A stretch of DNA of 64,000 nucleotides from Cyanobacteria bacterium FACHB-63 (GTDB lineage Bacteria; Cyanobacteriota; Cyanobacteriia; Leptolyngbyales; Leptolyngbyaceae): assembly GCA_014695255.1 (NCBI GenBank), contig JACJNX010000011.1:1-64000 (forward strand). The letters are read 5' to 3'. The position numbers and the translations under genes were made by a program. Numbering within the stretch: the first letter of the stretch is position 1; the number at the start of each line of letters is the position of its first letter. Positions 1-64,000 of this stretch are shown here, piece by piece. The notes under the pieces were generated by a model. It did no database searches. It saw nothing but the letters and a program-made list of their open reading frames with translations, and was not told where the DNA came from.

Positions 1-1
1 C

Positions 2-103
2 TTCTTCATCACGCTGGCTCGACAATTAGGCTTTACCTCAATGGCAACCGCAAAGCGACAGTTGGCGAATCAACTCCAGCGCATATTTCCTCTCCTACAA
101 TGA
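2..103 (+). CDS. C-terminal end of an unidentified gene (partial)
   Basis: The second reading frame is open from the window edge and ends in TGA, giving 33 residues of an amphipathic helix-like tail (ITLARQLGF then QRIFPLLQ). The composition (Leu, Arg, Gln, Ala) looks like the end of a real protein, but too little is visible to name a family. A neighbouring frame is also open for about 45 codons, so the frame choice is not certain. Confidence 0.4.
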   Translation, partial: FFITLARQLGFTSMATAKRQLANQLQRIFPLLQ

Positions 104-201
104 AACAGCCCTGGGGGGACGGGTTAGGGAATCCGTAATTGCTAAGGTGTAGAGCAAACCGCTTTTGTAGCGAAGCGATCGCGTTAGGAATTTTGGCAGT
201 A

Positions 202-284
202 TGGGGGCGAAGGGACTTGAACCCTTACGACCTTGCGGTCAACGGATTTTAAGTCCGTTGCGTCTACCATTCCGCCACGCCCCC
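202..284 (-). tRNA. trnL-UAA: tRNA-Leu(UAA), no intron
   Basis: Read on the minus strand, the 83-nt segment starts GGGGGCG and ends CGCCCCC followed by discriminator A, giving a perfect 7-bp acceptor stem. The anticodon arm is ACGGA-CTTAAAA-TCCGT, which places UAA at positions 34-36. The long variable arm (ACCGCAAGGT) is typical of leucine tRNAs, and A73 is the leucine identity base. CCA is not encoded. The anticodon loop is continuous, so the group I intron that interrupts trnL-UAA in many cyanobacteria and in plastids is absent. It is convergent with ndhL upstream DNA and has no RNA gene neighbours. Confidence 0.96.
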
Positions 285-462
285 AAGATTTGCATTCTGA
301 GTTCGAGACCGAAATTCAGAAGCTTCCCAAGGATATCACCAGAATTGCAGGATTAGTATAGAAATTTGTAAAACGATCGCAAATTAAATTCCACTATTGG
401 ATTTGCAGAGCGCGATCGCACGAAAGCGATAGGATAGGAAGGTTGATATCCGGTTGAAACGC

Positions 463-675
463 ATGGATGTAGCACTTCTATACCTCGCTTTGGGCGGCGC
501 GTACCTGGTGGTTGTGCCCTTGATTCTCTTTTTCTATCTCAAGTCGCGCTGGTATGTAGCAAGCTCGGTTGAGCGGAGCTTTATGTATTTCATGGTGTTT
601 CTCTACTTTCCGGGAATGCTCTTGCTTGCGCCGTTCTTGAATTTCAGACCGAAAGCGCGACAGATTGAAGCTTAG
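463..675 (+). CDS. ndhL: NAD(P)H-quinone oxidoreductase subunit L
   Basis: NdhL is a small thylakoid-membrane subunit specific to the cyanobacterial and chloroplast NDH-1 complex. It is linked to plastoquinone-dependent cyclic electron flow and CO2 uptake. The 70-residue product has two hydrophobic helices (about residues 5-25 and 42-60). They flank the family-typical core [19 protein letters not shown], and the tail contains APFLNFRP. The ATG at 463 is preferred to an in-frame TTG at 454 because it gives the usual family length. It is followed within 5 bp by the DUF3007 gene and then trpA, an arrangement familiar from cyanobacterial genomes. Confidence 0.95.
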
Positions 676-679
676 AACG

Positions 680-994
680 ATGCGACGAATTGACGCGATC
701 GGCATTACGTTTGGTGTGTTTTTAGCTGGCGGACTTGCGTTTCTGGTACTTCAGGGCGCAGGTCTCGATAGCGTTAGCGCGGGAATTTGGAGCCAATTGC
801 TGCTAGTCGGCGGCTTGATTGGTTGGTTGGCGAGTTACCTGTTTCGGGTGCTGTCGAAGAATATGACGTACAACCAACAGCTTAAAGACTACGAAGAAGC
901 CGTCCTCCAAAAGCGTTTGGAAGAATTAACTCCTGAAGAATTAGAGAAAATTCAGGCAGAGATTGAAGAAGAACGGAAAAAGCAAGGTTCTTAG
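680..994 (+). CDS. DUF3007 family small membrane protein
   Basis: The protein has 104 residues with two predicted membrane helices (about 7-27 and 36-57). A charged cytoplasmic tail is rich in Glu, Lys and Gln and contains LEELTPEELEKIQAEIEEE, a likely coiled coil. It matches the DUF3007 family, which occurs in cyanobacteria and often lies between ndhL and trpA. Function is unknown. The gene starts 5 bp after the ndhL stop, so co-transcription is likely. The ATG at 680 is chosen over the in-frame TTG at 665, which would overlap ndhL. Confidence 0.85.
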   Translation: MRRIDAIGITFGVFLAGGLAFLVLQGAGLDSVSAGIWSQLLLVGGLIGWLASYLFRVLSKNMTYNQQLKDYEEAVLQKRLEELTPEELEKIQAEIEEERKKQGS

Positions 995-1051
995 AATTTC
1001 GGGCACGAATTTGCAGTAATCTACTGAAGTTGTGCGTTTTTGAGAATCGAG

Positions 1052-1852
1052 ATGGCTTCAGTGTCGGAATGTTTTGAGCGGCTACGGGATCAGGGTCGGT
1101 GTGCATTGATTCCTTTTTTAACTGCCGGAGATCCGGATTTAGAGACGACCGCTCAGGCGTTGCAGATTCTCGATCGCAATGGAGCCGATTTGATCGAGCT
1201 GGGCGTTCCTTACTCTGATCCGTTGGCGGATGGCCCGGTGATTCAAGCGGCAGCTACACGATCGCTCTTCAATGGAACTCGTCTCGATGATGTTCTGCAA
1301 CTGGTGAAGCAAGTTTCTCCGAGTTTGCGATCGCCGATCATTCTCTTCACTTACTACAATCCGATTTTGAATCGCGGCATCGAAACCTTTCTGAAAGAAA
1401 TCGCTGAAGCGGGCGCGAGAGGTTTAGTGGTTCCAGATTTACCGTTAGAAGAAGCTGAAACGCTGCTACGTCCAGCAAAAGAATATGGAATTGAATTAAT
1501 TCTGCTGGTTGCGCCGACAAGTCCACCAGAGCGAATTGCAGCGATCGCGCAACAGTCGCAAGGATTTATCTATTTGGTGAGTACAACGGGCGTTACCGGA
1601 ATGCGATCGCAAATGGAATCGCGAGTGAAAGATTTGATTGCAGAGTTGCGACAGGTGACGGATAAAGCGATCGGCGTTGGTTTCGGAATTTCGCAACCGG
1701 AGCAAGCGCGGCAAGTGATGAACTGGGGAGCCGATGCTGCGATCGTTGGTAGTGCGTTTGTGAAGCGATTGTCAGAAGGGTCGTCTGCGGAGGGATTGAA
1801 AGCGATCGAGGAGTTTTGTCAGGTGTTGAGAAGTGCGATCGCTGCGGATTAA
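1052..1852 (+). CDS. trpA: Tryptophan synthase alpha subunit
   Basis: TrpA cleaves indole-3-glycerol phosphate to indole and glyceraldehyde 3-phosphate, passing indole through a tunnel to TrpB. The 266-residue product is a TIM barrel of normal length. The signature [14 protein letters not shown] carries the catalytic acids at Glu49 and Asp60, the same positions as in the E. coli enzyme. Phosphate-binding loops GVTG and GFGIS follow. The start at ATG 1052 gives MASVSECF, the usual family N-terminus; an in-frame TTG lies at 1040. It is the third gene of the ndhL cluster, and trpB is not in the window. Confidence 0.97.
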
Positions 1853-1879
1853 AGTATGCAAAAAACAGGACTCTCAAAA

Positions 1880-1935
1880 GCTGATCACTCTATTAGTTTA
1901 AGGATGAGCTGATCACTCTATTAGTTTAAGGATGA
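1880..1935. repeat. Exact 28-bp tandem duplication
   Basis: Two identical 28-bp units (starting GCTGATCACTCTATTAG) lie at 1880-1907 and 1908-1935. The second copy contains the last two codons and the stop of the minus-strand gene ending at 1926. The first copy is the same DNA repeated just beyond that stop. The perfect identity suggests recent slippage or duplication. Confidence 0.95.
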
Positions 1936-2399
1936 AGCCAATAATCCATAAAGCTGCTTAAAATTGCGGTGTTAACTTCTAGCTCAATGTGAAGCCGCTG
2001 TTGCAGCATTTCAGAAAAATGCCGCAATTCGCACCATTCTGAGGTATCCAGGCTCTCTACATTACCAATTTCCTGAAAACGGTACTCAGAAATTGTCTGA
2101 GCCGCACCGAAGAGATTTTCAATCAAGATCTCTAAATTCTCAAGCTCTTGATTTTCTGATTCATCTAACATCGTTATCAGCCAATTTAACAGCATATTCA
2201 AGCAGGCTTGATAAGCAGCTAGTAATACTTCAAGAGCATTATCTGTGTACAAATCTCCGTCGGGAAAATCATACTTATGCTTGCTCTCTAGAAAAGGCAA
2301 TAGCTCGATTTGTTGATTAGCTGGCACAGCAAAAAATGCTATGGCAGGTGTTGCCAAATTCAAACGCTTTTTCACTTCCTCGCTTAAACTAAGTGGCAT
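1926..2399 (-). CDS. Hypothetical acidic alpha-helical protein
   Basis: A 157-residue protein of no family I recognise. It is acidic and helical, with Leu/Glu-rich stretches (LENLEILIENLFGAAQTI, EMLQQRLHIELEVN). No membrane segment, signal peptide or catalytic motif is evident. The ATG at 2399 gives MPLSLSEEV, but the DNA just upstream is a fragment of a broken toxin-antitoxin locus. The present 5' end may therefore be a fusion or truncation product, and the true N-terminus could be lost. The last codons lie in a 28-bp tandem duplication. Confidence 0.55.
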   Translation of the reverse strand: MPLSLSEEVKKRLNLATPAIAFFAVPANQQIELLPFLESKHKYDFPDGDLYTDNALEVLLAAYQACLNMLLNWLITMLDESENQELENLEILIENLFGAAQTISEYRFQEIGNVESLDTSEWCELRHFSEMLQQRLHIELEVNTAILSSFMDYWLHP

Positions 2400-2436
2400 A
2401 TCTAAAGCGACATTGGATGTCCAGAAGAATTTTCAC
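2389..2436 (-). pseudogene. Remnant of a VapC-like PIN toxin 5' end
   Basis: A GTG overlaps the antitoxin-frame stop (GTGA, the classic coupled arrangement) and opens a 15-codon frame reading VKILLDIQCRFRYAT before TAG. The first residues match the beta-1 strand of PIN-domain toxins, where the Asp of ILLD binds metal. The rest of the roughly 130-residue domain is missing, and a different frame continues into the hypothetical gene ending at 1926. I infer that a deletion removed the toxin. The assignment rests on about nine residues plus the coupling geometry. Confidence 0.5.
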
Positions 2437-2700
2437 AAATCGTGCTTTCCTTTAAGCGCTTGCCATCTAGCTTCATCAGCATCAAAGTCAGAAGATGCAG
2501 GTTCAGTCTTGGCGAACCATTCCCGTAAAAACATTGATTCTTGTAGGACGGGCACTGGAAGGTTGAGTCGTTTCGGAACTTGCTTCAGAAGCCTTTTGAG
2601 GTACGATGATTTCGACATCACCAGGCGGAAGGTCGATCGCTTCTGTGATCACTAGCTGTCCATTGGCATCAACTTTACCTTTAAGCTTGTAAGTTGCCAT
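2433..2700 (-). pseudogene. Frameshifted antitoxin-like gene (VapB-type)
   Basis: One frame encodes MATYKLKGKVDANGQLVITE...PPGDVEIIVPQ from 2700 and stops at 2503. A second frame carries the natural C-terminus REWFAKTEPASSDFDADEAR...KGKHDL, ending at 2433. Removing a single T from the T5 run (plus-strand A5 at 2527-2531) joins them into one 88-residue protein. Small cyanobacterial antitoxins upstream of PIN toxins have this layout: a beta-rich DNA-binding N-terminus and a DFD..A.W..L C-terminus. A real indel or a homopolymer sequencing error would look the same. Confidence 0.7.
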
Positions 2701-2741
2701 GATGTTTGCTGTTTATCGGATTGGTTCGAGTATACAGAATT

Positions 2742-3953
2742 TTAGAGGGTGTGAAGAATGTCGATTAAGCGATCGCTAATCCGCTCTGCCGCACCCGGTT
2801 CTCCCATGCGTCGCCGTCCGTTTTCTGCAATCATCTGAATACGATCGGGATTCTCAAGCAGCGATCGTATCGCACGATTCATCTGAGAGGGATGTGAAAC
2901 AAGTGTGACCGAAGCGCCTAGCAATCGGGTTTGAGCTTCCGCAAAGGCAGGAGTAAATTGAGGTCCTGCACCGGGCATGATTAACGCAGGTTTACCCAGT
3001 CCGATAAATTGTTCGGTGGCGGTTCCTGCCATTGCGATCGCAATTTCACTCCGCTGAATACATTCTGCAAATCGTCCAGGCATTAACTTTAGTGTTACTT
3101 GATTCTCACCGTATCTATTCACATAGGTATTAGAATCAGTAGACCGCCAGCGATAACGAACTAATAATTCATGTAACTGATCTAGATCGATTCCAGGTGC
3201 GATCGCGCTTAAAAACTGCACGGGTTGCTTTAGGTCGCTCATGTGATCGATCGCTTGCAGCATCAACTCCCAATTGGCAAAACATTCCGGGGGGCGAGAA
3301 CCAGGAATTAAGGCAACCGTCAAACCCTCAAACGTTTCTGAGCCTGACCATTCTAATCCGTCCATCATGGGATTACCTAGATCAAAAGCAGGCACATCAA
3401 AGCGTTTGAGAATTTGAGCGGTAAGACGATCGCGCGGAAAGACTGCTTTACACTGCGGTCGTTTCATTAACCAGCGATCTAGCGGGTGATAGATACAACC
3501 CGTTGATCGTTCTAACCGATCGTCCCACCAAGATTTTCTTGGCAACTCGCCTTTTTCATCCTGAATGTAATATTGCGACCTCGCAGTTGCTACAAAAGCA
3601 AATGGTGCGCGACTCATCCAAGCAAATAACATTGGGACAATATCACCCACTGCCAGAATCAGACCATCTTCTTTTGCCCAATTTTTAGCCGCTTTGATTT
3701 GTTCTAATGTTAGTTTTACTAATCCACCTTGTATGTCTCTAACGAGTTGTTTGTTATCCATGTAAATAAATCCGCCCGATGGCATCACCTTCACCGAGCC
3801 GATTACAGGAATATTTGCATTTCTGTATGCGTAACCTTCTCCAACGATCGGTAAAGCTTCAATCTTGCAATCCGATTTTTGCTGCAATGCTTGAAGAATG
3901 CGAATTGCGATCGTATCTTCACCGTGACCGTTACTAAGACAAAGCAAACGCAT
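2742..3953 (-). CDS. Lipid-A-disaccharide synthase-related protein
   Basis: A 403-residue GT-B-fold glycosyltransferase-like protein. It starts [16 protein letters not shown] and has a C-terminal donor-site region with [21 protein letters not shown]. It matches the cyanobacterial LpxB-related family (TIGR03492) rather than canonical LpxB. That family is conserved in photosynthetic organisms, but its substrate is not established to my knowledge. The start overlaps the end of trmFO by 20 bp on the same strand, indicating an operon. No lpxA, lpxC or lpxD is nearby, which fits a role outside a lipid A gene cluster. Confidence 0.85.
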
Positions 3954-5304
3954 AGGGATTCGAGGATAAAGAAGCGCGGAATTGATCTAAATCGGAAAGG
4001 GAACGATCGCGATATTGTCCATACCGCTCTTGTTTGTTGCGAACTTTCTGCGGCAGTTCCGGTAAGATGCCAAAGTTCGGGGGCATCGGCTGGAAATGCT
4101 TTGGAGAAGCAGAACTGATGAAGTCGAACAATGCACCCATCATAGTTGTCACCGGAAGCGTCAGGGTTGGTAATCCTAACGCAACGCGAGCGGCATTGGT
4201 TCCCGCTAACCAGCCCCCCGCACAAGCGGCAGTATACCCTTCGGTTCCGCTTAGTTGTCCGGCGGCGAGGAGAGTCGATCGCGATTTAAACTGCAAGGTT
4301 GGTAGCAGAAGTTCGGGTGAATTGATGAATGTATTGCGGTGCATCACACCCATCCGCACAAACTCAGCATTCTCTAAACCAGGAATAAGCTGAAAGACGC
4401 GCTTTTGCTCACCCCAGCGTAAGTTTGTTTGAAATCCGACCATGTTCCACAATTGCCCGGATTTGTCTTCCTGGCGCAACTGTACAACGGCATACGGGCG
4501 ATGCTCTTTATTGTCGCGGAAATCGCCTTTTCGAGCATCAAACAGCCCTACAGGTTTGAGCGGGCCGTAGCGCATTGTATCTTCACCCCGTCGCGCCATT
4601 TCTTCGATCGGTAAACAAGCCTCAAAGAATTTCGCTGTCTCGCGCTCAAAATCTTTTAATTCCGCCTGTTCTGCTTTGCACAGTTCTTGCCAGAAGTGGA
4701 GATATTGAGCTTTGTTCATCGGACAATTGAGGTAGGCCGCTTCGCCACGATCGTAGCGAGAAGCCAAAAATGCCGTCTCAAAGTCGATTGACTCTCCCAC
4801 AACGATCGGGCTTGCCGCATCAAAGAAGCTCATATATTCCATCCCGGTAAAGCGCTGCAAATCTTTGGAGAGCGCTTCACTGGTTAAAGGTCCAGTCGTC
4901 AGTACCACAATTCCCGATCGCGGAATTTCAACCACTTCTTCGCGGCGTAACTCGATTAGCGGGTGATTCGACAGGGTTTCGGTTAATTCTTGGCTGAATA
5001 CACCGCGATCGACCGCCAACGCCCCTCCTGCCGGAACTTGGTGTTGGTCTGCGGTTTGAATCACGATCGACCCCAAGCGCCGCAATTCTTCGTGCAGCAG
5101 TCCGGAGGAGCGATCGGTAGCCTGCGCTCCAAACGAGTTGCTGCATACTAATTCCGCCAGATGCTCAGAGTGGTGAGCGGGGCTCTGACGGGTAGGACGC
5201 ATTTCATGCAGCACGACGGGGACACCCGCTTGAGCAATTTGCCAAGCGGCTTCTGTGCCTGCTAATCCGCCGCCAATCACATGAATCGGAGAAAATTCGG
5301 TCAT
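3934..5304 (-). CDS. trmFO: Methylenetetrahydrofolate-tRNA-(uracil-5-)-methyltransferase
   Basis: TrmFO is the folate- and FAD-dependent enzyme that makes ribothymidine at U54 in the T-loop of tRNA. The 456-residue product begins with a Rossmann FAD-binding motif ([13 protein letters not shown], residues 9-21). It continues with [12 protein letters not shown] and the family signature LVCSNSFGA, whose Cys54 is in the conserved active-site block. Further family blocks include [18 protein letters not shown] and YGPLKPVGL. Length is normal. It is the first gene of a two-gene minus-strand unit with the LpxB-related gene. The start at 5304 faces the divergent gene at 5386. Confidence 0.96.
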
Positions 5305-5385
5305 GGGTCAAGAGTGCGATCGAGTTCTTATCTAGGATAAACGGTTCTATGATCAATCTAGGAAAGTCAGTGCTGGTTTGAACTT

Positions 5386-6798
5386 ATGCGATCGTCTCCT
5401 TCTCGCTCTCCACTCCGTCGTAATCTGCTGTTTGAACGATCGATGGCACTTTTAGCAGTGGCAAATTTGGGACTGGTGGCGTTTGATTGGTCGTATGTAC
5501 CGTGGCGGGACTTCTGGCTTCGCAATTTTCCCGGTGTGACACGAGGGTACGATCGCGTCAAAGGCATCGAACCGCATCGCGATACTGAAGCATATTTAGA
5601 CACGGTCAATGCCTTGCAGCAAGAGCTTCAGCAATCGGGTGTGCAAAATCCGCAAGTACAAGCGAGATTAAAGGAACTGCGCGATCGTAGTACCGAAATT
5701 ATTGATAGCAATCCCTTTGCAGTCGCAAATAAAAGCGGAACGCTAGAGAAAATCAAAAATCGAATGCGAGAGCATATTTTTCAACAGCGTCGGCGTGAAT
5801 CTGCAAAACAAGCATTCGCAACGTTTTGGAGTCCAGAGCATTTAACGCAGCGGGGAGTCAATAATGAACTGCAATTTTTCAATCAAGAAATTCGTCCGTT
5901 GATTGCTTCAAACTATTATCGAAGCATTGGTGAAAACGGTGAATTTGTCGATTGGTTTTGGGCGATCGATGCTCCGTTCGTCGCCATCTTTGCGCTGGAG
6001 TTTATCGCTCGGACTTTTTATCTCAGTCGTCGCTATGCGAGTTTAAGCTGGATTGATGCTGTACTTTGGCGCTGGTACGACTTGTTTCTGCTGCTGCCTT
6101 TTTTCCGGGGGTTGCGAGTGATTCCGGTCACAGTTCGACTGGATCACGCAAAATTGGTCAATCTCAGTCGCATTCGTAATCAAGCGAGTCAAGGATTTGT
6201 TGCTAACATCTCGGAAGACATGGCAGAAGCGGTGGTAACTCAGGTGATCGATCGATTTCAATCGACGATCGAGCGGGGCGAGTTCTCCCGTTGGATTGCT
6301 CAGTCGATCAATCGCCCTTACATTGATTTGAATCAGCGCGATGAAGTTCAGGAATTAACGACACATTTTGTTCAGACGACGGTTTACAAAGTTTTACCCA
6401 AGATCAAGCCTGAATTAGATGCAGTTTTGAGGCATACGATCGAGCAAGTTCTGAGTCAGTCACCTGCTTATCAAGGGCTGAAAACGATGCCGTTGGTTGG
6501 AGATTTGCCACGCCAAATCAATGAGCGATTAGTTTCTGAAGTGACAAGCGGTATGTATGAGGCGATCGTCACCGCGCTTGAGGATAAAAAGGGTGCAGAA
6601 TTAATCAGCAAACTGGTGAAAAGCTTTGGACAGAATTTGACCACCGAATTGCAACAGCAGCGATCGCTGCAAGAGCTGCAATCTCTAATCATTGACCTTT
6701 TAGAAGAAGTAAAGGTGAATTATGTGCGACAACTGAGCCAGGAAGATGTAGAAGGTATTCTGAAGGAGACAAGGCAACCTCGTAAACTGAGAAACTGA
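5386..6798 (+). CDS. Membrane protein with voltage-sensor-like core
   Basis: A 470-residue protein that I can only assign as a conserved cyanobacterial type. It has one N-terminal membrane helix (about 20-37) and a long soluble helical stretch rich in Gln/Arg (60-150). Three closely spaced hydrophobic segments follow: FVAIFALEFIARTFYL, IDAVLWRWYDLFLLLPF and RGLRVIPVTVRL. The last three resemble S2, S3 and S4 of ion-channel voltage sensors: an acidic residue in S2, an Asp in S3 and spaced Arg in S4. There is no recognisable pore segment afterwards. The C-terminal 250 residues look soluble and helical. It is divergent from trmFO. Confidence 0.7.
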   Translation: MRSSPSRSPLRRNLLFERSMALLAVANLGLVAFDWSYVPWRDFWLRNFPGVTRGYDRVKGIEPHRDTEAYLDTVNALQQELQQSGVQNPQVQARLKELRDRSTEIIDSNPFAVANKSGTLEKIKNRMREHIFQQRRRESAKQAFATFWSPEHLTQRGVNNELQFFNQEIRPLIASNYYRSIGENGEFVDWFWAIDAPFVAIFALEFIARTFYLSRRYASLSWIDAVLWRWYDLFLLLPFFRGLRVIPVTVRLDHAKLVNLSRIRNQASQGFVANISEDMAEAVVTQVIDRFQSTIERGEFSRWIAQSINRPYIDLNQRDEVQELTTHFVQTTVYKVLPKIKPELDAVLRHTIEQVLSQSPAYQGLKTMPLVGDLPRQINERLVSEVTSGMYEAIVTALEDKKGAELISKLVKSFGQNLTTELQQQRSLQELQSLIIDLLEEVKVNYVRQLSQEDVEGILKETRQPRKLRN

Positions 6799-6924
6799 TC
6801 AAGACTGAATTGATTTAGCGCCAGACGATTGCCCAAAAACGAAGCGAAAAATCTTGTCGAACTGACTTTAAATCTAGGAAGAAGTGAGGCGTGAACTCAC
6901 TGTGTAGGCACTAGAGGTAATACC

Positions 6925-7479
6925 ATGACAATCTCAACCTGGAAATGGACGATCGATCGCTATCACCAAGCGGTAGAGGCGGGTGTGTTTGATAATGTGT
7001 CCGTTGAATTATTGAAGGGAGAACTGGTAGAAATGTCGCCTGAAGGAATTCCCCACGCTGGATTAAGCAGCGATGCAGGTGATTATCTGCGCGATTGTCT
7101 AGGTAGCCGTGCAAAAGTTCGAGAGGGACACCCGATCACCCTACCAAACAGCTCAGAGCCAGAACCCGATTTAGCGATCGTTGAACCGCTCGGAGAGGTC
7201 TACATCACTGAGCATCACCCCTACCCGGAGAACATTTTCTGGATCATCGAGTATTCCAATACAAGTTTGCAAAAGGACTTAGAGATCAAGTCCAAAGTCT
7301 ATGCAGAAGCAGGAATTCGCGAGTATTGGGTGGTTAACCTGAAAACTAGGGAGTTGAACATCTTTCGAGATGTAGTGAATGGGGAGTATCAGCATCAAGT
7401 TGTGTTGATCGATGGCAGGGTTAATTCTCTAGCTTTTCCAGAGGTCGAGATTGAAGTAGCGAGACTATTACGACGATAG
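6925..7479 (+). CDS. Uma2 family endonuclease (DUF820)
   Basis: A 184-residue protein of the Uma2/DUF820 family, a PD-(D/E)XK nuclease-like fold hugely expanded in cyanobacteria and of unclear biological role. Family landmarks are visible. VELLKGELVEMSPEG near the N-terminus is followed by PEPDLAIVEP, which supplies the acidic pair. FWIIEYSNTSLQKDLEIKS carries the E-X-S...K block, and YAEAGIREYWVVNL completes the set. Length is typical. It stands alone between two plus-strand genes and shows no obvious partner. Confidence 0.92.
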   Translation: MTISTWKWTIDRYHQAVEAGVFDNVSVELLKGELVEMSPEGIPHAGLSSDAGDYLRDCLGSRAKVREGHPITLPNSSEPEPDLAIVEPLGEVYITEHHPYPENIFWIIEYSNTSLQKDLEIKSKVYAEAGIREYWVVNLKTRELNIFRDVVNGEYQHQVVLIDGRVNSLAFPEVEIEVARLLRR

Positions 7480-7526
7480 AGACTGAGAAAACTACTAAAG
7501 ATTTAAAGCAGATTATCCCTATTTTT

Positions 7527-8237
7527 ATGCGATCGCGTCCTCCTTCTGTTACTCCAGAACTTCAGCAAAAACTGATTCAGATTCATGATCGTTTATGTCA
7601 AGAATACGGCTGTCCAGTTCCGTATTTTCATAACCTCGCTCCGCTGAGCGAATTAGTTTCAGCGTTGTTATCTCATCGCACCAAAAATGCGGATTCTGCG
7701 CGGGCATTCAAACAATTAAGAGAAAAGTTCTCCACTTGGGAAGCGGTTCGCGACGCTTCAGAGAAAGAAATTGAAACCGCGATCGCACCTTGCACTTGGG
7801 CAGATCAAAAAGCACTGCGGCTCAAACAAATCTTGCAGCAAATCACCATTCAGCGCGGCGAATTGTCGATCGACTTTCTCGCTGATCTCAGCGTCGAAGA
7901 AGCCCGGAACTGGCTAGAATCTTTTCCCGGCATCGGGCGTAAAACCAGCGCAGCAGTTCTCTCCTTCAGTAATCTCCGGCGACGGGCCTTACCTGTGGAT
8001 AGTCATCATCATCGCGTAGCAATTCGACTCGGCTTAATTCCCGAAACTGTCGCAGTTGCTCCGGCTCACGACTTATTAGAAGCACAATTACCCGCAGACT
8101 GGACAGCCCAACAGGTTTACGATAACCACGAAGTTTTGATGCTGCATGGTCAGCGCTGTTGTTTCTATCGCAATCCTCAGTGCGATCGCTGTGTGGTTCT
8201 CTCACTCTGTCCCTACGGTCAATCCCGCTTAGGGTAA
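7527..8237 (+). CDS. Endonuclease III-like DNA glycosylase
   Basis: A 236-residue HhH-GPD protein. The helix-hairpin-helix FPGIGRKTSAAVLSF has the catalytic-type Lys. LPVDSHHHRVAIRLGL follows with the conserved Asp. The C-terminus has an iron-sulfur cluster signature C-X6-C-X2-C-X5-C (CFYRNPQCDRCVVLSLC), as in Nth. The usual motif VDTHV is VDSHH here, so it is a divergent paralogue and substrate preference may differ from oxidised-pyrimidine removal. The last 9 bp overlap the convergent DUF3352 gene. Confidence 0.88.
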   Translation: MRSRPPSVTPELQQKLIQIHDRLCQEYGCPVPYFHNLAPLSELVSALLSHRTKNADSARAFKQLREKFSTWEAVRDASEKEIETAIAPCTWADQKALRLKQILQQITIQRGELSIDFLADLSVEEARNWLESFPGIGRKTSAAVLSFSNLRRRALPVDSHHHRVAIRLGLIPETVAVAPAHDLLEAQLPADWTAQQVYDNHEVLMLHGQRCCFYRNPQCDRCVVLSLCPYGQSRLG

Positions 8238-9926
8238 TGCTCCGGGCTTATTGCCTTTTCGCAAAGACACGAACACATCATAGCGAGAGGTGCGATCGCT
8301 CGTAATTGCAGTCGTGACTCCGATCGATTGCATCGCTTCTAATGCGGCTCGATTGGCTGCGGGAATCTGAAGCAGTGGAAAGTTCTGAAGCTTCAGCACT
8401 CGATCCATATCGACGAAGAAGTGACCATTGCGGGGATTCAGTTCAGATTGTGTGCTTTTGCGGAATAGCTCATTTTCTGCCAGTGTGGTTGCTGGCTTTG
8501 GTAAAAAGGAGCTTGCTACAGGTGCACCAAGCGAGAGAAAAGCGACATCTCCATCGAGCCAACCGCGTGTGACGTTGACATTAGCGGCAGGCAGCGACCA
8601 ATTCACTACGGATTGTCCTTCAATTTTCGACTCTTCCACTTTAAAGGCGTATTTGTTTGCCATTGCGCTATCGAGTTTTTTCAGCGTTTCTTCTGCGGCA
8701 CGTCGATCGCTTGCCTGTACCATCAACACCAAACTTGCCGGAAAGTTGCCCGGCGCACCTTGAGGTGCAGGCAGTAAGCCTAACGAATACTCCCCTTGCA
8801 TCCAGTCGAGCAAGTCTTTCTCTAAATCGAGTCCGACGGTCGATCGAATGCCTTGCTTCAGTGCTTCTGGATTCACAAGCTGAATCGGATTTGCAGAAAC
8901 GCCTTGCGAGTAGTCTTGCCAGAATTGCTTTAGATTACCACCCGATGCCATCATTAGCGTGTCTCCGGGTAATCGCGTTGGTATCGATTTCGCGTTGTTG
9001 CTGGTATCGAACTTGCGTTGGCTATCTGGTTTTAGCCAGGAGATACTTTTGAATTGAATTCCATCATTTGCAAGGGTTGCGGTTGCCGCTAATCCCTGAT
9101 TTTGTTGCAGTTGTGCGAGTGTTTGCGGCGGTACTGCTCGACCTGAGTTGGTAGCAGATATATTTGCAGCAGCAGGAATGTTCACATACAATCGCGCCAT
9201 TGCATCATCCGATTTAATCTGCGTGAGTGCATCTCCATATCCGGGCGTTTGTGTCAGTGATGCCCCCCCTTTCACCGTATCGATCGCGCGATTGATCGCG
9301 GTTGGATTGTTAGCAACGAGAATTTGTGTTGTATCTAAAACCGCGATCGAAGCACTTTGTTCCGACGCATCTTGGGATTCCCGAATCTTTACGCCTTTGT
9401 AATCTCGCTCTTTCCAGGTTCCGCCCTTGGTTGCTGGAGACTGTTCCAACACTTCCTTGGCTTTCAGCGCATCGGCGATCGGTAACACCATCACGGTAGG
9501 TTGCTGAGTCGGTGGTGTTGCGCTTTGTCCGGGAGGAGGAACACTCACCCCCGCTTGAGGCGGCAGAAATGCCATTGTCACTTCTTTACCAATCCAGGGT
9601 TGAATATCGCGCTCATACTCTAAACCCCGACTTTTAAGGAAGCGATCGCGAAACTGCGCCAAGCTTTGATCGAATCCGGCTTGCGATCGCGGTGTCCCAA
9701 ATTCTCGAAGCTGCTGCCACTTGCCCGAATCGGTCGAAACCGACACCACCATCAAAGCATCTTGCGGAATGGCATTGGCTCCGACTGGCATGACGCTAAG
9801 CTGCTGTTGACGAGTCAGGGCAAAATAAGCGATCGTGCCTCCGGCAACGAGGGCAGTTGCCGCACCGAGAGTCACAGGTAGCGGAAGTTTTTGCTTTTGA
9901 GGGCGAGGTTTAGTCGGGGCGTTCAT
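8229..9926 (-). CDS. DUF3352 domain-containing membrane-anchored protein
   Basis: A 565-residue protein. A short basic N-terminus (PTKPRPQKQK) precedes one hydrophobic helix (about 19-40) that would anchor it in the inner or thylakoid membrane. A large soluble part outside contains IPQDALMVVSVSTDSGKW, as in DUF3352 proteins. The function of the family is unknown. The ATG at 9926 gives MNAPTKPRP; an in-frame TTG at 9935 is less likely. It is convergent with the endonuclease III-like gene and lies 118 bp downstream of cofH on the same strand. Confidence 0.85.
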   Translation of the reverse strand: MNAPTKPRPQKQKLPLPVTLGAATALVAGGTIAYFALTRQQQLSVMPVGANAIPQDALMVVSVSTDSGKWQQLREFGTPRSQAGFDQSLAQFRDRFLKSRGLEYERDIQPWIGKEVTMAFLPPQAGVSVPPPGQSATPPTQQPTVMVLPIADALKAKEVLEQSPATKGGTWKERDYKGVKIRESQDASEQSASIAVLDTTQILVANNPTAINRAIDTVKGGASLTQTPGYGDALTQIKSDDAMARLYVNIPAAANISATNSGRAVPPQTLAQLQQNQGLAATATLANDGIQFKSISWLKPDSQRKFDTSNNAKSIPTRLPGDTLMMASGGNLKQFWQDYSQGVSANPIQLVNPEALKQGIRSTVGLDLEKDLLDWMQGEYSLGLLPAPQGAPGNFPASLVLMVQASDRRAAEETLKKLDSAMANKYAFKVEESKIEGQSVVNWSLPAANVNVTRGWLDGDVAFLSLGAPVASSFLPKPATTLAENELFRKSTQSELNPRNGHFFVDMDRVLKLQNFPLLQIPAANRAALEAMQSIGVTTAITSDRTSRYDVFVSLRKGNKPGALP

Positions 9927-10043
9927 GAGAAGCAACAGGGTGATTGGAGTGCCGTAGACACTTTAGCAAAGTCTTTCAAATCTGTGACGAATTTGTAATC
10001 GACTTTCCCGCAGTGCGTCGGATTTGCGGATTTTGAGGCAGAC

Positions 10044-11180
10044 CTAAACGACAGAAGGATAGAGCGCGATCGGTCGATATAGTGTATCTCTTTGTTGATA
10101 AGGTCGATCGAGAGACGCGATCGCGCTTTGCAAAGTTTCTACTTCCATACAAGTTCCACCGATCGCGCCTGCCATTGTGGTGATATGTTCTTCCATCAAG
10201 GTTCCGCCAATGTCATTACAGCCCCAGTTCAAGGCTTCTACCGCGCCAGGAAGTCCTAATTTTACCCAACTCGGCTGATGATTCGGAATCCAATTGCCCA
10301 GGTAAATTCGAGCTACAGCCGTTAACAGTAACGCATCAGATAACACAGGCTGATCGCGCCCAACGCGACGACGTAGGGGCTTCGGAGCTTCCTGCCCGAC
10401 AAAGGGAAGCAAAATGAATTCTGTGATTCCGGTGTAACCCGATCGTTTTGCGGATTGTTGGAGCGATCGAAGCTTTTCTAGATGCTGAATTTGTTGTTCT
10501 GGTGTTTCAATATGTCCGGATAGCATGGTGCTCGTTGTGGGCACACCTTGTTCGTGTGTTGTCCGAACAATCTCAATCCAGGCTTCAGCATCAATCTTTT
10601 CCGGACACAGAATCTTGCGAACCTGATCATCTAACACTTCCGCAGCTGTTCCCGGCATTGAATCCACTCCTGCATCTCTCAATGCTGAAATCACTTCTGC
10701 AAAGGTTAAATGATCCTCGCGCGCAATAAATTGAACTTCCTGCGGTGAAAACGCATGAAGATGTAGCTGCGGAAACTCGGATTTAATTGTATAAACTAGC
10801 TTTTGATAATACCGGAGTGAACTATCGTTAATCTTTGCAGTTGGGTTTAATCCCCCCTGCATACAAATCTCAGTCGCACCCCGTTTTACCGCATCCGTCG
10901 CTTTCTCTAAAATCTGCGACCAATCCAACCAGTAAGCACCTTCATCGCCCTCATCTCTGCGAAACGCACAAAAACTACAGTGTTGCTCACAGATATTCGT
11001 GTAGTTGATGTTGCGATTGATCACATAGGTCACGGTATCGCCCGATTGTTGCTGACGGAGCCGATCGCTCACTTCCCGAATCTGCCCGATCTCATCGGGA
11101 TTTGCTTTCAGTAGCCTCACTCCTTCTTCGGGAGATAAATCAATTCCTGATAATGCTTTCTCTAAAATCGCGTCAATCAT
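10044..11180 (-). CDS. cofH: FO synthase subunit 2 (5-amino-6-(D-ribitylamino)uracil-tyrosine hydroxyphenyl transferase)
   Basis: CofH is a radical SAM enzyme that couples a tyrosine-derived fragment to the ribityl-uracil precursor on the way to 8-hydroxy-5-deazaflavin (FO). In cyanobacteria FO is known as the antenna pigment of some DNA photolyases. The 378-residue protein has the radical SAM cluster motif C-X3-C-X2-C (CEQHCSFC) after NRNINYTNI, which is the CofH rather than CofG context. It also has QGGLNP and the family-typical [15 protein letters not shown]. Its ATG overlaps the stop of the KaiB-domain gene by 4 bp (ATGA), so translation is probably coupled. cofG is not in the window. Confidence 0.93.
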
Positions 11181-11926
11181 TCTTGTCTTCCTTCATCCAG
11201 TGCGCCCAGCAAGCGTAAAACGCGATCGGCATCGTCCAAATTTCCCACAATTCGACGTACCGGACGCGGATACACTTTTATTAGTGTAGGCGTTGCCGAA
11301 ATCTGATCGGATTCTGCCTGCTCTGGATGCTTGAAAATATCAATCACTTTTAACGTGTAAGGGCTATGGAGCGATTGTTCTAGAAGCGCGTGTAGGTTCT
11401 GTAGAATTCGTGCTGTTGCAGCACTGTAGCCCGATACGAACAATCGCAACACGTAGCCTTGGGGATATGGAGAGATAGGCGCAGCAGATTGAGGCGGCGG
11501 AACTGGCTCGTATCGCACGACTAAATCGTGATTCTCCCAAAGCTGCGGAAATTGAGAGCGATAGTTTTCTAGAATCATTGGATCGCACATTTCTTGAGAT
11601 GGTGCAATCTGCCAAACTAAATCACCCGATTCAAACACCCGATTTAACAACGATCGATAGCGAAACACAGGCGGATAGGCCTCTGCAAATACCCGAACCT
11701 GCTGCGCTCTCGCATCAAACCAGCGATCAAGCGTTGCCGTATAGCAAGGCACGAGAAAATGCGGCGGTTCGGAAAGCTCTAGCGCGTCTTGCAGTGCAGA
11801 ACACAAATTTAAGTGCCATCGCCCTTTCTTATCGGGATCGATGCAGTAGACCAGATCCCCTCCCGGTGTAAAGAGAGCAATGCCCTTAAAGAATGTAGGA
11901 ATTGATCGGTAAAACTGAGAAGTCAA
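11177..11926 (-). CDS. KaiB-domain protein with a cyanobacterial N-terminal domain
   Basis: A 249-residue two-domain protein. Residues 1-140 form a conserved cyanobacterial domain of unknown role ([35 protein letters not shown]). After a Pro-rich linker ([16 protein letters not shown]), residues 157-241 are KaiB-like: [17 protein letters not shown] and the diagnostic [10 protein letters not shown] with PVRRIVG. KaiB-fold domains bind KaiC-type ATPases or act as thioredoxin-like sensors. The start is TTG at 11926, because no ATG precedes the conserved block. The gene is coupled to cofH by a 4-bp overlap. A direct role in the clock is not shown by sequence. Confidence 0.88.
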
Positions 11927-11980
11927 GGTTAATCACTCGATCGAGCAGATTGCCCTCAGTCTATCGCTGTTTGACTCAAA

Positions 11981-12745
11981 TCACCATCGAATCAACTGCG
12001 CTTGGTTGTTAAAGAATTGTCGCCCAATTCCCTGAACAACCAGCAGCGTTACCAACACCGTTGCAAATGCCACCATAAACAGCACAACAATTTGAACCGC
12101 TGTTGCCTGAATTGGATCTGCACCTCCCAAAAGCTGACCGCTTAACAGTTCTGGCAGGGTTGCTAATCCCACGATCGACATCGTATTAATCACAGGCAAC
12201 ACTCCAGCCCGAATTGCCTCTTTGCGATAGGAAGCGATCGCTTGTTGCGGAGTCGCCCCTAGACTCAAATGCGTTTCAATTTCCAGCGTATGAGAATTTA
12301 ACGCCGTAAAAAACCGCTCCCCTGAGATCGTCGCGGCATTAATCGCTTGAGAAAGAACGATCGCCCCCAGCGGAATCAAAAACCTCGGCTCATACCAGGT
12401 TTGTGGCTGCACCACGATCGCTTGAACATACGCAACAGTGACGATCGTCGTCATCAAAAACGACCCAATAATCCAAGGTAGAATCGGCAACTTTTGGCTA
12501 ATCCGATTTCGAGTGACGATCGCACTAACAATGAGCAATACCGCTAACACAAACACAATTAAAACTGGACTTTGAGGCGGCGCAAATACAACCGCTAAAA
12601 CATAGCCGACCACTGCTAATTGAATTACTGCACGTCCCGCCGCCAAAATTAAACTGCCTTCTAACCCCAACCGTTGCCACGACGAAAGCGCAAACGCTGC
12701 CAAAATTAATCCGATCGCCCAAACCGCCTGAATCGCCAAATTCAT
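11981..12745 (-). CDS. fetB: FetB/UPF0014-type ABC transporter permease
   Basis: A 254-residue integral membrane protein with about seven hydrophobic helices. It carries the UPF0014 landmarks: LGLEGSLILAAGRAVIQL near the N-terminus, LSLGATPQQAI in the cytoplasmic coupling region and GLATLPELLSGQLLGG. In E. coli FetB pairs with the ATPase FetA for iron export under oxidative stress. No ATP-binding partner lies beside it here, so the substrate and partner are unproven. It is divergent from the aminotransferase gene. Confidence 0.85.
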   Translation of the reverse strand: MNLAIQAVWAIGLILAAFALSSWQRLGLEGSLILAAGRAVIQLAVVGYVLAVVFAPPQSPVLIVFVLAVLLIVSAIVTRNRISQKLPILPWIIGSFLMTTIVTVAYVQAIVVQPQTWYEPRFLIPLGAIVLSQAINAATISGERFFTALNSHTLEIETHLSLGATPQQAIASYRKEAIRAGVLPVINTMSIVGLATLPELLSGQLLGGADPIQATAVQIVVLFMVAFATVLVTLLVVQGIGRQFFNNQAQLIRW

Positions 12746-12857
12746 TGATTGAATTTCCCTTGCCTGATATCTTTAGATTCAAGATTTGATGAAACCAATC
12801 TCAAACCTCTTCGGTCTAAGAATAAGACCAATCATTACAGGTGCGTGGTACAACCGA

Positions 12858-13967
12858 GTGAATACAATTCCCCCGTTTGATCTGTCCGAGCAATTTAAAT
12901 CCATTGGTGCAGAGATTAATCAGGCTGTTTTAGAAGTGCTGGCATCCGGTCGATACATTGGCGGAGCCGCGATCGAAAAGTTTGAAACTCAGTTTGCTCA
13001 ATACATTGGTTCTGAGATTGCGATCGCCTGTAACTCTGGCACGGATGCACTTTTTCTCGCCTTTCGAGCGCTTGGTATTGGCGCAGGCGATGAAGTGATT
13101 ACATCACCCTTTACCTTTATCGCCACTGCAGAAACCATCAGCGCGGTTGGTGCAACTCCAGTTTTTATCGATATTGATCCGAATACCTTTAATCTCGACC
13201 TCGATCAAATCGAATCCGCCATCACCGCAAAAACGAGAGCGATCGTTCCGGTGCATCTGTTCGGTCAGCCGGCTGATATGACGCGATTAATGGCGATCGC
13301 CAACGCTCACAACTTATTTGTGATTGAAGACTGTGCTCAAGCAACCGGGGCAGAATGGGCAGGAAAACGAGTCGGTAGTATCGGTCAGATCGGCTGCTTT
13401 AGCTTCTATCCGACGAAAAATCTCGGCGCGTGTGGGGATGGTGGCGCGATCACCACCAACGATCCAACCGTCGCGGCAAAACTAAAAATGCTGCGCGACC
13501 ACGGACGCTATAGCGGCTACTATCACGAAGAATTAGGCGTAAATAGTCGCCTCGATGCGGTTCAAGCGGTGATCCTGCAAATCAAACTCCGCTATCTCGA
13601 TCGCTGGAACCAACAGCGTCAAGCCATCGCCGATCGCTATCATTCTCTGCTTGCCCCCGTTCCTGGAATTACTACACCTCAGTCGCTTGAGGGGAGCTTG
13701 AGCGTTTGGAATCAATACACGATTCGGGTTGAACATGATCGCGACCAACTCAAGCGTGATCTGCAAAATAAGGGTGTGAACACGATGATTTATTACCCGC
13801 TTCCCCTGCATTTGCAGCCTGTATACAAGTCGTTGGGTTATCAACTGGGACAACTGCCGGAAAGCGATCGTGCCGCTAATCAAGTCCTATCGCTGCCCAT
13901 GTTCCCCGAACTCTCGCACGAACAGCAGAACCAAGTTGTTTACAGTTTGAAAGATTGTTTGGGTTAA
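12858..13967 (+). CDS. DegT/DnrJ/EryC1/StrS family sugar aminotransferase
   Basis: A PLP-dependent aminotransferase of about 369 residues. It has the N-terminal IPPFDLSEQF and the cofactor loop NSGTDALFLAFRAL. EDCAQATGAEW places the Asp that contacts PLP, and SFYPTKNLGACGDGG supplies the Schiff-base Lys. This family transaminates keto-sugars for surface polysaccharides or glycosylated metabolites. The frame is open back to ATG codons at 12786 and 12789, but family alignment favours the GTG at 12858 (MNTIPPFDL). No other nucleotide-sugar genes are adjacent. Confidence 0.88.
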   Translation: MNTIPPFDLSEQFKSIGAEINQAVLEVLASGRYIGGAAIEKFETQFAQYIGSEIAIACNSGTDALFLAFRALGIGAGDEVITSPFTFIATAETISAVGATPVFIDIDPNTFNLDLDQIESAITAKTRAIVPVHLFGQPADMTRLMAIANAHNLFVIEDCAQATGAEWAGKRVGSIGQIGCFSFYPTKNLGACGDGGAITTNDPTVAAKLKMLRDHGRYSGYYHEELGVNSRLDAVQAVILQIKLRYLDRWNQQRQAIADRYHSLLAPVPGITTPQSLEGSLSVWNQYTIRVEHDRDQLKRDLQNKGVNTMIYYPLPLHLQPVYKSLGYQLGQLPESDRAANQVLSLPMFPELSHEQQNQVVYSLKDCLG

Positions 13968-14042
13968 AAAGTTTCAGTTCTAGACTGCTTTTATCTGCTG
14001 AAAGCCTTATAAAATCGCGCTTTTGGTAGATAAAAACGGCTG

Positions 14043-14198
14043 GACTTTCAGCATGAAAAGTTGTAGTTTTATATACTAGAATGAGATGAAACATAAAGAA
14101 TAGTAATCATCACAGAGCGGTGAGACGGCGGGATAGTCCCGACACTTCCAGTTACTAAATTAGAAGTGGAAAAACGACGAGGGCATCGCTGCGGATGA
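14043..14198 (+). promoter_or_regulatory. Possible promoter and structured leader of the ABC1 kinase gene
   Basis: An AT-rich stretch contains a -10-like TATACT at 14072-14077. Downstream lie two small stem-loops: CGGGA-TAG-TCCCG at 14129-14141, and CACTTC at 14143-14148 pairing with GAAGTG at 14163-14168. No known riboswitch class is recognised. Confidence 0.3.
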
Positions 14199-14234
14199 TT
14201 GCGCCCATCGATCGACAAAGAGGCAGATAATATC

Positions 14235-15947
14235 GTGGCTCGTACTCCGCTTTTTCAACTCAAACGTTACGACTCAAACGCGATCGCAAATTATTACCGC
14301 TTGCGCCCTTGGCAATTCATTTGGAGAGCGGTTCGAGTGACCGCCCTGTTTGTCGGGTTTGTCCTAGGCTTGAAGTTTGACGACTGGCGCGGAGTCGTAG
14401 AACGTAACAGATTCAAACGCGCCTCCCAACTCCGCCAGATTCTGACAACACTGGGTCCCACCTTCATCAAAGTGGGGCAAGCGCTTTCCACCCGTCCTGA
14501 TCTGATTCGCCGCGACTTCTTAGACGAACTGACCAAGCTGCAAGATCAGTTACCCCCATTCTCGACCGACATCGCTTTTCGCATTATTGAAACTGAGCTT
14601 GATGCTGATATCGATGAAATTTTTGCGGAGATTACGCCAAGCCCGATCGCCGCTGCATCACTGGGTCAGGTTTATCGCGCCAAACTCAAGACTGGTGAAG
14701 AAGTCGCCGTCAAAGTTCAACGCCCGAACCTCTTACCAACCCTGACGCTTGACCTCTACCTGATGCGCTGGGCTGCAAGCTGGATGGCTCCGTGGCTGCC
14801 ATTGAACTTAGGTCACGACCTTACCCTAATCGTGGATGAGTTCGGCTCTAAGCTGTTTGAAGAAATCGACTATCTCAATGAAGGACGCAACGCCGAGAAA
14901 TTTGCCACAAATTTTCGCAACGATCCTTCTGTAAAAGTGCCTTCAATCTACTGGCGCTACACGTCTGAACACGTTCTCGTGTTGGAGTGGATTACAGGCT
15001 ACAAGCTAACGGATGTCGATAGCATTCGTGCTGTTGGAGGCGATCCAAACGCGATTATTCGCATTGGTGTCACCTCTGGTTTACGTCAGCTTTTAGAGTT
15101 TGGCTTCTTCCACGCTGATCCGCACCCTGGAAACTTGTTCGCTCTGCCAGCGCCGTCTGGGGATCAAATGGCGTATATCGACTTCGGCATGATGGATCAG
15201 CTTGAAGAAGAAGCAAAAGAAACGCTAGTCGATGCCCTTGTTCACTTAATTAATAAAGATTATATCGATCTAGCACAAGACTTCGTTAAGCTGGGCTTTC
15301 TCGCACCCGGTACCGATATTTACCCGATCGTTCCCGCGATCGAATCGGTTCTAGGCGACATAATGGGCGAAAGTGTCAGCAGCTTCAACTTCAAAACGAT
15401 TACCGATCGCTTCAGTGAGTTGATGTATGAATATCCCTTCCGAGTGCCAGCGAAATTCGCGCTGATCATCAGATCGCTCGTCACTCAGGAAGGCTTAGCT
15501 CTCACCCTTGATCCCAACTTTAAAATTGTTGAGATTGCCTATCCTTACGTCGCACGACGATTATTAACGGGTGAATCCCCACGGTTACGCCGTCGCTTGA
15601 TCGAAGTGCTGTTCAAAGACGGCAAATTCCAGTGGCACCGATTGGAAAACATGATCTCGATCGCTCGATCGGACTCTAATTTTGACATTCTCCCGACAGC
15701 TCAACTGGGCTTACAGTACCTCCTTTCCGATGAAGGACAGTTCTTGCGTCGTCAATTGCTGCTGGCACTGACCGAGGACGATCGTCTCCACACCGAAGAA
15801 GTCCAACGCTTATGGCATCTGGTCAAAGATGATATCAAGCCTGCTCGACTGTTAACTGCCGCATTCGGGGCACTGGCAGAATTATCGCCTGCTGCTGCTT
15901 TGATCCCGGCCGTCTCTTCTTTGACGGGGGGCAAGTTGGAACGGTAG
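14235..15947 (+). CDS. ABC1/AarF/UbiB family atypical kinase
   Basis: A protein of about 570 residues of the ABC1K/UbiB family, atypical kinases tied to quinone and prenyl-lipid metabolism; cyanobacteria and plastids carry several paralogues. Visible landmarks include the KxGQ motif (LGPTFIKVGQALSTRPDL), the Ala-rich loop AAASLGQVYRAKLKTGEEVAVKVQRP with the ATP-site Lys, EIDYLNEGRNAE, HADPHPGNL (catalytic-loop-like) and YIDFGMMD (metal-binding DFG). A C-terminal Ala/Leu-rich region may be membrane-associated. The start is uncertain: GTG 14235 with an upstream GAGG is preferred, and TTG 14199 is possible. Confidence 0.93.
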   Translation: MARTPLFQLKRYDSNAIANYYRLRPWQFIWRAVRVTALFVGFVLGLKFDDWRGVVERNRFKRASQLRQILTTLGPTFIKVGQALSTRPDLIRRDFLDELTKLQDQLPPFSTDIAFRIIETELDADIDEIFAEITPSPIAAASLGQVYRAKLKTGEEVAVKVQRPNLLPTLTLDLYLMRWAASWMAPWLPLNLGHDLTLIVDEFGSKLFEEIDYLNEGRNAEKFATNFRNDPSVKVPSIYWRYTSEHVLVLEWITGYKLTDVDSIRAVGGDPNAIIRIGVTSGLRQLLEFGFFHADPHPGNLFALPAPSGDQMAYIDFGMMDQLEEEAKETLVDALVHLINKDYIDLAQDFVKLGFLAPGTDIYPIVPAIESVLGDIMGESVSSFNFKTITDRFSELMYEYPFRVPAKFALIIRSLVTQEGLALTLDPNFKIVEIAYPYVARRLLTGESPRLRRRLIEVLFKDGKFQWHRLENMISIARSDSNFDILPTAQLGLQYLLSDEGQFLRRQLLLALTEDDRLHTEEVQRLWHLVKDDIKPARLLTAAFGALAELSPAAALIPAVSSLTGGKLER

Positions 15948-16001
15948 GATATGGGGACGAAGGACTCCCTTCCTGATGCTCTTAATTCCTATTAATCCAC
16001 T

Positions 16002-16376
16002 GTGCAATACTTTTTTCCCCAACCTCCCTACCTTCTGCTCGTTGCCGGATTGCTGGCGAGTATTGCCTCCGGACTGGCATTTGAAGCAGTTTTAAAGCAA
16101 TCGGTAAAAGAATGGTCAGAAAATAGATCGACTCGCAGCTTGGCAAAAATGCGTGGGCTGGCGTTGTTTACTCCGTTTCTAGGCATGGCGGGCGGTGCCT
16201 TTTTCTTCCTTGCCGCAGGAGTCGAAATCTTTGGAATTCCTACCATATTTGCCTACGGAGTGTCGTTGCCTCTAACGATCGGGACGGCATGGCTTGTTTG
16301 GTGGCAGTTAGGCAAGATCCTAACGCAGTTAGAACAAGGCGGTTCAGCTGCTCTCGACCTCGATTCTTGGGGCTAA
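16002..16376 (+). CDS. Hypothetical cyanobacterial membrane protein
   Basis: A 124-residue protein with three predicted membrane helices (about 9-28, 50-72 and 78-102) and an acidic tail ending LDLDSWG. I recognise no named family. It starts with GTG at 16002 (MQYFFPQPPY) and follows the ABC1 kinase gene by about 50 bp on the same strand, so the two may be co-transcribed. A strong hairpin follows its stop. Confidence 0.65.
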   Translation: MQYFFPQPPYLLLVAGLLASIASGLAFEAVLKQSVKEWSENRSTRSLAKMRGLALFTPFLGMAGGAFFFLAAGVEIFGIPTIFAYGVSLPLTIGTAWLVWWQLGKILTQLEQGGSAALDLDSWG

Positions 16377-16381
16377 ACTTT

Positions 16382-16415
16382 AGAACCCTGCTCTATATCG
16401 ATAAAGCAGGGTTCT
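16382..16415. terminator. Hairpin between convergent genes
   Basis: A perfect 11-bp stem, AGAACCCTGCT (16382-16392) with AGCAGGGTTCT (16405-16415), and a 12-nt loop. It lies between the plus-strand gene ending at 16376 and the minus-strand protease gene ending at 16470, so it may serve both. The following T tract is weak. Confidence 0.65.
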
Positions 16416-16469
16416 ATTGATCGTAGAGCCAAAATTGCAACGCTTTTAATTCAAGATTCACAGGTTTCC

Positions 16470-17702
16470 TTATCTGAGATCGGCTGCCGCTTGCGCGATC
16501 GCGCCTAACTGCAATCCTGCCGGGTAAGCGCCCTCTTCTTTAATTTGCTTAATCGCTGCATCAGAAATTCTTAAATTCATTTTGCTCGCGATCGCCTTGA
16601 CGATATCTCCGCGATCAATCACACCCGAAACCGCTTCAGCCGGAGACAAGACCGTCACTCGCGGCAAGCTCTGATTCTCCAGTAGTTGAATGACTTCTAC
16701 GATCGAGGTCGATTCCTGCACTGTGGGAACTTCAGTCAGCGGATGCACAATGTCCAGCAGCGTTCTCGTTTCCCACTCGCTCCGCTCAATTCTCTGAAGA
16801 TCCTCAGTATTGACAACACCGCGATATCGTCCATTCGATGCGGCATAGTAAATCGGAGCACGGGTTTCACTAATCAAATAATCATCTGCAAACTTCCGCA
16901 GCGTCATTCCGGCATCAATCACTCGGAAATCTCGCGTCATAGCATCTTCGGCTTTCACCTTCAGCATCGCCTCTTGCAGTTCAGTGATGCGATCGTAAGC
17001 ACCTGCATTCTGCACTACAAACCATCCAATCAGCGCTCCCCAGAGTCCACCCCCATAAGGCAGGCCTAGGTTTCGCGTTACCCCAAACGCATCTGCTAAG
17101 CCCCAGACGATTGCAACCGTCCCTAGAAATCGTCCCACTTTCGCAGCCGTGCGAATTCCTTTAATCTGGCTGCCTGTGAGCTTCCAGACGATCGCCTTTA
17201 ACACCTGCCCCCCGTCCAACGGTAAACCGGGAATCATATTAAACAACGTCAGCACAAGATTAATCGCCGCCAGATCGCGAAACAGTACACCCAAAGGCAT
17301 CTCTGCATTCGGTATCAATAGCGCTACCAGCGTTAACAACAGAAATAGGCTAAAGCTGACTGCCGGACCTGCGATCGCTACTTGGAACGCTTTTCCAGGC
17401 GTTTTTGGTTCTTGAGCGATCGCTGCAATCCCACCAAAGAAGAACAGCGTAATTGACTGAACCCGAATTCCTTGCAGTTTTGCAACTAGGCTATGTCCCA
17501 ATTCATGCAGTAGCACCGAGGCAAACAGCAATAGCGCCATTGCAAAGCCCGTTCCCCAAGCAATGGGGCTACCCCAATCAGGATAGCGATACTGCCACCG
17601 CAGCGCATTACTGAGGGTGACGAACACAAGGATAACAAACCAGGACGGGTCGATAAGCAAGGGAATGCCAAAGAGTGACCCAACTCGCCAACCAGATTGC
17701 AT
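16470..17702 (-). CDS. Site-2 protease family (M50) metalloprotease with CBS domains
   Basis: A 410-residue intramembrane zinc protease of the S2P/SpoIVFB type. The zinc site is LLHELGHSLVAK (HExxH, about residues 64-75), and the third ligand lies in the NMIPGLPLDGGQVL helix. After the six or so membrane helices comes a cytoplasmic tail with paired CBS modules (about 250-375), a layout known in bacterial S2P homologues where CBS domains sense adenylates. Such proteases release membrane-tethered regulators. The substrate is unknown, and no anti-sigma gene is adjacent. Confidence 0.92.
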   Translation of the reverse strand: MQSGWRVGSLFGIPLLIDPSWFVILVFVTLSNALRWQYRYPDWGSPIAWGTGFAMALLLFASVLLHELGHSLVAKLQGIRVQSITLFFFGGIAAIAQEPKTPGKAFQVAIAGPAVSFSLFLLLTLVALLIPNAEMPLGVLFRDLAAINLVLTLFNMIPGLPLDGGQVLKAIVWKLTGSQIKGIRTAAKVGRFLGTVAIVWGLADAFGVTRNLGLPYGGGLWGALIGWFVVQNAGAYDRITELQEAMLKVKAEDAMTRDFRVIDAGMTLRKFADDYLISETRAPIYYAASNGRYRGVVNTEDLQRIERSEWETRTLLDIVHPLTEVPTVQESTSIVEVIQLLENQSLPRVTVLSPAEAVSGVIDRGDIVKAIASKMNLRISDAAIKQIKEEGAYPAGLQLGAIAQAAADLR

Positions 17703-17790
17703 GAATGGTTTTCCTAAAGTGTGTGTCTATTCCAAGCATACGAGATGAAACCGATGAGCGGGGGTGAGATAACCCAACCTTAAGGAAGAT

Positions 17791-20121
17791 TCAGATCGCA
17801 TCTAGGGCTTGATCGGCTGCGGTTGAATCGAGATTGGGGAGCAATTCCTCTGAGTGCATCAGCGAAACTTCCGGCTTAGAACCGATCGAAGCTTGAGCCT
17901 GGATTAAAGCGTGAAATCCACCACACAGCAACAAGCGATCGCCCGCCTGAAGACTTAGGGTTCCTTCTGGAAATCGAATCAGCTTTCCATCTCGTCGAAT
18001 AGTTTGTACAGCAATATTATACTGGCGCTGTAAATTCAATTCGATTAGCGTTTTGCCGACCAGTAGACTTTCCGCAGGAATCTGTAGCCATTGACAAGAT
18101 GAATTCGTGGACGGGACTGCGGCTTCTCCTTTTGCTAATTGATCAAAAGCTGCAACCTCATCGGGCGCACCGACAATGAGTAAGCGATCGCCTTGCTCCA
18201 GCGTAGTTTCGCTATCTGGATAGTCAATTTCCGTTCCGCCTGCACGTCGAATTGCCATCACCGTAATCCCAGTTAAACGGCGAGCATCAGTTTCTCCGAT
18301 CGACATTCCTAATAAGGGCGAAGCCTCGGATAATGCATACCAACGGCTATTCATTTCATTTGCTGCGACTTTAAGAGCGCGTGAAATCTCTTCAGAACGC
18401 TGATCTGGACGCAACTCTAAGTAGTGTGAATTTCGGATTAACTGCACTTCGCGCTGAATGGCTGGAGTCGGTAAACCCATGCCTGCCATCAAATGGGCGG
18501 ACAGTTCTAAGCTAGTTTCAAATTCAGGCTGCACCACCTCACGCGCACCCAGTTGGTACAGCAATTCAATATCTTTATCCTTGTTGGCTCTGACTACCAA
18601 ATCCAGATCAGGAGCAATCTCTAAAGATCGCTTCACGCATAATCGCGTACTCATCGCATCTGGAAGCGCGATCGCCATGCCTTGCGCTTGGGCAACTCCT
18701 GCTTTTTCTAAGACATACGAACTCGCTGCATTCCCGTAAATATAAGGAATTCCCGCTTCTCGAACCTTTTGGATCTGCGCTTCAGATTGATCAATCACAA
18801 GGACGGGATATTGTCGATCGCGCAGCAACCGTACAATGTTGCGTCCGATCCGACCATAACCACACACAATCACATGATCCTGAATCGGTAAATCTTCAGA
18901 AATTGCCAGCGGCTCATCTGATTGTTCCAGATATTGTGCCAACCAGGGAATCGATTCTCCCCAAGCAAACAGTTTTGGCACGAGTCGCAGCACGAACGGA
19001 GTCAGCACGAGCGTCACCGCCGTTGTCCCCAAAATTAACAGATAAACTTGGCGGGAGACGATGCCTAACGTTTGTCCCTCACTCGCGAGCACAAACGAAA
19101 ATTCTCCGATCTGAGCCAGTCCTAATCCAGCAATCAAAGCAGTTTTCAGCGGATAACGGAAGATGCGAACGAGTGGCGTAATAATCAAAAACTTGCCGAC
19201 AAATACGAGCGCGACTAAGCCGAGAATGAGTTCCAGGTTGTTCCAAAGAAACACGGGATCGATCAGCATCCCGATCGAAGCAAAAAACAGCGATGCAAAA
19301 ATGTCTCGCAGTGGCTCTACATAAGTGAGCGTTTGATCCGCATATTCCGCTTCTGAGATCATCAAGCCTGCAACAAAGGCTCCCATCTCGATCGATAATC
19401 CCAAATGCTCAGTTAGAAGCGCAATCCCCAAACACAGCGCCACGACCCCCAGCAGAAATAATTCGCGGCTCTCTGTTTTTGCTAGTAGCCTCAACAACGA
19501 CGGAATCACCCAAATTCCAGCCGCAACCGCGCCTAACGCAAACAGTCCCGTCTGAATCAGCGCCCAGCCGATCGCCAATCCCAATTGTTCCGCAGGCTGG
19601 TCTAATGCTGGCAACACCGCCAACATCAACCCCAGCGCCAAATCTTGAACGACCAGAATGCCTAACATCACTTGTCCGTGTGGCGTTCCGGTCTCATTGC
19701 GCTCCATCAAGCACTTCAGCACCACAGCCGTCGAAGAGAGAGACAGAATTGCTCCCAAAAATACGCCCTGCGTCGGTGACGTGACCCATCCCATCGTCAG
19801 CGCCACTAAAGTCGTCACTACGATCGTCAGCGCAATTTGCAGCCCACCCCCGCCGAGACTAATAACTTTGACTTTCTTAAGTTCAGAGAATGAGAATTCA
19901 ACTCCTAGCGCAAATAGTAAAAACGCTACTCCAAACTGTGCCAGCGTTTCCACCTGCACCAATTCTTTAATTAACCCAAGTCCAGTCGGACCTACAATCA
20001 CACCCGCCACCAAATACCCCAGTAGCACAGGTTGCTTGAGCAGCGCAGCCATCAATCCACCCGCTGCCGCTGCCGCCAAAACTGAAACAAGATCAACAAT
20101 AAGCCGAAAGTCTTCTTGCAC
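17791..20121 (-). CDS. KefB-type cation:proton antiporter (CPA2) with TrkA domains
   Basis: A 776-residue membrane transporter. Residues 1-390 contain about twelve helices with CPA2 features (GYLVAGVIVGPTGLG, ALGVEFSF, LSSTAVVLK). A TrkA-N/RCK domain follows (DHVIVCGYGRIGRNIVRLL, about 418-530), then two TrkA-C modules (about 590-755). The RCK and TrkA-C parts gate K+ or Na+/H+ exchange in response to nucleotides. The start is GTG at 20121. It is divergent from sasA across a 250-bp spacer that must hold both promoters. Confidence 0.92.
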   Translation of the reverse strand: MQEDFRLIVDLVSVLAAAAAGGLMAALLKQPVLLGYLVAGVIVGPTGLGLIKELVQVETLAQFGVAFLLFALGVEFSFSELKKVKVISLGGGGLQIALTIVVTTLVALTMGWVTSPTQGVFLGAILSLSSTAVVLKCLMERNETGTPHGQVMLGILVVQDLALGLMLAVLPALDQPAEQLGLAIGWALIQTGLFALGAVAAGIWVIPSLLRLLAKTESRELFLLGVVALCLGIALLTEHLGLSIEMGAFVAGLMISEAEYADQTLTYVEPLRDIFASLFFASIGMLIDPVFLWNNLELILGLVALVFVGKFLIITPLVRIFRYPLKTALIAGLGLAQIGEFSFVLASEGQTLGIVSRQVYLLILGTTAVTLVLTPFVLRLVPKLFAWGESIPWLAQYLEQSDEPLAISEDLPIQDHVIVCGYGRIGRNIVRLLRDRQYPVLVIDQSEAQIQKVREAGIPYIYGNAASSYVLEKAGVAQAQGMAIALPDAMSTRLCVKRSLEIAPDLDLVVRANKDKDIELLYQLGAREVVQPEFETSLELSAHLMAGMGLPTPAIQREVQLIRNSHYLELRPDQRSEEISRALKVAANEMNSRWYALSEASPLLGMSIGETDARRLTGITVMAIRRAGGTEIDYPDSETTLEQGDRLLIVGAPDEVAAFDQLAKGEAAVPSTNSSCQWLQIPAESLLVGKTLIELNLQRQYNIAVQTIRRDGKLIRFPEGTLSLQAGDRLLLCGGFHALIQAQASIGSKPEVSLMHSEELLPNLDSTAADQALDAI

Positions 20122-20374
20122 GGATTTTTATGAATATTAGAAAATTATCAAAGTCTATTAACATCACTTTACAAGGAATCGGGAACTTCTGGAGAGAACT
20201 GCGTCTGCGAATCTGCTTGGATCGCTCTGATTTGCAAGGGATACGGTAATCTATAGAGAAGTGATCTGTAGACCGACAATTTGAATCTAATCCGACTCCA
20301 CTTTATATAGTGCTTCAGTCGCTGAAAGCTACGATCGCTCTATTTGTTCGCACCCGTTCTGAGAGTGCTAATTC

Positions 20375-21541
20375 ATGACGATGCAGGCACCCACCCAATC
20401 CAACCTCGACGCTAACGTGCCCCTCCAGATTTTACTGTTCGTCGATCAGCGCCCTGCGTCAAGCGAACAGATTCGTCAGATCCGCGACTTTCTCAACGAT
20501 CGGAGTGCTGAATGTCCGTTTGAGCTTGAGATTATCGATGTGGGTGAGCAACCGTATCTTGCTGAGCATTTTCGTCTCGTTGCAACCCCAACGCTGATCA
20601 AACTCCACCCAGAGCCGCGCCAAACCCTAGCCGGTAGTGATCTCATTGCCCAGTTGAGAAACTGGTGGTCGCGCTGGCAAAAATCTGTCGAAGACATTAC
20701 CAATTCTCCCCAAACTGCAACAACGCCCGATTCTGTGGGAGTCGCTTCGATCGGGCACTCCGCCGAACTGATGAAGCTAAGCGATGAAGTTTTCCGGTTA
20801 CAGCGCGAAAACGAAAATCTTCAAGCACAGCTTCACTTTAAAGATCAGATCATCTCGATGCTGGCGCATGATCTTCGCAATCCACTGACTGCTGCATCGA
20901 TCGCGATCGAGACTCTGGAAATTGCCCATAAACAAGCAGATGGGCAACCGTCCCGCCTCACACCCGCAATGACTGCAAACTTGCTCAAACACGGACGGAC
21001 TCAAATTCGGACGATCGACCGGATGATCACAGATATCCTACAGGCGGCAAGAGGAACAAGCGCTGAACTGCACATTCAGCCGGAAAAGTTAGACCTTGGT
21101 GCACTGTGTCAGGATGTGGTTCTTAGCCTTGCTGATCGGATTCAATCGAAACAGCAGCACATTGCGACCGATATTCCTTCTGACCTACCGATCGTCTATG
21201 CCGATGCTGAACGAGTGCGACAGGTGGTCACGAATATTTTGGACAACGCGATCAAGTACACGCCGACAGACGGAACGATTCAGATCTCAATTTTGCACCG
21301 GACGGCACAGAAAGTTCAGGTCAGTATTTGCGACAACGGGCCGGGAGTTCCGCTAGAAAACCGCGATCGCATTTTTGAGGATCATTACCGTTTGCAGCGA
21401 GATGTAGCCCAAGAGGGTTACGGTATCGGCTTATCGTTGTGTCAGCGGATTGTGCGGGCGCACTACGGTCAAATTTGGGTTGATTCCGTTGCAAATCAAG
21501 GCAGTTGTTTTCATTTTACGCTTCCTGTTTTTCGAGTTTAA
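20375..21541 (+). CDS. sasA: Clock-associated histidine kinase SasA
   Basis: SasA reads the KaiC phosphorylation state and passes phosphate to the response regulator RpaA to drive circadian output. The 388-residue protein has an N-terminal KaiB-like sensory domain (about 17-103, with [19 protein letters not shown]). A linker coiled coil (about 130-158) precedes a HisKA domain with phospho-acceptor His165 in [10 protein letters not shown]. The HATPase domain has its N-box at NILDNAIKY (Asn291) and the DNGPG and GYGIGLSL boxes. Length and order match the family. kaiABC and rpaA are not in the window. Confidence 0.94.
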
Positions 21542-22523
21542 CTTTGCCTGTTAGCAGAAATTTCTAGATTTCAGTAGTTGCACTGAAGACAAAATTTGCG
21601 TGATTGTCATGCCAATTTATCCTGCTTCAAGGTTTGATGTTGCTCCAACTTTTAGAGGTCAAATCCGAATTCATAATTTTTCTTGAGATGAGCTTTATAG
21701 ATAGAAAATATTGCTCTTAATACACGAAATCTTTAAATTTAGGGCTTCATTAGAGCAAGACACGAAGATTATTCAAGCGTTTCTGATAAAACTAACTTAG
21801 AAATCCCGGTATCTAAAATTGTAAAAAATGGTACGTAACATTCAAGCTTTACTGAAAGCGGCATTTCTTAGTAATAGTAAAAAACTTAAAGAATGGACAC
21901 TCGCGTAGCAATTGAGAAAGCTTACTTTGTACTTCTCCTGTAATGATGATCTCTAAGCAGGGCTTTAGGAATTAATTAGGTAGTTACTTTCTCCGTATTT
22001 CACCTCAAGTAGTGCCTTGGATTACAAGAAGTACCAGGAATACTTTGCTTGATAATGACAAACTCAAATTTAAAGAACACTTCATCAATTCATTACATAA
22101 GAAACTGCGCTAAAAATAGGAATTCCAATTCAGCAATACTCTTTTTTGTTTTTTGAGCCTATTGCTTTAAAGTGTTCGTGAAAACTGGTGTTATTACGGT
22201 ACTACTTTCAAAGGTACTCGCCTATAAATGGGCATAAGCGCTGTGTGCAGCGAAACTTCTTCAGCTTGATTTCATCACAATGCCGCGAGATTTTTGTAGC
22301 TGTTTCAGCGATATCGCTGATTTGAGTTCCTTCTCAGGAATGTTAGGTTCGAGTAGCAGAGGATTGTTTTCTTTGATCTTGCTCGATCGCGCTCTGGAGC
22401 AACTTATTCCAGGAATTACTGAAGGTGCATTGAATCGTTTGCAATACTTTGGTGGAATTTTGCCATTGTCAAGCCCGGTCTGAACTATCAACCACTATTC
22501 ACATCATGGGACTGCTTGGGTAG
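21542..22523. other. AT-rich intergenic stretch without a convincing gene
   Basis: About 980 bp that is clearly richer in A and T than its surroundings and largely lacks HIP1-type octamers. The only open frames are an antiparallel pair near 22261-22491 (76 codons minus, 67 codons plus), neither with a recognisable family or ribosome-binding site. It may be decayed sequence, a small-RNA locus or the regulatory region for the gene at 22524. Confidence 0.5.
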
Positions 22524-22796
22524 ATGAATTACGATCCTTTAGAATGCAACGTCACCACCTCCGAAGTGGGTGTCTACGAATGCGAAGTTCACCTGAAATT
22601 TAGGCTCATTGAAGAGAAGACTGTTTTAAGTAATCCAGAGCAACTGCTTGAGTTTTTGCTAGATGCCTACGCTTGCGGTGCCGATGAGTATTTGGAACCC
22701 GTTGAGGCAGAGGTGAAAACGAAAGAGATTTCTGAGGTTACGGCTTCTCCGCAAATGCGTCGCCGTTTAATCCGTCTTCGTAATTCAAAGGACTAA
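22524..22796 (+). CDS. Small conserved cyanobacterial protein (Asr1734/Npun_R1517-like)
   Basis: A 90-residue acidic protein with the core VGVYECEVHLKFRLIEEK and the C-terminal end PQMRRRLIRLRN. From memory this resembles the small Asr1734/Npun_R1517 proteins, which have been linked to negative control of heterocyst differentiation. Related copies also occur in species without heterocysts. No domain beyond this is visible. It is a single-gene unit followed by a clean terminator. Confidence 0.6.
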   Translation: MNYDPLECNVTTSEVGVYECEVHLKFRLIEEKTVLSNPEQLLEFLLDAYACGADEYLEPVEAEVKTKEISEVTASPQMRRRLIRLRNSKD

Positions 22797-22836
22797 AACT
22801 ACCCTGAAACGTTGAGCGTCAAGCAATAAGACCGAG

Positions 22837-22860
22837 AAAAGAGCCTGACGGCTCTTTTTT
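22837..22860 (+). terminator. Rho-independent terminator
   Basis: AAGAGCC (22839-22845) pairs with GGCTCTT (22850-22856) around a 4-nt loop and runs into six T residues. It lies 40 bp after the stop of the small protein gene. Confidence 0.9.
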
Positions 22861-22913
22861 GCATGCGGGATCGATTGATCGCACAATAGTAAGGAGTGAT
22901 CCGTAAGAGCGCC

Positions 22914-24317
22914 ATGAACTCAGCATTATCCGACGCTAAAAACCTAATTTCTGATTTGATTCGTCGATATCGGCATCGTGTCGATTATTTAGCGATTCGG
23001 CTCGAAGCGGCAGAAGGAACAGACATCCTGCTGCGAGGTCATAAAATCGAAACGCTGAGCGAGGGCATTTCGATCGGTGGACAAGTCCGGGCTTGCTATA
23101 AGGGCGGCTGGGGCTTTTCGAGTTTCAATCAGCTATCCAGTTTGAAAGAGCGAGTCGAAGATGCGATTGCGGCAGCTCGATTAGTTGGAACCGATGAAAC
23201 GGTTTTAGCCCCGGTTGCGCCGATTCAGGATGAACGATCGCTGTTGCTTACGGGAAGCAATCCGCGCCAGATTCCGCTCTTCGAGAAGAAAGCGCTTTGT
23301 CAACATTACGGAGAAATTCTTCGCAGCGTTGATCCCCGCGTTGCCACGATTTCTGTCCGGTATGGCGACAGTGCTCAGCGCATGATTTTGGCAACTTCAG
23401 ACGGCAGTTTGATTGAGCAGTCTTGGGTCGATCTGGAGATGCGATTTGCGGCAACAGCACGCAATGGTGAAACGGTGCAGACTGGACGGGAAACGGTTGG
23501 ATCGCGCAAAGCTTACGAAGATTTATTGAACCTCGATCTCCAGGTACAAGAGGCAGCACAGCGGGCAGTGAACTCTCTTGCGCTTCCGCCTGTCAAGGGT
23601 AACGCTTATACAGTTGTGATTGATCCGATTTTGTCCGGATTGTTTGTGCATGAAGCGTTTGGGCATTTGTCTGAAGCAGACATGGCGTATGAGAACCCTG
23701 ATATTTTGGAAGTGATGAGTCTTGGGCGACGATTTGGATCGCCTGAGCTACAGATTTATGATGGAGCCGCGATCGAAGGGCATCGAGGCAGCTATTTTTA
23801 TGACGATGAGGGTGTTCCGGCAACGACAACCCAACTGATCGAAGATGGGGTTTTGGTGGGGCGCTTACACTCCCGCGAAACCGCAGGCAAGTTAGAGGAA
23901 GCACCCACCGGAAATGCCCGCTGTCTGAACTATCACTATCCGCCGATCGTTCGAATGACGAATACTTGGATCGAGCGCGGCAAAACTCCTGTGAAGGATT
24001 TGTTTCAGGATATCAAGGAAGGAGTCTATGCCCGCAATTGGATTGGCGGCATGACCAACGGAGAAATGTTCACGTTTACAGCGGGTGAAGCCTGGATGAT
24101 TCGTCAGGGTGAAATCGCGGAACCTGTGCGGGATGTGACGCTCTCTGGAAATGCGTTTAAGACATTGGCAGACATTGAAGCGATCGGCGATGACTTCTTC
24201 TGGGATGAGTCCGGGGGATGTGGCAAAGGCGGACAGAGCGGATTAGCGGTGGGATGCGGAGGTCCCAGTTTAAGAATCCGTGATGTCGTGGTGGGTGGAG
24301 AAGCGATCGATGATTAA
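22914..24317 (+). CDS. tldD: TldD/PmbA family metalloprotease
   Basis: A 467-residue protein of the TldD/PmbA family. TldD carries the zinc site of the TldD-TldE heterodimer, which in other bacteria degrades unfolded peptides and helps mature microcin B17. The metal motif HEAFGH (His246, Glu247, His250) is present, identifying the active TldD-type subunit. The C-terminal ESGGCGKGGQSGLAVGCGG block is also typical. The ATG at 22914 is chosen over GTG 22896, because the AAGGAG at about 22891 sits too close to the GTG. The partner gene pmbA is not adjacent. It is convergent with the SGNH gene across 6 bp. Confidence 0.9.
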   Translation: MNSALSDAKNLISDLIRRYRHRVDYLAIRLEAAEGTDILLRGHKIETLSEGISIGGQVRACYKGGWGFSSFNQLSSLKERVEDAIAAARLVGTDETVLAPVAPIQDERSLLLTGSNPRQIPLFEKKALCQHYGEILRSVDPRVATISVRYGDSAQRMILATSDGSLIEQSWVDLEMRFAATARNGETVQTGRETVGSRKAYEDLLNLDLQVQEAAQRAVNSLALPPVKGNAYTVVIDPILSGLFVHEAFGHLSEADMAYENPDILEVMSLGRRFGSPELQIYDGAAIEGHRGSYFYDDEGVPATTTQLIEDGVLVGRLHSRETAGKLEEAPTGNARCLNYHYPPIVRMTNTWIERGKTPVKDLFQDIKEGVYARNWIGGMTNGEMFTFTAGEAWMIRQGEIAEPVRDVTLSGNAFKTLADIEAIGDDFFWDESGGCGKGGQSGLAVGCGGPSLRIRDVVVGGEAIDD

Positions 24318-24323
24318 TGCAGC

Positions 24324-25904
24324 TTAATAGTTGGCTCTCAACACTCCATTCATGAAGCTGAACACGCTATCAAACCAGCCAATCGTGTTGATGATATCTT
24401 CAACCAATTGGGGCGGTTGGGAAATTAGGGTATCAAGCGCAATCAGTCGATCGAAATCAATCTGAACATCACCCGATCGCTTTTGTCCCTGAGCATCATA
24501 GAACTCAACATCCGCAAGCTGCATGATTTTGATCAATTCTTGTGCAATGATGCCATATCCGATCGTCGTTGCATGAATTCCATCGAGCGAGAACAATCCG
24601 CCCTGCAATCGCCCCTGTGCATTCGATCGAAAAAATCGCGAATCCGGTACAGGCTTTAAAGCTTGCAGTGCAGGCGGTAGTTCATAAGGCACCCACCACT
24701 CCGGTTGCACTCGCGGTTGGTCAAAAAAGCGACGTGCCGCTAAGCGATCGAGCAATTCCACCATCTCAAATAGATACCAATCTCTGCCCTGAGTGCGACC
24801 CTCTCGCACCACATTCGCGATCGCATCATTGTATTGATCAATTGCACTATCAATTGCTCTGGCTTCATTCGCGGTCAAGTGAGGATGTCTTGCTGGATTA
24901 AACGACTGATCTTTAATCCAGAACTGTGTGTAGTAAGGAAAGTATCTTGATTCGGGTACTACTTTTTCGCCCACACCCCGCGCAAACGGCGCGATCGTCA
25001 CATGCGGAACTGTACACCAAATTACATGACGAGCGCGGATCTGCTTCACTTGCTCCACAATTAGATCAAGCTCCGCTTGGAAGTGAATCGGTCGCCAAAC
25101 CGTGTAGCGATCGTTGACATTCATATCGTCATAGCCAACATCCGACCATTCTACCTTGAAGGTTAGAATGCTCCCTAATGCATTGTTTGATCCAATAAAA
25201 ATAATCAGCGTTTCGATCTCTTCATTGGATAACGCTTGTGCAGTCTGAAGTGGCGATAATGCTTGTCCTGCCTGATTTCGTGCAGTATTGAGAACGCGAA
25301 TTGCAGCACGCTCATTGTGATGATCAACTGTCTGTTTAATGAAGTTATCTTTAGGCAGGTTATCGCGTAAAACTTCAAGACAGATATCTGCATTACGAGA
25401 TATTGTGTTCCGCAAGTCCCAACCGTACACCGCTAAATTGTGGTTAATCTCACCTTGGGCTGAGAACTGAGATCCTGCACCCCTCTCCCAAAAGTCCTCA
25501 GTACGATCGAGAAAACTTCGTACATTCAACAGCCCGAACGGAACTTCCCACCACTTCAGGTGTCCGCCATACTTCATTTCTAAGCTACGAGCGATCGACT
25601 CCAAGTTAAGCGGAAGCCCATAACCTGGACTATCGTAAGTCGGGTATCGGAAGTCTTTCCAGCCCAATTCGCGAGCAATCATCGCGGCATAGGAAAGATG
25701 AGTTTGATAGATTGCTCCGCTTTGAAAGCCGTGGGTTAGCGAATCGCCGATCGTCACTAATCGATGCTTTGGTGTACTTTGTCGATCGACTTGAACTGGA
25801 ATTCCCAAAGTTGGATCAGATTCTGGTTGGCGTGGCTCGGCTCGAATCAACACATCTGGGGGCGTTTTTGAATCGAGCATGGCTGAAATGACAGTCTTTT
25901 CCAT
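24324..25904 (-). CDS. SGNH/GDSL family hydrolase
   Basis: A 526-residue serine-hydrolase-fold protein. Block I is VTIGDSLTHGF with nucleophile Ser55, block III is IIFIGSNNALGS with the oxyanion Asn, and block V is DGIHATTIGYG with the Asp and His. These match lipase, esterase or carbohydrate-esterase activity. It is unusually long for the family, with inserts between blocks I and III. No signal peptide is seen. The start at 25904 is supported by GGAGGTAAGG just upstream on the minus strand, and is preferred over an open extension to 25928. Confidence 0.85.
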   Translation of the reverse strand: MEKTVISAMLDSKTPPDVLIRAEPRQPESDPTLGIPVQVDRQSTPKHRLVTIGDSLTHGFQSGAIYQTHLSYAAMIARELGWKDFRYPTYDSPGYGLPLNLESIARSLEMKYGGHLKWWEVPFGLLNVRSFLDRTEDFWERGAGSQFSAQGEINHNLAVYGWDLRNTISRNADICLEVLRDNLPKDNFIKQTVDHHNERAAIRVLNTARNQAGQALSPLQTAQALSNEEIETLIIFIGSNNALGSILTFKVEWSDVGYDDMNVNDRYTVWRPIHFQAELDLIVEQVKQIRARHVIWCTVPHVTIAPFARGVGEKVVPESRYFPYYTQFWIKDQSFNPARHPHLTANEARAIDSAIDQYNDAIANVVREGRTQGRDWYLFEMVELLDRLAARRFFDQPRVQPEWWVPYELPPALQALKPVPDSRFFRSNAQGRLQGGLFSLDGIHATTIGYGIIAQELIKIMQLADVEFYDAQGQKRSGDVQIDFDRLIALDTLISQPPQLVEDIINTIGWFDSVFSFMNGVLRANY

Positions 25905-26175
25905 GATCCTTACCTCCAAGTGCATCAATACAGTATCAACATCAGGTAAACAAACAATGTTCTACTTTGGCTAATTTCTCAATCTATGTTTACTGAAACT
26001 TCTTAAACGTCTCTCTCCTCAGGGGGATACTCTATCTAAATAGAGGCGACTTAGGATAGATCCCTCTACTTCAAGTTCTACCTTAAAATCGCTTTACCAA
26101 TTAAAAACTTGTGGCGACCTCACACTCGGTGGTGACTGATAGTTTATTGATAATAATTGAGGCTTGGCAATAGGC

Positions 26176-26883
26176 ATGATTCGAGTCATATTGATTGAAG
26201 ACCACGACCTAACCCGCGTTGGCATACGAGCCGCTCTACAGCAACGTGAGGGCTTTGAAGTAATTGGAGATGCGCGTGATGCTAAGTCGGGATTAAGACT
26301 ACTCAGAACCTCTCATCCCGATGTCGCGATCGTTGATATCGGTCTACCGGACTCGACTGGGATTGATCTCACGCAGCAATTTAAGCAGGCACAAGCTCAG
26401 GGTGAATGTCCCAACACAAAGATCCTGATTATGACTATGCAGGATAGCGAAGATACGGTGCTAGCTGCATTTGCCGCTGGAGCCGATTCTTACTGCATGA
26501 AAGATGCCAGCATTGATAAGCTTGCTCAGGCGATTCAAACAACCGCTAGCGGTAATGCTTGGATTGATCCGGCGATCGCTCGTGTTGTTCTTTCCCAGAC
26601 GCAAAAATCGTACGGTTCAGGGCAACAGTCTGCTGAAGCGCCTACCATTTCAATCAACCGTCTGTCCGATGAAGACTTTATTCCCGCTTATCCTCTGACT
26701 GAGCGCGAATTAGAAGTGTTAAAGCTAATTGTTGATGGTTGCAGCAATGCTCAAATCGCAGAAAAGCTATACATTACTGTTGGAACAGTAAAGACTCACG
26801 TTCGCAACATTCTAAACAAGCTCTGTGCAGACGATCGTACGCAAGTAGCAGTCCGCGCCTTGAGAACTGGCTTGGTTCAATAG
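26176..26883 (+). CDS. NarL/FixJ-type response regulator
   Basis: A 235-residue two-domain regulator. The receiver domain (about 1-125) has the acidic pair in IEDHD, phospho-acceptor Asp in VAIVDIGLPDSTG and the Lys in YCMKDAS. The C-terminal LuxR-type HTH is LTERELEVLKLIVDGCSNAQIAEKLYITVGTVKTHVRNILNKL. The ATG at 26176 (MIRVILIEDHD) is preferred to a TTG at 26164. No kinase gene is immediately beside it, and the spacer upstream contains small inverted repeats such as CTCTATCTAAATAGAG at about 26028. Confidence 0.93.
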   Translation: MIRVILIEDHDLTRVGIRAALQQREGFEVIGDARDAKSGLRLLRTSHPDVAIVDIGLPDSTGIDLTQQFKQAQAQGECPNTKILIMTMQDSEDTVLAAFAAGADSYCMKDASIDKLAQAIQTTASGNAWIDPAIARVVLSQTQKSYGSGQQSAEAPTISINRLSDEDFIPAYPLTERELEVLKLIVDGCSNAQIAEKLYITVGTVKTHVRNILNKLCADDRTQVAVRALRTGLVQ

Positions 26884-26902
26884 TTCAGCTTAATTTGATT
26901 TT

Positions 26903-26951
26903 AGGGTGCATCCTGAATGAATTCGTCTTGAGTCCATTTAGGCTGCACCCT
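26903..26951. terminator. Hairpin between two convergent regulator genes
   Basis: A 16-bp arm beginning AGGGTGCATCC (26903-26918) pairs, with two mismatches, with 26936-26951 (ending CTGCACCCT). It lies between the LuxR regulator ending at 26883 and the minus-strand receiver ending at 26979, and could act as a bidirectional terminator. Confidence 0.55.
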
Positions 26952-26978
26952 TATGTGTTTTCTGCGGCACCGGGGCAA

Positions 26979-27347
26979 TTAAGCAGTTAGGGCTTCAATC
27001 CGGGATAACAATTGCGACAAATCGATCGGCTTTTGAATATAGCCATTCGCGCCCGCATCTAATCCAGGTTGAACCTGCACCTTGTCGTGAGCCGAGATTA
27101 GCAGAATTGGAGTTGTATGATCGTTCGATCGGATTTCTTGCGTCACTTCTAACCCATTCATTCCGGGCATCATGACATCAAGCAAGACCAGATCTGGATT
27201 ACAAAGCTGAAATCGATTCAATGCAGCGCTACCACAGTCTGCAACTTCAACTTCAAACCCTTCTGCTTCCAAAAACACTTGTAGCAATAGCAAATTGTCT
27301 GCGGTATCATCCACTGCTAATATTCGTCGCCCCTTTCGCTCTAACAC
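26979..27347 (-). CDS. Stand-alone receiver-domain response regulator
   Basis: A single CheY-like receiver of about 122 residues. It has RRILAVDDTADN (acidic pair), LVLLDVMMPGMNG (phospho-acceptor Asp), ILLISAHDK (Ser switch residue) and GYIQKPID (conserved Lys). There is no output domain, so it probably shuttles phosphate or docks onto a kinase. The frame is open to an ATG at 27440. A GTG at 27347 preceded by AGGA at good spacing fits the receiver boundary and avoids running into the promoter of the divergent HdeD-like gene. Confidence 0.85.
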   Translation of the reverse strand: MLERKGRRILAVDDTADNLLLLQVFLEAEGFEVEVADCGSAALNRFQLCNPDLVLLDVMMPGMNGLEVTQEIRSNDHTTPILLISAHDKVQVQPGLDAGANGYIQKPIDLSQLLSRIEALTA

Positions 27348-27562
27348 TGCTTTATTCCTAGTATTTCTTAAAATTAATAACCGTCCCAAGACAAGCTTAG
27401 ATATTCTGATGATTGCTTTTCTTTTGTCAAATACAGTCATACCGGGGAATGATCTTCGCTCAATCTTTCGTCAGGATTGTAGTCTATCTCTTCAGGGACT
27501 TATCGATCACTCAAGCATTTTCTACTGTAGGGATGGTTCTAAATACTGTAGGAGAAATTTTT

Positions 27563-28120
27563 ATGACAGCAAGTATCGAACAGCCCAAGAGCAGAAATGG
27601 TGCGCTTTGGTCGGGTATTCTATTGATTGCATTAGGGCTTGGTGCTGTTGTTGCGCCTGTGTTCTCGACGCTAGTGAGCGAAACCTGGATTGCGTTGATT
27701 ATTCTTTCAGCGGGGTTTACTAAGCTTGTATATGCAGTGCAGACTCGCAATCAAGGCGGCTTTCTCTGGAAGATCCTCTTGAGTGCCCTGTATATTGCAA
27801 CCGGAATTATGCTGTTTGTATCTCCTCTAACCGGAGTATTAACGCTGACCTTGCTCCTCGGTAGCTTCTTGTTAACAGAAGGCGCATTTGAGCTTATTTT
27901 GGCATTCCGCGTGCGCGAACAGAAAAATTGGTTTTGGCTGTTGGGCAATGCAATTATCACGGCTGGATTAGGTGCACTGATTTGGTCTCAGTATCCGTCT
28001 AACGCACCTTGGTTGCTTGGAACGTTGGTCGGTGCCAGCATTTTTGCAAGCGGTCTGTCGCGAGTGATGTTCTCGCTGAATCCGGAGGCGCAGTCTGAAA
28101 CTCCGGCGACCTCTGCCTAA
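27563..28120 (+). CDS. HdeD family membrane protein
   Basis: A 185-residue integral membrane protein with six predicted helices arranged as repeated two-helix units (LWSGILLIALGLGAVVAPVF, ALIILSAGFTKLVYAV, ILLSALYIATGIMLFVSP and so on). This is the DUF308/HdeD pattern. HdeD supports acid resistance in E. coli, but the role in cyanobacteria is unknown. The start at 27563 (MTASIEQPKS) is supported by GGAGA eight bases upstream. An upstream extension of the frame to 27413 lacks such support. Confidence 0.9.
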   Translation: MTASIEQPKSRNGALWSGILLIALGLGAVVAPVFSTLVSETWIALIILSAGFTKLVYAVQTRNQGGFLWKILLSALYIATGIMLFVSPLTGVLTLTLLLGSFLLTEGAFELILAFRVREQKNWFWLLGNAIITAGLGALIWSQYPSNAPWLLGTLVGASIFASGLSRVMFSLNPEAQSETPATSA

Positions 28121-28508
28121 CTTGATAAAACGTAGATAAAGCGGATCAGCGATCGCATAAATTCTGGTTAATTTTCACCCTTAAAGCTACCGATCTCGAT
28201 TAAAGGTCGGTAGCTTTGATGTTTAAAGCCTCCGCTCGATCGTTCTGCTCTGAAGTTGAAGTGTCCATCTGCCATCATTGCTCAGTGACTTTTGGATAAG
28301 GCTATAGAAAACAGTCTATCCAAAGCAATGTAATGTTCTTCCAACATAAGCGCTTAGTTACTGGTGGATGTGATCTAGAACATTGACTTAGAGACCGATC
28401 GTGTTGCTTCAGTATCTTTGCAGGGAATATTTTTAAATGGCCATCGGAGTAAATTAGCCAGGAACTAATTCACTCTTCAATTTGACAGGTGATAAAAATT
28501 TCATACCG
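28121..28508. other. Intergenic region upstream of the transporter-kinase gene
   Basis: About 390 bp without a gene. It begins with the HdeD-like gene terminator (28183-28217). The rest must contain the promoter of the transporter-kinase gene. No clear operator repeat is visible. Confidence 0.6.
28183..28217 (+). terminator. Rho-independent-like terminator after the HdeD-like gene
   Basis: A perfect 11-bp stem, AAAGCTACCGA (28183-28193) with TCGGTAGCTTT (28207-28217), with a 13-nt loop and a loose T-rich tail. Confidence 0.7.
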
Positions 28509-30989
28509 ATGACTCAATCTTTAATTCACGGTTCCGGCAGAATCGCATCCTCAGAGCAATCGCACTCGCCCTCTCTTTTTCCGAGTTTAAGCCTTGTTGA
28601 AACCTGGGGATTTGGTCTAACCGGGCTCCTCTTGTGGATGGGAGTTGCACCCGCAACCCAAGCCGAGTTAGGTGAACAGGCAATGTGGGTTTGGATTCCC
28701 GGTGCCATCGTTGGTGTAATTATCAACCTGCAAGTGAGAGCATTGGGACAAGTCTTTCCACAAATATCAGGTGGAACACCAAACTATGTCACCCATTTAC
28801 TCAAGAATTACCGCAACCTGACTAGCTATGCTGCGATCGGCTACTTAGTCAGTTGGATCGCCGTCTTGCCTGTTAATGCGATCATCCTGACTGATTTGAT
28901 TGAGACAGTTCTCAAACCGTTGGGGATTGTGTTACCTGCGATCGTTCTGAAAGTCGGATTCACGGTTTTGGCATTTATTGTCGCCTTCAGTGGAAGCCAT
29001 GCACTCGGAACGCTACATCTCATCTTCCTATTGCCAGCAGTAGGCTTCCTGCTCATGTTCTGCCTGCAAGGGAGCCATGCTGTAACACAGTTACCCGTCC
29101 TAGAGAGTGTGCAAGATGGACACTCAGTGTTCTCGATTGAGGGATGGGCAAAATGGTACCTCAATGGAACCTATGCTTTCTACGCTTGCGAAACTGCATC
29201 TGTCTTTGTCGCAGATAGTAAGCGCCCCTTTGGAACTCTACAAAGTTTACTGATTGCAGCCGGACTGATCCCAGTTGTATATATTGGCGGTTCTTGGGTA
29301 CTACTGCATTTATCAACAGGGTTAGAATCAAGCAGTGGTACCTATTCGAGCTTAATAGCAGCAGCACAGGCATTCTGGGGGACTTCTGCTTCGTTCCTAG
29401 TCACGTTTCTCGTCGTGTCCAGTAGCCTTCTGTCTTGTGCAACCGCAGTGGCGATTTGTCCACGGATTCTGTATCAGTTAGCACAAGATGGTTACATTTC
29501 ACCCATTTTTGGCACTACGTCTCGTCAAGGAGTCTTCACTCCTGGTTTGCTCCTGACTCTGTTCCTGAGTCTAGTATGGCTATTTTGGGGAGATGTGCAG
29601 CGAATTGTAATGATTACCTGTGTAGGGTGGATCATCTGCTTTATCGTGCTGCATTGGGGGTTGTGGAAACAACGAGAACAACTAGCAGCGCTATTCCCTA
29701 GACTGTCTTTGGCGTTATGCGGTGTAGAAGTGTTCGTCTTGATCATTGGCGGCTATGGTTGGGGGCTGCAAGACTTATTCATTGGGTTGCTGCTACCGAT
29801 CGCTATTTTGATAGTAGACCGCAAGATGCAGCGAGTGGCTTGGAAGCTTGAGATTCCCCAATGGCTGAGGCTGTACAGCCGCAATCCAGAGCGCCAAGAT
29901 GTGCAAAATTTCATTGCGTTCCAGGTGCTAGTGCTGATTTTGTTTATTTGTGGAGCCACAGTGGTCAGTTGGTCGATCAGCGCTTTAGTTAGCAGAAGTA
30001 CGACAGAACTAAGCATGAGTTTGTTGGTTGTGCTGATTTTGGTTTTGTCATTTATTGGCATCGCGATCGCGTGTTGGACGGTGTTTCCTCAGATTGTGGC
30101 AGTCGATGCAGCCCGCAATCAAGCAGAACAACTATCGCTAGAGCTTCAACACACGCTGAAGGAACTTCAGCAAACTCAACTCCAAATGGTGCAGCAAGAA
30201 AAGCTGTCTAGCTTAGGGCAACTCGTCGCTGGCGTTGCTCATGAAATCAATAATCCAGTCAACTTTATTCACGGTAATCTCGACCATTTACAGGAATATA
30301 CTCAGGATTTGCTGGGCGTTGTGAAGCTTTACGAGCAGCACTACCCAAATCCGGTTCAAGAAATTCAAATAGAAGCAGAGAGAATCGATCTAGAGTATGT
30401 GAAAGAGGATTTTGAAAAAGCGCTTGCCTCAATGAAATTAGGTACTGATCGCATTCGCCAAATTGTCTTGTCACTGCGGAACTTCTCGCGCATGGACGAA
30501 GCCGAATTTAAATCCGTCGATTTGCATGAAGGCATTGAGAGTACCTTAATGATTCTGCAAAGTCGCATTAAAGCAACGCTTAATCGTCCAGCAATTGAGA
30601 TTATGCGAGACTATGCAGCCTTGCCATTAGTGGAGTGCTATCCAGGACAGCTCAACCAGGTGATCATGAATATTCTAGTGAACGCGATCGATGCGCTTGA
30701 CCAGGACAGCACAAGATCTCCTCAAATCAGCATTCGGACTGCTGTGATTAATGAACAATGGGTACAAATTGCGATCGCCGATAACGGTGTTGGGATGCCG
30801 GAAGCGGTCAAGAGCCGAATCTTCGATCCGTTTTTCACGACCAAACCTGTGGGTCAAGGAACAGGTTTAGGAATGTCGATCAGCTACAACATCATTGTCG
30901 AGAAACATTATGGTAAGCTTGACTGCTTTTCAAAGCCAGATCAAGGGACAGAATTTGTGATTCAGGTTCCAGTTCGTCAATCGATCTAA
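28509..30989 (+). CDS. Amino-acid-permease-like sensor histidine kinase (transporter-kinase fusion)
   Basis: An 826-residue protein. The first 450 residues look like an APC-superfamily transporter: twelve or so helices beginning VETWGFGLTGLLLWMG, with QISGGTPNYV and an unwound-helix-like AFYACETASVFVADSKRP. Two more helices follow (about 475-545) and a Gln-rich coiled coil. The kinase core comes next, with acceptor His578 in VAHEINNPVNF, the N-box NILVNAIDALD, DNGVG and the G box GTGLGMSI. By analogy with CbrA, where a sodium-solute-symporter domain is fused to a kinase, it may sense a transported solute or the transport act. The ATG at 28509 is preferred to TTG 28482. It is convergent with the metallo-hydrolase gene, overlapping by 4 bp. 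Confidence 0.85.
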   Translation: MTQSLIHGSGRIASSEQSHSPSLFPSLSLVETWGFGLTGLLLWMGVAPATQAELGEQAMWVWIPGAIVGVIINLQVRALGQVFPQISGGTPNYVTHLLKNYRNLTSYAAIGYLVSWIAVLPVNAIILTDLIETVLKPLGIVLPAIVLKVGFTVLAFIVAFSGSHALGTLHLIFLLPAVGFLLMFCLQGSHAVTQLPVLESVQDGHSVFSIEGWAKWYLNGTYAFYACETASVFVADSKRPFGTLQSLLIAAGLIPVVYIGGSWVLLHLSTGLESSSGTYSSLIAAAQAFWGTSASFLVTFLVVSSSLLSCATAVAICPRILYQLAQDGYISPIFGTTSRQGVFTPGLLLTLFLSLVWLFWGDVQRIVMITCVGWIICFIVLHWGLWKQREQLAALFPRLSLALCGVEVFVLIIGGYGWGLQDLFIGLLLPIAILIVDRKMQRVAWKLEIPQWLRLYSRNPERQDVQNFIAFQVLVLILFICGATVVSWSISALVSRSTTELSMSLLVVLILVLSFIGIAIACWTVFPQIVAVDAARNQAEQLSLELQHTLKELQQTQLQMVQQEKLSSLGQLVAGVAHEINNPVNFIHGNLDHLQEYTQDLLGVVKLYEQHYPNPVQEIQIEAERIDLEYVKEDFEKALASMKLGTDRIRQIVLSLRNFSRMDEAEFKSVDLHEGIESTLMILQSRIKATLNRPAIEIMRDYAALPLVECYPGQLNQVIMNILVNAIDALDQDSTRSPQISIRTAVINEQWVQIAIADNGVGMPEAVKSRIFDPFFTTKPVGQGTGLGMSISYNIIVEKHYGKLDCFSKPDQGTEFVIQVPVRQSI

Positions 30990-31831
30990 TCGACAGGTAG
31001 AATCATGCCTTCTCGTGCAAGTAGGCTATTTGGAAAGACTGATCGCACCTGAGCTTCTACCGAGTCGAGAAAATCATCATTGTGATTGGGGTCATGGTGG
31101 AACATCACCGCTTGTTTCACGCCTGCTGCTTTTACAACTTTCAGGGCTTCTTGCCAGGTAGAATGTCCCCAGCCAATTTTGGGCGATTTTTCGTCGTAGT
31201 ATTCTTCGTCGGTGTAGCAGGCATCGTAGATTAAAACGTCGGCATTCCGGGCAAGATGTACTAGATCAGCGTCAATGCGATCGGGGTAATGCTCAGTATC
31301 CGTTGCGTAGACGACCGTTTTACCTTGATAGGTGACGCGGTAGCCGATCGCAGTATTGGGATGGTTCAGGGGGCCTGTTTCAATCTGAATTCCATCCAGT
31401 TCGATTACGTCTCCAACTGTGACATCCGTAAATTTCAAATCCGACTTCATCACCTGCATCGGTACTGGAAAATTGGGATGGTGCATCTGGTCGCTGAGGC
31501 GTTGCTGCATCGTTGCACCGTTGGGCGCGATCGCGCCATAGATGTGAAAACAGTTGCCGGGAATAAACGCTGGAATGAAGAATGGAAAGCCCTGAATGTG
31601 ATCCCAGTGGGAGTGCGAAAAGAAGAGGTGCGCTTCAACTGGGAGTTGCTGCATCATTGATTTTCCGAGAACGCGCAGTCCAGTTCCGCCATCAAAAACG
31701 AGGCGTTTTCCGCCCACGCGCATCTCGATGCAAGAGGTATTGCCACCATAGCGCACGGTTTCGTTTCCCGGTACAGCAATGCTGCCTCGAACGCCCCAAA
31801 AGTGAATGTGAAAATCAGAAGACTGGGTCAT
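30986..31831 (-). CDS. MBL-fold metallo-hydrolase
   Basis: A 281-residue metallo-beta-lactamase-fold enzyme. The metal motif HSHWDHIQGFPFF (HxHxDH) is followed by GPLNHPNTAIGYR, TDTEHY (bridging Asp) and MFHHDPNH, all as in the family branch related to PqsE-like and phosphodiesterase-type hydrolases. The N-terminal FWGVRGSIAVPG is typical of that branch. Substrate is not predictable. The ATG at 31831 (MTQSSDF) is preferred to TTG 31843. The stop overlaps that of the convergent transporter-kinase gene. Confidence 0.9.
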   Translation of the reverse strand: MTQSSDFHIHFWGVRGSIAVPGNETVRYGGNTSCIEMRVGGKRLVFDGGTGLRVLGKSMMQQLPVEAHLFFSHSHWDHIQGFPFFIPAFIPGNCFHIYGAIAPNGATMQQRLSDQMHHPNFPVPMQVMKSDLKFTDVTVGDVIELDGIQIETGPLNHPNTAIGYRVTYQGKTVVYATDTEHYPDRIDADLVHLARNADVLIYDACYTDEEYYDEKSPKIGWGHSTWQEALKVVKAAGVKQAVMFHHDPNHNDDFLDSVEAQVRSVFPNSLLAREGMILPVD

Positions 31832-32019
31832 CGCTGAATTCAAAGTTGCTTCAAGTGCTTGTCAAAGAAATCCAAATGAAGAAGGCTTCAGGCTGGTATT
31901 GCTCACAAGCAGGGTTTAGTGATGCCGTTCCGAGAAACGGTGGGAGAGGTGCCCTGTGTTTAGGCTACCCATTCGATTCCTGGGGATAGCAGACTGAGAT
32001 GGATTATAAGTGCGGATGC

Positions 32020-32049
32020 AAAAAAAGGCTCAGGAATTTTCCTCAGCCT
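32020..32049 (-). terminator. Terminator of ppa
   Basis: Read on the minus strand, AGGCTGAGGAA pairs with TTCCTGAGCCT (one mismatch) and is followed by seven T residues. It lies 26 bp after the ppa stop. Confidence 0.88.
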
Positions 32050-32075
32050 CTACAGTCGATCGATGGCGACGGAGT

Positions 32076-32585
32076 TTAGTTTGCGGCTTTGATGCACTGC
32101 TCAACGAGGGGCAACACTTTATCTACGTCTTGCCAGCCCAGGATTTCTGTCACTTTCTTCTCTAGATTTTTGTAGGTTCTAAAGAATTCTGCTACTTCGT
32201 CTAATCGATGCTGGGACAGGTCTTTGAGCGATTTGATATTCGCATAGCGGGGATCTTTGTCGGGAACGCAAAGAATTTTTTCATCTCGATCGCCGCCGTC
32301 GATCATTTCGAGCATTCCGATCGGGCGGGCTGCGATCACGCAGCCGGGGAAGGTGGGTTGATCCATGATCACCATGCCATCGAGCGGATCGCCATCGTCG
32401 GCGAGCGTGTTGGGCACGAAGCCGTAATCGAACGGGTACATCACTGAGGCATAGAGGACGCGATCGAGGGCGAAGGCGTTGAGGTCTTTGTCGAATTCGT
32501 ATTTGTTCTTACTGCCTGCGGGAATTTCGATGAGGACGTTGATCAAGCCCGGTTTGGGTTGGGCAGGAATGCGAGATAAATCCAC
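32076..32585 (-). CDS. ppa: Inorganic pyrophosphatase (family I)
   Basis: Cytoplasmic Mg-dependent enzyme that hydrolyses pyrophosphate and so pulls biosynthetic reactions forward. The 169-residue product is the usual bacterial length. It has [26 protein letters not shown] and the signature DGDPLDGMV with the catalytic Asp cluster, then [19 protein letters not shown]. It starts with GTG at 32585 and has its own terminator. ilvA lies 53 bp upstream on the same strand, so the two could share a transcript. Confidence 0.97.
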
Positions 32586-32638
32586 GACGGTTCTCCAAGC
32601 TAAACAATTTCACCATTTTGAATTGTAGGGGAGAGCGG

Positions 32639-34186
32639 TTATGCCAAAAAGAGTTTGTAGGCGGGATTTTGGTTTTCGTCCCAGTAGCGGTAGCCGATCG
32701 AGTCAAGAAACGCTTGCCAATCGGTCATTTCACCGGGTGGGACTTGCACACCTAACACAATACGTCCGTAATCGGCTCCGTGATTGCGATAGTGAAATAA
32801 GCTGATGTTCCAATCGGGGCGCATCGAGGTGAGGAATTTGATCAGCGCTCCGGGGCGTTCGGGAAATTCAAATCGATACAGAACTTCGTGTTCGGCGAGG
32901 GGCGATCGTCCGCCAACCATGTGCCGCAGGTGTAATTTGGCGAATTCGTCATCGGTTAGATCGATCGTCTTAAATCCGTTGGCTTCAAAGGTTGAAACCA
33001 TTTGTGCGACATCCGATCGACCAGAGACTTGCATTCCTACAAAGATATGAGCAATGCTCTCATCCGCGATACGGTAGTTGAATTCGGTAATATTCCGCCG
33101 TCCGAGTAGATCGCAGAATTTGCGTAAACTGCCGCGCTCTTCGGGAATCGTGACCGCAAAGATCGCTTCTCGGCGTTCTCCGATTTCGGCGCGTTCTGCC
33201 ACGAATCGGAGGCGATCGAAGTTCATGTTCGCACCGCAGGCAATCCCGATTAGCGTTTGATCCGTAATTTGTTCGCGTTCGACGTAAGCTTTGATCGCTG
33301 CAACGGATAAGGCTCCCGCAGGTTCGAGGATCGATCGCGTGTCTTCAAACACATCCTTGATCGCCGCACAGGTGTCATCGGTATCGACCAGAATCATTTC
33401 GTCTACATACTGCTGGCAGAGCCGAAACGTTTCGACTCCGACTTCTCTCACGGCAACACCATCGGCAAATAACCCGACATTCGGTAATTTGATTCGATGT
33501 CCGGCTTTGAGCGATCGTGTCATCGCATCGGCATCGACTGGCTCGACTCCGATAATTTTCGTTTGGGGTCGGAGTCGTTTGATATAAGCAGCGATGCCGG
33601 AGATCAAACCGCCACCACCGATCGCGACAAATACAGCGTGAATCGGTTGCTGATATTGCCGTAGAATTTCCATACCGATCGTGCCTTGTCCCGCGATTAC
33701 GTCTGGATCATCGAACGGGTGGATAAACGTTAACTCTTTCTCTGCTTCTAGCTGTCGGGCGTGAGCGTAGGCATCATCGTAGGTGTCACCGTGTAGTACG
33801 ACTTCGCCGCCTCGCGATCGGACTGCATCGATTTTGACTTGCGGGGTCGTCACAGGCATCACAATAATCGCCGTTGTTCCCAATCGCTTTGCACCGAGGG
33901 CGACTCCTTGAGCATGATTTCCAGCCGAAGCCGCAATCACCCCTTGAGTGAGGATTTCAGGGGGTAGCTGCGCCATTTTGTTGTAAGCGCCGCGCAATTT
34001 GAACGAGAAGACCGATTGCATGTCCTCGCGTTTGAGTAGCACTCGATTATTCAAACGAGCCGAGAGATTGGGCGCAAATTCGAGGGGGGTTTCCTGAGCC
34101 ACATCGTACACACGGGCATTGAGAATCCGCTCTAGGTAGTCACCAGACATAGGAGTTAACGCTGAGGAAGATTGCTGAATCCTCAT
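32639..34186 (-). CDS. ilvA: Threonine ammonia-lyase, biosynthetic
   Basis: IlvA deaminates threonine to 2-oxobutanoate, the first committed step to isoleucine. The 515-residue protein is the long, allosteric form. Its catalytic domain has the PLP Lys63 in SFKLRGAYN, then ASAGNHAQGVA and the glycine loop GGGGLISG. Two ACT-like regulatory modules follow (from about 335: IFAVTIPEERGSLRKF and YRFEFPERPGALIKF), which normally bind isoleucine or valine. Start and length match the family. Confidence 0.96.
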   Translation of the reverse strand: MRIQQSSSALTPMSGDYLERILNARVYDVAQETPLEFAPNLSARLNNRVLLKREDMQSVFSFKLRGAYNKMAQLPPEILTQGVIAASAGNHAQGVALGAKRLGTTAIIVMPVTTPQVKIDAVRSRGGEVVLHGDTYDDAYAHARQLEAEKELTFIHPFDDPDVIAGQGTIGMEILRQYQQPIHAVFVAIGGGGLISGIAAYIKRLRPQTKIIGVEPVDADAMTRSLKAGHRIKLPNVGLFADGVAVREVGVETFRLCQQYVDEMILVDTDDTCAAIKDVFEDTRSILEPAGALSVAAIKAYVEREQITDQTLIGIACGANMNFDRLRFVAERAEIGERREAIFAVTIPEERGSLRKFCDLLGRRNITEFNYRIADESIAHIFVGMQVSGRSDVAQMVSTFEANGFKTIDLTDDEFAKLHLRHMVGGRSPLAEHEVLYRFEFPERPGALIKFLTSMRPDWNISLFHYRNHGADYGRIVLGVQVPPGEMTDWQAFLDSIGYRYWDENQNPAYKLFLA

Positions 34187-34214
34187 TGTACGGGGTGAGG
34201 GGCATCGGCAAGCC

Positions 34215-34859
34215 TCAGTCGGGAATTTGATCGGGATCGATTCCGATAGAGCTCAAATATTCCGCCAGTCGATCGGCGCGTTGGCGTTCTTGATCGACAA
34301 GTTGTCTGAGTTCGACGGGGCTGAGAAAGCGATCGCCATCTGGTCGATAAATCACAAAATCTTGGGATGTTAATTCAAACCGAATCCCTAAACGGGGACT
34401 AATGCAGCCATTAATTTGTTGAATTTCGCTTAGAGCCGAGCCTCGACGAATCCAGCCTGTTAAGTGGTTACGATCGGGATTATAGTAATATTCTTCGACT
34501 CCGTAGGTTTGATAGAACTCAAACTTTCTCGACATCTCCTCACTTGTATTGCTAGGTGAAAGAATCTCAAACATCACTTGAATCGGGATGTTGTCTTCTT
34601 CTCATTGTTTGTATGATCCTCGCCTTCCTTTTGGTCGCCCAAAGGCAACGAGAACATCAAGAGCCACAGCGCGAATTAATTGGGATCTGACCGGATACCA
34701 GAGCAAATCACCCGCAACAAAAACGTTTGGATCGTCTGCAAATAGGATTTCGAGGTTTTCCTTGATGAGTACGAGCCAGTTAAATTGCTCGGTGTTATCT
34801 GCCAGCCGTTGTCCGTCACTGTTCAGGAAATATAAATCGATCGAGGAATACGAAGTCAT
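34215..34859 (-). pseudogene. Uma2 endonuclease gene interrupted by one in-frame stop
   Basis: Two same-frame segments form one Uma2 protein of about 214 residues. The N-terminal part (34602-34859) ends FGRPKGRRGSYKQ-stop. The C-terminal part resumes EEDNIPIQVMFEILSPSNT after the stop. Uma2 proteins normally read GSYxQW at this point, so the TGA at 34602-34604 is best explained as TGG to TGA. Reinitiation at GTG or ATG near 34577 could give a 120-residue fragment without the first half of the active site. The C-terminal region has a coiled-coil tail (RQLVDQERQRADRLAEYL). Confidence 0.85.
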
Positions 34860-34918
34860 AGCAGCGACTCGACAACGGGGATATTCTAGATTGTAGTTGA
34901 TCGTTGTTTTTGGGTTTT

Positions 34919-35806
34919 ATGAGCAATCAGCGCATCTACTTACCGTTTGCACAGGGCGATCGAACATTGAGTCTAGGATTGCAGCCGCTTAGGGTAGAGG
35001 ACTGGATCGAGATTGATGATCAGTTTGTGCCTTACTTGCAACGTAAGACAGAACTATTAGAAACGAACTATGCAGAAGTGTTTGCAAGTTTGCCAGAAAC
35101 ACAGTCGGCGCAACAGGAAGTTTTGCATTTATTGATTGATCATCTATTGCGCTACTTTCCAGAACAATACGATCGCACCTCAGCAACAATCACGGTTAAA
35201 GCAACAGAGCAAACTTGGAACATTGCTGATTTTAGTCAGCCTTTAGATCTTGCGGGGCGATTAGTTCAGGAGGATTTTTGTTTGATGCAGCCAAGCGATC
35301 GAGGTTACAGTCTTGCAGCAGCATCGCTATGCTTTCCGTTGCGGTGGAGATTGTTAGAAAAGATTGGCAAACCTATGATGCAGATTCATGATCCGGTTCC
35401 GAACTATGGAGAGCAACTAGGGAACCCGGTCGATCGATTGTTCGATCGATTAACAGTCGATCGTCCTGTGTTTCGGGTAAATTGGAGCATTGTTGAGACT
35501 CCAGAGTTGTATCTAGGTCATCAAAGCCATTCTAATATTGCACCTTCGGAACTATCAGTGGACGATCTTTGGGTTCGAGTTGAGCGTCAAACATTGCGAC
35601 GATTAGAACAATCACGCTGGATATTGTTCACAATTCGGACTTACCGCTATCCACTCACTATCTTGAAAGAGCAGCGTGATTTGGCGATCGATCTGCGGTC
35701 GATCGTGCAACAACTTTCACCGGAAATGCAGATCTACAAGAACTTGCTACCAATTCGAGAAACATTACTGTCTTTTCTAGAAGCAGCGATCGCTCCGATT
35801 GTTTGA
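34919..35806 (+). CDS. Heme-dependent oxidative N-demethylase family protein (DUF3445)
   Basis: A 295-residue protein of the DUF3445/HDOD type; characterised members use heme to N-demethylate amines. Family blocks are visible: YLPFAQGDRTLSLGLQPL near the N-terminus, CFPLRWRLLEKIGKPMMQIHDPVPNY in the middle, and the C-terminal WVRVERQTLRRLEQSRWILFTIRTY. The ATG at 34919 (MSNQRIYLPF) is preferred to TTG 34904. It stands alone, divergent from the Uma2 pseudogene. Substrate is unknown. Confidence 0.82.
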   Translation: MSNQRIYLPFAQGDRTLSLGLQPLRVEDWIEIDDQFVPYLQRKTELLETNYAEVFASLPETQSAQQEVLHLLIDHLLRYFPEQYDRTSATITVKATEQTWNIADFSQPLDLAGRLVQEDFCLMQPSDRGYSLAAASLCFPLRWRLLEKIGKPMMQIHDPVPNYGEQLGNPVDRLFDRLTVDRPVFRVNWSIVETPELYLGHQSHSNIAPSELSVDDLWVRVERQTLRRLEQSRWILFTIRTYRYPLTILKEQRDLAIDLRSIVQQLSPEMQIYKNLLPIRETLLSFLEAAIAPIV

Positions 35807-36034
35807 GCGATTTGCTGCACAGATATTGCTTAACTTGAGAGGCTAATCGATTTTGAAAGTTGAGTCAAGCAGTTCGTCAAGGAATACAAATGTCAGTTTG
35901 GGGAACCCTGAGGAGCGATCGCATCAACTGGCGCAAAGCTGTACAGCCTTAAAGCGCGAACTAAAGAAATTTGGCAGAAGCAGTGGGGTATCTACTTCTG
36001 CCAAATCATCAGTGAAAAATTGATCAAACTGATA

Positions 36035-36409
36035 CTACTTTACCGATCGCGCTAACAACATCTCAATTTTGCTCAGTAGGCGCGGTAGGTCAATGGGTTT
36101 AATGTCGTACTCATCGCATCCGGCTGCAAGGCATTTTTCGCGATCGTCTGCCATTGCGTGTGCAGTAAGCGCAATCACCGGAATTTGCTGAGTTTCGGGG
36201 ATTGCTCTGAGTTGTTTAGTAGCTTCCCAACCGTCGAGAAGCGGTAAGCTCATATCCATCAGAATAATGTCCGGCAAGTATGTTTTTGCTTGAGCAATGG
36301 CTTCAACGCCGTTGATTGCGATTGCAAGCTCAAAGCCTCGTCGTAACAATCTGCGCGATAGCATCTCGCGATTCACTTCGTTATCTTCTACCAGCAAAAT
36401 CTTTGTCAT
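36035..36409 (-). CDS. Receiver-domain response regulator paired with a hybrid kinase
   Basis: A 124-residue CheY-like protein. It has ILLVEDNEVNREML (acidic pair), IILMDMSLPLLDG (phospho-acceptor Asp), IALTAHAM (Thr switch) and DIKPIDL (Lys). No output domain is present. It begins 3 bp after the stop of the 983-residue hybrid kinase on the same strand, so it is almost certainly co-transcribed and likely receives phosphate from it or from its attached receivers. Confidence 0.93.
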   Translation of the reverse strand: MTKILLVEDNEVNREMLSRRLLRRGFELAIAINGVEAIAQAKTYLPDIILMDMSLPLLDGWEATKQLRAIPETQQIPVIALTAHAMADDREKCLAAGCDEYDIKPIDLPRLLSKIEMLLARSVK

Positions 36410-36412
36410 AGT

Positions 36413-39364
36413 TTATGGTTTGCGAATTCGTTCAACGACTAAGCTTCGGACTTCAGCCAGCAATTGCTCACGGCTAAAAGCTGCTTTTTGCAGGATCTGC
36501 TCAACGGATTGATGAAGGCTCAAGTATTCCGAAGTTGTGAGCGTTGTTGCTGTGACTACCACGATGGGAATCGATCGCCACGCTTCGACGCGGTGTAACT
36601 CGGTGATGAACTGAAAGCCGTCCATTTCTGGCATCATCAAATCTAGCAGAATCAAATCTGGCTGCTGTGCTGCGACCTCTAATAAGGCAAGTTGGCCATT
36701 TCGAGCCGTGAGTGCGTTCCAGCCTTCTCTTTCAAGCGTTCGCTTGAATAGCTCACGAGTTGCGTCATCATCTTCAACAATTAGAATTCGTTCTTGTTGA
36801 GTAGTGAGATACTTTTTCAGGACTTGATTGAGGCGCTTGTAGTCGATCGGCTTCGTGAGATAATCAGAGGCTCCTAGAGCAAAGCCGAGATTTTTCTGGT
36901 CGATGATTGTGAGAATTACCACCGGGATGTCTGCGAGTCGGGGATTGGCTTTAAGCGCTTGCAGCACTGACCAGCCATCCATCTTCGGCATCATGATATC
37001 GAGTGTGATGGCGGCGGGCTGATGTTCGATCGCCATGGCGATGCCTTGTTCGCCGGATGAGGCGGTTAGAACCTGAAAGCCTTCTTTAGCAAGGGCACGC
37101 TGGATGAGTTCTTGGACTGAGGGGTCGTCGTCGATTACGAGAATTTTGGTGGCATCGGAGTTGGAGGGTGGGGAGCCGGGAGTGGTGGGTGTTTCTGGGA
37201 GCGCGGGTGAGACTTGTAGTGGTAATCGCACTGTGAAGGTTGAACCCTTTCCAACTTCGCTTTCTACGCTGATATCGCCGCCCATCATTTGACAGAACCT
37301 GCGGCTAATTGCAAGTCCGAGTCCTGTGCCACCATATTTGCGAGTGGTAGAAGCATCCGCTTGCGTAAAAGCTTCAAACAGATGGCTGATTTGCTCTGCG
37401 GTCATGCCAATGCCTGTATCGGCGATCGCGATCTCTAACCATCCGTCTGAACGATGCTCTTGAATTGATAACGTAATCGTTCCGTTTTCTGCAAATTTTG
37501 CGGCGTTGCTGAGTAAATTTAGTAATACTTGTCGGACTTTGGTTAAATCTGCACAGATGTCGCCTAAATCGTTAACTTTTATGATCTTAAGGGTGTTGTT
37601 ATTCTGGGTGATTAACGGCTGAATTGTGGCTTCAATTTCATCAACTAGCAGTTCGATCGCGAATGTCTCTAGATACAATTCCATCTTGCCCGCTTCAATT
37701 TTGGAAATGTCGAGAATATCGTTGATCAAATCCAGTAGATGCTTGCCTGCATTGCGAATCTTTTGTAAATCTGGCTGAATGTCGTCATAGCCTAGATCGA
37801 TCGCATCTTCTTGGAGAATTTCGCTGTAGCCGATAATCGCATTCAGCGGAGTGCGGAGTTCGTGACTCATGTTGGCGAGAAACTGACTTTTCGATTGACT
37901 TGCGGTTTCAGCGGCTTCTTTTGCAAGGTAAAGTGCTTCTGAAATGCGATCGCGTTCTTCTTCGTGGCGAATCCGATCGCTAATATCTTGAACAATGCCG
38001 ACGTAATTTAGTAACTGACCATTCGCATCGCGCACGGCTGCTGCACTTTCGGAAATCCAGATTACACTGCCATCTTTGCGGTAAACCTGCGACTCAAATT
38101 CAGACACGCGATCGTACTCTTCGACGCATTGCACAAAGCGATCTCGCACGCTTGGATCGACATAAAGCTGCTCTTTAATATTGCTAAAACGGTGCATTAA
38201 CTCTTCTGCTGAATCGTAGCCATAGATGCGAACCAATGCCGGATTTGCGCTTAGGAATCGTCCGTCTGGGGAGGTTTGGAAAATGCCTTCTGTGGAATTT
38301 TCAAAGATGCTGCGATATTGCTCCTCTGCTCGCTGCACGGCGATTTCTGCTTGTTTTCGTTGTGCAAAGTTTCGCGCTAGTGCGGCGTAGATGCCGACGA
38401 TTGCCACTAAGACTAAGATGGTAAATCCCATTGCCCGATGTTTGCGCTCGTTGTAGTGATCGAGTCGCTCTTGGAGTAGACGATCCACGGTGGGCACGAT
38501 TGCGTCGTAAAGCTGAAAGTGCGACTTGATTGCGTCTTCTCCGGGGGGCGGAAATGAACTCGATTGAAAGCTGACGCTAGAAAATGCCTGGATGTTGATG
38601 AGTTCGATAAATTCACGGGCACGATTCAGGCTGGTTCGGGCTGGAGCTTGAAGCGCTGCTTGAGTGGATGGATTGTAATCAAAAACTGTTCGTCTGGCTC
38701 TTGCGATCGTGTCGATGTGACTATTGAGCGCACTGTACAGATACATTAACCTTGCTTTGTCATTTAACTCGAATTTTTGGGTCTGAGTTGACAATCCGAC
38801 TGCTTGGATTTGGGCGGTGTGTTCGATCGTCGCGGGTAGCTGAAGGATTAGAGTGTTGAGCAGGTAATAGGTATCTAGTTCTGGATCGAGAATCATGTTT
38901 GAGGTATCTCCGACATGAACCATCTGTGCCAGAATTTTTTCAATTAAGTCAGAGTGCAGTTTAAAGCTTGCGTTCGGGTCGGAGGTTGCGGGTTGATTGA
39001 GAATGTCTTGCCAATCGCGTTTGATAAATCTCCAGTTGTCCTCGGTTCTCAAGGCGTTTCTGGTGGGGGATTGGAGTGTGTCAACTTCCTCGATCGCGCG
39101 TTGAACGGCGGTTTCCACGAGTTTGATCTTGGCACGATCGGTTTTGAGGGAATGGGACTGCGATCGGTGGGCTACCACTTGTTCGAGTAATTTTCGTAGC
39201 GCATGATTGTACTCTAGTCCCAGTTTCTCCTGACGAGTAAATGTGATGCCAGTATCAAGCTCAGCGACAAGCTGCTGGACAACAACGGTAAGTGGCAGTG
39301 TAAATACCGCTAGTAACCCAACTAGGGAGATCGGACGTGCCCAGTGCTTGATAATGCGTTTCAC
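36413..39364 (-). CDS. Hybrid sensor histidine kinase (PAS, HisKA, HATPase, two receivers)
   Basis: A 983-residue membrane kinase. An N-terminal helix (about 12-32) and a second (about 312-330) bracket a 280-residue helical periplasmic sensor. A PAS domain follows (about 345-465), then HisKA with His501 in [12 protein letters not shown] and HATPase with [14 protein letters not shown] and GTGLGLAI. Two receivers end the protein: 740-855 with Asp789, and 859-975 with Asp908. The order suggests a phosphorelay to the adjacent single-receiver gene. GTG start at 39364. No ligand-specific motif is recognised in the sensor. Confidence 0.94.
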
Positions 39365-39720
39365 GTTGTTTGAACCTTGACGACGAGGCAGAGAGACGAT
39401 CGTACGTTCCAGAGAAATTACTGGGCTGAATGTAGAACTTCAGTAAGATAAGTTACTCCGATCGCACGGGTTACAGCAAAACTGCTGGTAATCATGCGGT
39501 AACTCTTGCTGAAGTTTTCAACTACGGTCTAGATTTGCACATTCTTACGCAATGCCAGTTTACACCTAAACCTAGATTGCCTAACTTTTTCTGGGGGTTT
39601 ACTGAAGTTCAGACTATAATGCCCTGAAACGCGATCGTGGCTTCTATACCGATTTGATTCGTGAAAGTTTTATATCGACGATCGTTGCGGGATTTCTGGT
39701 CTAGACGCGATTAATCGTGT
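39365..39720. other. Intergenic region with a palindrome at the S4-gene stop
   Basis: About 355 bp without a gene, between the hybrid kinase start and the end of the S4-domain gene. At 39699-39726 a 28-bp near-perfect palindrome (arms GTCTAGACGCGATT and AATCGTGTCTAGAC, one mismatch, no loop) overlaps the TAG stop of the S4 gene. There is no T tract, so a classic terminator is doubtful. The rest must hold the kinase promoter. Confidence 0.6.
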
Positions 39721-40500
39721 CTAGACAAAGCGCGTCAGTTGAACCCGGTAACGATCCTTTTTCGTCACCATGACTTCTCCCACTTCAACTCGCCCCTTGC
39801 CGCGAATCGCAATCAGATCTCCGGATTTTACCGAGTAGCTGGTTGAAGTTGTTTCTTTCCAGTTCACGCGCACATCACCTGCTGAAATCAAATCTGCCAT
39901 CTTACTGCGTGACATACCAAAGCCCGCAGACGCGATCGCATCGAGCCGCATTGATGCTTCAACCGTGGTTAGCTCTTTCTTTTTGGGTTCGCGGATTTTC
40001 AATTCCTCGAATGAAATTGGCTCGATTTTTACGGGCACCGATCGCACTTGCTTTAGATGGGTTTGCAGAAATTCCACCAGTTCGGGAATGACAATGGCTT
40101 GTGCGCCGCGCTCTCCTAAGACAATAATGTCACCGACTTTTTCCCGCACGATGCCTGTACCGAGAATTGCGCCTAAAAAATCTCGATGAGTTGCCGAGTC
40201 AAACAGGAAATTTCCAGCAATATCAAGGGCAGCGAGTTGAACTTGCTCTGGGTCAAGCGGGATTTCAGAACGAGCGATCGCGACTCTTTGACGTTCGGCT
40301 TGCGGATAGCCACCCCAAGCAATGAGTTGAATTTCGGTGAGACGGGAAAACGATCGCTGTACTTCTGCAAGTTCTGGGGGTGAGAGAAAGTCACTGATGA
40401 TCACTTCCCAGGTTTTGATTGATTGTTCTGCTTGGTCGATCACACGCGCGATCGTGTCTCGATTTTCTACGCCTTTAAGGAGGTCTTCCCTTGGTAACAT
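39721..40500 (-). CDS. Photosystem II S4 domain protein
   Basis: A 259-residue protein with a YlmH-like N-terminal RNA-binding region. The C-terminal S4 domain (about 182-245) carries MRLDAIASAGFGMSRSKMADLISAGDVRVNW. It fits the cyanobacterial and plastid family TIGR03069, annotated as photosystem II S4 domain protein. The S4 fold binds structured RNA, and the family is thought to act in photosystem II biogenesis or ribosome function. Length and start are as expected. Confidence 0.92.
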   Translation of the reverse strand: MLPREDLLKGVENRDTIARVIDQAEQSIKTWEVIISDFLSPPELAEVQRSFSRLTEIQLIAWGGYPQAERQRVAIARSEIPLDPEQVQLAALDIAGNFLFDSATHRDFLGAILGTGIVREKVGDIIVLGERGAQAIVIPELVEFLQTHLKQVRSVPVKIEPISFEELKIREPKKKELTTVEASMRLDAIASAGFGMSRSKMADLISAGDVRVNWKETTSTSYSVKSGDLIAIRGKGRVEVGEVMVTKKDRYRVQLTRFV

Positions 40501-40541
40501 AACGAATAGAGATTAAAACTATATTTTATCGAACTTACAGT

Positions 40542-41135
40542 ATGACCCAAACGAAACCGCGATTTAAAACGATCGATGAATACTTGAATTATGACGATAG
40601 GAGCGATCGTCGGTGTGAATTAGTCAATGGAGAATTAGTCGAATTGCCTACAGAGAGTCCACAGAATCTCTTGATTGCTGCCTATTTGCTAGTCCAATTT
40701 GCTCAGCTTGGCATTCCTGTTTATCGTCTTGGCATCAAACATCAGATTGCTGTGAGTTCTACCGCAGTAACCGCTCGTGAACCTGATTTGACGGTGCATT
40801 CTGAAGCGTCTGCCTCTGTGATGCTTCAACAAAGTCAAGCGCTGCTACGACGAGAGATGCCTGCGCCCCTGTTGGCGATCGAGGTTGTTTCCCCAGGAAA
40901 CCCTGGAACTGAGAATTATGACCGAGATTACATCGAGAAGCGCAGGGAGTATGCAGAACGCGGCATTCCTGAGTATTGGTTGATTGATCCGGAACGGGAG
41001 GTTGTTATCGTCCTGCGGCTAGAGGCAGATCACTATGTTGAAGTTGGACAGTTTAAACGGAGCGATTTGGTGATCTCGCCGACGTTTTCTCGATTGCAAT
41101 TGACGGCTGAAGCAGTGTTGAGGGCTGGAAGATGA
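40542..41135 (+). CDS. Uma2 family endonuclease (DUF820)
   Basis: A 197-residue Uma2 protein. Landmarks are CELVNGELVELPTESP near the start, TAREPDLTVHS (acidic pair), LLAIEVVSPGNPGTENYDRDYIEKRREYAERGIPEYWL (E-X-S and Lys/Arg block) and IDPEREVVIVL. It is intact, unlike the broken copy at 34.2 kb. Its stop overlaps the start of the next gene by 4 bp (ATGA), suggesting coupled translation with a membrane protein of unknown role. Confidence 0.93.
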   Translation: MTQTKPRFKTIDEYLNYDDRSDRRCELVNGELVELPTESPQNLLIAAYLLVQFAQLGIPVYRLGIKHQIAVSSTAVTAREPDLTVHSEASASVMLQQSQALLRREMPAPLLAIEVVSPGNPGTENYDRDYIEKRREYAERGIPEYWLIDPEREVVIVLRLEADHYVEVGQFKRSDLVISPTFSRLQLTAEAVLRAGR

Positions 41136-41647
41136 GTTATTTAGTGGCAGTTTTGAGCGATCGAATTCAAGCAGAAGCAGCGTATTCGGCATTGGAAAAA
41201 GAAGGGTTGCCGATGGATAAGATTTCGATTTTGGGACGGGGTTATAAGAGTGCGGATGAATATGGCTTGATTGACCCGAATGAAACGGCGAGAAAACAGG
41301 TGCGCTTGATGGCTTCGTGGCTGGTGCCGTTTGGGTTTGTGGGCGGTGCGGCGTTTAATGTGATTACTGGTTTGGATACGTTTGCATGGGCGGGTGAGAT
41401 TGGGAGTCCACTGATTGCAGGAATTCTTGGCGGACTGTCGGGATTGATGGGCAGTGTGTTTGTTGGTGGCGGTGTCGGTATGGTGGTGGGTGGCGGGGAT
41501 GCTCTGCCTTATCGCAATCGGCTCAATGCTGGGAAATACTTGATTGTGGTTAATGGTTCGGATACGCTGATTCGGCAAGCGACTCGGAGTTTGAGAGCGT
41601 TTGACCCTGAAAGCTTACAGGGATATGCGGAACCTGGTGTGACTTAG
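41132..41647 (+). CDS. Hypothetical Gly-rich membrane protein
   Basis: A 171-residue protein with an N-terminal cytoplasmic region (YLVAVLSDRIQAEAAYSALEKEG). It resembles the ferredoxin-like start of stress proteins of the general-stress 17M/DUF1269 type. Two Gly-rich membrane helices follow (about 68-90 and 92-125), then a C-terminal second ferredoxin-like half (GKYLIVVNGSDTLIRQATRSL). I do not assign a function. Translation is probably coupled to the upstream Uma2 gene. Confidence 0.75.
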   Translation: MSYLVAVLSDRIQAEAAYSALEKEGLPMDKISILGRGYKSADEYGLIDPNETARKQVRLMASWLVPFGFVGGAAFNVITGLDTFAWAGEIGSPLIAGILGGLSGLMGSVFVGGGVGMVVGGGDALPYRNRLNAGKYLIVVNGSDTLIRQATRSLRAFDPESLQGYAEPGVT

Positions 41648-41685
41648 GATGGTCTCGATCGCAGCTTAAAAGAGGCGAGACAGCA

Positions 41686-42678
41686 ATGCGGGCGGTCTGG
41701 TATGAGCAAGTTGGGGCAGCAAAAACGGTCTTGACGATCGGAGAGATTGAACCGCCAGAGTTGGCTGCTGGACAGGTGCGCGTCGAGGTGTTTGCGTCTG
41801 GTGTCAATCCCTCTGATGTGAAACAGCGCGCTGGCTGGGGTGGTTTGACGATGCGATTTCCGCGTGTGATTCCACATAACGATGGATCTGGGGTGATTGT
41901 TGAAGTCGGCGAGGGGGTTAGCAGCGATCGTATCGGTGAGCGGGTTTGGATCTACGAAGCGACATTGCCGAAGGGATTGGGAACGGTAGCAGAGTTTGTG
42001 GTGGTGGCAAGTGAGAATGCGATCGTGCTTCCGGACTCGATTTCGTTTGCTGAGGGGGCTTGTTTAGGTGTTCCGGCAATGACGGCACATCACTGTGTGT
42101 TTAAGGATGGATCTGTTGCGGGACAAACGATTTTAGTCACGGGTGGAGCGGGAGCGGTTGGAGCGTATGCCATTCAATTGGCAAAATGGGGAAACGCTAC
42201 AGTGATTACAACTGTAAGTTCTGAGCAAAAGGCAGCGATTGCAAAAAAGATCGGTGCTGATCATGTGATCAATTACAAAACAGAAGATGTTAGCGCGATC
42301 GTAAAGCAAATTACTAACGGAAAAGGAGTCGATCGCGTCATTGAAGTGGATTTTGCAGCAAATGTTGAAACGAATTTGAAAATCCTAAAACGTAATGGAA
42401 CGATCGCGACTTATGCCTCCGATTCGCAAGTTTCGCCGCAAGTTCCAATCTATTCGTTGATTTATAAAAATCTGACTGTGCATTATGTGTTGGTTTATGG
42501 GATGTCGAAAACTGCACATCAACAAGCAGCAGCAGATATTACAACTTGTCTTAAAGCAGGTGTGCTGAAACATCAAATTGCAGAACGGTTTCCGCTCGAT
42601 CGAATTGCTGAGGCACATGAATTGATGGAGAGCGGACGAGCGATCGGGAACATCATTGTTGAAGTGATATCAGGTTGA
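41686..42678 (+). CDS. NADPH:quinone reductase-like medium-chain dehydrogenase
   Basis: A 330-residue zinc-independent member of the MDR superfamily, close to quinone oxidoreductase. The N-terminal GroES-like part has VFASGVNPSDVKQRAGWGG. The Rossmann domain has ILVTGGAGAVGAYAIQLAKWG, with the AxxGxxG-type nucleotide site that fits NADPH. No structural or catalytic zinc Cys set is present. It probably reduces quinones or reactive enones. It is convergent with the aldehyde dehydrogenase gene across a 230-bp spacer carrying a repeat. Confidence 0.92.
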   Translation: MRAVWYEQVGAAKTVLTIGEIEPPELAAGQVRVEVFASGVNPSDVKQRAGWGGLTMRFPRVIPHNDGSGVIVEVGEGVSSDRIGERVWIYEATLPKGLGTVAEFVVVASENAIVLPDSISFAEGACLGVPAMTAHHCVFKDGSVAGQTILVTGGAGAVGAYAIQLAKWGNATVITTVSSEQKAAIAKKIGADHVINYKTEDVSAIVKQITNGKGVDRVIEVDFAANVETNLKILKRNGTIATYASDSQVSPQVPIYSLIYKNLTVHYVLVYGMSKTAHQQAAADITTCLKAGVLKHQIAERFPLDRIAEAHELMESGRAIGNIIVEVISG

Positions 42679-42693
42679 ATGCGATCGTTTCTT

Positions 42694-42758
42694 GTCTCAT
42701 TTTCTCATAGTGATTTTATTATTAGACTTGCTTTGAGTCTTATATGAGAAACGGAGAC
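42694..42758. repeat. Inverted repeat with AGACT half-sites (weak member of a dispersed family)
   Basis: Between convergent genes, GTCTC (42694) and TTTCTCATA (42701-42709) pair with TATGAGAAA (42743-42751) and GAGAC (42754-42758). Inside, AGAC at 42724 and AGTC at 42736 are 12 bp apart, as at the related sites near 44.4, 50.2 and 60.8 kb. Confidence 0.6.
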
Positions 42759-42907
42759 GAAAGATTGCCCCTTCCATTGCGGATCAAAGCTTCGGCAAAA
42801 ATCATCAACTGAACAGGGCTTCTAGACGTGAGGGCAAACTGGACTTCTCATTTTCAGCCGATCGAGTTTGCCCCCTTTCTTGTCTCAACTCTTATGCCAA
42901 ACTGAGG

Positions 42908-44296
42908 TTATTTTGTCACGAGATTGCGAATGGCTTGGAGTCTTTTTGCCGTATAAGGAGCATACCGCCAGTCTAAATCTAGCCAGAACGACTTTTTCAG
43001 GACGCTCTTTGGGTGGGAAAAAGTCTCAAAACTGGCGCGACCGTGATATCTACCCATGCCACTCTCGCCCACTCCACCAAACGGTAGCTCGTTCACACCG
43101 ACTTGCATCACGGTGTCATTCAAACAAACCCCACCCGAAGAGGTCGATCGCAGAACCTTCTCTTGCTTTTGCGGATCTTTTGAGAAGAAGTAGAGCGCTA
43201 AGGGCTTGGGGCGGGCATTCACTTTGGCGATCGCGTCGGTCAAATCGTCGTACTCTAGAACGGGAAGGATTGGACCAAAAATCTCCTCTTGCATCACCGG
43301 ATCGTCCCAACTCACTCGATCCAAAATGGTGGGTGCAATGTAACGAGTGGCTGGATCAACGGTTCCACCTAGGACACACTCGCCATTGTTGAGCAAAGTG
43401 CTCAAGCGCTGGAAGTGATGTTGATTAATGATTCGTCCATAGTCTGGACTCTTCGCGGGGTCTTCTCCGTAAAACTCGTCAACAGATCGCTTCATTAATT
43501 CGATCAGATCGGATTTGATGCGTCGATCGACCAATAGATAATCGGGTGCAATGCAGGTTTGTCCAGCGTTGATAAACTTGCCCCAGGCAATTCGTTTAGC
43601 TGCATAATCCAACCGCACATCCATATCGACAATGCAGGGACTTTTGCCACCCAATTCTAAGGTCACAGGCGTTAAATGTTTGGCAGCAGCCTGCATCACA
43701 ATTCGCCCGATCGCAGTTCCACCCGTGAAAAAGATGTGGTCAAACTTCTCGGCTAATAGCGCTTGACTGACGGTGGCATTGCCTTCCATCACAGCGATGT
43801 AATCGGGTGGGAATGCGGATTGGATTAATTCCGCGATTACTTTTGCCGTGTGAGGAGCTTGCTCAGAAGGCTTGAGAATGGCGCAATTGCCTGCTGCGAT
43901 CGCACCCACGAGCGGCGACATCATTAGTTGAAAGGGATAGTTCCAGGGGCCAATGATTAGAACTACGCCCAGAGGGTCAGGTTGCACCCATGCTTTGGCG
44001 GGAAATTGATCGACCGAGGTGCGAATCCGCTTGGGTTGCATCCAGGTCTTGAGTTGCTTGAGGGCAACATTGATTTCTTGGATTGTCGCAATCTCGAAAT
44101 AGGCTTCAAATTCAGGTCGTCCTAAATCCGCGTGTGCTGCTTTGACGATCTCATCTTTGTACTGAACGATCGCGTCCTTTAACCGCTGGAGTTGAGTCCG
44201 ACGAAATTCGATCGATTGCGTTTGACCGCTACCGAAAAGGCTCCGCTGCTTTTCAACTAAGGATGGGATTGATGCAGGGGTTAGTTCTACTATCAT
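42908..44296 (-). CDS. Aldehyde dehydrogenase
   Basis: A 462-residue NAD(P)-dependent aldehyde dehydrogenase of the shorter class-3-like type. It shows GPWNYPFQLMMSPLVGAIAAGN (cofactor and substrate entry), TGGTAIGRIVMQAAAK, general-base Glu in TLELGGKSPCIVD, and the nucleophilic Cys in NAGQTCIAPDY. EEIFGPILPVLEY and NELPFGGVGESGMG complete the fold. Cyanobacterial relatives oxidise fatty and apocarotenoid aldehydes. The C-terminus ending KSVLKKSFWLDLDWRYAPY could be membrane-associating. A dispersed repeat element lies just upstream. Confidence 0.95.
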   Translation of the reverse strand: MIVELTPASIPSLVEKQRSLFGSGQTQSIEFRRTQLQRLKDAIVQYKDEIVKAAHADLGRPEFEAYFEIATIQEINVALKQLKTWMQPKRIRTSVDQFPAKAWVQPDPLGVVLIIGPWNYPFQLMMSPLVGAIAAGNCAILKPSEQAPHTAKVIAELIQSAFPPDYIAVMEGNATVSQALLAEKFDHIFFTGGTAIGRIVMQAAAKHLTPVTLELGGKSPCIVDMDVRLDYAAKRIAWGKFINAGQTCIAPDYLLVDRRIKSDLIELMKRSVDEFYGEDPAKSPDYGRIINQHHFQRLSTLLNNGECVLGGTVDPATRYIAPTILDRVSWDDPVMQEEIFGPILPVLEYDDLTDAIAKVNARPKPLALYFFSKDPQKQEKVLRSTSSGGVCLNDTVMQVGVNELPFGGVGESGMGRYHGRASFETFSHPKSVLKKSFWLDLDWRYAPYTAKRLQAIRNLVTK

Positions 44297-44363
44297 GTGT
44301 TGCGCTATTGAGGACGAGGGGCGTTTTGTATTCTATCTTAGGGGCGTTAATCGTAGTATCGCA

Positions 44364-44408
44364 TTCTCAGATTAGACTCGATATTGGTCTCATAATGAGT
44401 CTTAAATG
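44364..44408. repeat. Dispersed 45-bp repeat with three half-sites at 12-bp spacing
   Basis: AGAC at 44374, GGTC at 44386 and AGTC at 44398 are exactly 12 bp apart. The reverse complement of 44364-44408 aligns without gaps to 60804-60848 at 31 of 45 positions. The element lies in the spacer upstream of the aldehyde dehydrogenase gene and includes the last 7 bp of the 1599-residue kinase gene. Confidence 0.7.
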
Positions 44409-47400
44409 GTTGAGCGAATGAGTGTGACGATCGCTTGCACTAACTGTTCTGGGTCAAGTGGCTTTGTGATATGCCGTTGATATCCACTGGTGATTGCACG
44501 GTTATAGTCATCTTCTCTGGCATAGGCAGTGAGCGCGATCGCGGGAATTTGTCCTCCCTGCTCGACGGGTAAACCTCGCACCTGTTGGATCAGCGTGTAT
44601 CCATCGAATTCGGGCATCCCAATATCGCTTACTAATATATCGGGTTGAAACGATGGCAAATTCGAGAGTACCTCTGCGGCAGAAGTCACCATCAAAACCT
44701 CTGCTCCGTATTCGGTGAGTAATACGGCTAATAGATCACGGGCATCGGGTTCATCATCCACGGCAAGGACTCGAATCCCAGTTAAATCAAGTTCTTGCTG
44801 GGGTAGCTCGATCGAAGGCTGGATTACGGGTTCAACATTCAGCAAGGGGAGTAAGACTGTGAATGTTGCGCCTAATCCTTCACCGGGGCTATCGGCTGTA
44901 ATGGTGCCACCATGTGCTTCCACTAACTGACGAACGATCGCTAACCCTAATCCTAATCCCCCATATTTGCGAGTAATCGAAGCATCTTCTTGCTGGAAGG
45001 ATTCAAAAATGTGAGGAAGAAACTCCGGGCTAATGCCTTTACCCGTGTCGCTTACAGTGAGTTGTGCCTGATTGCCAGCTAGCTCTAGCCGAATGCTTAC
45101 TTGTCCAGCATTGGGAGTAAATTTAATGGCATTGGACAACAGGTTCCAGACGACTTGCTGAAGGCGAGCCGCGTCTCCCATGACTTGTCCAAGGTTGGGT
45201 AACACAGAATGCAGTGAGATGGTTTTAGCCGTGGCTGCGGTTCTGACTGTTTCGATCGCCGCTTCAATCACAAAGGATAGGCTGACAGGGCTTGTATTTA
45301 AGGTGAGTTTGCCGCGTAGAATCTTGGCAACATCAAGCAAGTCATCAATCAACTGCGTTTGAAGATTGGCGTTGCGCTCGATCGTTGCAAGGGCTTGGGG
45401 CACTTGAGCCGCGTTCACTTTACCCGCTTGCAGTAGCTTTGTCCAACCGAGAATGGGATTGAGGGGCGATCGTAATTCGTGGGAGAGAATTGCTAGAAAC
45501 TCGTCTTTGATGCGGTTGACGCGGACGAGTTCATCGGTCTGCTGCTGAAGAGAGTTGAGTAGCTCGGAACGCTCTAGCGCGATCGCAATTTGATCACAGA
45601 TTGCTTGCAAGAGGGATTGCTCGGAGGCGGTGAATTCGGTGCGGCTGAGGCTGCCGAAGCTTAAGGTGCCAAACAATTTTTCTCGGACAATCAAGGGCTG
45701 GCTGGCACAGGCGGTAGCACCGAGCGATCGGGCGAGTTCCAATTTCGGATCATCAGACTGCTGAATGTCTGACCGCACGATTTGGCGGCGTTCTTGCGCG
45801 ACCGTACCGCAGATGGCTTGCCCAATGTTTAGCCATTTGATCTGCTGAGCAACGTCCGCTGGGATGCCACCGTAGTTAGTAAGTTTTAGCTTTTGCTGCG
45901 ATTCATCCAGGATGTAGTTGAGATAGACATCTAGTCCTACTCGATCCTTGAGCTTGCTAAATACGGTTTCAATCAGAGCAAGCGGTTGGGTGGAGGAAAG
46001 CAAATCGCGGGTTGTTTCATACAGCAATTCGATATGATCCCGGCGTTCTGCAAGAGCGGCTTCGGCTCGTTTTTGCTCAGTAATGTCTAAGATCGTACCG
46101 ATCATCCGAAGCGGCGTTCCGATTGCATCAAAATACGCTTGCCCTTTTGCTCTAACCCAGCGTTCAGTACTGTCCTGAATTCCGATCATGCGATATTCCA
46201 CATCGTAGTCGCCGCCACTGGCTGAATTGGTTGACCATTGCATGACCTGTTCGACGCGATCGCGATCGTCGGGGTGCAGTGCCTCAAAAAAGACTTCGAG
46301 GCTAGCGTTGGCTTCAGGAGGTAAGCCGAGAATGGCTTTGCAGCCTACATCCCAAGTGAGTTCATCGGTGATCAAATTCCAGTCCCAAGTGCCTAACTGA
46401 GCAGAGGTGATCGCGATGCGAAGGCGGTTTTCGCTCTGGTGCAAGGCTTCTTCTGCAAGTTTGCGATCATGGATGTCTACGACTGAGCCGATGTGCCCTT
46501 TGAACTGACCTGCTGAATCAAGCCAGGGATTTCCGGCTCCAATCATCCAATGATAGTGACCATCGTGACCGCGCAAACGATATTCCATTTGAAAGGCTTC
46601 GTGATGCTCAACGGCATCTAGGAAAATCGTTTTGGTTGCTTTGTAATCGTCGGGGTGTACTGCGTTGAGCCATCCCAAGCCTAGTCCTGCGGCTTCTGGT
46701 TGTCCTGTGAACTCGTGCCAGCGTCGGTTCAAATAGGTGTAATCTCCTGTGGCATCGGTCATCCAGATCATCATGGGCGTGTTGTCTGCCATGAGGCGGA
46801 AGCGTTGTTCACTTGCCCGTAGGTCTTCTTCTACCTGCTTGCGCTCTGAAATGTCCATATCCACGCCAGCCATTGTCACTGGGTTGCCCGCTGCATCGTA
46901 AAAGACTTGTCCCAGACCGAGTGCCCATCGTACAGTGCCATTCGGCAGAATAAAGCGGAATTCGATGTTGTATTCTTCTCGATCGTAAAGCGATCTCTGA
47001 ATAGCTTGCTCAACCCACGGCAGATCCTCCGGGTGAATCATTGATCTGACCGTTTCAAAGCGTCCATCAAAGCTACCTGGAGCGATGCCAAATAGATGTT
47101 CTAAATTTGCAGACCAATGAACTCGATTCGTTTGGATATCCCAGTCCCAACTGCCCATTTTGGCGGCTTTCATTGCCAGATTAAGTCGCTCTTGGCTTTG
47201 TTGTAGGGCGATTTCTGCTTGCTTGCGGCTATCGATGTCGGTGATGGTGCCAATCCAGCCTGTAGTCTGTCCTTGATCGGTTTGGGTGGGGACAGCGCGA
47301 CAGATAAACCAGTGATGTTCGCCCGTGTGACTGCGAATGCGATATTCAATCTCAAAGGGTGCTTGATTGAGGATTGAGGTATTCCATTGAGATAGAGTGC

Positions 47401-49201
47401 GATCGCGATCGTCGAAATGGAGTACATTGATGCCTGCTAAGCCCATCGACTCCGCTTCACTTAACCCTGTGTACTCATACCAGATTTGATTCCAGTAGTT
47501 AACGGCTCCGGTAGCATCAGCAGTCCAGACCATTTGCGGCATGGCTTCGGCTAATGCTTGGTAGCGCTGCTGGCTGGCTTTAAGGGCGGCGGCGGACTGA
47601 CTGCGTTCTGTGATGTCGAGAAAGGCTCCGATCGCGCCCCGGATTTGATTGCGATCGTCGCGTAGGGGGGTTGCGTAGCAGAGGAGCTGGCGGATTGTGC
47701 CATCGGGAAGTAGGATGTCGAACTCTACATCTCGCACTTCTACGCCGAGTCTGGCAGCGATCTGCATCGGCAAATCCTCAGAGGAAATTTCCTGCCCATT
47801 TCGGAAAGTGCGATAGGAGGGTCGCTCGGTAGCAGGTGCGGTCTTGGAGATGTTTTCGTCGGAACGAGTGCCGAGCATTTCTCGAATGTAAGCATTGCTC
47901 TGCATTTCAGTGCAGGCTGGATTGGTGGCGATCGCGACACCGACGGGTAGGATTTCTAATAGCGTTTGCAGTTCCAAGACGCGATCGGTTAACTCTTGGT
48001 TGAGTTGTTGGATGGCTGCTTCAGCTTGTTTTTGCTGAGAGAGATCGATCGCGAAGGCGACGTGTTCATCTGTGCCATCTATCCATCGGGTTGCACTGAT
48101 CCAGATGGGAAGCCGGGTTCCATCGCGCCGGATCAGTTCTTTTTCTCCAGGCGGAAGGATGCCCTGTTGCCGCAGGTATTCCATTGCCTGCTCGGTTTGT
48201 TCGGATAGCTCCGGCGGGGCAAAGTCATGCCAGTTCATACCGTGTTGCTCAAATTCTTCGCGGGTGTAACCATGTAGGTGCAGCATGGTGTCATTGACGA
48301 CGCTCACGTGACCGTCTGCGGTGGCGATGCCAATGCCGATCGGAGCCGTATCAATTAGTCGTTTGAGTCGATTCCGCTGTTGTTGCAGGTCGATTACGGT
48401 CTGGTTTAGCTCGAATTCTAGATGTTTGCGATCGGTGACATCGCGCCAAGAAGCAACAAAGCCGTCATTGAGTTTGGCGGCTCGAATATCAAAAGTCCGC
48501 ACCAACCGGCGATCGGCATAGGTGTCATCGTAGATTAGGGAGTCTTTAATTAAGGGTTCGCCCGTTTCCACCACCTGGCAATATGCATCGAACAAACCTG
48601 ATTCACGATGACCGGGTAATACCTCACCTAAGCCGCGTCCAATCTGCATTTCCTTGGGCATTTGGTTGTTTTCACACGCCGCTGCATTGAGGTAATCAAT
48701 GCGAAAATCTGAGATTTGTCCTGATTGATCGCGGATGGCTGAGAAGATACCAAAACAATCGAGCATATTCTCGACTGAGGTTTGGAACTGCTCTTGGCTG
48801 CGCTGTAGTTCTCGTCGTAATTCTGCGTTTTCGATCGCGCTGCTTAGCGAGAGGCGCAAGTCATCGGGTGTGATCTGATCTCTGATGAGATAGTCTGCTG
48901 CGCCGTTTTTGAATGCTTGGACTGCGGTTTTTGTGTCTCCATCGTCGATTACGACGATCGGGGGGCAGCGATCGCCCATTTGTTCTTTTAATTGACGAAG
49001 CAGAGTAACGCTATTGGACTGGGGAAAATGAAGCTCTAAGAGAATGGCATCGATTTGCTGTAGCGGAGACAGTGCCAAAATTGGGGTTTGCCATTTCAAA
49101 ACTCTGTATGCAACAGTTCTGTCCTGTTGTAATTGATACTCATAGTTGCGATCGTTCTCATCTGAGTCAGAAATTACAAGGACAGTCCGGTGAGTTGGCA
49201 T
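44402..49201 (-). CDS. Large multi-PAS/GAF hybrid histidine kinase
   Basis: A 1599-residue protein with no membrane helix. An N-terminal receiver-like domain (about 5-125) has Glu56 (AILLELHFP) where the phospho-acceptor Asp should be, so it is probably inactive. Seven PAS/PAC modules fill about 140-1045, each ending in a D(I/V/L)(T/S)(E/D)RK-like linker. A GAF domain follows (about 1060-1215), then HisKA with His1241 in LSHELRSPLNP, HATPase (NLLSNAIKF, DTGKGI, GGLGLGLAI) and a C-terminal receiver with Asp1526. It is likely a cytoplasmic light, redox or small-molecule integrator; the ligands are not predictable. There is no adjacent partner regulator. Confidence 0.93.
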   Translation of the reverse strand: MPTHRTVLVISDSDENDRNYEYQLQQDRTVAYRVLKWQTPILALSPLQQIDAILLELHFPQSNSVTLLRQLKEQMGDRCPPIVVIDDGDTKTAVQAFKNGAADYLIRDQITPDDLRLSLSSAIENAELRRELQRSQEQFQTSVENMLDCFGIFSAIRDQSGQISDFRIDYLNAAACENNQMPKEMQIGRGLGEVLPGHRESGLFDAYCQVVETGEPLIKDSLIYDDTYADRRLVRTFDIRAAKLNDGFVASWRDVTDRKHLEFELNQTVIDLQQQRNRLKRLIDTAPIGIGIATADGHVSVVNDTMLHLHGYTREEFEQHGMNWHDFAPPELSEQTEQAMEYLRQQGILPPGEKELIRRDGTRLPIWISATRWIDGTDEHVAFAIDLSQQKQAEAAIQQLNQELTDRVLELQTLLEILPVGVAIATNPACTEMQSNAYIREMLGTRSDENISKTAPATERPSYRTFRNGQEISSEDLPMQIAARLGVEVRDVEFDILLPDGTIRQLLCYATPLRDDRNQIRGAIGAFLDITERSQSAAALKASQQRYQALAEAMPQMVWTADATGAVNYWNQIWYEYTGLSEAESMGLAGINVLHFDDRDRTLSQWNTSILNQAPFEIEYRIRSHTGEHHWFICRAVPTQTDQGQTTGWIGTITDIDSRKQAEIALQQSQERLNLAMKAAKMGSWDWDIQTNRVHWSANLEHLFGIAPGSFDGRFETVRSMIHPEDLPWVEQAIQRSLYDREEYNIEFRFILPNGTVRWALGLGQVFYDAAGNPVTMAGVDMDISERKQVEEDLRASEQRFRLMADNTPMMIWMTDATGDYTYLNRRWHEFTGQPEAAGLGLGWLNAVHPDDYKATKTIFLDAVEHHEAFQMEYRLRGHDGHYHWMIGAGNPWLDSAGQFKGHIGSVVDIHDRKLAEEALHQSENRLRIAITSAQLGTWDWNLITDELTWDVGCKAILGLPPEANASLEVFFEALHPDDRDRVEQVMQWSTNSASGGDYDVEYRMIGIQDSTERWVRAKGQAYFDAIGTPLRMIGTILDITEQKRAEAALAERRDHIELLYETTRDLLSSTQPLALIETVFSKLKDRVGLDVYLNYILDESQQKLKLTNYGGIPADVAQQIKWLNIGQAICGTVAQERRQIVRSDIQQSDDPKLELARSLGATACASQPLIVREKLFGTLSFGSLSRTEFTASEQSLLQAICDQIAIALERSELLNSLQQQTDELVRVNRIKDEFLAILSHELRSPLNPILGWTKLLQAGKVNAAQVPQALATIERNANLQTQLIDDLLDVAKILRGKLTLNTSPVSLSFVIEAAIETVRTAATAKTISLHSVLPNLGQVMGDAARLQQVVWNLLSNAIKFTPNAGQVSIRLELAGNQAQLTVSDTGKGISPEFLPHIFESFQQEDASITRKYGGLGLGLAIVRQLVEAHGGTITADSPGEGLGATFTVLLPLLNVEPVIQPSIELPQQELDLTGIRVLAVDDEPDARDLLAVLLTEYGAEVLMVTSAAEVLSNLPSFQPDILVSDIGMPEFDGYTLIQQVRGLPVEQGGQIPAIALTAYAREDDYNRAITSGYQRHITKPLDPEQLVQAIVTLIRSTI

Positions 49202-49612
49202 ACGGGGATCTAGGGCTGGCAGAAATGAGTTGAAGCGATAGAATTTGAAACTCTTTATAGAGTCGCAGGTAGATTTTATCAGGTTTAAATTGGGCTTAGC
49301 TTTGGTAGTTTGGGTAGATGTGTTGTCTTGTTTATAAATCTATCTGGAGGAAGAAATTAAAAACAATGTGATTGAATTGATAGCACTTAAATTCTATTGA
49401 ATTGGTACACGAAGAGCATTTTTTTGTTGCATCGCTTTGAGGCAGTAGGGATGGCTAAAAACAGCCTATAAAGAGATTTCCGAGATACAGAAATTTTCTA
49501 ATGATCAGATTTGTGGATTCAGCGGAGCGCATGGAATTTGATTGTGTTAGTTGAGATACTTGAGCCTAAAAAATTACGTCAATCCTGGTTAGCAATGTTT
49601 CAGATCAACACT
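49202..49612. other. AT-rich intergenic region
   Basis: About 410 bp between the divergent large kinase and the secreted-protein gene. It is AT-rich, with short direct repeats such as ATTGAATTG near 49374 and 49398. No gene, terminator or clear operator is visible. It must carry the promoters of both flanking genes. Confidence 0.5.
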
Positions 49613-50146
49613 ATGAACCGTTATTTTCTCCCAATATTAATCTTCAATCTCTGTATTCCCTTCACAACTGTGCTTAAAGCTGAGAGTCAGCCTGCGGCAT
49701 TTGACTTTCGCAGTAATTTGAAAGACGGAAATTACCGCTTCTGTAGCCAACGCCCTCGATCGGGAATGGTGACTGCTCCTAATGAAGTGGTGGGCAATTG
49801 TTTTCTATTTCGTAAACAGGGAGGGCAGGTGATTGGTAAGTATTACGATACTCGCAGTTTTGGTGAAGTGAGTGTGTGTCTGAGTGGTTCAGTTAGCGAT
49901 CGTGTTCTCGCTCAAGGGCTAGAGGAAATTGGTGGGATTGGTCAGCAGCGAATTCCAGCTAATTCAACCGGAGACGAATTAGTCAATTGGGATAAGGAGG
50001 GCATTTTGAAGGTTTCAGGAGCCGAAACTTACAGGAGAACTAGCGATAGAGGTCGATTGGTGCGCTATCGTCAGGCAATTCTGGATTTGAAGCGCCTCTA
50101 TCGAGTGAATGCTGGAACAATATTGCCACCGACTCGGTGCTTCTAG
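49613..50146 (+). CDS. Small secreted protein of unknown function
   Basis: A 177-residue protein with a clear signal peptide (MNRYFLPILIFNLCIPFTTVLKA then ES). The mature part contains paired Cys residues (RFCSQRP, GNCFLFRK, EVSVCLSG, final RCF) that could form disulfides outside the cytoplasm. I recognise no family. The frame is open upstream to 49511, but the start at 49613 is chosen because it places the signal peptide at the N-terminus. It is followed by a repeat-rich spacer. Confidence 0.7.
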   Translation: MNRYFLPILIFNLCIPFTTVLKAESQPAAFDFRSNLKDGNYRFCSQRPRSGMVTAPNEVVGNCFLFRKQGGQVIGKYYDTRSFGEVSVCLSGSVSDRVLAQGLEEIGGIGQQRIPANSTGDELVNWDKEGILKVSGAETYRRTSDRGRLVRYRQAILDLKRLYRVNAGTILPPTRCF

Positions 50147-50161
50147 GTTAGATCAGATTAT

Positions 50162-50336
50162 TATATGAGACTCGAAATTAGACTCAATTATAGTCTCATG
50201 TGCGACTAATTAGACAAATTATTTAAGGTCGATCGAGGACAAAATTAGACCGAATTTGACTGACTGGGGTGCGATCGAGGGAAAAAGCAGCACAAAAATT
50301 TAGTCCATTTTTAGTCCAACGACTTAGACGGTCTAA
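50162..50336. repeat. Cluster of TTAGAC/GAGAC motifs
   Basis: AGAC at 50168, AGAC at 50180 and AGTC at 50192 are spaced exactly 12 bp apart, matching the elements at 44.4 and 60.8 kb. Further copies follow: TTAGAC at 50211, TTAGACCGA at 50245-50253, TTAGTCC at 50300 and 50311, and the palindrome TTAGACGGTCTAA at 50324-50336. It lies between a secreted-protein gene and the CHAT pseudogene. Confidence 0.7.
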
Positions 50337-50389
50337 GATAAACAATCCGAAACTAGCGTGGATTGGAAATTTTAGAGAGATTATGATTT

Positions 50390-50420
50390 TTGAACTTCTG
50401 CGCGATCCGCAGAAGTTCAA
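50390..50420. repeat. Perfect 13-bp stem hairpin
   Basis: TTGAACTTCTGCG (50390-50402) pairs perfectly with CGCAGAAGTTCAA (50408-50420) around the loop CGATC. No T tract follows in either direction that would make it a standard terminator. Confidence 0.85.
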
Positions 50421-50452
50421 GGCTTTTATCCGTAGGACTATTCATATGTGAC

Positions 50453-50493
50453 TGCAACCATGAGTTGTCCAAATTGGACAACTCATGGTTGCA
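50453..50493. repeat. 41-bp near-perfect palindrome
   Basis: A 20-bp arm (50453-50472, TGCAACCATGAG...) is followed by one unpaired A at 50473 and its exact complement at 50474-50493. On single strands this forms a 20-bp hairpin with essentially no loop. Confidence 0.95.
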
Positions 50494-50615
50494 AAATCGC
50501 TTGGACAAACTATGCTTTCAATTTCGATAAAAAGTCATTCTAAACCTAATTCTTGTCGCACACTGTCCAAGGCAGTTGGTGTGCCTAATTTTAGAGAGAT
50601 TGAATTGCTTCTATT

Positions 50616-51597
50616 TTGAACACTGCACTAGAACAAGCTCGCACCCTTCAAGACCAGCGAGCAGAAACCTACGCGCTAGGCTATCTGGGCAAGCCCTATG
50701 AACAGCAAGGACAGTTTAGCCAAGCAAGCAGTCTGACTCAGCAAGGTCTAATCCTAGCTCAAGAGCAAAATATCAATGGCGATGCGCGTGAAATTATTTA
50801 TCTTTGGCAGGCACAGCTAGGAAGATTGCTGAAGAAGTAGGGAGATGCAAAGGGAGCGATCGCGGCATACACGGTTGCGGTTAACACGCTTCAATCTCTG
50901 CGGAGTGATCTCAATACAAACAACCAATCAAGATGTTCAGTTTGACTTTCTTCAGGAGGTCAGACCCGTTTATCTCGAACTGGCAGATCTATTGTTGAAA
51001 TCCAATCTGAGCGAGGAGGAATTAAATTCTTTAGTGCTGACCAACTCCAGCGTAATGCAAGGAAAGACGGAAACCAAAAAGCCAACCAACTCATTAGAGT
51101 TAGCCCGTAGAGCGATCGGATCTTTGCAACTGGCAGAACTCGATAACTTCTTTCAAGATCCCTGTTCAGAAGTAGCGGATGTGGCAGTCCAGGTTGATAC
51201 AATCGACCCCGAAGCAGCATTAATTTATCCGATCGTGCTGCCAGACCGTTTAGAAGTTCTCCTGTCTTTACCAGGAAGCTCCATCCAAAGAACTGTTATT
51301 CCCATCAATGAGCAACAAGGTAATGACACTCTCGATCAGCTTTATGATGCTGTAGATAACTCCACCGTCAATAACTCTGCGCGTAACATCCTCGCAACTT
51401 CTAACCCCAACCCAAAAGAGCTGAAGGAAAATCTTCAGATCGTGTTACCGATGTTCTCGCAGGTTTATCAGTGGTTGATCCAACCACTTGAAGCACAGTT
51501 AGATGCAAAGCAGATCAAAAGATTAGTCTTTGTACTGAATGGTAGATTGCAGAGGGTTTCGATCGCTGCCCTTAAGGAAAAAAGGCAACTGCCCTGA
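50616..51597 (+). pseudogene. Decayed TPR/CHAT-domain protein gene
   Basis: The reading recovers the middle of a cyanobacterial TPR-CHAT protein: TPR repeats (AETYALGYLGKPYEQQGQF), the linker LGRLLKK-stop-GDAKGAIAAYTVAV, then after a frameshift VQFDFLQEVRPVYLELADLL, AIGSLQLAELDNFFQDPC, IDPEAALIYPIVLPDRLEVLLSLPG and RLVFVLNGRLQRVSIAAL. Lesions are a missing 5' end, TAG at 50838-50840 (Gln expected), a frameshift near 50925, and a C-terminal stop at 51597 before the caspase-like His and Cys. CHAT proteins are caspase-fold proteases, and this copy cannot be active. The rightmost fragment (50845-51597) remains open for 250 codons. Confidence 0.85.
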
Positions 51598-51780
51598 GAA
51601 GCGCTCAACTGTTATTGTTAAACTCTCTGAGGCTCAATCCACCCCTCAAGGAACTCAAGGATTTGCCTCCTCACCATTAGCATAGATCATAAATTTATTC
51701 GCTGAGGCAATGGGAGTGCGATACAGTATAGTGGTGCATTTGTCCTAGCACAGTCGAAGTGATTCCAGTTCTCTTAAGTT

Positions 51781-53931
51781 ATGCCCACGAAACTCCTGAT
51801 TGTCGAGAGTCCTGGCAAGGTCAAAAAGTTAAGCCAGATTTTAGGCTCGGATTGGCTCGTCAGAGCGAGTATGGGTCATGTGCGGGAATTAGCAAACGAT
51901 GGGATGGACTCGCTCGGTTTTGACCTGGGCGATCGCACCGTCCGCTGTCGCTTTATTCCACGAGGAAACCGGGGCAAGGAAACGATCGCTCAACTGAAAT
52001 CTGCGGCTCAACAGGTCAAAACAGTCGTACTGGCAACCGATGACGATCGCGAAGGCGAAACGATCGCGTGGCATCTTCAACAGGCTTTAAATTTGAAGCA
52101 ACCGCAGCGCGTGGTATACAGCGAGATTACTTCGGTTGCTGTGAAACGAGCGATCGCCAGTCCCAGAACAATTAATCAAAACCTAGTCGATGCTGGATTG
52201 TGCCGCACCGTCCTCGATAAGCTGGTCGGCTACAAAGGCTCACCCTTGCTGTGGAAGCTGCAGAACGGGGCAAAGTCGATGGGGCGAGTGCAAAGCGCCA
52301 CCCTTCACATCATCTGTGAACGGGAACGTCAAATTGAAGCCTTTGTGCCGCAAGATTACTGGAATGTGTTTGTCGATTACGCGGAGGGCTTTCGCGCCTT
52401 TTATCGAGGCATAGAAGGAGCCAGAGAAGCGGAAGCACCACAACCCGACGATGCGACAACGGCACAAGATCGTCCGGCTCCAGAGTCGGAACGAGTCTTG
52501 TCCCAAGCGGAAGCCGATCGCCTCGTTCAACAAGCCCAAGCGTTTCCGCATCGAGTGGTGTCGATCGAGGGCAAAGTGGTTAATCGCACTCCGCCGCCGC
52601 CCTTTGTCACCTCGACCCTACAACAGGCAGCCGGATCGGGACTCAAATTCAGTCCTGAAAAAACGATGCAGGTCGCACAATCGCTGTACGAAGCGGGGCA
52701 TATCACCTATATGCGAACCGATAGCATCGAACTGAGTCCAGAGTATCGAGCAGCAGCACGGCAATGGTTAACTGACCATGATTCGGACAACGTACCCAAG
52801 CAGCAGACCAGTCATCGGCAACCCAAAGGCGCTCAGGAAGCCCACGAAGCGATTCGACCCACTGACATTCATCGCGCTTCGGCTCAGTTAAAGCTGGAGG
52901 TGTCAAACGATGAATTTGCGCTGTATGTCCTGATTTGGAAACGATCGCTGGCATCCCAGTGCCAACCTGCACGAGTGCGTCAAACGCGCATTGTCACCCA
53001 GTCAGGCACCATTTCTTGGCAAGCGAAAGGACAAGTGATCGAATTTGCAGGCTACAGCAAGTATTGGAATAACTTGAGTGCGGATGTAGAGTTGCCGATC
53101 GTTCAGGTGAATCAACCGCTAACATTAACGCAGGCAGCGCACGAACAGAAGCAAACCCAGCCGCCCCCTCGCTACAGCGAACCGAAACTCGTGCAAGTCA
53201 TGGAGCGGCAGGGCATTGGGCGACCCAGCACCTATGCTCCAACAATTCATACGCTGAAGGATCGGCAGTATGTGGAAGTTCTCAAAGGGGTCTTGCAACC
53301 GACAGCATTAGGGTTAGAAGTCGATCGCTTCTTAGCCGATGCCTTGCCCGATTTGCTACAAGCCCAATTCACCGCGCAAATGGAGCGATCGCTCGATGGA
53401 ATCGCCGAGGGCAAGCAAAATTGGCAGCATTACGTCACCCACTGGAATGAAACTTACTTTGAGCCAGCATTACTCAAAGCCGAACGAGTCATTCCCCAAC
53501 ATCTCAGCACAACACCCGCCTCTCGTCCCGAAAAGCAATTTCAACGATCGCGGACAAGCTGTCCCGAGTGTCAAAAGCCGCTTGCAAAAGTTCCAAGTGC
53601 AAAAGTTAAAAAGAAATATTTCTTGAAGTGCGTTGAAGGCTGCGAGAATGTGGTGCTGTTTTGGTCGGACTACACAAAACGGTGGGAAGCACCGCAAGCA
53701 AAATCACCTCAAGCCGAGCCAAGTAAGCCAGCGCTAACCAATTTCTCGTGTCCCGTCTGCCAACAACCGCTAGAGCAATATGCCTACCAAAAAGACGGAC
53801 AGTCCAAAGTGTTATTGCGCTGCTCGAATCCTAAATCCCGCAGCGATTCTAAGCACAAGGATGTAGTGTATTTTCAAACTGAGAAGGGATGGTGGAGTCC
53901 AAAACTTGGCGACCTGAAACCTTCCAAATAG
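51781..53931 (+). CDS. topA: Type IA DNA topoisomerase
   Basis: Relaxes negative supercoils through a 5'-phosphotyrosine intermediate. The 716-residue protein has the Toprim domain (LLIVESPGKVKKL with Glu9; ATDDDREGETIAW with the metal Asp pair 87-89) and GRVQSATL. The active site is HITYMRTDS, with Tyr310. GIGRPSTYAPTI completes the core. The C-terminus has two zinc-ribbon-like Cys clusters (CPECQ...CVEGC and CPVCQ...CSN). It is shorter than the roughly 880-residue main cyanobacterial TopA and lacks a long Lys-rich tail, so it may be a second paralogue. The gene directly follows the CHAT pseudogene. Confidence 0.94.
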   Translation: MPTKLLIVESPGKVKKLSQILGSDWLVRASMGHVRELANDGMDSLGFDLGDRTVRCRFIPRGNRGKETIAQLKSAAQQVKTVVLATDDDREGETIAWHLQQALNLKQPQRVVYSEITSVAVKRAIASPRTINQNLVDAGLCRTVLDKLVGYKGSPLLWKLQNGAKSMGRVQSATLHIICERERQIEAFVPQDYWNVFVDYAEGFRAFYRGIEGAREAEAPQPDDATTAQDRPAPESERVLSQAEADRLVQQAQAFPHRVVSIEGKVVNRTPPPPFVTSTLQQAAGSGLKFSPEKTMQVAQSLYEAGHITYMRTDSIELSPEYRAAARQWLTDHDSDNVPKQQTSHRQPKGAQEAHEAIRPTDIHRASAQLKLEVSNDEFALYVLIWKRSLASQCQPARVRQTRIVTQSGTISWQAKGQVIEFAGYSKYWNNLSADVELPIVQVNQPLTLTQAAHEQKQTQPPPRYSEPKLVQVMERQGIGRPSTYAPTIHTLKDRQYVEVLKGVLQPTALGLEVDRFLADALPDLLQAQFTAQMERSLDGIAEGKQNWQHYVTHWNETYFEPALLKAERVIPQHLSTTPASRPEKQFQRSRTSCPECQKPLAKVPSAKVKKKYFLKCVEGCENVVLFWSDYTKRWEAPQAKSPQAEPSKPALTNFSCPVCQQPLEQYAYQKDGQSKVLLRCSNPKSRSDSKHKDVVYFQTEKGWWSPKLGDLKPSK

Positions 53932-54050
53932 ACGTGAGTTCGACGAGGAGGAAGTGGCGCAAAAGGAAAGCTGAAACTACGTTTGACAGTAAAACCCAGC
54001 AGTCATTACCGCAGTATGATGAATAACACAGAACCAAGGCAAACTTTCGC

Positions 54051-55319
54051 ATGACTCATTTTGGCATTATCTGCCCTGCGACAACGGGTCATCTCAATCC
54101 AATGACCACGTTGGGATGGAAATTGCAGCAACGGGGTCATCAGGTGACATTATTTGGACTACTTGACGCACAATCAGCTGCACACTCAGCAGGATTAGGA
54201 TTCAGAGCGATCGGTCAATCTAATTTTCCTCTAGGTGCAATGGCACAAATCTTTGAGAAGCAGGGCAGGCTGAAAGGATTAGACGCTGTACGATATCCCG
54301 TTACTTGGATCGGCGATACCGTCGCGACTTTTCTCCGAGAAGCGCCAGCGGCAATCAAAGAAGCTGGAGTAGAGGCCTTGCTGGTAGACCAGATTTCGCC
54401 CGAAGGAGGCACGATCGCGGATCTATTAAATATCCCTTTTATCAGTGTTGCTAGTGCCTTGCTGTTATATCGGGATCTCAGTATTCCTCCGTCTTTCACG
54501 CTTTGGAGTTACAGTCCTGCTGTACGGGCAAGGCTACGCAACTTATTCGGCTACACCTTGTTAGACCGGATTGTGCAACCTGTGACTCGGTTGATCACTG
54601 ACTATCGCCGTGAACACCAATTACCTGCTTATACTCATCCTGATGATTTTTACTCCCGCCTAGCTCTGATTAGCCAGCAAGCCGCAGCATTTGAATTTCC
54701 CCGGCAGAACTTGCCCGAACACATCCACTTTACAGGTCCATTCTCTAACTCAAACAGTCGCTCATTTGTCGATTTCCCCTTCGACCAGTTGACAGAACAA
54801 CCCTTGATTTACGCTTCGTTAGGAACGTTGCAAAACCGCCTGCAATCTGTTTTTCAGGATATTGCCCAAGCCTGTATCGGGTTAGATGCCCAATTGGTGA
54901 TTTCTTTAGGAAATGGAATGACCCCAGCATCCATCCCAAGTCTGCCCGGTTCTCCGATCGTCGTTCAGTATGCTCCCCAGTTAGACCTGTTGAAAAGAGC
55001 GAGTCTTGTGATTACTCACGCTGGACTTAACACAGTCTTAGAATCATTAAGTCAAGCTGTGCCGATGGTAGCAATTCCGATCTCCCTCGATCAGCCTGGT
55101 GTTGCAGCACGGATAGCATGGACGGGGACAGGCAAAGTAGTGCCACTCTCTCGTTTAAGTATCCCTAGGTTACGGGAGACGATCGCGCAAGTCCTAACGC
55201 AGGAATCTTACAAAACAAATGCAGTTCAGTTGCAGCAAGTGGTTCAGGATGCAGGAGGCGTAACTCGTGCAGTTGATGTGATTGAGAAAGTCATACTAAC
55301 GGGAAAGCCAACTCGCTAA
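54051..55319 (+). CDS. UGT/MGT-like glycosyltransferase
   Basis: A 422-residue GT1-type enzyme with two Rossmann domains. The N-terminus has FGIICPATTGHLNPMTTLG with the acceptor-site His. The C-terminal donor-binding motif reads QYAPQLDLLKRASLVITHAG followed by LNTVLESLSQAVPMVAIP, close to the macrolide/zeaxanthin glucosyltransferase group. It would transfer a sugar to a lipophilic acceptor. A P450 gene follows on the same strand after about 190 bp, so the pair may act on one terpenoid, carotenoid or fatty substrate. Confidence 0.88.
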   Translation: MTHFGIICPATTGHLNPMTTLGWKLQQRGHQVTLFGLLDAQSAAHSAGLGFRAIGQSNFPLGAMAQIFEKQGRLKGLDAVRYPVTWIGDTVATFLREAPAAIKEAGVEALLVDQISPEGGTIADLLNIPFISVASALLLYRDLSIPPSFTLWSYSPAVRARLRNLFGYTLLDRIVQPVTRLITDYRREHQLPAYTHPDDFYSRLALISQQAAAFEFPRQNLPEHIHFTGPFSNSNSRSFVDFPFDQLTEQPLIYASLGTLQNRLQSVFQDIAQACIGLDAQLVISLGNGMTPASIPSLPGSPIVVQYAPQLDLLKRASLVITHAGLNTVLESLSQAVPMVAIPISLDQPGVAARIAWTGTGKVVPLSRLSIPRLRETIAQVLTQESYKTNAVQLQQVVQDAGGVTRAVDVIEKVILTGKPTR

Positions 55320-55511
55320 CCATCGTTAGGAAGATCGGTTAATCTGAGCAGGTGGGGAACTGCTGGCGAGTCAAACTAATTTGAGACTCGACACTAACGG
55401 GAAAACCGAAAAACATTAAATAATTGGACGTTATTTGACCACCAACGGAGTGATGAAACGAGCTTTTTTCTACGCTCTTTCATTCTTCGTTCGAACAAAT
55501 ACTGACTCAAG

Positions 55512-56903
55512 ATGGCATCTATGAAACCAATTCTACATTCCAAGACCCCTCGGTTTTTACAAAGAGGCCAGTGGATTCTCAATCCAGTTGGCTACATGCA
55601 GACTAACTTCGATCGCTACGGAGATATCTTTCAGGCTCCAATTCTCCCAAACAGCTCTGCCCCGCTGCTCTTCGTGAATGAGCCTAAGGCCATTCAGTAT
55701 ATGCTCACCCACGATACTGGGAAAGAATTGTCAGCGCCCGGTGAGTTGAACGAAGTGTTTGTGCCATTGCTCGGTCGGCAAAACGTCATTCTGCTCAGTG
55801 GAAAGCAGCATCGCAATCGGCGGCAACTGGTCATGCCTCCGCTTCATGGGGAACATCTCCATGCCTACGCCCAAATCATTGAGCAAATTACTCAAGATGT
55901 GATTGCCCAATGGTCGATCGCAGAAGTCTTAGATGTCCGGGCTGAGATGCAGAAAATCACCCTACGCGTGATTCTTCAGGTCGTGTTTGGATTGCACCAG
56001 GGCGAACGCTACCAACAGCTAGAGCGGCTGTTAAGTCTTCGCCTGAATATCACTGCTACACCCCTAGCAATTGCAATTCTGACTCTTTTCCCCTGGCTGC
56101 AAAAGGATCTAGGTGCTTGGAGTCTGGGAGCACGCATTCGCCAACTGGCAGAGGAAACCGATGCACTGCTGTTTGCCGAAATTGAGGATCGACGAGCCAA
56201 TCCCAGTGCTGATCGGATTGATATCTTGTCCTTGCTGCTAGCTGCCAAAGATGAAGAAGGCAATGGTCTGTCCAATCAAGACCTGCGCGATGAGCTGATG
56301 ACCCTACTGGTGGCAGGACATGAAACCACGGCGACCGCTTTAAGCTGGGCGATGTACTGGGTGCATTCGTTGCCACAGGTGAAGCAAACATTACTGGCAG
56401 AACTCGATACGCTGACGACTCCAGCCGACGTGGAGCAACTGCTGCGGTTGCCCTATCTGAGTGCAGTTTGCAATGAAACTTTGCGCATTCATCCGGTGGC
56501 GATGTTGACCTTTCCTCGCCGAGTTGAAATCCCTCTAGAACTGTGTGGTCATCAGCTAGCCCCAGGAGCCGTGTTGATGGGCTGTATTTATCTGCTTCAC
56601 CAGCGGCAAGATTTGTATCCACAGCCGCAACAGTTTCGACCTGAAAGATTTCTGGAAAGACAGTTTTCGCCTTACGAGTTCATGCCATTTGGGGGAGGAG
56701 TGCGGCGTTGTGTGGGGGCTGCCTTGGCACAATATGAGATGAAGATTGCTTTGGGCACGATTTTGAGTCGCGTAGAGTTAGTCCTGGACAATAAGAGTCC
56801 TGTGCAACCTGCTCGACGAGGACTCACCTTGGGTCAGGATGCCCCTATACAAGTCAAAAAAGTGGCACCACGTTCTCCCGCCCCAAAACCTCTAAGCGTC
56901 TAA
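55512..56903 (+). CDS. Cytochrome P450 (CYP110-like)
   Basis: A 463-residue soluble P450. The I-helix oxygen-activation motif is AGHETT (268-273), the K-helix is ETLR (322-325), PERF lies at about 377-380, and the heme-binding loop FGGGVRRCVGAA has the thiolate Cys400. The N-terminus LQRGQWILNPVGYMQTNFDRYGD and the overall length resemble the cyanobacterial CYP110 group, whose members hydroxylate fatty acids, alkanes or terpenes. ATG 55512 or 55521 may be used. It is adjacent to the glycosyltransferase gene. Confidence 0.93.
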   Translation: MASMKPILHSKTPRFLQRGQWILNPVGYMQTNFDRYGDIFQAPILPNSSAPLLFVNEPKAIQYMLTHDTGKELSAPGELNEVFVPLLGRQNVILLSGKQHRNRRQLVMPPLHGEHLHAYAQIIEQITQDVIAQWSIAEVLDVRAEMQKITLRVILQVVFGLHQGERYQQLERLLSLRLNITATPLAIAILTLFPWLQKDLGAWSLGARIRQLAEETDALLFAEIEDRRANPSADRIDILSLLLAAKDEEGNGLSNQDLRDELMTLLVAGHETTATALSWAMYWVHSLPQVKQTLLAELDTLTTPADVEQLLRLPYLSAVCNETLRIHPVAMLTFPRRVEIPLELCGHQLAPGAVLMGCIYLLHQRQDLYPQPQQFRPERFLERQFSPYEFMPFGGGVRRCVGAALAQYEMKIALGTILSRVELVLDNKSPVQPARRGLTLGQDAPIQVKKVAPRSPAPKPLSV

Positions 56904-57101
56904 AACTTCTGTGAATGAGCAAAGGAGTGGTGCAGGTATGCAAAGCCAAAACTCACAGGCGTTTTGGGCTTCTAGCCCACTTCTTTTCACCAAATACGCG
57001 CCACTCTGTATAGTTCTCGAATGTCCAACAACTCAATCTGCACAAACCTCGGATCAGCAAGCTCCGTTAGAATGAGGAATGCACAATTCTCTATTTGACT
57101 C

Positions 57102-58538
57102 ATGACCGTTCGCGTTCGCATTGCACCCAGTCCCACGGGGAATCTCCACATCGGAACGGCTAGAACTGCAGTGTTCAACTGGCTGTTTGCCCGTCACCAC
57201 GGCGGAAAATTTATCCTCCGCATCGAAGACACCGATCTAGAGCGATCGAAGCCCGAATTCACCCAAAACATTTTCGAGGGACTCACCTGGCTCGGCTTAA
57301 ACTGGGATGAAGAACCCGTTTATCAAACGGCTCGAATGAGTTTGTACCGCGAAAAGATCCAGGAACTCCTAGACAAAGGATTAGCCTATCGCGCCTACGA
57401 TACTCCCGAAGAACTCGACGCGATGCGAGAAGCGCAAAAAACCAAAAACGAAGCCCCTCGTTACGATAACCGCCATCGCAATCTCACACCCGAACAGGAA
57501 GCCGCCTACCTCGCTGAAGGTCGCAAACCTGTGATTCGATTCAAAATCGACGACGATCGAGAAATTTCCTGGACAGATCTCGTTCGCGGCACCGTCACCT
57601 GGAAAGGTCGCGACCTCGGTGGCGACATGGTGATTGCCCGCGCCGCAGAAGGCGAAGAAATCGGTCAACCCCTCTATAACTTTGTCGTCGTCATCGATGA
57701 CATTGACATGAACATCACCCACGTCATTCGCGGCGAAGATCACATCGGCAACACCCCGAAACAAATTCTCCTTTACGAAGCACTGGGCGCACCCTTACCC
57801 GAATTCGGACACACGCCGCTCATTCTGAACCAAGCAGGCGCAAAACTTTCTAAACGCGATGGAGTCACCTCGATTTCCGACTTTAAGCATATGGGGTATA
57901 CCGCAGAAGCGATCGCGAACTACATGACGCTTCTCGGCTGGTCGCCCCCCGAACCAATGACCGAAATCTTCTCGCTCACCGAAGCGGCTGAGAATTTCGG
58001 CTTCGATCGCGTCAACAAAGCCGGAGCCAAATTCGACTGGGATAAATTGAACTGGATTAACGGGCAGTACATTCACGCGATGCCTGTCGCCCAAGCCACT
58101 GATCTCTTAATTCCCGTTTGGAAATCGGCGGGCTATGTGCTGGATGAGAAGAACGATCGTGCATGGCTAGAACAAGTCAGCGCCCTCGTTGCCCCCAGCC
58201 TATCCCGCCTGAATGAAGCCGTAGATATGACGCGCTACCTGTTCCAACCGTTGGACTACACCGACGATGCCAAAGCTCATATGCAGCAAGAAGGCGCAAC
58301 CACGGCAATCAAAGCAATCCTAGAGGCAATGCCTTCACCCCTCACCGAGGCTGCCATTCAAGACCTGATCAAGCAAGTCGTGAAAGAGCAGAACCTTAAA
58401 AAAGGAGTCGTGATGAAATCGCTCCGAGCCGCTTTAACCGGAGCGCTTCAAGGTCCAGATCTTGTACAGTCTTGGCTACTGCTCAATCAGAAAGGACACG
58501 ATCGCGAGCGCTTCGAGCAAGCCTTATCGATCCGTTAG
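57102..58538 (+). CDS. gltX: Glutamyl-tRNA synthetase
   Basis: Class I aminoacyl-tRNA synthetase that charges tRNA-Glu, and in cyanobacteria often tRNA-Gln for later amidation; Glu-tRNA also feeds tetrapyrrole synthesis. The 478-residue protein has [16 protein letters not shown] (HIGH-type signature at 16-19), [22 protein letters not shown] and KLSKRDG (248-254). Length is normal and the start is supported by the conserved N-terminus [13 protein letters not shown]. Confidence 0.97.
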
Positions 58539-58611
58539 GGAGTAGGGGATAGGGAGTCAACAAAAGATGCTCATTCCCAAAAATTGTTCCTTCCCATCCC
58601 CACTTCCCACC
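58537..58611. repeat. G-rich/C-rich inverted repeat between gltX and ftsH
   Basis: A G-rich arm (58537-58557, AGGGAGTAGGGGATAGGGAG) is matched by a C-rich arm (58589-58611, TTCCCATCCCCACTTCCC) about 30 bp away. They could fold into an imperfect hairpin after the gltX stop. Similar GGGGAGTGGGGAG-type spacers are familiar in cyanobacterial intergenic DNA. Confidence 0.55.
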
Positions 58612-58800
58612 TCAATTGCTGTAATTCTCAGAATTAAGTTACATTTAGTTAAGATTCCTCTCATTAATCCCTTGGTAGAGAATCCGTAAAAGTACCTGTG
58701 CCTCATTCAGCTTCAAGCTTGAGCGAAATTGCACAGTACAGTCCCAAGACAATAACGATCGATCTTTACCGTTGTAGCCGTATCGCGAGGTTGCTAGTTT

Positions 58801-60687
58801 ATGAAATCTTCTTGGAGAACCATCCTGCTTTGGGCAATTCCCGCGCTTGTCGTCGGGTTTTTCCTCTGGCAAGGATCAATCGCTCCAACCGCACCCAATA
58901 CCAGCAGAAACACTGCCAGCACCCGTATGACCTATGGGCGGTTCTTGGAGTATTTGGACGCAAATCGAATTAATAGCGTTGATTTATATGATGGAGGTCG
59001 AACGGCGATCGTAGAAGCGGTTGATCCAGATTTGGATAATCGGCTACAACGCTTAAGAGTCGATCTCCCCGGCAACACCCCTGAATTAGTGACCCGTCTC
59101 CGTAATTCTGGTGTCAACCTAGACTCCCATCCAATTCGCAACGATGGCGCAGTTTGGGGTTTACTCGGAAACTTAGTTTTCCCGATTCTCTTGCTGGGTG
59201 GACTCTTCTTCTTGTTCCGTCGATCGGGCAATGTCCCTGGCGGCCCCGGTCAAGCGATGAACTTCGGCAAGTCCCGCGCTCGCTTCCAAATGGAAGCCAA
59301 AACGGGTGTGATGTTCGATGATGTCGCAGGCATCGAAGAAGCCAAAGAAGAACTGCAAGAAGTCGTCACCTTCCTGAAAAAGCCAGAACGCTTTACCGCA
59401 GTCGGCGCGAGAATCCCCAAAGGCGTTCTGCTCGTCGGTCCTCCGGGCACGGGTAAAACCCTGCTTGCAAAAGCGATCGCAGGTGAAGCAGGCGTTCCCT
59501 TCTTCTCAATCTCCGGTTCCGAGTTCGTCGAAATGTTCGTCGGTGTGGGGGCATCCCGCGTCCGCGACCTGTTCAAAAAAGCGAAAGAAAACGCCCCTTG
59601 TATCATCTTTATCGATGAAATTGACGCAGTCGGACGGCAACGGGGAGCCGGAATCGGTGGCGGAAACGATGAACGCGAACAAACCCTAAACCAACTCCTC
59701 ACCGAGATGGACGGGTTTGAAGGCAACACTGGAATCATTATCATCGCGGCAACTAACCGCCCTGATGTCCTCGATTCCGCACTGCTTCGCCCCGGACGCT
59801 TCGATCGTCAAGTCAGTGTTGATGTCCCCGACATCAAAGGCCGTTTCGAAGTCCTCAACGTCCACGCCCGCAACAAAAAAATTGCCCCTGAAGTTTCCCT
59901 AGAAGCGATCGCTCGTCGTACCCCTGGTTTCTCTGGTGCAGACTTAGCAAACTTGCTGAACGAAGCGGCAATTCTCACCGCCCGCCGCCGCAAAGATGCC
60001 ATCACCATGCTTGAAATTGATGATGCAGTCGATCGCGTCGTGGCTGGTATGGAAGGCACCCCGCTCACCGACAGCAAGAGCAAGCGCTTGATTGCCTATC
60101 ACGAAATCGGACACGCGATCGTTGGAACACTGGTGAAAGAACATGATCCAGTTCAGAAGGTCACTCTTGTTCCACGCGGTCAAGCACGCGGTCTTACCTG
60201 GTTTATGCCGAGTGAAGATCAAGGACTGATTTCGCGCTCACAGATCCTCGCCCGTATCAAGGGTGCATTGGGCGGACGCGCAGCAGAAGAAGTCATCTTC
60301 GGAGATGCTGAAGTGACGACGGGTGCAGGCGGTGACATTCAACAAGTCACCGGCATGGCACGTCAGATGGTCACTCGCTTTGGAATGTCGGATTTAGGTC
60401 CGCTCTCCCTCGAAAGCCAACAAGGTGAAGTCTTCTTAGGTGGCGGTTGGATGACTCGCTCTGAGTATTCCGAAGAGATTGCAGCCCGGATTGATGCTCA
60501 AGTCCGCTCGATCGTCGAACACTGTTTAGACGACACTCGCCGCATCATTCGCGAAAACCGCGAAGTGATTGATCGTTTAGTCGATCTTCTAGTGGATAAG
60601 GAAACGATCGACGGCGACGAGTTCCGCCAAATCGTTGCAGAATACACCGCCGTTCCTGAAAAAGAACGCTATGTACCGCAACTGTAA
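58801..60687 (+). CDS. ftsH: ATP-dependent zinc metalloprotease FtsH
   Basis: A membrane AAA+ protease that degrades damaged membrane proteins; cyanobacterial paralogues remove photodamaged D1. The 628-residue protein has two membrane helices (about 8-25 and 120-140) around a lumenal or periplasmic domain. Walker A is GPPGTGKT (213-220) and Walker B is IIFIDEID (268-275). The second region of homology includes [19 protein letters not shown], and the zinc motif is HEIGH (434-438). The usual motif is HEAGH; the Ile variant keeps all ligands and catalytic Glu. A terminator follows. Confidence 0.97.
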
Positions 60688-60709
60688 TTCTGAAAGATAG
60701 ATAACTGCG

Positions 60710-60740
60710 ATCGGGGTGGTGAAAACTGCCCCGATTTTTT
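60710..60740 (+). terminator. Rho-independent terminator of ftsH
   Basis: ATCGGGG (60710-60716) pairs with CCCCGAT (60729-60735) around a 12-nt loop and is followed by a run of T residues. It lies 22 bp after the ftsH stop. Confidence 0.9.
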
Positions 60741-60803
60741 GTGAATTCAATTTGCTAAAGAGCAGAAGGGCAATCGCTGCCTCTAAATCTATATCATTTT
60801 TAT

Positions 60804-60848
60804 CACTTGAGACTCGAAATAAGTCTAATATCAAGACCAGAATGAGAA
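60804..60848. repeat. Dispersed 45-bp repeat with three half-sites at 12-bp spacing
   Basis: AGAC at 60810, AGTC at 60822 and AGAC at 60834 are exactly 12 bp apart. The element aligns without gaps to the reverse complement of 44364-44408 (31 of 45 identical). It shares TGAGACTCGAAAT with 50166-50178. Confidence 0.7.
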
Positions 60849-60991
60849 AGAGAATTCACATCAGTTGTAACTGTTGAGCTTACCCTGTGCCAACAGCTAG
60901 AGGATGTGATCGCACGATCGACCAGTGAGTGGATGAACGGGATCTTAGGCAGAATAGTACAAGCTTTCTTCGAGAAGAAATACGGAAATTT

Positions 60992-61225
60992 TCAGTCTAA
61001 TGCCTCTGTCGAGGGGTAATATACCGAATATGAGTCGGTCTAACGTTCCAAATCTCAGTATTAGACAGAAAGAGCCGGTCTAATGTCCTAATTTCGGATG
61101 TTACACCGACTTTGAGCAGCCTAAATCGCCCTGACAAAATGTTATACCGACCATTTTCGGTCTAATGTCCCCATCTAGGTGATTAGACCGAAAGAGTCAG
61201 TCTAAACAATTGTTAGGCAGAGTTG
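60992..61225. repeat. Degenerate tandem array of about 41-bp units (GTCTAA...TTAGACCGA)
   Basis: GTCTAA or GCCTAA recurs at 60995, 61038, 61078, 61119, 61160 and 61200, spacings of 43, 40, 41, 41 and 40 bp. Units have the form CGGTCTAATGTCC, then a variable stretch, then TTA-ACCGA and GAG, so each contains an inverted CGGTCTAA/TTAGACCG pair. Units differ at many positions, and there is no open frame across them. Confidence 0.8.
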
Positions 61226-61272
61226 CTGGATTTTGTGATTAGACAAGTGTTTTTTAGCTAAACATTCCAAGT

Positions 61273-61746
61273 ATGCAAATCCGAAAGCTTGCTCATCAAG
61301 AAATCGATATAGCCATTGAATTTATTCAAGCAATGCTCGATACAATGGCATCCCTTGGCGGTCATGCTTTACAAGATCCGCATTCTATTTCAAATTGGCT
61401 TCGAAAGCCTATCCAATCGCAGATTGATTCCCCTGATCATCTTTTTCTTATTGCAGAACTGGATATCTCATCCAATCAACTGATTGGCATTCTCGAAGCT
61501 AGTATCATTGAGCTAAGTTCCGTATTTCTGCCAAAATCATCTCTGCATATCCATGCAATTTATGTCGCTCCTCAGTATCGCCGATCTGGAGTTGCGAGAT
61601 CGCTTATGGAAGCAGCATTCAAATGGGGACGGGACAAAGGTTGCATGGAAGCTGATCTTAATGTTTTGCGAGATTCGCCAGCAAAATTGCTTTATGAAAG
61701 TTTGGGATTTGAAGACTTTCAGATCGAGATGCGACGAAAACTATAA
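61273..61746 (+). CDS. GNAT family N-acetyltransferase
   Basis: A 157-residue acyl-CoA-dependent acetyltransferase. Motif A is IHAIYVAPQYRRSGVARSLMEAAFKWGRDKG, with the Q/R-x-x-G-x-G/A pyrophosphate loop (QYRRSGVA). Motif B follows as ADLNVLRDSPAKLLYESLGFE. Acceptor is unknown. It lies between the tandem array and an attC-like site, so it may be an integron-type gene cassette; GNAT genes are frequent cassette cargo. Confidence 0.9.
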   Translation: MQIRKLAHQEIDIAIEFIQAMLDTMASLGGHALQDPHSISNWLRKPIQSQIDSPDHLFLIAELDISSNQLIGILEASIIELSSVFLPKSSLHIHAIYVAPQYRRSGVARSLMEAAFKWGRDKGCMEADLNVLRDSPAKLLYESLGFEDFQIEMRRKL

Positions 61747-61807
61747 AATTACTGGAAGTACAATAGCTTGAGATTCTCATTTAACCCTGTGGTCAGCACA
61801 AATTCCT

Positions 61808-61897
61808 GTCTAACAATCCGCTTGCACACCGACCATATGGAATATGTTGGTTGAGCCAGAAAGGTTACTGGTGGCGGGTGAAGCGGGAACGTTAGAT
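61808..61897. other. attC-like recombination site
   Basis: A 90-bp site framed by GTCTAAC (61808-61814, RYYYAAC consensus) and GTTAGAT (61891-61897, GTTRRRY consensus). These are near-complementary to each other. Inside them CCGCTT (61818-61823) pairs with AAGCGG (61881-61886), with matching CAC and GTG next to it. This R/L box order is the hallmark of integron cassette attC sites. It lies just after the GNAT gene. No integrase is in the window. Confidence 0.6.
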
Positions 61898-61940
61898 TGC
61901 TAAATTGCAACGATATGCAGAGTTACTGAAATGCAAGGGT

Positions 61941-62570
61941 ATGGCAAGAACAGTTAGCAAACGATCTCCAAGTTTCGTAGTGGCGATCAGTGGACCGTCT
62001 GGAGCAGGAAAAACTTCTCTGGTGCAGAAAGTCACCTGCTTGTTAGAGGATGCTGTCTCTTTCTACTTCGATGACTATGTCTGTGTATCAAAGTATCCTT
62101 TAGACTTCTCTCAATGGATTAGAGAGGGGGCTGATCCTAATCAGTGGGAAACCCCACAACTCCTCGAAGATTTGCAAGCATTACGGCATGGAAAGTCCAT
62201 TTCTTTGCCCGAGAATCAAGGAATAATTAAATCAGCTAGCTTCATTGTGATGGAGGAGCCGTTTGGTAGAGAACGCGCCCAGATGAGCGAACTAATTGAT
62301 TTTGTAGCGTGTATCAACCTTCCGCTAGAAGTTGCCTTGGCACGTCGATTGCTGCGAGACATTGAACAGTGTGTCACTGAGAAAAAGCAAGATATCCTGG
62401 CAGACTATCTCAAAGAATATCTGACAGAATATCTCAATGGTGGCACCCGAGAACTGTATTTTGAGGTAAGTACAAGAGTTTTGCAGAATTGTGATTTAAT
62501 TCTAAATGGGGTCAACTCTTTAGATGAATTAGCGAATGAGATAGTGACTGCGATCAAAACAAGGAGGTAG
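61941..62570 (+). CDS. Uridine-kinase-like P-loop NTPase
   Basis: A 209-residue P-loop protein with Walker A ISGPSGAGKTSLV. FYFDDYVC follows (the acidic pair typical of uridine/pantothenate-kinase-like folds), then FIVMEEPFGRERAQM (Walker B-like) and LARRLLRDIEQC (lid Arg region). It would phosphorylate a small metabolite, but the substrate is not predictable. The ATG at 61941 is chosen over an in-frame TTG at 61905, which lies in attC-flanking DNA. It lies between two attC-like sites. Confidence 0.8.
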   Translation: MARTVSKRSPSFVVAISGPSGAGKTSLVQKVTCLLEDAVSFYFDDYVCVSKYPLDFSQWIREGADPNQWETPQLLEDLQALRHGKSISLPENQGIIKSASFIVMEEPFGRERAQMSELIDFVACINLPLEVALARRLLRDIEQCVTEKKQDILADYLKEYLTEYLNGGTRELYFEVSTRVLQNCDLILNGVNSLDELANEIVTAIKTRR

Positions 62571-62636
62571 GTTGCCTAATAAGGATCTGGAATCTAACCG
62601 CCTTTGTCAGCTGCGATAAATAGAGGTGGTTGTCGC

Positions 62637-62722
62637 ACCTAACACTTCGTTGCAACGGGTGGTATCAAGATCCTAGCTGTGTCTCAAAGATTACTAGCCA
62701 CCGTTGAGCTTCACCGTTAACT
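62637..62722. other. Second attC-like site (weaker)
   Basis: An 86-bp site beginning ACCTAAC (RYYYAAC) at 62637-62643 and ending GTTAACT at 62716-62722, which breaks GTTRRRY at one position. Internally CAACGGGTGG (62653-62662) pairs with CCACCGTTG (62698-62706) with one bulge. It lies just after the P-loop kinase gene, the expected place for a cassette end. Confidence 0.45.
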
Positions 62723-62753
62723 GCTGTAACTGCGTGGCAAACCAGGGTACCGT

Positions 62754-63980
62754 ATGTACGCACGAATTGCGAGGATTTGGCAAAGCCCAAACAGGTGGAT
62801 TCTACTCCTAGCCGCGACCGTTACTGTTGGTATGATTGGTGCAGCTGCTACTTTCCTTGTCAAATATCACCGATCAGCCACTCCGCAAATTCCATCAGCG
62901 TTCTATACGCCACCCCAACCGCTTCCACCGGGTCAGCCAGGAAGCATTATTCGTAAAGAAACGGTGCCTAGCAACCTGCCTGAAGGGGCACAAGCCTGGC
63001 GAGTGATGTATCGATCGACTGATCTTGAAGGAAACCCCATTGCGGTGACTGGCACCATTGTTGCCCCAAATGGAACGAGTGTTAAGCCCCGAAACATCAT
63101 CGCCTGGGCACACGGTACGACTGGCATTCGACCAGAATGCGGTGTTAGTCACACTTCAGATCCTTACCAACAAACCCCAGTCATTGAACGAATGCTCGCG
63201 CAAGGATTTGTTATCGCCATTACAGATTATCCAGGATTAGGAACTCCTGGTGTTCATCCCTATATGGTTGGGCAAGTCGCAGCGCATAGTGTGCTGGATT
63301 CGGTACGGGCATCTCGCCAAATTGTTGAGGTGAGCGCGGGAAATAAATTTGTGGTGTGGGGAGCGTCCCAAGGTGGCAATAGCGCGCTTTGGACTGCTCA
63401 ACTAGCTCAAACCTATGCTCCTGAGCTAAAACTGTCGGGGGTGGCTGCATCTGCTCCAGCGACTAATCTACGCAAGATTGCAGAGTTTAATTTGGACAAG
63501 CCAGCAGGGGGAATTTTCTTGGGATATGTCTTTGCAGCATGGGCTGCAGTTTATCCAGGGGCTGATCTGAATGCGATTATCAAACCGGATGAGCGTGCCA
63601 ATTTCGATCGAATGATCAAACCGTGCTTTACAGCCCCAGCAGGATTCCTTCCCATCATCAAGACCTTACGGACACCCGCGCAATACCTGAGTGTGGATAT
63701 TCTCAAGACCGAACCCTGGAATACCCTGTTCGAGAAAAATACCCCCAACGGTCGAATTGAAGTTCCTATTGTGATCGCTCATGGAACCGCCGACTCGCTC
63801 ATTCCTGTAGAGTTAAGCGAAGCCGAGGCTGCCCGTCGCTGCAAGGCGGGCGAGGATGTACAGTTTGCTCGTTATCCGGGTTCAACGCATGATGCTCGTG
63901 AAGACACTGCGGTATATATTCTCGGCTGGGTGGTAGATCGTTTTGCCGGACGATCTACACCTTCAAACTGCCCGAACTAA
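62754..63980 (+). CDS. Membrane-anchored or secreted lipase-like alpha/beta hydrolase
   Basis: A 408-residue protein. An N-terminal hydrophobic helix (about 16-36) serves as signal or anchor, followed by a Pro-rich linker (PPQPLPPGQPG). The hydrolase domain has the oxyanion-type AWAHGTTG, the nucleophile elbow VVWGASQGGNSALW (GxSxG-like, Ser in GASQGG), the acid in IAHGTADSLIPV, and the His in YPGSTHDARED. It resembles the secretory lipase group (LIP family). Two attC-like sites precede it, and the window ends 20 bp after its stop. Confidence 0.88.
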   Translation: MYARIARIWQSPNRWILLLAATVTVGMIGAAATFLVKYHRSATPQIPSAFYTPPQPLPPGQPGSIIRKETVPSNLPEGAQAWRVMYRSTDLEGNPIAVTGTIVAPNGTSVKPRNIIAWAHGTTGIRPECGVSHTSDPYQQTPVIERMLAQGFVIAITDYPGLGTPGVHPYMVGQVAAHSVLDSVRASRQIVEVSAGNKFVVWGASQGGNSALWTAQLAQTYAPELKLSGVAASAPATNLRKIAEFNLDKPAGGIFLGYVFAAWAAVYPGADLNAIIKPDERANFDRMIKPCFTAPAGFLPIIKTLRTPAQYLSVDILKTEPWNTLFEKNTPNGRIEVPIVIAHGTADSLIPVELSEAEAARRCKAGEDVQFARYPGSTHDAREDTAVYILGWVVDRFAGRSTPSNCPN

Positions 63981-64000
63981 TTGGTATGGCAGCTAACAAC

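Follow-up and report, generated by a model that had tools for sequence, protein, structure and literature searches.

What is the function of a short non-coding stretch, lying between the end of an ftsH-like ORF (60687) and a GNAT ORF (61273), that carries one hexamer again and again at nearly constant spacing? The stretch belongs to the window, the 64,000-nt piece of cyanobacterial DNA that was analysed. The original prediction placed six GTCTAA-type cores, 40-43 bp apart, at 60992-61225 and took them for an old repeat array kept for its structure, either a protein-binding array or a chain of small hairpins, with collapsed attC remnants as a further reading. The six cores and their spacing were confirmed, and they go far beyond what shuffled sequence or the rest of the window gives. 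With a chain defined as GTCTAA (one mismatch tolerated) at 39-44 bp spacing, no chain longer than 3 arose when 60992-61225 was dinucleotide-shuffled 10,000 times (24 shuffles reached 3), and elsewhere in the window 2106 tiles of 234 bp, taken on both strands, gave chains of at most 2. Lag-limited self-alignment, which served as the proposed self-comparison, was clearly periodic (z 18.7; the self-alignment z values come from 20-30 shuffles and are rough, as L121 and L122, the same stretch, gave 11.1 and 4.5). The proposed run of a tandem-repeat finder was unproductive, as the window array was absent from the output of Tandem Repeats Finder at a minimum score of 30. The units are diverged in sequence. 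An Rfam scan of the window at the gathering threshold returned tRNA only.

The array is built from two kinds of box, F and R. F boxes start at 60992, 61035, 61075, 61116, 61157 and 61197, in steps of 43, 40, 41, 41 and 40. R boxes follow the first five of them, starting at 61019, 61061, 61101, 61142 and 61183, and the sixth F box (61197) is followed by 6 nt and then GTTAGGC. The features are as follows.

60930-61212, + strand: predicted attI region, solo copy without intI, the block shared with other copies (BLAST matches; edges from copy comparison)
60945-60953, - strand: lone R box TTAGGCAGA preceding the array (box model score 12.7)
60992-61027: unit 1, F box 60992-61000 and R box 61019-61027 (box model)
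61035-61069: unit 2, F box 61035-61043 and R box 61061-61069 (box model)
61075-61109: unit 3, F box 61075-61083 and R box 61101-61109 (box model)
61116-61150: unit 4, F box 61116-61124 and R box 61142-61150 (box model)
61157-61191: unit 5, F box 61157-61165 and R box 61183-61191 (box model)
61197-61221, + strand: predicted insertion core, with L box (F) 61197-61205, spacer 61206-61211, crossover G^TT 61212/61213 and cassette-side R box 61213-61221 (box model; end of likeness in other copies)

We compared the array with its copies elsewhere. With 60900-61300 as query, BLAST found 8 matches in its own genome, dispersed copies of ~288 bp, and a search of the genus gave 40 matches in seven of eight genomes. 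Of 23 copies compared with that of the window, 18 reach the right end. Likeness ends at window 61214-61218 in 15 of these 18, just past the G^TT at 61212-61214; the remaining three are alike up to 61220, 61221 and 61225. Beyond the insertion point most copies carry unique sequence. The solo arrays L024 (G007) and L027 (G004), from two genomes, have a similar first cassette to the right of it. The block common to the other copies runs from ~60930 to ~61214. The predicted limits thus held for the core array; on the left the block is wider, starting at ~60930 and taking in an extra R box, and on the right the bases from 61213 count as cassette. By the usual integron convention, bases 3' of the crossover belong to the inserted cassette. 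Copies L020 and L030 are without whole stretches of units. Two pairs of copies lie on the same strand ~4-5 kb apart (G001:C1 5241463/5245482 and G004:C32 205213/209793) and look as if they were duplicated platforms.

The integron integrase gene intI was then located relative to the copies. TIGR02249 was above cut-off in six of the eight genomes of the genus, in G002 only as two pieces, and the intI of G005 was flagged with one stop; G004 has no IntI above cut-off, yet it has 5 array matches. By tblastn, L017, L019 and L020 have a full IntI on the left side of the array and L009 has a remnant there; the remnants suspected at L011 and L016 on visual inspection were not recovered in that search. 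Each of the five stop-free, full-length intI genes of the genus (G001, G003, G006 twice, G007) has the array immediately upstream, in divergent orientation. Upstream of the intI genes of G005 and G002 there are also arrays, with other box types; the intI fragments L048 and L052 have no array alongside. Most intI genes of the order also have an array upstream. Because the array lies directly upstream of intI in relatives and its copies end at G^TT, it is, judged from sequence, the attI region of a cyanobacterial integron. An L box and an R box with a G^TT insertion point are present at 61197-61221, and the position next to intI, on the cassette side, is seen in relatives; the window locus itself has no intI.

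The copy in the window is best described, from its gene content, as a solo attI, because no intI stands beside the array and a GNAT cassette and an attC-like site remain:

61213-61891, + strand: predicted inserted gene cassette (limits from the two G^TT points)
61273-61746, + strand: GNAT acetyltransferase gene of the cassette (PF00583, E 4.2e-16)
61808-61897, + strand: attC-like cassette site (GTCTAACA ... CGTTAGAT) (custom scan; folding)

No trace of IntI was found at 60681-60960, between ftsH and the array, and the locus has no functional intI such as a complete integron carries. The draft genome (7.2 Mb, 179 contigs, completeness 99.98%) gave no IntI above cut-off, its best match scoring 30.6 bits vs. 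the cut-off of 265. The bottom strand of the attC-like site at 61808-61897 had a folding z of -4.06. This site came from a crude scan, which also flagged a site within the GNAT gene. The scan yields a false site roughly every 3.4 kb, with 0-1 sites on each strand of four 3.4-kb control stretches. A stricter scan was applied downstream of 51 intI-linked attI regions and 19 genus copies. It gave 25 attC candidates downstream of 18 of the 51 (shuffles: 0) and 8 candidates downstream of 7 of the 19 (shuffles: 1). The resemblance of the cores to the R box of the attC-like sites had been noted correctly; array and attC are both parts of an integron. No second attC was found by the scan downstream at the window locus. 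An ORF at 61905-62570, right after the attC, is kinase-like, with a weak phosphoribulokinase/uridine kinase match, and may be a second cassette. Elsewhere in the window, 1879-1935 holds a 28-bp tandem repeat in two perfect copies. The window locus shares with a CALIN (cluster of attC lacking integrase) a cassette and attC without an integrase; it differs, by the description in the accessible part of PMC9668308, in that it retains attI, and one attC was found.

The genome was also searched with a pattern of one unit plus the next F box. This gave 13 matches in the 7.2 Mb, and the reversed control gave 0. Twelve of the 13 fall in six known copies, and the thirteenth led to a new solo array on another contig:

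G000:C129, ~118.3-118.6 kb: second predicted attI box lineage (TCTGCCTAA / TTATACAGA type), solo, L206 (pattern match)

This array, of another box type, has six F boxes and ends in a core-like site; its self-alignment z was 14.9. No IntI was found in the 3.5 kb examined near it. The genome-wide search that had been proposed thus yielded a further array, and arrays are present both elsewhere in the genome and in relatives.

The box model was iterated over 53 attI regions, that of the window included. In these regions an F box (TCNGYMTAA), 17 nt, an R box (TTAKRCNGA) and 5-6 nt are repeated up to 7 times, and the array ends with a final F box, ~6 nt and G^TT. The model found 197 units, 3.7 per region vs. 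0.55 in mononucleotide shuffles, having been trained on the same 53 regions in which the units were counted and with a mild preference for a 17-nt spacer. The spacer is 16-18 nt in 183 of the 197 units. Among 145 neighbouring units, the linker is 5-6 nt in 110, despite a finder penalty on 5, and the period is 39-43 in 121. The first unit is weak in several arrays, and box type varies between integrons, even inside one genome. A GTAC-type palindrome (e.g., GTATTAAATAGTAC), defined by a loose pattern, is present between intI and the array in 12 of the 53 regions (L062, L065, L066, L070, L080, L082, L088, L094 and others) and is possibly a LexA-type operator of intI. Downstream of the attI, attC-like sites recur every ~306-308 bp, three in L063 and four in L090, which suggests a tandem run of short similar cassettes.

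Periodicity was examined across the order by self-alignment at lags of 36-47 bp in 44 regions upstream of intI, a set that omitted L040, L095 and L096 (repeats) and L046 and L084 (no upstream DNA) and counted both L069 and L092, which carry an identical array. An intermediate step omitted L116, L119 and L122. Forty of the 44 regions reached z of at least 4; those below were the short fragments L048 and L052, the decayed L098 and L072, which is cut by a contig end (z 3.9). Of the 44 IntI coding controls, 2 had z above 3.

IntI was above cut-off in 29 of 42 genomes of the order and in 22 of 386 genomes drawn from the phylum. Outside the family, an array is present in ten genomes of other cyanobacterial families (L100-L104, L106, L114, L117, L120, L121; z 4.0-18.4). 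No recognisable array was found upstream of intI in L099, L111, L113, L115 and L118, nor in the loci of family f19 (L105, L107, L108, L110, L112), of which L105 gave z 3.9 without boxes; those f19 loci included in the IntI tree group with Synechococcus sp. 1G10. L109 was not counted, because the alignment piece that placed its upstream region was poor (29% identity). From a scan of named genomes the best 80 of more than 594 IntI stretches were taken, 73 of them usable with at least 200 bp upstream. In this best-80 set 6 of the 73 had z above 6; they were three of the four cyanobacteria and three of the six Chloroflexota, and the 63 loci from other groups reached z 4.4 at most. Plasmid pB of Kovacikia minuta CCNUW1 (Leptolyngbyaceae) is a named carrier (z 17.1). 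By eye, L181 and L200 (Chloroflexota) have boxes like CCGTCTAA and TTAGGCGGA at similar spacing, and the third Chloroflexota locus, L203, is shorter; elevated z without boxes was seen in L205 (4.4) and L155 (3.8). On an IntI tree of 124 rows, from which repeats, rows with stops and partial proteins were excluded, the 42 array rows need 5 changes vs. 35.3 for shuffled labels (labels from the periodicity z values; L100-L123 by eye and box model). Thirty-eight array rows fall in one 44-row clade and 4 in a second, 5-row clade.

We compared these regions with known integron sites. The attI1 of class 1 integrons shares a core L box, ~6 nt and G^TT, as well as upstream accessory IntI sites. As described in the accessible part of PMC3518468, IntI1 binds L, R, DR1 and DR2, four domains of attI1, and recombination with attC is at its best only when the site is complete. 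With the box model, the attI1 L box (TCGCCCTAA) scored 7.4 and an R-like box, TTACGCAGC, 7 nt before it and by its position taken as DR1, scored 5.8; an R-like box at the place assigned to DR2 scored 4.7. Stray matches in the same stretch reached 5.4, so that only the L box stands out. There is no 41-bp periodicity in attI1 (z 2.5), which shows at most the final part of the array pattern. The attI1 site differs, on the published descriptions accessible, in being ~65 bp long with two accessory sites in direct repeat, whereas here up to 7 inverted-pair units span 150-300 bp. The window site is accordingly not of the class 1 type; it has five inverted-pair units and a lone R box over ~270 bp. The attIA of the Vibrio cholerae superintegron is likewise an integron insertion site adjoining intI, and, set apart by description and not by sequence, it is without such repeats in the accessible part of PMC8946536. 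Some attI sites have accessory binding domains (PMC4792948, accessible part), and attI2 is undefined in what is accessible of PMC12901181. The ends of the array boxes resemble the R box of attC sites (RYYYAAC / GTTRRRY, in the descriptions accessible). The attC candidates here differ from the units, as they are ~86-90 bp long and lie downstream, whereas a unit measures ~35 bp, keeps its spacer of ~17 nt fixed and shows no covariation between its arms. In the literature searched, with preprints and most subscription journals outside its scope, no description of a cyanobacterial attI or of a long attI box array was recognised.

We consider it probable that the array is an expanded form of the attI of a cyanobacterial chromosomal integron, with the boxes as putative IntI sites on double-stranded DNA. 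IntI would be the likeliest binder of the boxes. The core L box resembles the boxes of its own array over those of other arrays (45 loci, z 4.09, p 0.0004). It is unlikely, though a real alternative, that the attI place is right and another protein, a repressor of the intI or cassette promoter, binds there, which would make the array an operator. The array does occupy the stretch that separates intI from the first cassette, which would be expected to hold both promoters, and we infer the identity of the binder. However, the array's final F box is at the same time the core L box, which matches the boxes of its own array best, and the differences in box type among integrons, even in one genome, suit an integron-encoded binder. 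Shuffling across arrays (180 units) gave z 6.85, meaning that the boxes are specific to the array and not to the unit; such specificity could also stem from unit duplication inside an array, without a link to IntI.

Could the units act in single-stranded form, each as a minimal attC-like hairpin and together as a chain on one strand? Every unit does read as an imperfect palindrome whose inner part is CC..GG, and for either strand of the window array, taken singly, the predicted folding surpassed that of each of 200 shuffles (z -4.25 and -5.71). The predicted folds, however, also join boxes of different units, so that in the structure prediction on both strands the folding beyond shuffles stood and the confinement of pairing to single units did not. 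Arm pairing was examined in 180 units of 48 arrays, after exclusion of the near-copies L092, L123, L114 and L082 and of units with scores below 4. Within arrays, arms matched their own unit no better than other units (177 units, 45 arrays; z 0.68, p 0.26), and for the inner arms the within-unit match was below expectation (z -2.33). A bottom-strand hairpin with arms pairing inside the site, as in attC, is thus not seen in the units, which show no excess of within-unit complementarity, and the spacer length is nearly fixed. Double-stranded protein sites are favoured over hairpins because arms match their own unit no better than other units, and we rate a hairpin chain, which the within-array test does not support, as improbable. 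The near-fixed spacer and 41-bp step suit proteins on a single duplex face.

Conservation was compared between boxes and other columns, with the partial copies L012 and L013 excluded. In 17 aligned genus copies the values were 0.852 for boxes vs. 0.704 for other columns (p 1e-6), and in 14 copies classed as solo they were 0.841 vs. 0.697 (p 2e-6); common descent could explain part of this excess. Of the structural readings first offered, the protein-binding array has therefore gained support from box conservation above that of the spacers, rigid spacing and the array-specific box type, and the chain of small hairpins has lost ground, its partner arms being unmatched within units although the strands outfold shuffles. 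The conservation also bears on the reading of the array as a decayed, functionless relic, whether of collapsed attC sites or of a passive tandem repeat. The absence of IntI above cut-off from the genome and the divergence of the window units would suit a relic; we nevertheless think it very improbable, since arrays adjoin intact intI in many families, boxes outdo spacers even in the 14 solo copies (descent explaining part) and attC-like sites are found separately, downstream. Collapsed attC remnants were rejected on position and grammar, the array occupying the attI place next to intact intI in relatives. A MITE-like small mobile element standing beside integrons by chance, to which the dispersed ~288-bp copies in one genome might point, was rejected and is given practically no weight, as the right end is the insertion core, all 13 pattern matches lie in arrays otherwise found or in the C129 array that ends core-like, and the place upstream of intI is kept across families.

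Under the preferred reading, an expanded attI with putative IntI sites, IntI protomers would sit on double-stranded DNA at the 9-bp inverted boxes. Within a unit, the F box and the R box are turned towards one another like the two boxes of the core, at 17 bp vs. ~6, which, as we read these numbers, would set the unit boxes one helical turn further apart than the core boxes. A unit could then dock an IntI pair without supporting strand exchange. The ~41-bp repeat would equal four turns and so place the IntI pairs on one duplex face. Cooperative assembly of IntI could load or orient IntI at the terminal core, which would be the entry point for incoming attC hairpins. A wider model is offered tentatively, as one that may well prove wrong: in cyanobacterial and some Chloroflexota integrons the polymeric attI would carry an IntI array on up to 7 helically phased pair sites that loads or gates the core and perhaps represses intI, with box specificity set by IntI lineage. 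Each array with its IntI would then be a separable cassette-capture system, blind to the others even when they are neighbours within a genome.

How an integrase recognizes and processes attI is described as little known in the accessible part of PMC4792948. The attI described here far exceeds in size that of the integrons through which antibiotic resistance spreads. Its sequence signature finds attI regions without intI, such as the array on C129. There are now dozens of attI regions with 1-7 regular pairs, in several box types, each beside its own IntI, and with them it becomes testable what accessory sites do, which recognition code IntI follows and how the attI complex is arranged in space.
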